Positions 1 to 36,744 of a DNA stretch of 36,744 bases are shown piece after piece. Under the pieces are notes generated by a model. The model was given only the letters and a program-made list of their open reading frames with translations. It ran no database searches and had not been told where the DNA came from. The first letter of the stretch is position 1. Each line of letters begins with the position of its first letter. The stretch spans positions 1-36,744 of the forward strand of contig JAJYAG010000055.1 in the NCBI GenBank assembly GCA_021779665.1, in the 5' to 3' direction. Source of the DNA: Bacteroidota bacterium. GTDB taxonomy: Bacteria > Bacteroidota > Bacteroidia > Bacteroidales > JAAUTT01. The position numbers and the translations under genes are program-made.

Positions 1-706
1 TCTCAAAGAGTAATGAACCAATGCCAAAGCCAAAAACCAGATTCTGACTAAAGGCTGTGGATTCCTGAATATTTTTCTTTTTCTCAGGAGTTGTAACAGT
101 ACCTTTCATGCTGAACGTGAAGTAAAGAACCGGTACCACCAGGCAGGCAAGGCTGGGCAGGAAAAGTTTCATCACAATTCCACCTGCCGAGATTTGTCCG
201 CCAATCCAGAGCATGGTTGTGGTTACATCGCCAATGGGCGACCAAGCACCTCCTGCATTTGCAGCTATAATGACCAATCCGGCAAAAACCATCCTGTCTT
301 TTTTATCGGCAATAATTTTTCTCAGCAGCGAAACCATTACAATGGAGGTAGTCATGTTGTCGAGTGCAGCCGAAAGGAAAAAAGTAACAATAGAAACTAT
401 CCATAAAAGCTTACGCTTGTTGGTAGTTTTAATACGGCTGGTAATTGCGTAAAAACCATCATGAAGGTCAATAAGTTCTACAAGAACCATTGCTCCTAAA
501 AGGAAAAACAATATACCCGATACGCTTCCAAGATGCTCCATCAACTGAGCCAGTACTTCTTCTTTTCCGGGTACAAACATAATGTAGGCCAGCCAGCACA
601 ATACTCCGGTGAGCAAAGCTGTGGCGGCTTTGTTGATTTGAATAAAATGTTCAGTTGCAATTGCAACATAGCCAATTACGAAAATCAGCGCCAATAAAAT
701 AACCAT
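1..706 (-). CDS. nhaD: NhaD-type Na+/H+ antiporter, partial (C-terminus outside window)
   Basis: An inner-membrane ion transporter of the NhaD/ArsB superfamily that would exchange Na+ for H+. The ATG is at 706 on the minus strand and the frame stays open to base 1, giving about 235 residues of a family usually over 400 long, so only the N-terminal half is here. Seen in the sequence: a hydrophobic first helix starting MVILLALIFVIGYVAIA, several further membrane segments, the charged segment SAALDNMTTSIVM, and a glycine-rich stretch AANAGGAWSPIGDVTTTMLW; these last two resemble the conserved core of NhaD proteins. It is transcribed away from the GH2 gene, from its own promoter-like element at 808-815. 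The substrate follows from family resemblance only; another member of the ion transporter superfamily remains possible. Confidence 0.82.
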   Translation of the reverse strand, partial: MVILLALIFVIGYVAIATEHFIQINKAATALLTGVLCWLAYIMFVPGKEEVLAQLMEHLGSVSGILFFLLGAMVLVELIDLHDGFYAITSRIKTTNKRKLLWIVSIVTFFLSAALDNMTTSIVMVSLLRKIIADKKDRMVFAGLVIIAANAGGAWSPIGDVTTTMLWIGGQISAGGIVMKLFLPSLACLVVPVLYFTFSMKGTVTTPEKKKNIQESTAFSQNLVFGFGIGSLLFE

Positions 707-807
707 TTTAAAATTTTAAAAAATTGAATATATGTTTATTAAAAGTATCTCCTGAATAAGGTTTTGTCTTCTTAAGGGAAATGGCTACCTCTTGAATAGA
801 AAAGTTG

Positions 808-815
808 CAAATATA
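808..815 (-). promoter_or_regulatory. Bacteroidota-type -7 element for the antiporter gene
   Basis: On the minus strand this reads TATATTTG, an exact match to the Bacteroidota -7 consensus TAnnTTTG, about 100 bases ahead of the antiporter ATG. I see no convincing -33 TTTG at the usual spacing, so the call rests on one element. Confidence 0.45.
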
Positions 816-922
816 GTACAATGCTCATGGTTGTGTTCCGGTTTTCAGATTTTTATTTTACTCATTTAGAGTGGTTATTTGTTGTAAAAATGCTTCATCT
901 GCAAAAAGCCTCGTTTTTTTGC

Positions 923-930
923 TATTTTTG
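923..930 (+). promoter_or_regulatory. Bacteroidota-type -7 element for the GH2 gene
   Basis: TATTTTTG matches TAnnTTTG and lies 43 bases before the chosen GH2 start at 974. A weak -33 candidate, TCTG at 898-901, sits 21 bases upstream. Its position also argues against translation starting at the upstream ATG at 821. Confidence 0.45.
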
Positions 931-973
931 CTCCGGAGTGCTACTTTTAAATAACTTAACTACCATGGTACAC

Positions 974-3736
974 ATGAAAAAATTCTTGAGTGTAATCCTT
1001 ATAATTTCAGGGTTTTGCAGTAATATCTTCTCTCAGAATACAGAGATAAAATACCTTTCGGGAACAGGAAGCGACAATACCGTCCAGTGGGATTTTTTCT
1101 GTACAAAAGGCCGTAATAGTGGCAAATGGACAAAAATTGCCGTTCCATCCAACTGGGAATTGCAAGGCTTTGGAACTTATAATTATGGTCACGACAAGCC
1201 ATTGGCCGATGAACAGGGTCTCTATAAATACAAGTTCCAGGTGCCCTCTGCCTGGAAAAACAAACAGGTTTGTATTGTTTTTGAAGGGTCGATGACCGAT
1301 ACTAAGGTAATGATCAATGGTGTTCAGGCGGGAGAGGTTCATCAGGGTGCTTTTTATCGTTTTAAATATGATATTTCCAAGCTGCTGAAGTTCGGCGGAC
1401 AGAATTTACTCGAAGTTACTGTTAGTAAAATGTCGGCCAACACGAGTGTTAATCAGGTTGAGCGCGAAGCTGATTATTGGGTTTTCGGCGGGATTTTCCG
1501 GCCGGTTTATCTCGAAGCTGTGCCTCAGAAGCATATAGAACGTGTAGCCGTGGACGCCAGAGCTAACGGCGATTTCCTGATGGAAGTCTTTACCGAAGGA
1601 GCCGATGGAAATGCTGTCGTAAATGGCGATATTTTGTCTATTGATGGAAAACTGCTTGGAAGTATTGCCGATGTTAAAGTTGATGCTTCAACGGGTAAAA
1701 CCTTTCTGAAAGCAAAATTTTCAAATGCAAAAACATGGAATCCTGAAAATCCTCATTTATATGATGCTGTAATCGGCCTCAAAGATGCTTCAGGAACTAT
1801 TCACCAGGTAAAGCAACGTTTTGGTTTCAGAACGGTGGAAGTAAAAGAACGCGACGGGATTTACGTAAACGGTCAGAAAATTATGTTTCGCGGGGTTTGC
1901 CGTCACAGTTCCTGGCCAACTACAGGAAAGACTTTGAGTAAGAGTCTGAGCATTCAGGATGTAAATATTATGAAGGATATGAATATGAATGCCGTGCGCA
2001 TGAGTCATTATCCTCCCGATCAGCATTTTCTGGATGTGTGCGATTCGCTCGGTATGTTTGTTACCGATGAGATTGCAGGGTGGCAGTACCCACCTTACGA
2101 TACCGAAGTTGGCAAAAAGATTGTGAAGGAAACGGTTGTTCGCGATGTGAACCATCCTTGTGTGGTGCTTTGGGACAATGGTAACGAAGGTGGCTTCAAC
2201 CCTGAATTGCGCGGTGAATTTGCCTTGTATGATCCTCAAAAACGAAAAGTAATTGAACCATGGGCGACACTCAACGGCATGAATACACACCACTACATTC
2301 CCTATAATTATGGGTTGACCGAATGTTTCAATGGTACAGATATTTTCTTTCCTACCGAGTTTTTACATGGATTGTTTGATGGTGGTCATGGTGCCGGATT
2401 GGACGATTACTGGAACCTGATGCTTTCAAATCCTTTGTCGGCCGGAGGTTTTCTATGGGTTTTTGCCGACGAGGGTGTGGTGCGCCGCGATAAAAATGAT
2501 TCGATTGATTGTAAAGGAAACCTTGCGCCCGATGGTATTGTGGGGCCTTTCCGTGAAAAGGAGGCAAGTTTTTATACCATAAAAGATATTTGGTCGCCGG
2601 TGCAATTCGAAAAGAAATATATCACCAGCAATTTCGATGGCACGTTTACAGTATTTAACAGGTTTTTCTATACTAAATTCAGTGAATGCAGTTTCAGTTG
2701 TGAGCTGATAACATACAACAATAACTTCCCGGATTTCGTTGTAAAATCGGCAAAGGTGGATGTCGATGCTGATGATCTCCTTCCAGGCGGTAAGGGTAAA
2801 TTCCGTTTAAGTCTTCCGGCTGACTGGCAGCAATACGATGTGATTAAAGTGTCGGCTACCGATCCTCATGGTCGCAACATCAATGCATGGACCTGGAATA
2901 TTACTCTGCCGGCAAAAATGGCCGAAAGGATTGTGAATGCTGAAGGTATCGGAGCAAAAGTAACTGAGGAGACCGACTTTTTGGTGGTGACAGCGGGTAA
3001 TTCTTCGTATAAATTTGAAAAAAAATCGGGAATACTGGCTGATGTAAGCGTTTCGGGTAAAAAGGTTTCTTTTGCCAACGGCCCAGTTTTTGCAGGTTTT
3101 GAGCCAAAGTTCAAAGATCTGAAATATAGCGCCGAAGGCGATAAGGTTGTGATTGAAGCCTCTTATGAAGCAAAACCAAGATGCTCCGTTAAATGGACCA
3201 TCTTACCCGGCGGGTGGCTGCAACTCGATTATCTTTACCGTCCCGGCGGCACTGCAGATTTCTGGGGTATAACCTTTAAATACCCTGAAGAAAACGTCAA
3301 GGGAGCTACTTTGCTTGCTAACGGGCCTTTCCGGGTATGGAAAAACAGGATGCGGGGAAATGAATTCGGCTTGTTTAACAAAAAGTATAACAACACGGTT
3401 ACAGGTCAAAGCTGGGATTATCCTGAGTTTAAAGGGTATTATTCCAATTTTTATGCTGTCGAAATTCAAACCAGCGAAATGCCCATTAAGATTGTGAGCG
3501 CCACCGAAAACCTGTATCTGCATCTGTTTACGCCGCAGAATCCTAAAAATAACGCAGGTAGCGTGACACCACCTTTTCCGCAGGGCGACATTTCCATTAT
3601 GCATGCCATCAGCGCCATAGGAACCAAGTTTTCGAAACCGGAATCATCTGGTCCGCAAGGGCAAAAAAACGAGTTTAATCCAAATCCAAATACCGAACCG
3701 CTGAACGGAAGGTTGTATTTCAGGTTTGGAGAGTAG
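974..3736 (+). CDS. Secreted glycoside hydrolase family 2 enzyme (beta-galactosidase-like)
   Basis: A 920-residue predicted exo-glycosidase with the GH2 plan. A signal peptide (MKKFLSVILIISGFCSNIFS) leads into a jelly-roll sugar-binding domain (about 50-190), an Ig-like domain (about 190-290), a TIM barrel (about 295-560) and C-terminal beta domains. The acid/base candidate is Glu405 in WDNGNEGG and the nucleophile candidate Glu462 in PTEFLHG, both at positions expected of the family. I chose the ATG at 974 because it opens directly on the signal peptide; the frame runs back to 821 but that would bury it. Substrate cannot be fixed: beta-galactosidase, beta-glucuronidase and other activities share this layout. 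It is probably periplasmic or surface-exposed and fits the hydrolase-rich region to its right. It appears to be transcribed alone. Confidence 0.88.
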   Translation: MKKFLSVILIISGFCSNIFSQNTEIKYLSGTGSDNTVQWDFFCTKGRNSGKWTKIAVPSNWELQGFGTYNYGHDKPLADEQGLYKYKFQVPSAWKNKQVCIVFEGSMTDTKVMINGVQAGEVHQGAFYRFKYDISKLLKFGGQNLLEVTVSKMSANTSVNQVEREADYWVFGGIFRPVYLEAVPQKHIERVAVDARANGDFLMEVFTEGADGNAVVNGDILSIDGKLLGSIADVKVDASTGKTFLKAKFSNAKTWNPENPHLYDAVIGLKDASGTIHQVKQRFGFRTVEVKERDGIYVNGQKIMFRGVCRHSSWPTTGKTLSKSLSIQDVNIMKDMNMNAVRMSHYPPDQHFLDVCDSLGMFVTDEIAGWQYPPYDTEVGKKIVKETVVRDVNHPCVVLWDNGNEGGFNPELRGEFALYDPQKRKVIEPWATLNGMNTHHYIPYNYGLTECFNGTDIFFPTEFLHGLFDGGHGAGLDDYWNLMLSNPLSAGGFLWVFADEGVVRRDKNDSIDCKGNLAPDGIVGPFREKEASFYTIKDIWSPVQFEKKYITSNFDGTFTVFNRFFYTKFSECSFSCELITYNNNFPDFVVKSAKVDVDADDLLPGGKGKFRLSLPADWQQYDVIKVSATDPHGRNINAWTWNITLPAKMAERIVNAEGIGAKVTEETDFLVVTAGNSSYKFEKKSGILADVSVSGKKVSFANGPVFAGFEPKFKDLKYSAEGDKVVIEASYEAKPRCSVKWTILPGGWLQLDYLYRPGGTADFWGITFKYPEENVKGATLLANGPFRVWKNRMRGNEFGLFNKKYNNTVTGQSWDYPEFKGYYSNFYAVEIQTSEMPIKIVSATENLYLHLFTPQNPKNNAGSVTPPFPQGDISIMHAISAIGTKFSKPESSGPQGQKNEFNPNPNTEPLNGRLYFRFGE

Positions 3737-3796
3737 GGAAAGGGGCTTATGGACAATACTCTGGAACTTTTATAAGTAAATAATACATTCAGTTTA

Positions 3797-3812
3797 TTTC
3801 CTTATAAGGAAA
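3797..3812. promoter_or_regulatory. Perfect 16-bp palindrome, probable operator of the toxin-antitoxin operon
   Basis: TTTCCTTATAAGGAAA is identical to its reverse complement. It ends 6 bases before the -7 element at 3819 and so lies in the promoter spacer. XRE-family antitoxins commonly repress their own operons by binding such dyads; that this is the site for the antitoxin at 4191 is inferred from position. Confidence 0.6.
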
Positions 3813-3818
3813 CTTTTA

Positions 3819-3826
3819 TATCTTTG
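3819..3826 (+). promoter_or_regulatory. Bacteroidota-type -7 element of the toxin-antitoxin operon
   Basis: TATCTTTG matches TAnnTTTG exactly and sits 17 bases before the toxin ATG, giving a very short leader of about 10 bases. The palindrome at 3797-3812 is immediately upstream, where a bound repressor would block polymerase. Confidence 0.5.
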
Positions 3827-3843
3827 CCATATTAAAACTTTAA

Positions 3844-4182
3844 ATGGATTATAAATTTGATATAGAGCTTTTGGATGAAGTCGACCAGTTTCTTGAAACT
3901 CTGGATGAAAAGACCAGGGAGAAAGTTCTTTATAATCTCTGGAAAGCAAGAATGGTAAATGATTCCGAGTTATTCAAGAAACTCAGTGAGGATATTTGGG
4001 AATTCAGAACATTATATCAGGGAAATCAAGTCAGATTATTGGCTTTCTGGGACAAGACATCCGTGAAGCCTAAAATTGTTATTTGTACTCATGGATTTGT
4101 CAAGAAGGGGTGGAAAGTTCCTTATCAAGAGATTGAAAAGGCTACACGAATAATGAAATTGTATTATGGTAACGGTAAATAG
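3844..4182 (+). CDS. RelE/ParE-superfamily toxin (HigB / phage Gp49-like)
   Basis: A 112-residue protein resembling the Gp49-like branch of RelE/ParE toxins, which are mostly ribosome-dependent mRNA endonucleases. Family-like features are an N-terminal helical part (about 8-50), the segment WEFRTLYQGNQVRLLAFW (52-69) and the basic stretch HGFVKKGWKVP (83-93), which in relatives contributes RNA contacts. It is followed after 8 bases by an XRE-type antitoxin gene, and this toxin-first order is the HigBA arrangement. The pair should be co-transcribed from the promoter at 3819, with the palindrome at 3797-3812 as likely autoregulatory site. mRNA cleavage is family knowledge, not shown here. Confidence 0.85.
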   Translation: MDYKFDIELLDEVDQFLETLDEKTREKVLYNLWKARMVNDSELFKKLSEDIWEFRTLYQGNQVRLLAFWDKTSVKPKIVICTHGFVKKGWKVPYQEIEKATRIMKLYYGNGK

Positions 4183-4190
4183 TTGGGATT

Positions 4191-4502
4191 ATGAAAAAAC
4201 ATAAATTAGAGGATTTAACCGAAAAATATATTGGTCCTAAAGGATCAGCGAACAGGGAAAGATTCGAATTTGAGCTTAAAGCAGATGTAATAGGTGAGAT
4301 AATCAAAAAAGCGAGGATTGAACAAAATATGACCCAGGAAGAATTGGGAAGAATAATTGGCGTTCAAAAAGCACAAATCTCAAAAATAGAGAATAATGCC
4401 AAAGATGTTAGGTTTTCGACAATATTAAGAGTTTTCGAGGCTTTAAAAGCTCACGTTAATTTAACCGTTGAGTTATCAAATCACTATTATAAATTGGCCT
4501 AA
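4191..4502 (+). CDS. XRE-family helix-turn-helix antitoxin (HigA-like)
   Basis: A 103-residue DNA-binding antitoxin. Residues about 33-88 form a typical XRE domain: the run MTQEELGRIIGVQKAQIS is the helix-turn-helix, followed by KIENNAKDVRFSTILRVFEAL. The first 30 residues are charged and may be the part that wraps the toxin. It starts 8 bases after the toxin stop, consistent with translational coupling. It is expected to neutralise the toxin encoded at 3844 and to repress the operon through the 16-bp palindrome. The C-terminus (about 89-103) is short and hydrophobic. The operon ends against the convergent DJ-1-like gene, and I see no clear terminator between them. Confidence 0.87.
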   Translation: MKKHKLEDLTEKYIGPKGSANRERFEFELKADVIGEIIKKARIEQNMTQEELGRIIGVQKAQISKIENNAKDVRFSTILRVFEALKAHVNLTVELSNHYYKLA

Positions 4503-4536
4503 AATGATTTGTAAGAGCAGATCTTTAATCTTAAAC

Positions 4537-5127
4537 TTAGTTTTTGCTCTCAAACCCCATAATTCCTCTTATGTAATTGGCCTGTTCTTTCGAGGTTAGT
4601 CTTTCCAGAAGTAAAAAGGCGACATCCATGGCTGTGGAAGGATTCCAGCAGGTGAAAATATTACCGTCGGCAACAACAGGTTCATTCAGAACATCGGCGC
4701 CAAAATTGCGGAGCGTCTCCTGGCGGATTGCTTTTTTATTGTAAGTGGTAGCTTTCCGGCCTTGCAGAATTCCACTCTTACCCAATGGCAAAGCACCCAC
4801 GCATATAGATGCTATTATTTTGTTACGACTGTTAAAATTTCGTACCAGCTCCAGGAACTTTTCATGGTAAGCTTCTTTATAAAAGTCGAATTCTTCAAAC
4901 CCTCCGGGTAGTGCCAGTGCATCAAATTCGTCCGGATTTATTTCGTCTATTATGTAATCTACCACAAGTTTCTGGTCGAAGGTGCTTTTTACTTCCCTGG
5001 TAAATCCTCCGGTGAAAAGCTTGGTGGTACCATCACCATCAACGAGGTTCCAGCCTATGACATCTATAAATGCGCTTGCTTCATATATTTCGAAGCCCTG
5101 GGGAAGGAAAAGAAGTACTTTTTTCAT
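4537..5127 (-). CDS. DJ-1/PfpI family protein
   Basis: A 196-residue single-domain protein of the DJ-1/PfpI superfamily, the normal length for DJ-1-like members. Cys109 in the nucleophile elbow IASICVGA and Glu13 in QGFEIYEA near the N-terminus match the conserved Cys/Glu pair, and the turn ALPGGFEEFDFY (70-82) is also typical. Family members act as glyoxalase III/deglycase-like enzymes, chaperones or oxidative-stress proteins; the role here is undetermined. I start at the ATG at 5127 (MKKVLLFLPQ), where the first beta strand of the fold begins; an in-frame ATG at 5160 adds 11 residues with no family match. No signal peptide, so cytosolic. It is divergent from the methyltransferase gene at 5236. 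Confidence 0.87.
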   Translation of the reverse strand: MKKVLLFLPQGFEIYEASAFIDVIGWNLVDGDGTTKLFTGGFTREVKSTFDQKLVVDYIIDEINPDEFDALALPGGFEEFDFYKEAYHEKFLELVRNFNSRNKIIASICVGALPLGKSGILQGRKATTYNKKAIRQETLRNFGADVLNEPVVADGNIFTCWNPSTAMDVAFLLLERLTSKEQANYIRGIMGFESKN

Positions 5128-5170
5128 TGTAAATAATTTAAAGGGATGGGTTGGAATCAATTTGTATGTG

Positions 5171-5178
5171 CAAAACTA
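5171..5178 (-). promoter_or_regulatory. Bacteroidota-type -7 element for the DJ-1-like gene
   Basis: The minus strand reads TAGTTTTG, matching TAnnTTTG, 43 bases ahead of the ATG at 5127. A TTG lies 16 bases further upstream, slightly closer than the usual 19-21, so the -33 part is uncertain. Confidence 0.4.
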
Positions 5179-5235
5179 AACTATTTATGCTTTACAATTA
5201 TTATCTTTATTCCCCTAACTGCTAAAAATTAACTC

Positions 5236-6114
5236 ATGTTATCTCTTGTTGAAAAAATTAGAAAGCAATCGGTTGTAATTTCCGATGGTGCCTGGGGTAC
5301 CTTCTTAATGGCAAAAGGACTTGCACCCGGGGAGTGTCCTGAATTATGGAATGTTACACATCCTGATAAGGTTGCCGAGATTGCCCAAAGCTATAAGGAT
5401 GTCGGTACCGAAATCGTGAAAACCAACAGTTTTGGAGGTAGCATTTTTAAGCTGAAAAATTTTGGCCTTGAAGGGCGTTGTTACGAGCTCAACAAGGCGG
5501 CAGCCGCTATTTCTCGTAAAGTCGCAGGGGATAAAATTTTAGTGCTGGCGTCTATTGGCCCTACAGGTAAGTTTTTGATTACCGGCGAGGTAACAGAGGA
5601 GGAGCTTTACGAATGTTTCAAGATCCAGGCCATGGCACTGGCCGAAGGTGGCGCTGATGTGATTCTTGTTGAAACCATGACCGATATGGAAGAAGCTAAA
5701 ATTGCCGTTAAAGCCGCTAAAGAGAATACAAAGTGCGAAGTGGTTTGCACCATGACCTTTGATAAAATAGGAGATAACTCATTTGCGACCATGATGGGTG
5801 TAACACCTGATCAGATGGTTACCGGACTTGCTGAAGCAGGCGTGGATGCACTGGGTGCCAACTGCGGGAATGGAATGGAAGGCATGATTGAGATTACATC
5901 GCAGATAAGGGCTGTAAACAAGGAAATTCCTGTCGTAATTCATGCCAATGCGGGTTTACCTCAATATGTGGATGGTAAAACTGTGTTTCCCGAATCGCCC
6001 GAAATGATGGCCGCGAATTTTCATAAACTGTTAAAGGCGGGAGCCAACGTAATTGGCGGTTGCTGTGGAACCAGTCCTGCTCATATTCAAAAACTGGCCG
6101 AAGCAGTAAAATAA
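5236..6114 (+). CDS. Stand-alone homocysteine S-methyltransferase domain protein
   Basis: A 292-residue barrel protein resembling the N-terminal homocysteine-binding module of cobalamin-dependent methionine synthase (MetH) and free-standing homocysteine methyltransferases. The three zinc-binding cysteines expected of the family are present: Cys210 in GANCGNG and Cys276/Cys277 in IGGCCGTSP. Other family blocks are DGAWGTFL (18-25), ETMTDMEEA (146-154) and HANAGLPQY (236-244). It would transfer a methyl group to homocysteine or a similar thiol in the cytosol. The cobalamin-binding and methyltetrahydrofolate modules of MetH are not encoded nearby, so the methyl donor or corrinoid partner must be elsewhere. 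It appears monocistronic: a strong terminator follows at 6133. A weak promoter-like TATCTTTA lies at 5202-5209. Confidence 0.84.
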   Translation: MLSLVEKIRKQSVVISDGAWGTFLMAKGLAPGECPELWNVTHPDKVAEIAQSYKDVGTEIVKTNSFGGSIFKLKNFGLEGRCYELNKAAAAISRKVAGDKILVLASIGPTGKFLITGEVTEEELYECFKIQAMALAEGGADVILVETMTDMEEAKIAVKAAKENTKCEVVCTMTFDKIGDNSFATMMGVTPDQMVTGLAEAGVDALGANCGNGMEGMIEITSQIRAVNKEIPVVIHANAGLPQYVDGKTVFPESPEMMAANFHKLLKAGANVIGGCCGTSPAHIQKLAEAVK

Positions 6115-6132
6115 TTTTATCTTATATTTATT

Positions 6133-6177
6133 AAACTCCGGAACTTATTCGTATAAGTTTTCGGAGTTTATTTTTTT
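6133..6177 (+). terminator. Strong intrinsic terminator after the methyltransferase gene
   Basis: AAACTCCGGAACTTAT (6133-6148) pairs with ATAAGTTTTCGGAGTTT (6153-6169) across a tight TCGT loop with one small irregularity, and a run of T follows to 6177. It ends the methyltransferase transcript and isolates the GntR operon downstream. Confidence 0.85.
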
Positions 6178-6278
6178 CTAAATGTCAAATATATTGATGC
6201 TTATAATTTAATTTAAAATTTCTTCACTAAATTAACTTAGGCGTACAAGTTTTTTGTTTCTTTGCTGAAAAGTTTCAA

Positions 6279-6989
6279 ATGGAACCTTTGTACCGGCAAT
6301 TACAGCAAAACATCAAATCGCAGATACTTTCCGGACTTTACCGGGAAGGGGATTTGCTGCCCTCGGAGAGCGAACTTCAGAAGCTCCACGGAGTTAACCG
6401 GTCTGTAATCCGACAGGCATTGAACCTGCTTACAAACGAGGGGTACATTATTAAAAAGCAGGGCAAGGGAAGTATTGTGGCAAGACCTCCGCGCCGCACA
6501 TTAGGATTGCTTTCGGTCAAAGGTTTTTCGCAAAACGTGAGTGAGCATAAATTAACTGTTAAAACAGTCATGATAGATAAACCATCCGTTAAGAGCTGGC
6601 CATCGGTGTTTTTTTATAATATCAGTGATATGGAACAGAGAACAGGATGTATCTACCTGAAGCGTTTGCGGTGCGTTGGAGAAGAACCGGTGATGGTCGA
6701 ATCTACCTATATTTCCAATGTAAACCTTCCTCGTTTGTGTTCCCGGCCATTTGTGAACGGTTCTCTTTTCGAAACACTGAATGTTAATCACGAGGTGGAG
6801 ATTACCAAAGTAGACCAGGATTTGCGTGCTGTGGCAGCCGATGAGGAAGCGGCCGGACTTTTGCGGGTACCTCAGGGATCGTCTCTGCTGCATATTTATC
6901 TTAAATTCCATACAAACCGTCAACACCTTTTTATTTACAGTTCTCTGCTGTGCAATACCGCAGACTATTCAATCGGTAACCACCTCTAA
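6279..6989 (+). CDS. GntR/HutC-family transcriptional regulator with UTRA ligand domain
   Basis: A 236-residue one-component regulator. The N-terminal winged helix (about 3-70) contains the GntR signatures LPSESELQKLHGVNRSVIRQ and LTNEGYIIKKQGKGSIV. The rest (about 85-232) has the layout of a UTRA effector-binding domain, with CIYLKRLRCVGEEPVMVEST and SSLLHIYLKF as family-like blocks. UTRA regulators usually sense a sugar, sugar phosphate, amino acid or fatty acid. It is first in an operon: the GH9-like gene starts 9 bases after its stop and deoC follows, so it probably controls breakdown of the compound these enzymes release. No clear operator was identified upstream; TTTCTTTG at 6257-6264 is only a poor -7 candidate. 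Confidence 0.88.
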   Translation: MEPLYRQLQQNIKSQILSGLYREGDLLPSESELQKLHGVNRSVIRQALNLLTNEGYIIKKQGKGSIVARPPRRTLGLLSVKGFSQNVSEHKLTVKTVMIDKPSVKSWPSVFFYNISDMEQRTGCIYLKRLRCVGEEPVMVESTYISNVNLPRLCSRPFVNGSLFETLNVNHEVEITKVDQDLRAVAADEEAAGLLRVPQGSSLLHIYLKFHTNRQHLFIYSSLLCNTADYSIGNHL

Positions 6990-6998
6990 CCAAATTAT

Positions 6999-8837
6999 AT
7001 GATGGGACAAAACTTATCAAGACGAAAGTTTTTTAAAACCTCGGCAGTCGGATCCACTGCTGTTCTTGGTTTACCTCTTATGGCTGGATGTAATTCCGAT
7101 GGAAGCAGTTACGGTACTCACATGCAGAATCCAGTATTTAGTCTGGAAGGCTACAAAGCCAGCGACGGTCCTGCAGGTTTGCTATTTTCTCAAATCGGCT
7201 ATGAATTCGGTTTCCCCGTAAGAGTCATTATCAGGTTACCCAAAAAGGAACTTTTGTCCGAAAGTGCAAAATGCGTCTTGACCAACAACAAAGGTCAGAA
7301 GGAATTTGAGATGGGCTGTGTTTACCGGGGTGAAATCTGGAGAAGTCATTGGTGGGTGGCAGAGTTTGTTGGTATTAACAAATCAGGAGAATGGGATGTT
7401 CATTTGGTTGTCGACGGAAGAACTATTATCAGCGATAAAGGACTGAAAGTTTCAGTGAATCTCCTTTGGGATGCTACCGTTGAACTTGCAGCAGCAGATA
7501 TGCTAGAGCGCAGACAACATTTTACCAAAGTGGGAGCAGGGTGGCAGGATGCCGGTTCCCTTTGGGTGGAAAGTCCGGCGCAAAGTGCAATGATAATAGC
7601 CCTTTGTGAGTTGCTCGAGAGAAAGAGCGAAAAGATTGAACTGTCGCTAAAAGAGCGGATAGAAAAACAGATTATGGTAGGATGTGACTATCTTGTCATG
7701 ACACAGAGTAAAGCGAAAGGGCTTGGGTTTCCTGATGGTTCTTTTTCGCACGACCTTTTGGGTCACGAAAAGGATGTCCTTCCCAACGATGCTGTGAAAG
7801 CTGTAATCGCTCTTACAAAAGCATCGCGATTACTTTCGGAAAAAAATAACGACAAAGCGGTAGTCTATAAAACAGCGGCTTCGAAAGGCTATTCCTGGTT
7901 AATCAGCAGAGCTAAACCGGTTGGCGATCTTGGCCTGAGCCGTTTTCAGCGGGCAATCCCTGAAGGTACGCCTATACCTGCTGATGAATGGCAAACACGC
8001 GACCTTGTAAGCTTTTGCTGGGCTTCGGTGGAACAATGGAAAACCGGCAATGAAACAGCTAAAGAGGAGGCTGTTACATACGCCAGTCAGATTATGAGCC
8101 GGCAAATTCAAAAAGAAAAGGCCGAAAGCGGATATTATGGTCATTTTGTTGAGTACCCAAGCATGTCGCACAGTGAGAAATCGTGGATACATGGCATTGT
8201 TAACAATACTTTTGGAGCTGATATAGGCGGTATTTACCCTAATTACCTCTTACCACTTCTTGAAATGCTTCAGTTATGGCCCGATTTGCAGGAAGTGGAT
8301 AGAATCAAAGCATCTCTCCATAGTTTTACCTATAATTATTTAATTCCTGCTTGCGAAAAGAATCCATTTTTTCTGGTACCGCAGGGAATCTTTGGTAGCG
8401 AAGGACCTATATGGTTTTGCGGAACTTTCCACGGAACAAATGCCATATATGGATACACGGCAGCCCTGGCATTGGAGTTGGCTAAATTCTTTAAAGATGA
8501 TAAGCTAAATGCTATTGCCTATGGAAACCTGCAGTGGCTTGCCGGATTAAATGCTGGCATCACCAGGGAAAATTTAAAAGAGGGCTGTGTGATATTCAGT
8601 ACCGATATCCCTGAGGGGGCCGCCCTGCCTGCAAGTATGATGTGCGGTGTGGGCAATCGTTGGGTCGGCACCTGGTTTCAGACACGTGGTGTAATTTGTA
8701 ATGGTTTTACAACCGGCAAACAGTTTGTTTACGATGTTGAGCCTAAAAAAGAAAACGATGGACCTTTCTCGTTTACTGATGAAGATTGGATTCCACACAG
8801 CGCCGGCTGGTTAACCGGATTAATGCGATTAGTATAA
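6999..8837 (+). CDS. GH9-like secreted lipoprotein with altered catalytic motif
   Basis: A 612-residue exported protein. The N-terminus SRRKFFKT resembles a twin-arginine signal and is followed by a hydrophobic stretch and lipobox MAGC (Cys31), so it should be a membrane-anchored, folded-exported lipoprotein. Residues about 58-155 resemble the Ig-like N-terminal domain of GH9 enzymes; 160-612 look like an (alpha/alpha)6 barrel. Where GH9 enzymes have DAGD, this one has GWQDAGS (Asp184, Ser187), losing the second Asp that is the usual catalytic base. A candidate proton donor, Glu595 in TDEDWIPHSAG, is kept near the C-terminus. It may be inactive, use another base, or belong to a distinct GH9-related family. 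ATGs at 6999 and 7002 are both possible. It lies 9 bases after the GntR gene and 19 before deoC. Confidence 0.62.
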   Translation: MMGQNLSRRKFFKTSAVGSTAVLGLPLMAGCNSDGSSYGTHMQNPVFSLEGYKASDGPAGLLFSQIGYEFGFPVRVIIRLPKKELLSESAKCVLTNNKGQKEFEMGCVYRGEIWRSHWWVAEFVGINKSGEWDVHLVVDGRTIISDKGLKVSVNLLWDATVELAAADMLERRQHFTKVGAGWQDAGSLWVESPAQSAMIIALCELLERKSEKIELSLKERIEKQIMVGCDYLVMTQSKAKGLGFPDGSFSHDLLGHEKDVLPNDAVKAVIALTKASRLLSEKNNDKAVVYKTAASKGYSWLISRAKPVGDLGLSRFQRAIPEGTPIPADEWQTRDLVSFCWASVEQWKTGNETAKEEAVTYASQIMSRQIQKEKAESGYYGHFVEYPSMSHSEKSWIHGIVNNTFGADIGGIYPNYLLPLLEMLQLWPDLQEVDRIKASLHSFTYNYLIPACEKNPFFLVPQGIFGSEGPIWFCGTFHGTNAIYGYTAALALELAKFFKDDKLNAIAYGNLQWLAGLNAGITRENLKEGCVIFSTDIPEGAALPASMMCGVGNRWVGTWFQTRGVICNGFTTGKQFVYDVEPKKENDGPFSFTDEDWIPHSAGWLTGLMRLV

Positions 8838-8856
8838 TATTTTAATATTTCAAAAA

Positions 8857-9573
8857 ATGACAAAAGTACAGGAACTTGCAAAAATGATAGATCATTCTAT
8901 TCTTCATCCCACATTTACAGATGACGATTTGAAAAAGCAGTGCGAAATAGCCGGGGAATTCAATGTAGCTTCCGTGTGCGTTAAGCCATACGCTGTTCGT
9001 TTGGCTAAAGAATGGCTCAAAGGTTCCGAGGTTGAAGTTGGATGTGTTATTGGATTTCCGCATGGAAACAGTTCGATAGAGGTTAAGGTTTTTGAGACTG
9101 AAATGGCATGCAAGGACGGTGCCACCGAGATAGACATGGTTATTAACATTGGAAAGGCTCTGGCAGGGCAATGGGATTATGTTGAAGAAGAAATTCTGGC
9201 CATTACCAATGCTTCGCATAAGTATAATGCCATTGTTAAGGTGATTTTTGAGACAGATTATATCACAAAAACCGAAGACAAAATTAAGCTTTGTGAAATC
9301 TGTACCAAAGTAGGAGCCGATTTTGTAAAGACCTCTACCGGATATGGTTTTGTAAAACAGGCTAGCGGCGATTTCAATTATAAAGGTGCAACTGTTGCCG
9401 ATATTGAACTGATGCGCAAGTATTCTGGTCCGAATGTTAAAGTGAAAGCAGCAGGCGGAGTTCGTAATCTTGACGATCTTCTGAAAATGAAGGCTGCCGG
9501 TGCTTCACGATCCGGCGCAACAGCTACCGAAGCTATCCTTAGCGAAGCAGTTAAAAGATTTGGAAACGATTAA
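8857..9573 (+). CDS. deoC: Deoxyribose-phosphate aldolase (DeoC-like)
   Basis: A 238-residue class I aldolase that in the classical reaction splits 2-deoxy-D-ribose 5-phosphate into acetaldehyde and glyceraldehyde 3-phosphate. The Schiff-base lysine is Lys158 in VKTSTGYG, supported by Lys197 in VKAAGGVR and Asp93 in EIDMVIN, all at family positions; the length is also normal for DeoC. No signal peptide, so cytosolic. It is third in the GntR/GH9-like operon, 19 bases after the GH9-like stop, rather than beside nucleoside phosphorylase or phosphopentomutase genes. It may therefore act on a product of an exported glycan-degrading enzyme, or on a DeoC-like alternative substrate; that is inference. 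The leader before the ATG is AT-rich with no strong Shine-Dalgarno sequence, as usual in this phylum. Confidence 0.93.
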   Translation: MTKVQELAKMIDHSILHPTFTDDDLKKQCEIAGEFNVASVCVKPYAVRLAKEWLKGSEVEVGCVIGFPHGNSSIEVKVFETEMACKDGATEIDMVINIGKALAGQWDYVEEEILAITNASHKYNAIVKVIFETDYITKTEDKIKLCEICTKVGADFVKTSTGYGFVKQASGDFNYKGATVADIELMRKYSGPNVKVKAAGGVRNLDDLLKMKAAGASRSGATATEAILSEAVKRFGND

Positions 9574-9648
9574 GTAAATATGAGGTATGAAGGATGGAGT
9601 ATGATGGGAACAGCATGAATTTTATCCGTGGTTGTTTTTGGCTGTTTT

Positions 9649-9672
9649 CTTACTACTTACTACTTACTACTG
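9649..9672 (+). repeat. Short tandem repeat, CTTACTA x 3.4
   Basis: The 7-base unit CTTACTA occurs three times in direct succession plus three bases, in the 186-base spacer between deoC and the GH140-like gene. No other structure was recognised in this spacer. Confidence 0.8.
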
Positions 9673-9759
9673 CATTTAATATTGCAGAATTGAAATTTAA
9701 TTTGTTCTTTTGAGTCATAACACTACATAACAGCTATCGATTCATCAATAAATTATTTA

Positions 9760-11247
9760 ATGAAAACTAACTCTTTACAAACGTTTACTGCTGCTATAAT
9801 TATTCTGTTGATGGGCCTTTCAGCTCAATCACAACCTTGGAAAGATCATGGAAAACTAGTGGTTGAATCCATGAATCCTCATTATCTGCAATACCAGGAT
9901 GGTACCTCTTTTTTCTGGTTTGCAGATACAGGCTGGGAAATGCTCCACCGCCTCAACAGGGATGAGATTACAAAATATCTTGAAAACAGAAAATTGAAAG
10001 GTTTCAATGTGATTCAAACTGTTATTATAAGTGAGTTTATTCACATGGATAAGGTCACAAACTTTTATGGCGACAGTATTTTTGTTAACGAAAATCCTGA
10101 AAAACCCCTGATCACTCCGGGTTCAAACCCTGATAACGGCCGCGAATACGATTTTTGGGATCATGTGGATTACGCTGTCCAGACTGCTGAAAAGAACGGA
10201 TTGTATCTGGCACTTGTGCCATCGTGGGGCGAATGGGTTACTCCCCGCAGCGACAAGGCCTTGTTTAACACAGTGGAACAGGCGTATAATTACGGTTGTT
10301 TTCTTGGGAACAGGTATAAAACTTATCCGAATATTATTTGGATGCTTGGTGGTGACAGGCATCCCAACGAAAGAAATATTGGAATTGACCTCTGGCGTGC
10401 TATGGCCGAAGGAATTACCGATGGTACCACCGGGGAGAGGAACCTCAATGGTAAAGCCGATTACCCGGCAACCCTCATAACACATCATTCTTATAATTCA
10501 TCTTCCAACTGGTTTCATAACGACGGCTGGATCGATTTTCATACCTGGGGCTCGTACCACGCCGAAATTGATAACCCAAGATCCATAGAACTGGCACTGG
10601 CTGATTGGAACCTTAAAAATCCGAAGCCTACGCTTAATTCGGAGCCATGTTACGAAGGGGGAGGAATAAATTATGCCATCGACGATAATGGTTATTTCAC
10701 CTCTACCGACGTAAGGATTGCTGCTTACTGGAGTGTTTTTTCGGGTGGTGCCGGCATAACCTATGGCTGTCAGCCCATCTGGCAATTTACTGACCAAAGC
10801 CGGAAAAAGCATTCACCGAAAACAATCATGGACTGGAAAGAAGGATTAGACTTGCCTGGCGCCGTTCAGTTAGGTTACTTAAAAAAGCTCATAACATCGA
10901 GAGATATGAAAAACTTACGTCCTGATCGTTCCATGCTGATTTCGGGAATGGGAAGCTGCTCCTCGTATGCGCCTGTGCTTAAAGGTAAATCGCATGCTTT
11001 TATTTATATTCCAACCGGTAATAGTATTAAAGTGAAATTGGGTGAGATTTCAGGTACTAAAATTAAAGCTTCCTGGTTTAATCCACGTACGGGTACTTTT
11101 ACTTTTATCGGAGAATTTGTAAATTCCGGCGATAAAGATTTCAAGGTGCCGGGCATGTCGGCAGATTTAACATGGTTGCGGTCGGGCCGGGGATGCGACT
11201 GGGTGCTGGTGCTCGATGATGCTTCTGTTCAGTTTTCAGTGCAATGA
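9760..11247 (+). CDS. Secreted GH140-like glycosidase (DUF4038 plus C-terminal beta domain)
   Basis: A 495-residue exported protein with a signal peptide (MKTNSLQTFTAAIIILLMGLSAQSQ) and a DUF4038 TIM barrel (about 30-390), followed by a small beta domain of the type annotated as putative collagen-binding (about 400-490). The family includes GH140 apiosidases that cut apiose-linked side chains of rhamnogalacturonan II. Catalytic candidates match that family: Asp199 in WMLGGDRHP and Glu295 in LNSEPCYEG. The early motif FWFADTGWEML is also typical. Apiosidase activity is not proven; DUF4038 proteins cover other substrates. The serine hydrolase starts 34 bases downstream and a paralogue follows, so the three genes probably share a transcript. 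Confidence 0.82.
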   Translation: MKTNSLQTFTAAIIILLMGLSAQSQPWKDHGKLVVESMNPHYLQYQDGTSFFWFADTGWEMLHRLNRDEITKYLENRKLKGFNVIQTVIISEFIHMDKVTNFYGDSIFVNENPEKPLITPGSNPDNGREYDFWDHVDYAVQTAEKNGLYLALVPSWGEWVTPRSDKALFNTVEQAYNYGCFLGNRYKTYPNIIWMLGGDRHPNERNIGIDLWRAMAEGITDGTTGERNLNGKADYPATLITHHSYNSSSNWFHNDGWIDFHTWGSYHAEIDNPRSIELALADWNLKNPKPTLNSEPCYEGGGINYAIDDNGYFTSTDVRIAAYWSVFSGGAGITYGCQPIWQFTDQSRKKHSPKTIMDWKEGLDLPGAVQLGYLKKLITSRDMKNLRPDRSMLISGMGSCSSYAPVLKGKSHAFIYIPTGNSIKVKLGEISGTKIKASWFNPRTGTFTFIGEFVNSGDKDFKVPGMSADLTWLRSGRGCDWVLVLDDASVQFSVQ

Positions 11248-11281
11248 CAATTTTTTCTGACAATATCTAAATTTATGCATT

Positions 11282-12586
11282 ATGAAAAAAGTTTCATGTA
11301 TCCTCTTTAGCCTGGTTTTGGGATTCTCGATAATTCAGGCCCAGACTAAAACTTTGAAAAAGTCGCCGGCACTTGTCGAAGCTTCAGCCGAAAGTGTTGG
11401 TATGTCAACCGAACGGATTGCCCGTATCGATACCATGTTTGCTCAGGCTGTAAAAGGTGGTAATATCCCCGGAGTTGTTGCCCTGATTGCCCGCAACGGG
11501 AAAATTGTTTTCTGGAAAGCATATGGAATGGCTGATAATCAATCGCAGAAAGACTTAAAGCGCGATGATATTTTTCGCATTGCATCTCAAACGAAAGCTA
11601 TAACTTCAACTGCTGTTATGATGCTGTGGGAAGAAGGGAAATTTCAGCTCGACGATCCCATCTCGACGTATATTCCCGAATTCAAAAATCCTAAGGTTCT
11701 GAATAATTTCAGATACAGCGATACTTCTTATACAACTACCCCGGCCAAATCTGAAATTACTATCCGCCAACTGCTTACTCATACTTCAGGAATTGGTTAT
11801 GGTATGATCGATGGAGATGAGAGGATAAAAATGATTTATCAGAAAGCTGGAATTACCGATGCTTTTACAACTAAAGATCTGAAAATTGGAGATAATATTA
11901 AAAAGCTTGCAAAGCTTCCGCTTCATCACCAACCTGGAGAAAAATATACCTATGGTGAAAGCCTCGACGTTTTAGGCTATTTTATTGAAATCATTTCGGG
12001 AATGCCTTTCGATGTATTTCTGAAGACAAGGATTTTTGATCCGCTTGGAATGAACGATACCCGTTTTTATCTACCCGATAACAAGGCAGGAAGATTAGTT
12101 GCTGTTCAGCAGAAAAATAAAAACGGAGAATGGGAAAGAATGACTGCTAATGCTCAGTTTGATCCCGATTATCCTGTTAAAGGAGCCAAAACATTTTTTG
12201 CCGGCGGGGCAGGGCTTTCCAGCACTGCTAAAGATTATGCAACGTTTCTTCAAATGTATCTGAACGGTGGTGAATACAACGGTGTAAGATTGTTAAGCCG
12301 CACTACCGTTGAACTGGTCATGGCCGATCAGAACCTGAAGGTTTGGGATAAAAGTGCTGACAATCACCTGGGATTGGCGTTTTCAGTCGAAAACCAGGGC
12401 GGACAAGATAAGGGCGCGAAAGGCAGTATTGGTACATTTGGCTGGGGCGGCTATTTCAATACCCAGTATTTTGCCGATCCAAAGGAAAAGGTAATCGGAA
12501 TCATCATGAAACAAACCCAAGGGCCTGTGAACGATGAAACAGGTTGGAAATTCCGCCAGATGATATGGCAGACAATTGACGATTAA
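11282..12586 (+). CDS. Secreted serine hydrolase, class C beta-lactamase / family VIII esterase fold
   Basis: A 434-residue exported protein (signal peptide MKKVSCILFSLVLGFSIIQAQ) of the beta-lactamase/penicillin-binding fold. The nucleophile motif SxxK is Ser102-Gln-Thr-Lys105, followed by a Tyr motif Tyr224-Gly-Glu-Ser227. The third motif near the C-terminus reads FGWGG, and WGG in place of KTG/HTG is typical of family VIII carboxylesterases rather than true beta-lactamases. It lies between two GH140-like glycosidases, 34 bases after the first and 60 before the second, so removal of ester groups from the same polysaccharide is a reasonable inference. A peptidase or general esterase role cannot be excluded, and antibiotic resistance is not indicated. 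Confidence 0.83.
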   Translation: MKKVSCILFSLVLGFSIIQAQTKTLKKSPALVEASAESVGMSTERIARIDTMFAQAVKGGNIPGVVALIARNGKIVFWKAYGMADNQSQKDLKRDDIFRIASQTKAITSTAVMMLWEEGKFQLDDPISTYIPEFKNPKVLNNFRYSDTSYTTTPAKSEITIRQLLTHTSGIGYGMIDGDERIKMIYQKAGITDAFTTKDLKIGDNIKKLAKLPLHHQPGEKYTYGESLDVLGYFIEIISGMPFDVFLKTRIFDPLGMNDTRFYLPDNKAGRLVAVQQKNKNGEWERMTANAQFDPDYPVKGAKTFFAGGAGLSSTAKDYATFLQMYLNGGEYNGVRLLSRTTVELVMADQNLKVWDKSADNHLGLAFSVENQGGQDKGAKGSIGTFGWGGYFNTQYFADPKEKVIGIIMKQTQGPVNDETGWKFRQMIWQTIDD

Positions 12587-12646
12587 AGAAGAATTTGTAC
12601 TTAATAAACAGCCTTTGAATTAATTATATATTAAAACTAAGTCGTT

Positions 12647-13978
12647 ATGCGAAAGTTGTTGCTTATGTTTTTTGCACTTCTGCAAGTATTGGCAGGATTT
12701 TCACAACCGAGGTTTCCGCTTAAAATCAGCGAGAACAAGCGCTATTTTGTCGACTCGGGCGGAAAACCTTTTCTGTATCATGCCGATACCGGCTGGCAAA
12801 TTTTTGTTCAGCTTACCGTTGAGGAAGCCGTTGAGTATATGAGTTTCAGAAAGGCACAGGGATTCAATACCATTCAGGTCCAGGTGGTGATGTCGCCCGA
12901 ACAGGTAAATCGTTATGGCCAAAAGGCATTTTATGGCGATGCCGATTTTTCGAAACCCAATGAGGCATATCACGATCATATAGCCAAAGTGCTGGCAAAA
13001 GCCGATTCTCTGGATTTACTTGTTGTAATGTCCGGCCCCTGGTTAGGATGTTGCATGGAAGCATTTGGGGGCAGTCCCGATAAACCTTATCAGAAAAACG
13101 GACCGGATAAGTGCAGGCAATATGGTAAATATCTCGGGAAGAAATTTTCGAAGTTTAAGAATCTGTTCTGGATCACAGGTGGTGATAACGACCCAAAGGG
13201 CGATCGGGCAAGTCTTTTTGCTTTTATTGAAGGACTATACGAAACGGCACCCAAACATCAACTCATAACATATCATGCATCGCCAACCCGCTCCAGTACC
13301 GATTTGTTCCAATATGCGCCCTGGCTTGGTTTTAGTTTTATATACACCTACTGGCGCGAAAAACCCAACAGCTGGGTAACTCACGATATGTTACCTCATG
13401 TTTATGAAGTGGCTCTGCGCGAATGGGGTAAATCGGACAAAATGCCGTTTGTACTCGGAGAAGCTCAGTACGAAGGTACAGGGTTGATTGATAATGATAT
13501 GGGAGAGCCTCAGATTGTCCGCAGGCAGGCATATTGGACCATGTTGTGCGGAGGTGCCGGTCATGCCTATGGATCTGATTTATGGAATTTCCCGACGAAC
13601 TGGCGTGAGATTGTGAAATATCCCGGCGCTTATCAAATGGGGTATTTCATTAAGTTTTTTGAGCAAATTCCATGGTGGACACTTGTTCCGGATGTTGGGC
13701 ACAAAGCTGTAATTGCCGGGTTTGGCGACTGGGCAAAACCTGATTATGCAACCACAGCAGTGAGTAACGATAAAAAGCTTCTGGTATCCTATATCCCTTA
13801 CCTTACATCGTTAACTGTTGATTTTGGTTACCTGGAAGGAAATAAATTCTCTGTAAAGTTTTTCGATCCGCGCAGGGGAAAATTCATTAAGGAAACAACG
13901 GTAGAAAAGAAAACTGTTCAGCGGTTACAATCTCCTCCGGGAGAAGATTTGGTGTTGTTAATTCAGGCAGGTAATTAA
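12647..13978 (+). CDS. Second secreted GH140-like glycosidase (DUF4038)
   Basis: A 443-residue paralogue of the enzyme encoded at 9760. It has a signal peptide (MRKLLLMFFALLQVLAGFSQ) and a DUF4038 barrel with the shared early motif LYHADTGWQIF, then Asp180 in WITGGDNDP and Glu272 in VLGEAQYEG as catalytic candidates. The C-terminal beta domain (about 355-440) is shorter than in the first copy and contains the family-like FFDPRRGKF. The spacing of the Asp/Glu pair (92 residues) is close to that of its paralogue (96), but loops such as GPWLGCCMEAFGG differ, so the two probably cut different linkages. It ends 16 bases from the convergent lipoprotein operon. Confidence 0.82.
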   Translation: MRKLLLMFFALLQVLAGFSQPRFPLKISENKRYFVDSGGKPFLYHADTGWQIFVQLTVEEAVEYMSFRKAQGFNTIQVQVVMSPEQVNRYGQKAFYGDADFSKPNEAYHDHIAKVLAKADSLDLLVVMSGPWLGCCMEAFGGSPDKPYQKNGPDKCRQYGKYLGKKFSKFKNLFWITGGDNDPKGDRASLFAFIEGLYETAPKHQLITYHASPTRSSTDLFQYAPWLGFSFIYTYWREKPNSWVTHDMLPHVYEVALREWGKSDKMPFVLGEAQYEGTGLIDNDMGEPQIVRRQAYWTMLCGGAGHAYGSDLWNFPTNWREIVKYPGAYQMGYFIKFFEQIPWWTLVPDVGHKAVIAGFGDWAKPDYATTAVSNDKKLLVSYIPYLTSLTVDFGYLEGNKFSVKFFDPRRGKFIKETTVEKKTVQRLQSPPGEDLVLLIQAGN

Positions 13979-13994
13979 ATTGGTCAATACAATG

Positions 13995-14693
13995 TTAGTT
14001 TAAAGTACATTGAAAGATATCAGAAGAATTGCCCAGCGCTTTTAAATAATCAGAACGGTGATAGTATGATGTTATTAATGCGTAGGGTCTGAGAAAAAAT
14101 GTACCTTTATTCTGATCGAACCAGTCAATCCTGATTCTTATATTCGTTCCTGTGGTTAACATTCCGTAACCAGTTACCGAATTTGTATAATTATCTTTAG
14201 AAACCTGTTCATTTCCGCTTATAAAAAAACGGAAAGCAAATCCATATCCATATTGAGGTTTCTTGGTAATGTTGAGCATTTTGCCATACGCATAAATATC
14301 ATGCGATTGCTTAACTACGCTATCCAAATGTACTTCATAAGTGGGTATTTGATCCATATTGTAAGTACTTAACGTGGCAGAAGCTCCACCAATATGCTTT
14401 ATCTTCTCCGGCGTTCTTTCCAGATATCCATTGTGTTCATATTTGGTATTGTAAACTCCAAAAGGAACATTTTGAACCTTGTAGGAACCAAGCTCGTCAG
14501 TTACAATTGTTGCCGAAAACTCATCGTTGGAGATGGTAACCGTTGTTCCGCTCATATCTTTTTCCTGATACCCATATTGATCTAAAAGATTTACTTCTCC
14601 AATAATATCTCCTTTCAATACGCCCAAATCATTTTCTTTTGTGCATGAAAGGATCATAAGCGACAAACAGCAAGTGAAAATGTGTTTTTTCAT
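13995..14693 (-). CDS. Lipoprotein with carboxypeptidase-regulatory-like domain (third of three)
   Basis: A 232-residue predicted lipoprotein: signal MKKHIFTCCLSLMILSC with the lipid-bearing Cys at 17, followed by TKEND, a charged stretch like the surface-export signals of Bacteroidota lipoproteins. Residues about 25-115 resemble a carboxypeptidase-regulatory-like Ig domain (LKGDIIGEVNLLDQYG, then TDELGSYKVQNVPFGVY). The C-terminal half is beta-rich and unrecognised. It starts 1 base after the preceding gene's stop, so the genes are co-transcribed. No catalytic motif is visible; a structural, adhesive or glycan-binding role is possible but unproven. Confidence 0.72.
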   Translation of the reverse strand: MKKHIFTCCLSLMILSCTKENDLGVLKGDIIGEVNLLDQYGYQEKDMSGTTVTISNDEFSATIVTDELGSYKVQNVPFGVYNTKYEHNGYLERTPEKIKHIGGASATLSTYNMDQIPTYEVHLDSVVKQSHDIYAYGKMLNITKKPQYGYGFAFRFFISGNEQVSKDNYTNSVTGYGMLTTGTNIRIRIDWFDQNKGTFFLRPYALITSYYHRSDYLKALGNSSDIFQCTLN

Positions 14694-14694
14694 T

Positions 14695-15429
14695 TTATTT
14701 AATTATTGCACTAAATACCTGGGAATGTTTTTCGGGATTGATGGAGGAAAATATTAACAGATTATAATAGGAATTTATATACCCGCCATCTAAATCATCC
14801 GAACCATAGATGATGAAGTATACTTTAGTGTCTGGTTTAAATATTCGGGCCTTTTCAAATTTGAGTTTAATATCGTTTTCTATGTAAACATGGCTGTAGG
14901 CCTGATATTTATTGTACGACACATCATTCTTAGTACTCATAAAAACCAGCAAACGATTTTTCCAATTAACAGGAGCAATGTTGAATACAAGTGAATAATT
15001 GTCCTGAGATTCATAGGTGGGCGATGCAGGAATTGCCGGATTTTTAGCCAACTTGTACAAGTTTATATAAGAAGCCCATACACTATCAGTTCCAAAAACA
15101 GCAATGTTATAAAGATCCACTGTTCCAAAACTGTCTTTTTTTGCTGAAATTTTGTATGTCCCATTCCCAAGTCCTGAAAATGAGAATTTATATTGACTCG
15201 TTTCGGGGTTTCTCACAACTTTCAAAGATTTTGTACCATACGGGCCGGACGCTGTTACCAGGACAGGTCCGTCATTATCTTCCTGTATATTTACATACCC
15301 GGATATTGTACCACTATTGTACAGAGGCTTTACCTCATCCTTTTTACAGGAAAAAGATAAAAAGATCAATATGAGGAGCGGAATGAAAAAATTATTCCGG
15401 AACAATAAATGAAAATTCTGGTGACTCAT
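14695..15429 (-). CDS. Lipoprotein with carboxypeptidase-regulatory-like domain (second of three)
   Basis: A 244-residue predicted lipoprotein with signal ending FLSFSC (Cys28) followed by KKDE. An Ig-like domain with SGTISGYVNIQEDNDGP and FSGLGNGTYKISAKKDSFG covers about 40-110; the remainder is beta-rich and not recognised. I take the ATG at 15429; a TTG two codons upstream is less likely. The start overlaps the previous gene's end by 38 bases, so its ribosome binding site lies inside that gene, which suggests translational coupling. It shares architecture with both neighbours, but the C-terminal halves differ, so they look like old paralogues rather than recent copies. Confidence 0.7.
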   Translation of the reverse strand: MSHQNFHLLFRNNFFIPLLILIFLSFSCKKDEVKPLYNSGTISGYVNIQEDNDGPVLVTASGPYGTKSLKVVRNPETSQYKFSFSGLGNGTYKISAKKDSFGTVDLYNIAVFGTDSVWASYINLYKLAKNPAIPASPTYESQDNYSLVFNIAPVNWKNRLLVFMSTKNDVSYNKYQAYSHVYIENDIKLKFEKARIFKPDTKVYFIIYGSDDLDGGYINSYYNLLIFSSINPEKHSQVFSAIIK

Positions 15430-16138
15430 ATCCAAGTTGTGGTATTATGGTTTGTTGCATTTGAGGATCTTCATATTGTGTTATTCCTGAAATATATAAT
15501 TGATAGTTCGTAGAGACCGATACCTCTACAAAGGCTTTAAAGTATAATTGGGTTCCGGGAATAAATCCCAGCCTGTTCACCCAGGTTCCCGAAACTCCAT
15601 CATTGATATATTGAACATCGCTCATATTGGTTCTGTCTGTTCTAACGTTTTGCTTATCAGAGTAATAGAAACGAACGGGAACTGAGACAAGAGGGAAATT
15701 GGAAAGATTTGTACTTACTTCGATAGCCTTATTGGTAATTTTAATACTGTTTATGCGTATGGATGATTTTGCAATCAGAAAAAACACTTCTCTCACCTCG
15801 CAATTGGCGGAAAAGTAGGTAGGTGTTCCTCCTAAATGTTTAACACCGAATTTTTTTAGGAGGCCAAATCCGTTTTTTTCGGCTATTATTGTATAAGTAC
15901 CTGTAGGGATGTCCTTAAATTCAAACCTTCCATAATAATCGGTGGTTGTCTCGTAAGTTGAATTACCTACAGCTGAAATTTTGATTCCCCCGTTATCCAT
16001 TAGTAAGTTGCCGAACTCATCAAACAAAAATGCAGAACCTACAATGCTTCCCTTCAGATTGGGAGTATAAACATCTTCTTTTTTGCAGGCACTTAAAAAC
16101 GGAAGAATAGCAGTTAGCAGGATAATTATATTCTTCAT
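15392..16138 (-). CDS. Lipoprotein with carboxypeptidase-regulatory-like domain (first of three)
   Basis: A 248-residue predicted lipoprotein. The signal MKNIIILLTAILPFLSAC has the lipobox Cys at 18, followed by KKED, compatible with surface export. The Ig-like carboxypeptidase-regulatory domain spans about 28-105 (LKGSIVGSAFLFDEFG, then TTDYYGRFEFKDIPTGTY). The C-terminal half has beta-strand character with no recognised motif. The ATG at 16138 is preferred because it begins the signal peptide; the frame extends seven residues further, but that would overlap the -7 element at 16157. It is first in a three-gene minus-strand operon that converges on the second GH140-like gene and diverges from the GH3 gene. 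Confidence 0.73.
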   Translation of the reverse strand: MKNIIILLTAILPFLSACKKEDVYTPNLKGSIVGSAFLFDEFGNLLMDNGGIKISAVGNSTYETTTDYYGRFEFKDIPTGTYTIIAEKNGFGLLKKFGVKHLGGTPTYFSANCEVREVFFLIAKSSIRINSIKITNKAIEVSTNLSNFPLVSVPVRFYYSDKQNVRTDRTNMSDVQYINDGVSGTWVNRLGFIPGTQLYFKAFVEVSVSTNYQLYISGITQYEDPQMQQTIIPQLGYESPEFSFIVPE

Positions 16139-16156
16139 TTGGTAGTTTATGTTAAC

Positions 16157-16186
16157 CAAAAATACAAAAAAAATAAAGCTGACAAA
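16157..16186 (-). promoter_or_regulatory. Bacteroidota promoter of the lipoprotein operon
   Basis: On the minus strand TTTG (16186-16183) and TATTTTTG (16164-16157) are separated by 18 bases, close to the phylum's -33/-7 arrangement. The leader to the ATG at 16138 would be only about 12 bases. Confidence 0.55.
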
Positions 16187-16329
16187 TTTCTGCTTGGTTA
16201 TTATTGATTTTCAATAGAAAAAACTGTTAACGCTTCATAATGGTGTAAATTTTCGTTTTGAAATAACTTAAAAATGGTTTTAATTTACGCAATCGATTTC
16301 AATATCGTATTAACTTAATTACCAAACCA

Positions 16330-18486
16330 ATGAAAAAGATATTTTTACTATTAATTTTGAGCCTGCTTCAATGGAATTTAAAGTCGCAGCCTTATCCTTT
16401 TCAAAATCCAAAACTTGACGATGAGAAAAGGCTGGATAATTTAATTTCATTGCTAACACTTGATGAAAAAGTCAACTGTCTTTCCACGCGCTTAAATGTT
16501 CCCCGGCTGGGAATTACCGGAACCCGTATTGTAGAAGGGTTGCATGGTTTAGCGCTTAGCGGTCCGGCTAACTGGGCTGTTAAAGGTAAGGGCGCATCGG
16601 TTACAAGTACCTTTCCCCAGGCTATCGGTCTGGCGCAAATGTGGGATCCTGACCTGCTTACTCAACTTGCGTCTCTTGAAGCTGAGGAATGCCGCTACCT
16701 TTCCCAGAACGAAAAATATAAAAGTGCCGGGTTGATCATGCTTGCTCCAAATGCCGACTTGGGTCGGGATATTCGCTGGGGAAGAACAGAGGAATGTTAT
16801 GGTGAAGACGCTTTCTTAAATGCTTCGCTCGTGGTGGCTTTTGTGAAAGGCCTTCAGGGAAACGATCCCAAATACTGGAAAACAGCATCGCTGATGAAGC
16901 ACTTTCTGGCAAACAGCAACGAAAATAACCGAACCATCAACTCATCCGACTTCGACGATCGTCTTTTCCGCGAATATTATTCCTATCCTTTCTACAAGGG
17001 CGTGACTGAAGGCGGTTCCAGGGCTTACATGGCAGCATATAACAAGTATAACGGTATTCCATGTACCGTTCACCCCATGCTTACCAACATTACCGTTAAG
17101 GAATGGGGGCAGAACGGGATTATTGCCACCGATGGGGGAGCTTACCGACTGCTGGTTACCGCTCACAAATATTATCCTGATCTGGTTACAGCCGCGGCAG
17201 GATGCATAAAATCGGGCATTACCATGTTTCTCGATAATTACAGAGACCCTTTAAAGGAAGCGCTCACAAAGCAGATGATTACAGAGCAGGAAATAAATGC
17301 TGCGATCAGGGGTAATTTACGAGTAATGCTGAAATTGGGTCTTTTGGATGAGAATCCTGCCAATCCTTATTCCAAAATCGGGATTGCCGATACCATTGCT
17401 CCATGGACTAAACCGGAGAATCAAAACATGATTCGTACAGCAACTGCAAAATCGGTTGTATTGATGAAGAACGAAAAAAATATTCTTCCCATAGATAAAG
17501 GAAAAGTAAAATCGATAGCAGTTGTAGGGCCTGCAGCAAACTTTGTAACTTCCGACTGGTATGCAGGGAAACCTCCTTACGCGATTTCGGCATTGCAGGG
17601 TATTAAAAATGCTGTCGGCGAGGATGTGAAAATTCGGTTCGCTGCCAGCAACAAAGCCGATTCGGCAGTGATTGCAGCTAAGGAGTCGGATTTGGTTGTT
17701 GTTTGCGTGGGAAATCACCCGTTGGGCTTTAATCTGCCGTGGGGTGTAAATTATGTTCCCAGCGATGGTCGCGAAGATGTGGATCGTCAGGCAATATCGC
17801 TGGAGCAGGAGGATCTTGTAAAACTTGTGTATGCAGCAAATCCCAATACAGTGATGGTTCTGGTATCGAGTTTTCCCTATGCAATTAACTGGTCGAAAGA
17901 GCATGTGCCGGCAATTGTGCATATCACTCAATCGAGCCAGGAACTTGGCAATGGATTGGCCGATGTGCTTTTCGGAAAAGTGAGTCCGGCTGGCAGATTG
18001 GTGCAAACCTGGTCTGCTTCCATCGATCACCTGTTGCCAATTCTCGACTATAATATCCGCCACGGCCGCACTTATATGTACGATCAGCATACTCCTTTAT
18101 TTCCATTCGGTCATGGTCTTACATACACCACCTTTGAATATTCCGATTTTAAAACTTCAAAACCATCCATTAAAAACGGCGAGGTTGTGAATGTGAGTTT
18201 CAAACTTAAAAATTCAGGAAACTACGATAGCGACGAGGTTGCCCAGTTATACGCCAGCTTCCCGGGTTCGGCGGTTGACCGGCCGGCTAAAGCGCTCAAA
18301 GGTTTCAAAAGGATATATGTTCCAAAAGGACAAACGGTTGAAGTGGTTATTCCTGTCAGAGCCGACGACCTGAAATATTGGGACGTGACTAAGAATGCTT
18401 TTGTTCTGGAAAAGGGAACTGTGAAATTTGCGATTGGCGCATCTTCGGCAGATGTGAAACTGAATGGCCAGTTGGCAGTAAATTGA
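16330..18486 (+). CDS. Secreted glycoside hydrolase family 3 enzyme
   Basis: A 718-residue exported glycosidase of the beta-glucosidase/beta-xylosidase type. After a signal peptide (MKKIFLLLILSLLQWNLKSQ) come the GH3 N-terminal barrel (about 30-345), the alpha/beta sandwich (about 370-600) and a fibronectin-III-like domain (about 625-715). Motifs include GRDIRWGRTEECYGED (145-160), Lys190-His191 with the following NE, and the nucleophile candidate Asp268 in GIIATDGGAY, where most relatives have SDW. Exact sugar specificity cannot be read from this. Upstream, TTTG at 16257-16260 and TAATTTAC at 16281-16288 form a weak promoter candidate. It is divergent from the lipoprotein operon, consistent with one polysaccharide-use region. 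Confidence 0.9.
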   Translation: MKKIFLLLILSLLQWNLKSQPYPFQNPKLDDEKRLDNLISLLTLDEKVNCLSTRLNVPRLGITGTRIVEGLHGLALSGPANWAVKGKGASVTSTFPQAIGLAQMWDPDLLTQLASLEAEECRYLSQNEKYKSAGLIMLAPNADLGRDIRWGRTEECYGEDAFLNASLVVAFVKGLQGNDPKYWKTASLMKHFLANSNENNRTINSSDFDDRLFREYYSYPFYKGVTEGGSRAYMAAYNKYNGIPCTVHPMLTNITVKEWGQNGIIATDGGAYRLLVTAHKYYPDLVTAAAGCIKSGITMFLDNYRDPLKEALTKQMITEQEINAAIRGNLRVMLKLGLLDENPANPYSKIGIADTIAPWTKPENQNMIRTATAKSVVLMKNEKNILPIDKGKVKSIAVVGPAANFVTSDWYAGKPPYAISALQGIKNAVGEDVKIRFAASNKADSAVIAAKESDLVVVCVGNHPLGFNLPWGVNYVPSDGREDVDRQAISLEQEDLVKLVYAANPNTVMVLVSSFPYAINWSKEHVPAIVHITQSSQELGNGLADVLFGKVSPAGRLVQTWSASIDHLLPILDYNIRHGRTYMYDQHTPLFPFGHGLTYTTFEYSDFKTSKPSIKNGEVVNVSFKLKNSGNYDSDEVAQLYASFPGSAVDRPAKALKGFKRIYVPKGQTVEVVIPVRADDLKYWDVTKNAFVLEKGTVKFAIGASSADVKLNGQLAVN

Positions 18487-18516
18487 GTTTCTTTCCATTG
18501 TTCAAAACTTTCCTGT

Positions 18517-18547
18517 TTTGGGTATAACCTGTAGCTTTATAATTTCA
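18517..18547 (+). promoter_or_regulatory. Possible Bacteroidota promoter for sbcDC
   Basis: TTTG (18517-18520) and TAATTTCA (18540-18547) lie 19 bases apart. The -7 element matches at TA and TT but not the final G. If correct, the hairpin at 18574-18622 is in the sbcD leader. Confidence 0.3.
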
Positions 18548-18573
18548 GTCTTTACGCCCTACTGCTTAAATTT

Positions 18574-18622
18574 GAAGTGATCTTAGAAGTGAGATAAACT
18601 TTTAGGGTCACTTCTTTATTTT
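18574..18622 (+). terminator. Hairpin with T-rich tail between the GH3 gene and sbcD
   Basis: GAAGTGATC (18574-18582) pairs with GGTCACTTC (18606-18614) with one G-T pair and a 22-base loop, then TTTATTTT. It would terminate the GH3 transcript, but it ends only 14 bases before the sbcD ATG, so it could also act in the sbcD leader. Confidence 0.55.
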
Positions 18623-18636
18623 AAATAACCCTGAAC

Positions 18637-19863
18637 ATGAAAATTCTTCATACATCGGACTGGCACCTGGGTAAGTACCTGAATAATTTTTCGCGGCATC
18701 AGGAGCAGGAGGAAGTATTAAACGAAATACATGAGATTGCAGATCGGGAAGATGTTAATGTGGTCCTGATTTCGGGCGACCTTTTCGATACCTACAACCC
18801 GCCGGTAGAATCTACAGAGCTGTTTTACAAGTCCCTGAAGAAACTTGCTGTAAATGGTAAGCGGGCAGTGATAGCAATTGCCGGCAATCACGACTCACCC
18901 GACAGAATTGAGGCTCCTGATCCATTGGCCCGCGAATGCGGGATTATCTTTGCCGGATATCCGCATACGCGTGTTCAGGTTTTTGAACTCGAGTCAGGTC
19001 TGAAAATTCTGAATAGCGATGAAGGCTTTTTCAGCCTGAGCATACCAGATGTAAAGGAGGAACTCCGGGTGCTTATTACTCCTTATGCCAACGAATATCG
19101 CCTGAAAACATACCTGGGAGCAGAAGATCAGGAGGCAGAACTGAGGTTGGTTCTTAAAGATAAATGGCAGCAGCTTGCCGAAAAGTATTGCGACGGGGCC
19201 GGTGTAAATATTTTAGCGGCTCACCTGATGTTTATTAAAACCGGCGACGCCATTCCCGAGGAACCCGATGATGAAAAGCCCATTTTGCACGTTGGTGGTG
19301 CGCAACTGATTTACGCCGACAGCATTCCTTCGCAGATTCAGTACACTGCCCTGGGGCACTTGCACCGGCAGCGTTTTGTAGTTCCGGAGGGCGCTCCTGT
19401 TGTTTACTCCGGTAGTCCGCTGGCTTACAGTTTCAGCGAAGCAAATCAAAGTAAGTTTGTGCAGTTGATTGATGTTTTGCCGGGTCAATCTGCAAAAGTT
19501 TCTTCCATAGAATTAAAATCAGGAAAGAAACTGCTGCGGAAGCGTTCCGAAAGTATAGAAGAAGCCCTGGAGTGGTTGCAACAAAATCCCAATGCACTTG
19601 TGGAATTAACCATGGTAACAGACAGCTACTTAACTGCCGACGACAGAAAGAAGCTTATGAATGCGCACACAGGGATTGTATCATTGATTCCCGAAGTGAA
19701 AAATCCTGATTTAACAAGTCTGAGCTCGCATCAAAACATAGACCTCACAAAAGATCTCGAAAGCCTTTTCCAGGATTATTTTTTACACGAAAAAGGACAG
19801 CAGCCCGGCCCGGGAATTATGAGCCTGTTTAAAGAAGTTTTATCAGAAGAAGAATCCGTTTAA
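18637..19863 (+). CDS. sbcD: SbcD, nuclease subunit of the SbcCD (Mre11-Rad50-like) complex
   Basis: A 408-residue metallophosphoesterase nuclease that with SbcC processes DNA ends, hairpins and protein-blocked breaks. The dimanganese site motifs are all present: Asp8 and His10 in SDWHLGK, Asp48 in SGDLFD, Asn84/His85 in GNHD, His196 in AAHLM, and His241/His243 in GHLH. The length matches bacterial SbcD. The sbcC ATG follows 10 bases after the stop, the usual operon. It is a cytosolic housekeeping function, unrelated to the glycan genes on either side. Confidence 0.97.
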   Translation: MKILHTSDWHLGKYLNNFSRHQEQEEVLNEIHEIADREDVNVVLISGDLFDTYNPPVESTELFYKSLKKLAVNGKRAVIAIAGNHDSPDRIEAPDPLARECGIIFAGYPHTRVQVFELESGLKILNSDEGFFSLSIPDVKEELRVLITPYANEYRLKTYLGAEDQEAELRLVLKDKWQQLAEKYCDGAGVNILAAHLMFIKTGDAIPEEPDDEKPILHVGGAQLIYADSIPSQIQYTALGHLHRQRFVVPEGAPVVYSGSPLAYSFSEANQSKFVQLIDVLPGQSAKVSSIELKSGKKLLRKRSESIEEALEWLQQNPNALVELTMVTDSYLTADDRKKLMNAHTGIVSLIPEVKNPDLTSLSSHQNIDLTKDLESLFQDYFLHEKGQQPGPGIMSLFKEVLSEEESV

Positions 19864-19873
19864 AGCAAAGCAG

Positions 19874-22800
19874 ATGATTCCAGTTTCACTCACCATACAA
19901 GGTATTTATTCCTATCAGGCGAAGCAAACCATCGATTTTACAAAGCTTACCGCGGCTGGTATTTTTGGCATTTTTGGTCCTGTAGGAAGCGGAAAATCGA
20001 CAATTCTCGAGGCCATTACTTTTGCGCTGTACGGAAGGACCGACCGCCTCAATCTCTCGGGCGACAACCGCAATTACAATATGATGAACCTGAAGTCGAA
20101 CGAAATGCTGATCGACTTTGTTTTTCGCACCGGGGCTGAACAAACCGAATATATGGCTTCGGTAAGGAGTCGCCGCAACAGCAAGCAGTTCGACGACGTA
20201 AAAGCATGCGACCGCACAGCTTATCGCAAAACAGAGGGTAAATGGATTCCTCTGGAAGTCGAAAAACTCGAAACCATTATTGGGTTGAGCTACGACAATT
20301 TTAAGCGCACCATTATCATCCCGCAAGGAAAATTTCAGGAGTTTTTACTATTGGGAAGCAAGGACCGCACACTCATGATGAAAGAGTTGTTTAATCTCGA
20401 CCGTTTTGAGCTTTATTACAAGGTAGCTTCCATTGAATCGAAAACCAACCAGCAAAAGCAAAATATTGAAGGTCAGCTTCAGCAGTTGGGCGAAATTACC
20501 AAAGAACAGATTGCTGAAACTGAAACGTTTCTAGCCGGAATCATTCAGGTAATTGAGACAACGGCTAAGGAGTTAGCGTTGCAGCAGGAGGAAGAAGGTA
20601 AATTAAAAAGCCTGAAAGAGGCCGCCGGGAAAATTGAGTCGTATAAACTACAGTTGACTGCGCTAAAACAGCAGGAACCGGAAATTGAAAACCTGGAAAG
20701 GAAACTTGCTGATTTCGAATATTGCATTATTTATTTTAAGGCACTTCTGAGTGCTGTCACCACAACAAGTGCAAATATTGATGAAATAAGAAAAAACCTT
20801 ATAGTCGACGAGAATAATCTTGGTGGAATAATTTTGCAGATTCAAAAACTGGAAGCCGACTTTGAGACCATCAGGAAGAATTATGAAACCAGGGAAATTC
20901 TGAAACAAAAGGCCGACGAATTAACCAAAATAGTTCGAATCCTGGATTTACAGGATCGTTATAAGAATTTTCAGATTCGTATTGCAAACGGTGAAAAGAC
21001 GATAGCCGGAGTAACTGAAAAAATTGAACTACAGAAGCAAAAGCTGGAAAAGCTTTCACTTGAGTTGAAAGGATTAAAGGAACGAGTTCCAGATATGGCG
21101 CGACTTTCAAAGGTCCGCGACTGGTTTACGGTTAACACTTTAATTGAAAAGACCAGGGCTGGAATTGAGGCTGAAAAGCTGGTTTTGGAGAAGGAAGTGG
21201 AAAATTTGATGCAACAAAAGGCTTCTCTGTTTAATAACGACATTTTTATAGGCATAGCATTGAGCGAAAGCTACGATCAGATTATAGCCCTTCTGGAGGA
21301 GAAACAACAGACGCATCAAAATGCGATAGAGGTATTAAATATTGAAAAGCAGCACTTTCAGGTTCAGCAAAAGCTGGAAGAATATTCCTCGGCACTGGAG
21401 GACGGAAAACCCTGTCCGTTGTGCGGCTCACTCTCACATCCTCAAAAGTTTAATTCGTATAATATTCACGAAGGACTATTAAACATCGGCAAGGAACTTT
21501 CCAATCACGAACGGTACTTAAATCAGATTGATAAAAGTCTTAAGAAGCTTACTGAAATCAACACTGCGCTATGCCTTAAAGAAGACAGTCTGGAGAAAAT
21601 TCTGCGGAAGCTTGAAGAAAATCAGCAACAGCGCGCTGAACACCAAAAGCTTTTCATTTGGGAAGATATTAAGGACGAAGTTTTCTTAACAACTATGTTT
21701 CAGCAAGCCGAAAAGGTTCAGTCCGAAATTTCAGCCTTTGAAAAGGAACTGGAAGCGTTGAGAATTCAGACCGACAAGGATAACAATCAAAGGGAGATGT
21801 TTTCCAAAGCGATAGTTGAGATTCAGAAGAATTCAATTAAAGAACTATCCGAAGCAAATACTTTAAAAGAACAGATATCGCTTTTGGATATCAGGAATTT
21901 TGCCGATCAAAATCCCGATATGATTACGATTGAAAGTGAAACACTGCTTAAACAGTACCGGGAGATTGAAGATCAATATCAAAAATCGCTTAACAATCTG
22001 ACACAGTTGCGCAAAGAACAGGATACACTTACCGGGAAGTTGGATACAAACCGGAAATCGCTCGAAAAAGAAGAGCAGACCTTCAAATCGCTAGAGGCCA
22101 ATGTTGAAGAACAATTGAAGCAGTCCAGGTATTCCTCTCAGGAAGAGGTGAAGACCATTCTTAGTATGAACCTGGATCTTGAGCAAGGCCGTAAGCGGAT
22201 TTCATCGTTCCGGCAGGAGGTCGATTTTGTAGTAAAGCAACTCGATTTGCTAAAACTCCAGATGAATGAGCAGCAGTTTAATCCCGCTGCTTATCAGCAA
22301 ATTCAGGAAAACATCCTGAAGCTTGCAGAGGAATTAAATCGTAAAAATCAGACGAAAGGTCAGCAGGAATTATATCTGAAGAATATTAAAAGAGATTTTG
22401 CCGCCAGGGAAAGTCTGCTTGATTCTTTAGCGAAAATCGGAAACAGGCTCGAAGATATAAAAACGTTGAAACAGCTATTTAAAGGCAATGGCTTTGTAAA
22501 GTATATTTCGTCGGTTTACCTGCAGGAGCTTGTACATTCGTCCAACGAAAGGTTTTATAAGCTCAGCGGACAAAAACTGAGTCTGGAACTTAACGGGGAG
22601 AACGACTTCGAAATACGAGATTATCTGAATGGTGGTAAATTGCGGAATGTGAAAACCTTATCGGGCGGACAGACGTTTCAGGCAGCGTTGTCCTTAGCTT
22701 TAGCTCTTTCGGATAATACTAAAAAGCTGAGTGGTGCCGACGAAAATTTCTTCTTCCTCGACGAGGGTTTTGGATCTCTTGATAAGGAGTCACTCCAGAT

Positions 22801-22957
22801 TGTTTTCGAAACCCTGAAATCTCTTCGCCACGAAAACCGCATTGTTGGTATTATTTCGCATGTGGAAGAAATGAACCAGGAAATCGACATCCACCTGAAA
22901 GTAAGAAATCACGAAGAAACAGGGAGTCTGGTGGAGAAGAGTTGGGAGAGGAGATGA
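19874..22957 (+). CDS. sbcC: SbcC, SMC/Rad50-like ATPase of the SbcCD nuclease
   Basis: A 1027-residue Rad50-type ATPase that powers and positions SbcD on DNA ends. The Walker A motif GPVGSGKST is at 35-43, and the ABC signature LSGGQ at 929-933 is followed by Walker B ending Asp963-Glu964 in FFLDEGFGSLD. Two long Gln/Lys/Glu-rich coiled-coil arms (about 190-480 and 530-880) meet at a zinc hook, Cys514-Pro-Leu-Cys517, through which two molecules dimerise. All hallmark residues are intact and the length is normal. It converges on the PIN toxin gene; the 62-base spacer shows no obvious terminator. Confidence 0.97.
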   Translation: MIPVSLTIQGIYSYQAKQTIDFTKLTAAGIFGIFGPVGSGKSTILEAITFALYGRTDRLNLSGDNRNYNMMNLKSNEMLIDFVFRTGAEQTEYMASVRSRRNSKQFDDVKACDRTAYRKTEGKWIPLEVEKLETIIGLSYDNFKRTIIIPQGKFQEFLLLGSKDRTLMMKELFNLDRFELYYKVASIESKTNQQKQNIEGQLQQLGEITKEQIAETETFLAGIIQVIETTAKELALQQEEEGKLKSLKEAAGKIESYKLQLTALKQQEPEIENLERKLADFEYCIIYFKALLSAVTTTSANIDEIRKNLIVDENNLGGIILQIQKLEADFETIRKNYETREILKQKADELTKIVRILDLQDRYKNFQIRIANGEKTIAGVTEKIELQKQKLEKLSLELKGLKERVPDMARLSKVRDWFTVNTLIEKTRAGIEAEKLVLEKEVENLMQQKASLFNNDIFIGIALSESYDQIIALLEEKQQTHQNAIEVLNIEKQHFQVQQKLEEYSSALEDGKPCPLCGSLSHPQKFNSYNIHEGLLNIGKELSNHERYLNQIDKSLKKLTEINTALCLKEDSLEKILRKLEENQQQRAEHQKLFIWEDIKDEVFLTTMFQQAEKVQSEISAFEKELEALRIQTDKDNNQREMFSKAIVEIQKNSIKELSEANTLKEQISLLDIRNFADQNPDMITIESETLLKQYREIEDQYQKSLNNLTQLRKEQDTLTGKLDTNRKSLEKEEQTFKSLEANVEEQLKQSRYSSQEEVKTILSMNLDLEQGRKRISSFRQEVDFVVKQLDLLKLQMNEQQFNPAAYQQIQENILKLAEELNRKNQTKGQQELYLKNIKRDFAARESLLDSLAKIGNRLEDIKTLKQLFKGNGFVKYISSVYLQELVHSSNERFYKLSGQKLSLELNGENDFEIRDYLNGGKLRNVKTLSGGQTFQAALSLALALSDNTKKLSGADENFFFLDEGFGSLDKESLQIVFETLKSLRHENRIVGIISHVEEMNQEIDIHLKVRNHEETGSLVEKSWERR

Positions 22958-23019
22958 AACAAGGACTTATTTCCTTAACGATTTTTTTAAGTAAGTTTTA
23001 TGCAGCTCATTAGTACTGA

Positions 23020-23418
23020 TTAATTTAGTGAAACCTTTATTTTTAATCCAAGAGTAAGTTTTTTATCCCCAGTCCATAGTTTTCCATTGAGGTGAATGGT
23101 GAGAGCAACAAACAGTGCATCATTTATATCTATATTACTAACTAACTCCAATGCTTTTTCAATTTCGCTATCATTTAGGACAATGTCGTCAATAAAAAAT
23201 ATACGACTTGTTACTGTATGGAAAGATCGTTCAAATTGCTCTTGACTTAGTCCTGATATTTTAAGGATTTTAGTTTTGTGCTTTAAAATTTCTTCTTTAA
23301 GAAGTCCGATTGTGAAAAATCTGAAATATTTTGAACCATTAATTAACAAATGACCTAATACATTTTGGCTGTTCAGAATAGCGCTAAATACTATGTTTGA
23401 GTCGACAACGATATTCAT
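23020..23418 (-). CDS. PIN-domain toxin of a type II toxin-antitoxin pair
   Basis: A 132-residue PIN-domain protein, a family of Mg2+-dependent RNases. The acidic residues expected of the site are visible: Asp6 in VVDSNIVFSAI, Glu42/Glu43 in the first half, Asp100 in INDALFVALT and Asp118 in LWTGDKKL. The short hydrophobic start is the first beta strand, not a signal peptide. A 68-codon gene that looks like its antitoxin lies 85 bases upstream on the same strand. Cleavage of RNA such as tRNA or mRNA is family knowledge. AT content is higher than in sbcC, compatible with a mobile toxin-antitoxin module inserted after sbcDC. Confidence 0.82.
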   Translation of the reverse strand: MNIVVDSNIVFSAILNSQNVLGHLLINGSKYFRFFTIGLLKEEILKHKTKILKISGLSQEQFERSFHTVTSRIFFIDDIVLNDSEIEKALELVSNIDINDALFVALTIHLNGKLWTGDKKLTLGLKIKVSLN

Positions 23419-23503
23419 CTTGTTTACTTTTTTAAGATCAGCTAGAATGTCGAACTAAATAATATTCTTTTGTAGAAAGGGGTTATTTTCAATTGAGGAT
23501 GTG

Positions 23504-23710
23504 CTATCCAATATTACGTTTAGACTTAAAATTCGTCCACATCTTTTTATTTACGGTTTTTGCCAGTTTTTCAATATCTATCTGTTTAGCTTTACTTGAA
23601 GATGTCTGTTCTTTATAATCAAGAAAATCAAGCATATTTTGCAATTCAACTAAATCAATATTAGCAGGCAATCGTATTAAAATTTCATTATTGGTTCTCT
23701 CAAGTATCAT
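23504..23710 (-). CDS. Probable antitoxin partner of the PIN toxin
   Basis: A 68-residue protein starting MILERTNNEILIRLPANIDL, with a predicted beta-strand/helix N-terminus (about 1-33) and a Lys-rich tail (about 38-68) that could bind the toxin. I recognise no named DNA-binding motif; the call rests on size, position just upstream of a PIN toxin and the overall antitoxin-like plan. The ATG at 23710 is chosen over the in-frame ATG at 23740 because the preceding ten residues add nothing family-like. The 85-base gap to the toxin is longer than in most such pairs, so separate regulation is possible. Confidence 0.65.
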   Translation of the reverse strand: MILERTNNEILIRLPANIDLVELQNMLDFLDYKEQTSSSKAKQIDIEKLAKTVNKKMWTNFKSKRNIG

Positions 23711-23772
23711 TTTCAAAATTTTTGTATAAATATAAGTCAAAATGTTAGAACCATAGTAATTTTATCAATCAC

Positions 23773-23803
23773 AAAAAGCACAAACAATAAAGCTGTGCTT
23801 TTT
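23773..23803 (-). terminator. Terminator hairpin at the end of the minus-strand glycan block
   Basis: AAAAAGCACA (23773-23782) and TGTGCTTTTT (23794-23803) form a perfect 10-bp stem with an 11-base loop. It lies 30 bases past the stop of the GH1-like gene and should end that transcript before the toxin-antitoxin genes. Confidence 0.7.
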
Positions 23804-23833
23804 ATTACAATAAGTTTCTATCAATCGTTTTTC

Positions 23834-25048
23834 CTACAAATGCACCCCGAAAGGTTCCTGATCCAAAACTGTGGACCACTGCTGTATCAGCTTTTTATAT
23901 TCAATGCCAACAGGTCGTATTTTTCTGTCCATATCAAATAAACCCAGTGCATTTATGGTTCCGTTATCCTCACGCAGAGCGGTATTCCAATCTACCTGGT
24001 CGATAAGGCTGTACCAGGTAAATCCAAGCAGCGGAACACCTTCCTGACGGAGGTGGTAAGCATTTGTCCATTGCTTTTTCAGCCAGTTGGTGGATAAGGG
24101 TTCGAGCAAATTTGTTTCGGTATGCATTACCGGAAGGTTATACCTGTTAAAATACTGGTGTGTAATAACATGATAACCAAAAATTTCGCCCGAAGCGCTT
24201 GTCATTCCGTTGGAATGCACCAGATGCTCGTTGGTGATATAATAATCGTTACCCATAATACACCTGTATGTATTGGCATTGTTCATAAACCAATGATACT
24301 CGGTTTTTGTCATTCCATTTTCGAGCAAAAACTCATACATGGGTACACTTATTGGATAACCATAAACCAAATCGAGCGAAAGAAAACGCCGTTCGTTTAA
24401 AACATTGGATAATTCCATACAAGATGGCTCTTCGGGGTGAAAATATTCAGCCGATTCACTTTGTATAAAAACTGCTTCAGGCTGAATCTTTAAAATTGCC
24501 TTCATGGACAGAATATTAGCTTTGCATAGATTTTTCAGAGCAATCACAAAATATTTATCCCCGGAGAGACGCTCGTTCCACCAGCCGTGAGATGCCGAGA
24601 ATGTTGCTGCTATAAAGATTTCGTTTATAGGAGTGTAAATCTGGCACCATGGGTATCTTTGTGCAAAAGCAGCACTATATTCGGCAAAATGTTCCGGAAA
24701 ATCTGCATTTTGGAAGTTTCCAAGCCAATCGGGAACTCCAAAATGACAAAGGTCCACAATGGGAGTTATGTCCATTTCCTTCATGGCATTAAAAACTTCG
24801 TCGGTAAAGCTCCAATCGTACTTTCCCGGGCCAACATGGGTCGAATAGAGCGGAGGCCCATATCTTAAAAAGTTAATGCCTATTTCTTTTGTAAGTTCAA
24901 AATCTGTTCTCCAGTTTTGGTAATGTTTTGCTTTCTCCATCTCATCAATTCTTTTGGTGCTTCCATCGGGTAATTGTATGGTGGGGTAACTGTTCTCTAT
25001 TCCAGTAGCAAACATGAACTTTCTCATGGATCCTATCATCGCATTCAA
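23834..25048 (-). CDS. GH1-like (clan GH-A) protein without signal peptide
   Basis: A 404-residue TIM-barrel protein resembling family 1 glycosidases. The acid/base candidate is Glu143 in YTPINEIF (TFNEP-like in GH1) and the nucleophile candidate Glu311 in VMHTETN (ITENG-like). It starts without a hydrophobic leader (MRKFMFATGIENSYP at residue 8), so it should act in the cytosol. ATGs at 25048, 25039 and 25027 are all possible starts. It begins 13 bases after the stop of the GH1-like/RmlD-like fusion gene, with which it shares the barrel type, and it lies in a cluster of sugar-nucleotide and glycosyltransferase genes. A biosynthetic or trimming role is therefore more likely than food-polysaccharide degradation, but that is inference. 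Confidence 0.75.
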   Translation of the reverse strand: MNAMIGSMRKFMFATGIENSYPTIQLPDGSTKRIDEMEKAKHYQNWRTDFELTKEIGINFLRYGPPLYSTHVGPGKYDWSFTDEVFNAMKEMDITPIVDLCHFGVPDWLGNFQNADFPEHFAEYSAAFAQRYPWCQIYTPINEIFIAATFSASHGWWNERLSGDKYFVIALKNLCKANILSMKAILKIQPEAVFIQSESAEYFHPEEPSCMELSNVLNERRFLSLDLVYGYPISVPMYEFLLENGMTKTEYHWFMNNANTYRCIMGNDYYITNEHLVHSNGMTSASGEIFGYHVITHQYFNRYNLPVMHTETNLLEPLSTNWLKKQWTNAYHLRQEGVPLLGFTWYSLIDQVDWNTALREDNGTINALGLFDMDRKIRPVGIEYKKLIQQWSTVLDQEPFGVHL

Positions 25049-25061
25049 ATATTTAAGTGTT

Positions 25062-27227
25062 TCAGATTACTTGTTGTAAGGGATTATTTTTTAATTCATT
25101 AAAATAGCTGGCCAAACTAGCTTGTATCGGAGGCAGAACAATTCCCTGCGAGCTTTTCAGAACAGAATAGGAGGGGCGCTCTGCTGAGAAGTTGAGTTTC
25201 TCATAAGGCTGAGGCAAAACGTGTTTATTGCTTTTTTCTGCAAGGTTCAAAGCCAGTTGAATAAAACTGAAATGCGACATTTCATCTGGTCCCGACAGAT
25301 GCCAGATACCAGATTCATTGTCTATAAGTAAATCCAGTGATTGATTTACAAGATCGGGGATATAGGTTGGAGAAATAATTATATCAGAAGGCAGAAAAAT
25401 TTGATTACCGGGGGTTGATGCAGTGTGTAAAGCTGCCCTCAGCGGATCGTCGTTTGTCCAGGGATTAAAAAAGAAACTGCTTCTTATAATCAAAGCGTTG
25501 GAGTTGTTTTTGAGTACAAATTCTTCCGCCATTTTTTTCGATTCGCCATATCGATTAAGCGGTTCTGTAAAATCGTTTTCGACATATGGATTTTTCTTTT
25601 TGCCATTAAAAACCTGGTCGGTCGAGAAGGTGAGATATCTTATGTTAGCCGATTTACACACCTGCGACAGCAGCACAGCTCCCAGCGTATTTTCTCTGAA
25701 GCATTTCTGGGGAAAGGCTTCTGCTTTGTCGATATCCGTAAATCCCGCAGCATTAATTATTGCCCAGGGATTAGTTTTTGAAAGAAATCTTTCCATCGAT
25801 GCCATCGACGCTATATCGAACTGGTCGCGGCTTAGAAGTTTATATGTTATTCCCCTGAGGGTGCAAATGTGTGCAAATGCCTGACCTAGTGAACCATTAG
25901 CCCCAATTATCAACAAAGGTGAGTTATTCCTTTTACTTCCTTCGGATTTGTGGTCCTTTTTTGAAAAATTGTAAAGTATCCGGATGTCTCTTTTCCACCA
26001 ACCTTCAGTTTCGAGTAACGGATGAGACGAATAACCTTTGGAATTGAGCTCTTTAATGAGGTGCGCAAGAGCTGTTGGTCGTGGAGATCCTGGTCTCAGA
26101 TCGTAAATTCCCGATTCGTACCATTTATTCTGAACCTGGAGAAGTGAGTTCCAATCGTAACTTCCAAGAATGGACCAGGCTGTAATAGCTCTGAAATCGA
26201 CTCCTTCACTTTTCAATCGGAGTGCAGTATTGTAGGCCTCATTGAACCAACGTAGCTGCTCTTCACGTGTACATCCCAGATGAACTTCCGAAAGCGCCAG
26301 TGGTAATTTATATCTTTCCCAGCTTTCTTTCAATAAACCATAGAAACCAACCGGCTCAATTTTGCCTATACGTACAGCCTCAACATCGGCATAATCCATT
26401 TTTCCGTTGCCACCGTGATAGCGTCGCGGGTACCGGTATTTTTTTTCGTCGAGATACCGTTCACTGGTAACATAATAATTGAAACCGCAGATATATGGAG
26501 TACAGATGTTTTTTGCAAAGAAATCAAGCTCTTTCCGTTTTATTCCGTTTTTAATGAAGTATTTCCAGAAAGGATGTTCAGGGTTCAGTTTTCCTGTTAG
26601 GATATCGTAAGTAAGCCAGCGTCTGTTATTCTCAAATTCAGCCTGTTTTTTAAGAGCAGGAGTGCTGTGAATTTTACAGATATCTTCAGTTTGAACTAAT
26701 TTGGCGTCTGGATTTATCTCTCTGATTTTTTGCATCGACAATACAATACCTTTCATCTCATTCAGAAAGATTCGGGCAAAGGATTTGTCAGATTGATAGT
26801 GAGGGTACCAGATTCCATAAAGACCCGAAAACCTTGCTGTTGTAAGGGGTTCGTTTATGGGATTATAATACTCTATCCACGGGTATCGTTGAGCAATAAC
26901 AGCTGCATATTCTGCAATACGTTCCGGAAAATCTGACTGGGATAGATCTGTGAAAAATGGTCCGCTGCCATGGTGCAGCAATCCTGCTATTGGAGTAATA
27001 TTAAGTTCCCGGAGTCTTTCAAATCGTTTGTCGTGCAACGAAAGGAAATTCTCCGGGTTCTTAAAGTATTTTTCCCATAAAATAGGATATCGTATTGTAC
27101 GGATTCCTAAATCTGCAATAAGCTCCAGGTCGTTTGGCCTCGCTTCGTGGCCATTTAATTTCAACTGATCATGTACTTTATTTCTAACCCGGGCTACAGT
27201 ACATTCTACGCCTCCCCAAATTTCCAT
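25062..27227 (-). CDS. Fusion protein: GH1-like barrel plus RmlD-like NAD(P)-dependent reductase
   Basis: A 721-residue two-domain protein. Residues 1-400 form a GH1-like barrel with Glu126 in NPINEPL as acid/base and Glu314 in ALSEVHLG as nucleophile candidate. A short charged linker (about 420-436) leads to residues 437-715, an SDR domain of the dTDP-4-dehydrorhamnose reductase (RmlD) type: the Rossmann motif is GANGSLG (442-448), Ser535-Thr-Asp lies in TFSTDQVFNG, and the catalytic pair is Tyr560/Lys564 in YGESK. No signal peptide. The reductase half would reduce a 4-keto NDP-sugar; the barrel half may act on a glycoside of that sugar. Both domains look intact. The neighbours are a second GH1-like gene 13 bases downstream and a glycosyltransferase gene upstream. 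The fused order is unambiguous in one frame. Confidence 0.8.
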   Translation of the reverse strand: MEIWGGVECTVARVRNKVHDQLKLNGHEARPNDLELIADLGIRTIRYPILWEKYFKNPENFLSLHDKRFERLRELNITPIAGLLHHGSGPFFTDLSQSDFPERIAEYAAVIAQRYPWIEYYNPINEPLTTARFSGLYGIWYPHYQSDKSFARIFLNEMKGIVLSMQKIREINPDAKLVQTEDICKIHSTPALKKQAEFENNRRWLTYDILTGKLNPEHPFWKYFIKNGIKRKELDFFAKNICTPYICGFNYYVTSERYLDEKKYRYPRRYHGGNGKMDYADVEAVRIGKIEPVGFYGLLKESWERYKLPLALSEVHLGCTREEQLRWFNEAYNTALRLKSEGVDFRAITAWSILGSYDWNSLLQVQNKWYESGIYDLRPGSPRPTALAHLIKELNSKGYSSHPLLETEGWWKRDIRILYNFSKKDHKSEGSKRNNSPLLIIGANGSLGQAFAHICTLRGITYKLLSRDQFDIASMASMERFLSKTNPWAIINAAGFTDIDKAEAFPQKCFRENTLGAVLLSQVCKSANIRYLTFSTDQVFNGKKKNPYVENDFTEPLNRYGESKKMAEEFVLKNNSNALIIRSSFFFNPWTNDDPLRAALHTASTPGNQIFLPSDIIISPTYIPDLVNQSLDLLIDNESGIWHLSGPDEMSHFSFIQLALNLAEKSNKHVLPQPYEKLNFSAERPSYSVLKSSQGIVLPPIQASLASYFNELKNNPLQQVI

Positions 27228-27309
27228 AGAATTTTTTCTATGTGATTACTAACAGATCTTCAGATCTTTTATTTTATCCTCCTTTTAAGGTTATAAATTT
27301 GTTAATGCA

Positions 27310-28605
27310 CTACGGAACCACAACGCTGCTGCTTGCTACACTAAGTACCTTGCTTGCCGGGGTGAGTTCTTTGGTGCTTACGGCTACTTTTGCATCCAGG
27401 GTAGCCATAATTATTCTTTTCATACCCTGCCATGTTAAATCCCACGAATTGGATTTTAAAACCTGACGAACTTTCTTTTTCCAGTTTTTATCATTTATCA
27501 GAAGACGGGCTTTTTCAATTGCCTGTGCAAAATCATTTACTGTATCTGCGATAAGGACCAGCCCCATTTCACCGTAAGGAACAACCACATCGCGTATGGA
27601 TGTTGAAATCACTGGTTTTTCGCAACATAAATATTCGGGTGTTTTGGTAGGACTGATAAACCTTGTGCTGTCGTTTTTGGCAAAAGGGAGCAATGCAATG
27701 TCCCAGTTACCCAGGTAAGCAGGAAGCTCACTGTAATTTTTCTGCCCCAGGTAAAAGATATTTGAATGTCGGGGCAGCATGGCCGGATCAATTTTGACAA
27801 CCGGTCCAATCATAACAAAGTTTATGTGAGGCATTTTTTGTGCCAGACCGTCGAGTAATTCAATATCCAGTCTTTCGTCAATTACGCCAAAAAAACCGGC
27901 TCTTGGGTGAGGGATATTGGCCTGATCTTCAGGATCGCTGACTTGCAAACCGCTTTCGAAATGCTTCTGGTCTATACTGCTTGGGAATGGGTAAATATTT
28001 GTATGCTTGTCTTTTTTATATTCGTATAAATATTGTCCTCCGGTAAAAACAACATCGGCTAATTTCAGTAGCGATGCTTCATTTTTTATCATATCGGGAT
28101 GAGCACCTTTAAAATGTGAAAGTTCATCCATACAATCGTAAACTACTATTTTGGGGTTCAGGTTCTTTGAAAACGGCAAAGCCATAGGAGTTATATACCA
28201 GAAAAGATAATCGGTAATGTTATTCCACTTAATCAGCTTTTTAATTGCGTCTTCAAGGTATTGCTGAATTTCACTCTCGCCCGATTGCTCCTGAATGTGG
28301 GGTGTAATGATGGTAATATTTTCGTTATATGTTCGTGCTTTTAAATAATTTACTTCAAAGTTGCCAAAAATAGGTTCTTCGATATAATACACCGGCATTT
28401 CCTTTGCCCAGCGGGTGAGCAGATGCTGTGGACGTTGAAACACAAAGTCCCAGCGCAGATGAGAAAAGCAGATTATATTTTTAATACCGGGTTCTGAAAC
28501 TAACGTTTGAGTGTTTTGTTTTTTTTTTGAACTTTTTAATGTAATCAATTTTTCATGGGCTGTTTTTTTTTTAAAATCAATTTCCCGTACTTTGATAGAA
28601 TCCAT
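27310..28605 (-). CDS. Glycosyltransferase, GT-B fold (TuaH-like), with two A10 tracts near the start
   Basis: A 431-residue predicted cytosolic glycosyltransferase. The body starts about residue 41 (NIICFSHLRWDFVFQRPQHL), has VYDCMDE (156-161), and carries the nucleotide-sugar-binding block SPTKTPEYL (318-326) characteristic of GT4-like retaining enzymes. Residues 1-40 are a Lys-rich extension encoded partly by two runs of ten A on the coding strand (28563-28572 and 28519-28528). Such runs are prone to polymerase slippage, and one base gained or lost would truncate the protein. The gene lies between the 46-codon ORF (54 bases upstream) and the fusion gene (82 bases downstream). Together with nearby UDP-galactopyranose mutase it probably builds a glycan containing galactofuranose; donor and acceptor are unknown. 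Confidence 0.83.
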   Translation of the reverse strand: MDSIKVREIDFKKKTAHEKLITLKSSKKKQNTQTLVSEPGIKNIICFSHLRWDFVFQRPQHLLTRWAKEMPVYYIEEPIFGNFEVNYLKARTYNENITIITPHIQEQSGESEIQQYLEDAIKKLIKWNNITDYLFWYITPMALPFSKNLNPKIVVYDCMDELSHFKGAHPDMIKNEASLLKLADVVFTGGQYLYEYKKDKHTNIYPFPSSIDQKHFESGLQVSDPEDQANIPHPRAGFFGVIDERLDIELLDGLAQKMPHINFVMIGPVVKIDPAMLPRHSNIFYLGQKNYSELPAYLGNWDIALLPFAKNDSTRFISPTKTPEYLCCEKPVISTSIRDVVVPYGEMGLVLIADTVNDFAQAIEKARLLINDKNWKKKVRQVLKSNSWDLTWQGMKRIIMATLDAKVAVSTKELTPASKVLSVASSSVVVP

Positions 28606-28641
28606 AATAATCCCTTCTTTTTAAGTTAACGCTGATGAAAT

Positions 28642-28670
28642 AAAAAAAAAGTCCCTTGATTACTCAAGGG
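28642..28670 (-). terminator. Strong intrinsic terminator after the 46-codon ORF
   Basis: On the minus strand CCCTTGA and TCAAGGG form a perfect 7-bp stem around a 4-base loop (28653-28670), followed by AC and nine T (28650-28642). The stop codon of the small ORF lies in the loop. This should cut most transcripts before the glycosyltransferase gene. Confidence 0.85.
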
Positions 28671-28800
28671 AATATAGAGGTTTTTCTTTGTTGATATTTT
28701 GCACCAACCTCATTTCGAGGTCATAATTTTGATAAACCTGAGAATCATACCCACGTGACTCGAAATAGTTTGCTACTATTTTCTTACTCTTCTTTTTCAT
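28660..28800 (-). CDS. 46-residue hypothetical protein, or part of a small RNA
   Basis: An open frame of 46 codons starting MKKKSKKIVANYFESRGYDS. It is strongly basic for the first eight residues, soluble, with no signal peptide or known motif; I do not recognise it. It has a promoter-like element 46 bases ahead (28846-28853) and its stop codon sits in the loop of a strong terminator (28642-28670), giving a compact transcript of about 200 bases. That layout fits a small protein gene, an sRNA, or a leader peptide/attenuator for the glycosyltransferase gene downstream. The frame runs upstream to an ATG at 28848, but that overlaps the promoter element, so the shorter form is preferred. Confidence 0.45.
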   Translation of the reverse strand: MKKKSKKIVANYFESRGYDSQVYQNYDLEMRLVQNINKEKPLYSLE

Positions 28801-28845
28801 ACACAACAATTTTAAGGTTTGTATCAGAAGGTGCCAAAAACATAC

Positions 28846-28853
28846 CAAATTTA
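28846..28853 (-). promoter_or_regulatory. Bacteroidota-type -7 element for the 46-codon ORF
   Basis: The minus strand reads TAAATTTG, an exact TAnnTTTG match, with its 3' end 46 bases before the ATG at 28800. No clear TTTG was seen at -33 spacing. Confidence 0.42.
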
Positions 28854-28943
28854 TGCCTGTTCATTTTCAATACTTTATAAATCTCCTGAAACCCACTGTT
28901 TCCCTATTATGTAGAAATTTATTCCCAAAAAGTGTAATGTGGA

Positions 28944-30077
28944 TTACTTTTGAAGATTATCGAACATTTCCAATGCATGATTAATAGTATCGTGCATATC
29001 GTAATATTTATATTCTCCAAGCCGTCCGCTTATGACAATGTTTTTTAAATTCCGGGCTTCTTCCCGGTATTTCAGAATCAGATTCTGATTTCTTTCATCA
29101 TTAATCGGATAATAGGGATTGCTTCCGTCGTCGAGCAACGAAAATTCTTTTATAATCAGTGTTTTATCCGTTGGGTAATCAGTCCGTTCGGGATGAAGAT
29201 GCCGTGGTTCATGAATACGTGTAAAGGGAACCTCCACATCGGCGTAGTTCATTACCGAAGTGCCCTGATAATCTTCATATGGTTGCACTTCCCTTTCAAA
29301 ACGAAGTGTTCTGTATTCCAGTTTACCGTATTTATAATCAAAATACTGATCGATGGGTCCGCTGTATATAATTTTTGTTTCCTTAGGTATGATGTCTCTT
29401 ATCTTGAAGAAGTCAAGGTTGAGTTTAACCTCAATCTCATCATAGTCCAGCATTTTTTCAAAAATTTTCCCGTAACCGTGAAGTGGTATTCCCTGCCAGC
29501 GGCTGAAGTAATAACTTTCGTTATAGTTTGATCGGAAAGGCAGTCTCTTCAAAACGCTTTCGGGCATATCTTTGGGATCTTTTTGCCACTGCTTAAGGGT
29601 ATATCCTCTTATAAAGGCTTCGTATAATGGCCGGCCCATCATACTTATGGCTTTTTCCTCAAAGTTGCGGGGCTCTTTTATGTTTTCCTTTTCAATTTCT
29701 TTTTTTAGAAAGGCTTCGACTTCAAAGGGTTTTAAACTGACATTGTAAAAGGTATTAATTGTTTCGAGGTTAACTGGCATTTGAAATACCCGCCCCTTAT
29801 GGGTTGTAAGCACCTGATGAAAATACCCGTTAAACTCGGTGAAACGATTGATGTACTCCCAAACGCGTGGATTGGGCGTGTGGAAAATGTGCGTTCCATA
29901 AAGATGATAATGAATACCTGTTTCAGCATCGTCGAGTGAATAGCAATTGCCTCCAATATGGTTTCTTTTTTCTATAACTAATACTTTTTCTTTGAGTTGT
30001 GTGGCTATTCTCTCAGCCATAACGGATCCAAAAAAGCCACTGCCTACTACGAGGTACTTAAGTCCGGATAAACCCAT
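28944..30077 (-). CDS. glf: UDP-galactopyranose mutase
   Basis: A 377-residue flavoenzyme that interconverts UDP-galactopyranose and UDP-galactofuranose, supplying Galf for cell-surface glycans. The FAD-binding Rossmann motif is VGSGFFGS (11-18), followed by the family-typical IEKRNHIGGNCYS (35-47) and GIHYHLYGTHIFHT (54-67). The C-terminal part contains the conserved YYPINDERN and SGRLGEYKYYDMHD segments. The length is normal and no key region is missing. It acts in the cytosol. It follows the small membrane-protein gene by 37 bases, so both probably use the sigma-54-like promoter at 30610-30624. A weak hairpin (GTAAT-CCAC-ATTAC on the minus strand) overlaps its stop and is followed by five T, a possible partial terminator. 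Confidence 0.96.
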   Translation of the reverse strand: MGLSGLKYLVVGSGFFGSVMAERIATQLKEKVLVIEKRNHIGGNCYSLDDAETGIHYHLYGTHIFHTPNPRVWEYINRFTEFNGYFHQVLTTHKGRVFQMPVNLETINTFYNVSLKPFEVEAFLKKEIEKENIKEPRNFEEKAISMMGRPLYEAFIRGYTLKQWQKDPKDMPESVLKRLPFRSNYNESYYFSRWQGIPLHGYGKIFEKMLDYDEIEVKLNLDFFKIRDIIPKETKIIYSGPIDQYFDYKYGKLEYRTLRFEREVQPYEDYQGTSVMNYADVEVPFTRIHEPRHLHPERTDYPTDKTLIIKEFSLLDDGSNPYYPINDERNQNLILKYREEARNLKNIVISGRLGEYKYYDMHDTINHALEMFDNLQK

Positions 30078-30114
30078 GTAATATTCAATTTTAAATGTTA
30101 ATATGAGGTTGGTT

Positions 30115-30555
30115 CTAAATGCTGGCTTTTTTCATCGAAATATTTGAAAGTGCAGCAAATACCAGATGTGCAATCATCAGATGTGCCAGATACTTGTTCA
30201 GGTTTATATTAGGAGGAGAAGGATGTAGTTTGAAAATTAATTTCCAGATCATAATTCCGACAGCTCCGTTTGCAGCACCCAGGAGAACTCCATTCAGAAG
30301 AGTAGGAGATATCTTCAGCTTCTTTAGAATTTGCTGGTTAACGACGTTAAAGGACATTCCCATTCCATAATGGCCCGCCCATGCCAAAGTTTTGCGGCTT
30401 TTCTCGTTCAGATGAAATATCTTTAATAATGCGCTGAGAATTTCGTGTTCTCTGAATTGCTCATTTTTTTTTTGCGAAGTAAGTATGCTGAAAAAAGTCA
30501 TGCCTGTTGTTCCAGGAATGCTGGAAACGGCAGACTTTAATAACTGGCTGCTCAT
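30115..30555 (-). CDS. Small predicted membrane protein of unknown function
   Basis: A 146-residue protein I cannot assign firmly. It has glycine-rich hydrophobic segments at about 62-110 (GVLLGAANGAVGIMIW) and 123-140 (YLAHLMIAHLVFAALS), suggesting two or three membrane helices; the plan is somewhat like YagU/DUF1440 proteins. The coding strand has a run of ten A (30464-30473) in codons 28-31 (QKKN), a possible slippage site. It is the first gene of the minus-strand glycan block, 37 bases before glf, and starts about 43 bases after the predicted transcript start of the sigma-54-like promoter. Confidence 0.6.
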   Translation of the reverse strand: MSSQLLKSAVSSIPGTTGMTFFSILTSQKKNEQFREHEILSALLKIFHLNEKSRKTLAWAGHYGMGMSFNVVNQQILKKLKISPTLLNGVLLGAANGAVGIMIWKLIFKLHPSPPNINLNKYLAHLMIAHLVFAALSNISMKKASI

Positions 30556-30609
30556 ATAAAATTACTTTAACGGTTAAATCCAATGGATTTTTAATACACG
30601 TTTTTTGAT

Positions 30610-30624
30610 CCAAGAATTGTTCCA
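30610..30624 (-). promoter_or_regulatory. Sigma-54-like promoter for the minus-strand glycan block
   Basis: The minus strand reads TGGAACA-ATTC-TTGG against the consensus TGGCACG-N4-TTGC, with the -24 GG and spacing correct but GG instead of GC at -12. The predicted start is near 30598, about 43 bases before the membrane-protein ATG. Confidence 0.4.
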
Positions 30625-30871
30625 CGTACTTTATGCGCTCATAATGAGGATGTTTCGTTTTATTTACTCTGATAAATGAATATATTATGAGAATATTTTT
30701 CTACAAAGCGAGGAAAATGAGGTGATTAACCCGAGGTTTGTGATAGTAGCTCTAATTTTACATTTTTGAACTGAAAAATGATCTTCATCTACATTGCCTA
30801 TAAAAATTCCCTATTTGTAGATTAATATCCCCATTTAACCCCTGCACCTGACAGCTAAAGGATAGGACGCA

Positions 30872-30890
30872 TGATTAATTTAATTGATCA
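30872..30890. promoter_or_regulatory. Near-perfect 19-bp dyad, possible activator site
   Basis: TGATTAATT-T-AATTGATCA has 9-base arms with a single mismatch. It lies 65 bases upstream of the plus-strand sigma-54-like element, where an enhancer-binding activator could sit. AT-rich dyads also occur by chance. Confidence 0.3.
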
Positions 30891-30955
30891 GAATAGCTGT
30901 GAATTGTAGTATTTGTCTAATCTGTTCTCTTGCTTGAAACCTCTCAACTGTCGGT

Positions 30956-30970
30956 TGGTACGGACTTTGG
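30956..30970 (+). promoter_or_regulatory. Sigma-54-like promoter for the plus-strand glycan block
   Basis: TGGTACG-GACT-TTGG matches TGGCACG-N4-TTGC at 13 of 15 positions counting the spacer; the mismatches are T for C and the final G for C. The predicted start is near 30982, 36 bases before the ATG at 31018. Confidence 0.45.
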
Positions 30971-31017
30971 AAAATATTGACCAGTAAAAACAAAAACCAA
31001 AACATAAATTAGGATTT

Positions 31018-32136
31018 ATGTACAAAAAAGTACTGATAACCGGAGGTGCGGGTTTCATTGGTTCGCATCTTACTGATCAATTGTTATTACATGGATATAG
31101 TGTCAGAATTCTGGATAATCTGTCGGAACAGATACACGGTCCCGGACAACGTCCGCCGAAATATCTTGATCCTGAAGCGGAACTGATTATTGGCGATGTC
31201 CGGACCCCTGCCGATGTGCAGCGTGCTCTTAAAAATGTGGATATGGTTGTGCATCTTGCTGCCAGTGTCGGTGTTGGGCAGAGCATGTATATGGTGCGCG
31301 ATTATATGGATGTTAACACAATGGGAACTGCAGTGTTGTTGCAGCATCTGATTGAAAAACCTGTGGAAAAACTGGTGGTCGCATCCAGCATGAGTATATA
31401 CGGAGAAGGTTATTATAAAACCTCTGAGGGTGAAATTATTGAAGGTTTTCCCCGATCTCTCGAACAATTAAAGGCTGGTGAGTGGGAGTTATCCGACACG
31501 AACAACAACAGGCTGGAACCGGTTCCTACTGATGAATCCAAGCATCCGGCTCTGGCTAGTGTTTATGCTTTGTCCAAGTACGATCAGGAGCAGCTTTGTT
31601 TAATGCTGGGTCGGGCTTACAACATTCCTACCGTTGCACTTCGCTTTTTTAATGTTTATGGCACACGGCAATCCTTGTCGAATCCTTATACAGGAGTTCT
31701 GGCCATTTTTGCTTCGCGGCTGTTAAACTATAATGCACCTCTGATTTTCGAAGATGGAAACCAGATGCGCGATTTTGTAAGTGTTTACGATGTAGCCAAA
31801 GCATGCCGCCTGGCCCTTGAAACACCTGGAGCTGCCGACAATGTTTTCAATGTTGGAAGTGGTAATTCTTACTCTGTTCAGGAAATTGCACGACAATTAG
31901 GATATGTTTTGGGTAAATCGTCCATTGAACCCGAAATTACACGAAAATACCGCTTGGGCGATATAAGGCACTGTTTTGCTGATATTTCCAAAGCAAGAAG
32001 CGTTCTGGGTTATGAACCTGAAATTAACCTTCAGGAAGGTTTGTATGAATATACCGAATGGTTAAGTACCCAAATAGCTATGGACATGGTAGATAAAGCA
32101 CACAGCGAACTTGCAACCAGAGGTTTGACAATATAA
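31018..32136 (+). CDS. NAD-dependent NDP-sugar epimerase/dehydratase (extended SDR)
   Basis: A 372-residue extended short-chain dehydrogenase acting on a nucleotide sugar in the cytosol. The Rossmann motif is GGAGFIGSH (9-17), the substrate-side motif is SSMSIYGEG (123-131), and the catalytic pair is Tyr183/Lys187 in VYALSKYDQE. The insert around 36-50 (SEQIHGPGQRPPKYL) and the overall sequence resemble dTDP-L-rhamnose 4-epimerase/WbiB-like proteins more than GalE; the exact sugar is uncertain. It is first in the plus-strand block, behind the sigma-54-like promoter at 30956, and is separated from the next gene by 106 bases containing a hairpin. Confidence 0.85.
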   Translation: MYKKVLITGGAGFIGSHLTDQLLLHGYSVRILDNLSEQIHGPGQRPPKYLDPEAELIIGDVRTPADVQRALKNVDMVVHLAASVGVGQSMYMVRDYMDVNTMGTAVLLQHLIEKPVEKLVVASSMSIYGEGYYKTSEGEIIEGFPRSLEQLKAGEWELSDTNNNRLEPVPTDESKHPALASVYALSKYDQEQLCLMLGRAYNIPTVALRFFNVYGTRQSLSNPYTGVLAIFASRLLNYNAPLIFEDGNQMRDFVSVYDVAKACRLALETPGAADNVFNVGSGNSYSVQEIARQLGYVLGKSSIEPEITRKYRLGDIRHCFADISKARSVLGYEPEINLQEGLYEYTEWLSTQIAMDMVDKAHSELATRGLTI

Positions 32137-32196
32137 TACGTGAAATGGATCTGAGCTTTTACTGCAGATTCAATTTTCAGTTATGCGAATAATGTG

Positions 32197-32220
32197 ATGA
32201 TGGCTGTAACATGCCATCAT
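32197..32220 (+). terminator. Intercistronic hairpin after the first epimerase gene
   Basis: ATGATGGC (32197-32204) and GCCATCAT (32213-32220) form a perfect 8-bp stem with an 8-base loop, followed by GTTATTTT. The weak T tail suggests partial termination or transcript-end protection rather than a full stop. Confidence 0.5.
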
Positions 32221-32242
32221 GTTATTTTAAAAAGTTACACAC

Positions 32243-33379
32243 ATGAAAGGTCCCAACAAGAAAATAGTAACTCCCGATGGTAAAAACGGAGACGAATTAT
32301 ATTTAAAATCAGTTCACGCAAAAGCTCAGCGCGAAAAAGGTATTCTGATTACAGGAGGTGCCGGATTCATAGGAACAAATGTGGCCGACAGGCTGTTAAC
32401 ACAGGGTGAGAGGGTAATTATTTATGATAACCTTTCGAGGCCGGGAGTTGAAAATAATTTAAAATGGCTGGTAGCCAAACACCCCAAAGTTGAGGTATTT
32501 ATTGCAGATGTTAAGGACAAACACCTCGTTAGTAAAGCCGTTAACGAAGCAAAGCATATATTTCATTTTGCTGCTCAGGTTGCTGTTACAACCAGTTTGG
32601 TATCGCCGGTGCACGATTTTGAAGTGAATGTTCTGGGTACACTCAACGTTCTGGAGGCAATCCGACTTTCCTCTCATAAACCCTCTCTTATTTTTACTTC
32701 AACAAATAAGGTTTATGGAGATCTTACAGGACTTGAACTCGAAAGCAACAGCACCCGGTATTTTCCGGTTAACCCGGTTTACAACAAAAACGGAATCAGT
32801 GAAAATATTTCTCTCAATTTTCACAGTCCTTATGGATGCTCAAAAGGCTCGGCCGACCAGTATATTCTGGATTATACCCGCTCTTTCGATTTACGTACCG
32901 TAGTTTTCCGTATGAGTTGTATTTATGGTCCTCACCAGTTTGGTACAGAAGATCAGGGGTGGGTGGCTCATTTTATCCGTCAGGCGTTAAATAAGAAAAC
33001 AATTGTTTTATATGGCGATGGCAAACAGGTTCGCGACATTCTTTACGTGGACGATCTTGTGAATGCCTTTTTACTTGCCCGCGAAAATATATCCGAACTT
33101 GCCGGCCTAGCTTTCAATATGGGCGGTGGACCCGAAAATGCGGTCAGTCTGGTTGAGTTGCTCGATTTTCTCAATAGCCTCGATCAGCTTAAGATAAAGG
33201 TAGATTTGGACCAATGGCGCATCGGCGATCAGAAATATTATGTTTCCGATACCCGCAAATTTAGAAAAGCAACCGGCTGGCGACCACAATTTTCTTACCA
33301 GGAAGGACTAATAAATCTCTTTAGCTGGCTAAGTGAATATCACGAAAATACTGTCCCCGAAAAAACTATAGCTCAATAA
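32243..33379 (+). CDS. NDP-sugar epimerase, CDP-paratose 2-epimerase-like
   Basis: A 378-residue extended SDR. After a 32-residue charged extension not usual in the family come GGAGFIGTN (38-46), FTSTNKVYGD (151-160) and the catalytic Tyr197/Lys201 in SPYGCSKGSA. The TNKVYG motif and the block MSCIYGPHQFGTEDQGWVAHF are close to CDP-tyvelose/paratose 2-epimerases (RfbE), which invert C2 of a 3,6-dideoxyhexose. The CDP-sugar synthesis genes that pathway needs are not in the window, so the substrate may be another NDP-sugar. Only one in-frame ATG precedes the Rossmann motif. The dehydrogenase gene follows after 5 bases, so the two are tightly co-expressed. Confidence 0.83.
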   Translation: MKGPNKKIVTPDGKNGDELYLKSVHAKAQREKGILITGGAGFIGTNVADRLLTQGERVIIYDNLSRPGVENNLKWLVAKHPKVEVFIADVKDKHLVSKAVNEAKHIFHFAAQVAVTTSLVSPVHDFEVNVLGTLNVLEAIRLSSHKPSLIFTSTNKVYGDLTGLELESNSTRYFPVNPVYNKNGISENISLNFHSPYGCSKGSADQYILDYTRSFDLRTVVFRMSCIYGPHQFGTEDQGWVAHFIRQALNKKTIVLYGDGKQVRDILYVDDLVNAFLLARENISELAGLAFNMGGGPENAVSLVELLDFLNSLDQLKIKVDLDQWRIGDQKYYVSDTRKFRKATGWRPQFSYQEGLINLFSWLSEYHENTVPEKTIAQ

Positions 33380-33384
33380 AATAC

Positions 33385-34401
33385 ATGGATAATATTACTA
33401 CTTTAACAAAGCAAACTCCTCTGTTGTCAACGCCAAAACCTTCTTTAATGAAAGCGGCAGTTATTACAGCTCCGCGCAATATTGATTTTGCAAATGTTGC
33501 TGTTCCGGTTCCCGGGCCTGGTCAGGTTTTAATCCGGATTGAAGGATGCGGTATCTGCGGCTCGGATCTGCCCGTGTGGGAAGGTCGCGAATGGTTTCAG
33601 TATCCTTATAAAACAGGAGCCCCGGGTCACGAGGGGTTTGGGATTGTTGAAGAAATGGGACCTGATGTGAATTCGGTAGCTGTGGGCGACAGGGTTGCCA
33701 TGCTTTCCTATAATTCCTATGCTGAGTTTGATGTGGCTGAGGCCAGTCAGGTTGTGAAACTTCCCCGGCAGTTTGATGAAATTCCTTTCCCTGGCGAACC
33801 TCTGGGATGTGCGATAAATATATTTAACCGTTCCCGGATTACAAGCCTCGACACTGTTGCAGTAGTTGGTGCAGGGTTTCTGGGGAATCTTTTAATTCAG
33901 CTTTGCAAATCTGTCGGGGCTAATGTTATTGCGATCTCCCGACGCGAAAGTTCATTAAAAATGGCCTTTGAATGTGGTGCCGATCACATTGTAAAAATGG
34001 ACGATCATTACAAGGTGATCCAAAAGGTAAATGAGTTAACACGCAACGAAGGTTGCAGCAGGGTAATAGAAGCTACTGGTAAGCAGTGGCCATTGGATAT
34101 CGCCGGAGAGATTGTTGGTATAAGAGGAATCCTCATAATTGCCGGATTTCATCAGGACGGACTCCGTCAGGTGAATGTTCAGAACTGGAACTGGAAAGGC
34201 ATTGATGTAATAAATGCTCATGAACGTGACCCCCGCGAATATGTTAAGGGAATGCAACTTGCCATGGAAGCTGTTGCCGCAGGTACCTTAAATCCGGCTC
34301 AGTTGTATACCCATCATTATGAATTCGGTGAGCTAAACAGGGCTTTTGAAGATATGTCGGCCGGAAAGGATGGCTATATCAAAGGGATAGTTAAAATGTG
34401 A
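33385..34401 (+). CDS. Zinc-dependent medium-chain dehydrogenase lacking the structural zinc loop
   Basis: A 338-residue MDR-family oxidoreductase, probably oxidising or reducing a sugar or cyclitol alcohol with NAD(P). Catalytic zinc ligand candidates are Cys58 in CGICGSD, His82/Glu83 in GHEG and Glu138/Cys142 in GEPLGC. The cofactor motif is GAGFLG (162-167). The four-cysteine structural-zinc loop normally near residues 90-115 is absent, as in some sugar and quinone-type members. The first 21 residues are extra and the true start may be the ATG at 33448. The gene is 5 bases after the epimerase and 259 bases before the Gfo/Idh/MocA gene. A role in making the same unusual sugar is inferred from position. 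Confidence 0.85.
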   Translation: MDNITTLTKQTPLLSTPKPSLMKAAVITAPRNIDFANVAVPVPGPGQVLIRIEGCGICGSDLPVWEGREWFQYPYKTGAPGHEGFGIVEEMGPDVNSVAVGDRVAMLSYNSYAEFDVAEASQVVKLPRQFDEIPFPGEPLGCAINIFNRSRITSLDTVAVVGAGFLGNLLIQLCKSVGANVIAISRRESSLKMAFECGADHIVKMDDHYKVIQKVNELTRNEGCSRVIEATGKQWPLDIAGEIVGIRGILIIAGFHQDGLRQVNVQNWNWKGIDVINAHERDPREYVKGMQLAMEAVAAGTLNPAQLYTHHYEFGELNRAFEDMSAGKDGYIKGIVKM

Positions 34402-34660
34402 TATAATAGGCTTCATAACCAAGAGGTTGTGTGAAAAGTCAACGAGCAGTCATATTTCGCACTTCGGCAAGCTCAATAGCTGATTTTCAAGCGTCAGACT
34501 GAGCGTGATCGAAGTCTTTCCACACTTTTCGAACGACCTCAGAAAGAACACTCAGTTTAAACGCGTTGCCCGTTCAAAGGGGTTGTGAGAGATTTTAAAG
34601 CTGAAGGAACGGAGTCGAACTTCGTTCAGCGGCATACTTTAACAAAAATTCATTTTTAAA
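34402..34660. repeat. Spacer with REP-like palindromic repeats
   Basis: This 259-base spacer contains an imperfect long hairpin: ACTTCGGCAAGCTCA (34461-34475) faces TGAGCGTGATCGAAGT (34500-34515), with outer arms GTGTGAAAAGTC and GTCTTTCCACAC. A second small hairpin pairs GCTGAA with TTCAGC, around AACGGAGTCGAACTTCG, near 34600-34633. The words CTTCG..GCTCAG and GGAGTCGAA recall dispersed extragenic palindromes of Bacteroidota genomes. No gene was found, and its base composition is more GC-rich than other spacers here. Confidence 0.55.
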
Positions 34661-35689
34661 ATGTATAACGACCAAAACGAAGTAATTACGCAAACAAAAC
34701 CCAAAATTGGATTTATTGGTGTGGGGTGGATTGGTTTAAACCGGATGAACGCAATGCTGAAGGAGAATCTTATTACTGTGGATTACATTGCCGATTCATC
34801 AGAAGAGAGTTTGTTAAAAGCCCAGCAGGCCGTGCCGGATGCAAGCCTTTATCTTACTCTCAACGAAGTTTTGGATGAAGAACCAGATGGCATTGTAATA
34901 GCTACTCCAAGTGCCATGCATGCATCACAAGCAATTGCAGCGTTAGAAAAAGGTATTTCGGTATTTTGTCAGAAACCTTTGGCACGAACTGCCCAAGAAA
35001 CATCCTTGGTGGTCAGTGCTGCCGAAAAATCGGGCAAATTGCTGGGTGTTGATTTTTCTTACAGGTTTACCGAAGGAATGCAGAAAATAAACCAATTAAT
35101 CAAGTCGAAAGCTTTTGGGAAAATTTTTGCAGTTAATCTTGTTTTCCACAATGCTTATGGGCCTGATAAGGAGTGGTTTTACAAACCTGAACTCTCAGGC
35201 GGAGGCTGTGTAATCGATCTCGGGAGCCATTTAATCGATCTGGCATTATGGATCCTCGATTTTCCCGAAGTTTCAAATGTTTCTTCCTCTTTGTTTTCCG
35301 GTGGTAAACCAATTGCTATTCCCGAAACCGAAACGGAAGATTTTGCCATAGCAAACATCGAAACTAAGACCGGCACTACCATCCAACTGGCTTGTAGCTG
35401 GAATTTGCAGGCCGGGCAGGATGCTGTTATCGAAGCCACATTTTATGGTACTGAAGGTGGAGCTGCCTTCAGAAATATCGACGGTTCCTTCTTTCATTTC
35501 GAAGCTTATAAATTTCATCTGAAGACTAAAAGGGAAATACTTACATCTCAAACACCCGACGACTGGGGCGGACGTGCCGCCACTGACTGGGCCCGGAAAC
35601 TATCCAAAGGAGAAGGATTCAACGCAGAGGCTCATCAGTTTGTGAAAGTCGCTGAGGTTATTGACCGTATTTACAAAAGGGAAGTATGA
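34661..35689 (+). CDS. Gfo/Idh/MocA-family oxidoreductase
   Basis: A 342-residue NAD(P)-dependent oxidoreductase of the family that acts on sugars, NDP-sugars and inositols. The cofactor motif is GFIGVGWIG (17-25). The usual EKP motif reads Gln104-Lys105-Pro106, keeping the catalytic lysine. The C-terminal alpha/beta domain carries GGGCVIDLGSHLIDLALW, whose Asp/His pair belongs to the active site. The length is typical. It ends in a 4-base ATGA overlap with the following glycosyltransferase start, so these two are translationally coupled. With the MDR dehydrogenase and two epimerases it suggests a multi-step sugar modification pathway; the substrate is unknown. Confidence 0.9.
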   Translation: MYNDQNEVITQTKPKIGFIGVGWIGLNRMNAMLKENLITVDYIADSSEESLLKAQQAVPDASLYLTLNEVLDEEPDGIVIATPSAMHASQAIAALEKGISVFCQKPLARTAQETSLVVSAAEKSGKLLGVDFSYRFTEGMQKINQLIKSKAFGKIFAVNLVFHNAYGPDKEWFYKPELSGGGCVIDLGSHLIDLALWILDFPEVSNVSSSLFSGGKPIAIPETETEDFAIANIETKTGTTIQLACSWNLQAGQDAVIEATFYGTEGGAAFRNIDGSFFHFEAYKFHLKTKREILTSQTPDDWGGRAATDWARKLSKGEGFNAEAHQFVKVAEVIDRIYKREV

Positions 35690-36744
35690 AGATTTTAATG
35701 ACCACCGATACTATAGGTGGAGTTTGGACATATACCATGGATCTGATTAAAGGTCTGGAAAAGTATAAGGTGGAGGTTGTTTTAGCTACCATGGGCAATC
35801 CTCCTTCGTCGGCACAGATGGCTCAGGTTCGCAGGTTGAAAAGGGTTATTCTGGACACATCCAATTATAAACTGGAGTGGATGGATGATCCCTGGAAGGA
35901 TCTTGAAAGAGCTCACCGTTGGCTTTTACAGCTAACTTTTACCTTTAATCCCGATGTCATTCATTTTAACTCTTTTGCCTTTGACAGGAAGCACTTCAAT
36001 GCTCCGGTCGTCATGGTAGGTCATTCATGTGTTTTGTCGTGGTGGCAGGCAGTTAAGAACGAATCTGCACCATCTGAATGGCAGCGCTACGCCGAAACAG
36101 TAAAACGGGGGCTTAGATCGGCCGATGTTGTTGTTGCTCCATCGCATACCATGATGATGCACCTTATTGATAATTATGGCACTTTTAACAGGTCTCAGGT
36201 CATTTATAATTCCGGTGATGAATCGTTTTTCAAACCCGGGAAAAAGGAGAAAATAATATTCACTATGGGCCGCTTGTGGGACGAAGCCAAAAATCTGAAG
36301 CTTCTGACCGAAGTGGCCAGCCGGATTGAATATCCGGTATTTATTGCAGGTGATATTAAAACATGGAAAAAAACATCTCCTAACCTGCATTACCTGGGTA
36401 AACTGGATAAGAAAAGTATTGCCCGCTGGCTCTCCATTGCTTCGGTATTTGCTTTGCCTGCTTATTACGAACCCTTTGGATTATCGGTTCTCGAAGCTGC
36501 TTATTCGGGGTGCGCTTTGGTTCTTGGAAAAATTGATTCTTTACAGGAAATATGGAAGGAGAATGCTTTGTATTGTAATCCTCAGAATGCACAGGAGTTA
36601 AAAGATACCATTAACAGCCTCATGGCCGATGAAAAGATGCTTCAGCAATATTCTAACGCTGCCCTGAAACGTTCGTCCGACTTTAAACTAGCACAAATGG
36701 CCGGAGAGTATTATGCATTATATAATTCCCTTCTGGGTTCCTCC
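35686..36744 (+). CDS. GT4-family glycosyltransferase, partial (runs off the right edge)
   Basis: The frame opens at the ATG at 35686, overlapping the previous stop by 4 bases, and is open for 353 codons to the end of the window; family members are usually about 360-400 residues, so little is missing. The start MKILMTTDTIGGVWTYTMDL is a typical GT4 N-terminal domain. The donor-binding EX7E motif is Glu262 to Glu270 in YEPFGLSVLE, followed by AAYSGCALVLG. It should be a cytosolic retaining transferase that adds a sugar from a nucleotide donor to the glycan under construction. It continues the plus-strand biosynthetic block, so more genes of the cluster probably lie to the right. Confidence 0.87.
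   Translation, partial: MKILMTTDTIGGVWTYTMDLIKGLEKYKVEVVLATMGNPPSSAQMAQVRRLKRVILDTSNYKLEWMDDPWKDLERAHRWLLQLTFTFNPDVIHFNSFAFDRKHFNAPVVMVGHSCVLSWWQAVKNESAPSEWQRYAETVKRGLRSADVVVAPSHTMMMHLIDNYGTFNRSQVIYNSGDESFFKPGKKEKIIFTMGRLWDEAKNLKLLTEVASRIEYPVFIAGDIKTWKKTSPNLHYLGKLDKKSIARWLSIASVFALPAYYEPFGLSVLEAAYSGCALVLGKIDSLQEIWKENALYCNPQNAQELKDTINSLMADEKMLQQYSNAALKRSSDFKLAQMAGEYYALYNSLLGSS

Follow-up and report, generated by a model that had tools for sequence, protein, structure and literature searches.

The locus described here raises the question of what a GH1-like barrel does when it is fused to a reductase and placed among genes of sugar synthesis. Bacterial members of GH1 are as a rule annotated as beta-glucosidases. 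Within the window, which is the whole stretch of 36,744 nucleotides that was analysed, a single frame of 721 aa on the minus strand (25062..27227) encodes a GH1-like (beta/alpha)8 barrel in residues 1-415 (25983..27227) and an RmlD-like SDR domain in residues 436-714 (25086..25922). The acid/base E126 (codon 26850-26852, minus strand) and the nucleophile E314 (codon 26286-26288, minus strand) of the barrel, as well as the GANGSLG motif, Y560 and K564 of the reductase domain, were all located as the original prediction had them. Pfam assigns residues 27-361 to GH1 (E=1.7e-12) and residues 438-706 to RmlD_sub_bind (PF04321, E=1.8e-49, 168.8 bits). The AlphaFold2 model of the whole fusion has a pLDDT of 91.1 and a pTM of 0.90; in VIA-align comparisons of this model, the barrel matches 2j78_A (Z 37.8, rmsd 2.8, 374 aligned) and the reductase domain matches 1vl0_B (Z 37.4, rmsd 1.7, 275 aligned). 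Just upstream on the same strand, as had also been claimed, lie genes for a TuaH-like glycosyltransferase of 431 aa (27310..28605, minus strand; Pfam Glyco_trans_1_4, with a partial NCBIfam TuaH match below cut-off) and for a UDP-galactopyranose mutase, glf, of 377 aa (28944..30077, minus strand; NCBIfam TIGR00031, 345.1 bits against a cut-off of 303.75). The transferase is presumed to be a galactofuranosyltransferase, a specificity assigned by association only because no solved structural relative of it was found.

Copies of the fusion with 41-52% identity occur in Cyanobacteria, Bacteroidota, Acidobacteriota and Pseudomonadota and on a Deinococcus plasmid; this recurrence rules out chance or a frame artefact, as well as a frameshift join as a general explanation. 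On viral contigs, 11 pattern matches to the single protein included no relative. Across the 77 rows of fusion alignment A2 (alignment A3 has 61), E126 and E314 are both kept in every row, as are Y252, W351 and H86 of the barrel, and the reductase domain keeps Y560 in 72, K564 in 74 and G442 in 76. The conservation of E126, E314, Y560 and K564 across phyla excludes chance. When the barrel is aligned by profile to canonical GH1, the acid/base and nucleophile glutamates correspond, with no sign of their loss, and on this sequence evidence the catalytic glutamates are judged to be intact. These residues bear on the idea that the barrel and/or the reductase is a non-catalytic regulator of the transferase and the mutase that binds a substrate or nucleotide, like MAT2B on MAT2A. 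The RmlD-like MAT2B is among the fold matches of the reductase domain, and Y560 or K564 is absent from 6 of the 77 rows, but the two catalytic glutamates, Y252, W351 and H86 never vary in these rows, which argues against such a scaffold; we consider it quite unlikely.

GH1 beta-glucosidases such as Thermotoga maritima BglA (2j78) share with the fusion the full barrel, the acid/base and nucleophile Glu and, in the catalytic site, the Asn-Glu pair, a Tyr and a Trp, whereas the fusion barrel is about 16-18% identical to them and differs in its glycone positions, its beta-glucosidase equivalog score and its linkage to glf and the transferase. Both GH1-like proteins of the window pass PF00232 (46.9 and 43.6 bits; gathering score 22.6) and miss TIGR03356, the GH1 beta-glucosidase equivalog (51.3 and 54.4 versus 478.5 bits). 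At the -1 site, the Gln and the Glu that bind the glycone, which we take to be a specificity feature at the positions of TmBglA, are both replaced: the Glu by Asp in 56 and by Gly in 21 of 77 fusions, and the Gln, at a position mapped by approximate offset, by Asn in 73 and by Ala in 2 of 77 (including the query). In a tree built from one in three A2 rows (26 of 77), every second control and the window's own copy, the fusion barrels form a group apart from 14 Bacteroidia GH1 rows, of which 13 are distinct. They separate clearly from canonical GH1, but long branches meet at that point, and the deeper order is not settled.

The neighbourhoods were compared in 79 loci drawn from the 80 best among at least 570 confirmed stretches, a choice that favours copies close to the query. 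For linkage, the count covers the 64 loci whose upstream flank reaches 4 kb or more, the 15 shorter ones being excluded; within this subset of the best 80 of at least 570, the transferase and/or the mutase lies within 4 kb of the fusion in 57 loci and both do in 48. Upstream and on the strand of the fusion, the mutase occurs in 48 and the transferase in 54. Neither gene was found at 25 canonical GH1 loci at 1e-8, nor at 1e-3, in a run that recovered two known positives. These control loci, all from Bacteroidia, are 25 of the 40 matches listed, with flanks of about 5 kb per side; one of the two flanks was shorter in L177 and L185 (about 2.5-2.7 kb) and in L197 (4.1 kb). These counts (57/64 versus 0/25) agree with the expectation that degradative GH1 enzymes rarely keep such company, and the homologues lie mainly beside the transferase and/or mutase, not mostly beside transporters and degradative genes. 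In 29 cyanobacterial loci the transferase and the mutase form one frame of more than 700 aa, and an epimerase, from a cluster represented by a GalE over its cut-off, follows in 16, less than 600 bp away and on the same strand. The 7 of 64 loci with neither partner within 4 kb include L065, where both are further off. Two of the seven annotated plasmid regions (L114, with sugar ABC transporter genes nearby, and L116) are without transferase and mutase, as is the GH1-only relative L144. Separately, L109 carries glf, and in L086 the transferase is fused to an amine-oxidase-type protein that by eye resembles eukaryotic mutases and matches only Amino_oxidase in Pfam.

GH1 enzymes are usually hydrolases, and the barrel could also serve salvage, hydrolysing imported galactosides or galactofuranosides whose galactose would be recycled by Leloir genes and the mutase. 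Suitable genes are present near a minority of copies: within 10 kb of the fusion, among the 79 loci from the best 80 of at least 570, GH2 occurs in 15 loci (13 of them cyanobacterial), GH43 in 12, galactokinase (galK) in 15 and galT in 13. Moreover, GH2 directly adjoins the fusion on the same strand in L073 (348 bp) and L086 (63 bp), and ABC sugar importer genes lie near the Deinococcus copy. However, the tight and constant partners are the transferase and the mutase rather than transporters, the canonical GH1 loci are without them (0 of 25), and in cyanobacterial loci the catabolic genes lie kilobases from the fusion in most cases, in either orientation. We therefore regard salvage as possible but doubtful. 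The gene neighbourhood supports a synthesis context for the fusion, even with galK/galT, GH2 and GH43 near a minority of copies.

The linkage to genes that make, and probably transfer, an unusual form of galactose suggests that a 'cleaving' enzyme here builds or edits a sugar compound rather than digesting food. The genes, the folds, the retained residues, the linkage and the fusions are direct observations, and we tentatively propose, at a probability of about 0.45, that the fusion belongs to a small, mobile galactofuranose module of the cytosol in which the barrel re-transfers or trims a sugar of the module's glycoside. In this scheme, UDP-galactopyranose mutase would make UDP-Galf, from which the TuaH-like glycosyltransferase, encoded next to the mutase or fused with it, would put Galf on an acceptor, and the barrel would act on the resulting glycoside by a two-step retaining mechanism with E314 as nucleophile and E126 as acid/base. 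The barrel would most likely be a transglycosidase or editing enzyme, not one for the digestion of food glycosides, with the RmlD-like domain probably functioning as an NAD(P)H reductase on an accessory carbonyl substrate. A cytosolic location is consistent with the predicted lack of a signal peptide on either GH1-like protein, which held when the N-termini were judged by eye. Known loci for UDP-galactopyranose mutase and galactofuranosyltransferases likewise pair glf (TIGR00031) with a glycosyltransferase; the module differs from them in its TuaH-like transferase and GH1-RmlD partner and in that no flippase, polymerase or initiating transferase was recognised by eye among neighbour clusters of at least 4 loci, which suits a small glycoside. 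Against the module, the linkage fits transfer and hydrolysis alike, and the nearby GH2, GH43, galactokinase and galT genes are as a salvage pathway would have them.

Plant GH1 transglycosidases (SoGH1 of soapwort and the SFR2 family) employ GH1 catalysis for synthesis; we know of no glf partner for them. One report describes the cytosolic SoGH1 as a plant GH1 enzyme that acts as a biosynthetic transglycosidase (PMC11782082), a precedent for the role proposed here.

The original prediction had tied the barrel to the reductase, supposing that the latter acts on a 4-keto nucleotide sugar and the former on a glycoside of that sugar. The corresponding pathway, in which a deoxysugar is made from an NDP-4-keto sugar and then trimmed or transferred by the barrel, draws on the RmlD fold (Z 37.4), the glycine motif and the retained Tyr and Lys of YxxxK, all shared with dTDP-4-dehydrorhamnose reductase. 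Yet the domain differs from RmlD in being fused to a barrel and in having nearly lost DQxGxPT, the RmlD signature (Q in 2 of 77 fusions), and it falls below the RmlD equivalog TIGR01214 (179.1 versus a cut-off of 224.05 bits). The host has separate rmlA, rmlC and rmlD genes, each over its cut-off, and its own RmlD scores 291.5 bits and reads DQIGTPT at the signature. No rmlA or rmlC homologue was found in the 79 loci from the best 80 of at least 570 (tblastn with host RmlA and RmlC as the two queries, at 1e-10). Furthermore, in Mesorhizobium (L118) the barrel stays with the transferase and the mutase with no reductase domain found. Together these results tell against the 4-keto-sugar proposal, which we consider very improbable; as judged from gene context, the conserved partner of the barrel is galactofuranose chemistry. 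L118 also favours the galactofuranose module, as does Hymenobacter (L104), where the barrel likewise keeps the transferase and the mutase while barrel and reductase are separate consecutive frames.

A bolder version of the galactofuranose reading would be a new galactofuranoside pathway, horizontally shared by at least 5 phyla, with GH1 as a dedicated biosynthetic furanose transglycosidase and the fused reductase finishing the product; taken as a whole, we hold this unlikely. The product may be a stress protectant, since many carriers belong to genera that we take to be soil-crust or desiccation-tolerant bacteria. The gene set is compact and common to many bacteria, and in the listed plasmid records most members of the fusion group carry the label 'family 1 glycosylhydrolase'. 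No description of the fusion or the module was found in the part of the open-access literature that was searched, and the accessible part of a report on Actinoplanes (PMC13390465) contains nothing on a GH1-RmlD fusion.

By linkage, the fusion group is tied to galactofuranose synthesis, with transferase and mutase themselves fused in many cyanobacteria. Should the barrel transfer, it would be an example of bacterial GH1 catalysis put to synthetic use and would give access to a galactofuranoside in Nostoc, Microcoleus, Mucilaginibacter and Deinococcus. Should it hydrolyse, a galactofuranosidase-type activity in GH1 would be indicated, of which we know no description. Many annotations would change either way.

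The second GH1-like gene (group b; 23834..25027, minus strand) does follow the fusion, as predicted, but the 13-base gap claimed for it depends on the TTG at 25048 that opens the frame. An ATG is the likelier start because homologues begin near 'M..FMFATGIE', and it is probably the one at 25027 (gap 34) or 25039 (gap 22). The protein, 404 aa when read from the TTG, matches GH1 in Pfam (E=1.8e-11), and its weaker model (pLDDT 77) aligns with 2cet_B (Z 34.1, rmsd 2.8, 334 aligned; VIA-align), with E143/E311, its acid/base and nucleophile pair, present in 21 of 21 rows. At 60% identity or more it occurs in the fusion flanks at only 4 of the 79 loci from the best 80 of at least 570, and it belongs to a different group from the fusion barrel. 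A third small group (L065, L071, L115 and L140) is GH1-like by weak similarity, and none of 3 members tested matches Pfam at 1e-5. For the second GH1-like group, a putative stress-island reading was noted.

In the window, a single frame on the minus strand (25062-27227) encodes a 721-aa protein in which, as originally predicted, a GH1 barrel (Pfam, E=1.7e-12) is joined to an RmlD-like reductase (RmlD_sub_bind, E=1.8e-49). The AlphaFold2 model of this fusion, built with 61 sequences (mean pLDDT 91.1, pTM 0.90), aligns over residues 1-402 with the GH1 beta-glucosidase of Thermotoga maritima (2j78_A; Z 37.8, rmsd 2.8, 374 aligned), and over residues 436-714 with RmlD 1vl0_B (Z 37.4, rmsd 1.7, 275 aligned). 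The parts are known families; what sets the fusion apart is the arrangement of domains and genes, the altered glycone site and the linkage to galactofuranose, and no description of the fusion or its module was found among the literature matches listed. The host genome also encodes an ordinary GH1 beta-glucosidase elsewhere.

The catalytic glutamates of the barrel are intact, as had been expected. In sequence and profile alignments, E126 falls at the acid/base position of GH1 and E314 at the nucleophile position, and both are kept in 77/77 fusion proteins, together with N125, H86, Y252, W351 and W359. Two other positions, which in ordinary GH1 bind the glycone, are changed: the Glu position is Asp in 56/77 and Gly in 21/77 fusions, and the Gln position, mapped by an approximate offset only, is Asn in 73/77 and Ala in 2/77, including the window fusion. 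The fusion barrel thus retains the catalytic machinery, and its glycone pocket likely differs from that of ordinary GH1.

The best 79 distinct loci, out of at least 570 confirmed stretches in a scan of named genomes, comprise 44 from Cyanobacteria, 25 from Bacteroidota, 6 from Pyrinomonadaceae and 4 from Pseudomonadota, a grouping made manually on the basis of record titles. Of 72,556 plasmid records, 19 contain a single stretch that spans 80% or more of the query; the matches listed include plasmids of Deinococcus, Azospirillum, Sphingobium and Caballeronia. Among 296 sampled Bacteroidota genomes, the host and four more have close barrel matches, and in three of those four the reductase domain is present too, so the fusion is sporadic in this phylum.

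The predicted proximity to glf and a glycosyltransferase was confirmed. A TuaH-like glycosyltransferase (27310-28605) and a UDP-galactopyranose mutase (28944-30077; NCBIfam, above cut-off) lie upstream of the fusion, both on its strand. Sequence reaches 4 kb or more upstream of the barrel in 64 of the 79 loci; one or both partners occur within 4 kb of the fusion in 57 of these and both in 48, mostly upstream on the same strand (mutase 48, transferase 54). The other seven are L065, L071, L075, L081, L091, L095 and L111; in L065 the two partners lie further off, at about 7-9 kb. Neither partner was detected, at 1e-8 or 1e-3, in the examined flanks of 25 Bacteroidia loci that encode a canonical GH1 beta-glucosidase, in a run that did detect two fusion loci. 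Among annotated plasmid regions, 5/7 have transferase and/or mutase and 2/7 do not.

Within the best 79 loci, transferase and mutase form one frame of more than 700 aa in 29 cyanobacterial loci, and in 16 loci, all of them from cyanobacteria, the gene immediately after the fusion encodes an epimerase; the one representative scanned of the epimerase cluster is GalE, above cut-off. Within 10 kb, galactokinase (15 loci), galT (13), GH43 (12) and PhyH (19) occur in cyanobacteria only, and GH2 in 15/79 loci, 13 of them cyanobacterial, each cluster being identified from one scanned representative. In two loci a GH2 gene on the same strand directly adjoins the fusion, 348 bp from it in L073 and 63 bp in L086. 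In the latter, from a gammaproteobacterial MAG, the transferase's fusion partner is an Amino_oxidase/NAD_binding_8 protein rather than GLF (L086:5164-7794, minus strand), possibly a eukaryote-type mutase in its place.

We propose that epimerase and mutase would provide UDP-galactofuranose, which the transferase, in many carriers fused to the mutase, would use; the barrel would next work on the resulting glycoside through GH1 retaining chemistry. Hydrolysis by the barrel within a salvage route is a serious rival. Transfer or editing seems more likely than digestion, given the constant company of the transferase, the cytosolic look of the protein, the failure of inspection by eye to recognise any gene for export or polymerisation among neighbour clusters spanning four or more loci, and the precedent of a plant cytosolic GH1 transglycosidase (PMC11782082).

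The idea that the reductase handles a 4-keto sugar is not upheld: tblastn with host RmlA and RmlC found no homologue of either in the 79 loci at 1e-10, the RmlD signature DQxGxPT is almost gone from the fusions (Q in 2/77), and the host has rmlA, rmlC and rmlD elsewhere, each above NCBIfam cut-off, its separate RmlD, unlike the fusions, retaining the signature. Y560 is present in 72/77 and K564 in 74/77 fusion proteins, with one or other missing in 6/77. The domain is predicted to reduce an accessory substrate and is probably dispensable in some carriers. In the GH1-only relative L118 the barrel still adjoins transferase and mutase; a second, L007/L144, has neither. In Hymenobacter busanensis (L104:9992-12154), barrel and reductase are two consecutive separate frames, with transferase and mutase adjoining.

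A second GH1-like gene does follow the fusion, as predicted, though its start is more likely ATG 25027 than TTG 25048. Its weaker model (pLDDT 77.2) matches GH1 2cet_B (Z 34.1, rmsd 2.8, 334 aligned). The protein falls in a separate group (support 97/94), with both catalytic glutamates in 21/21 members. At 60% identity or more, the gene lies in the examined flanks of the fusion in only 4/79 loci, and in 8 plasmid and 6 genome regions the transferase adjoins it in L140 alone; the two GH1-like genes are therefore not a fixed unit. Second-group neighbours are often stress-type (PRC-barrel, GroESL, Hsp20, Dps-type, metal resistance). Homologues with 57-64% identity stand alone on plasmids L119, L130, L131, L133, L134 and L136, carried by Deinococcus, Methylocystis, Phenylobacterium and Hymenobacter, often amid such genes or arsenic resistance genes. 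A third, very divergent and putatively GH1-like group (L115:2779-3933, L065:6115-7236, L140:12286-13458), without a Pfam match at 1e-5, lies near mutase or transferase.

Elsewhere in the window, a divergent cluster truncated by the contig end (31018-36744) encodes two SDRs, a zinc alcohol dehydrogenase, a Gfo/Idh oxidoreductase and a GT4 transferase, none of which clusters with neighbour genes of the fusion's relatives. A carbohydrate region, named by eye, holds two look-alike secreted-type proteins (9760-11247 and 12647-13978) and a GH3-like protein (16330-18486).
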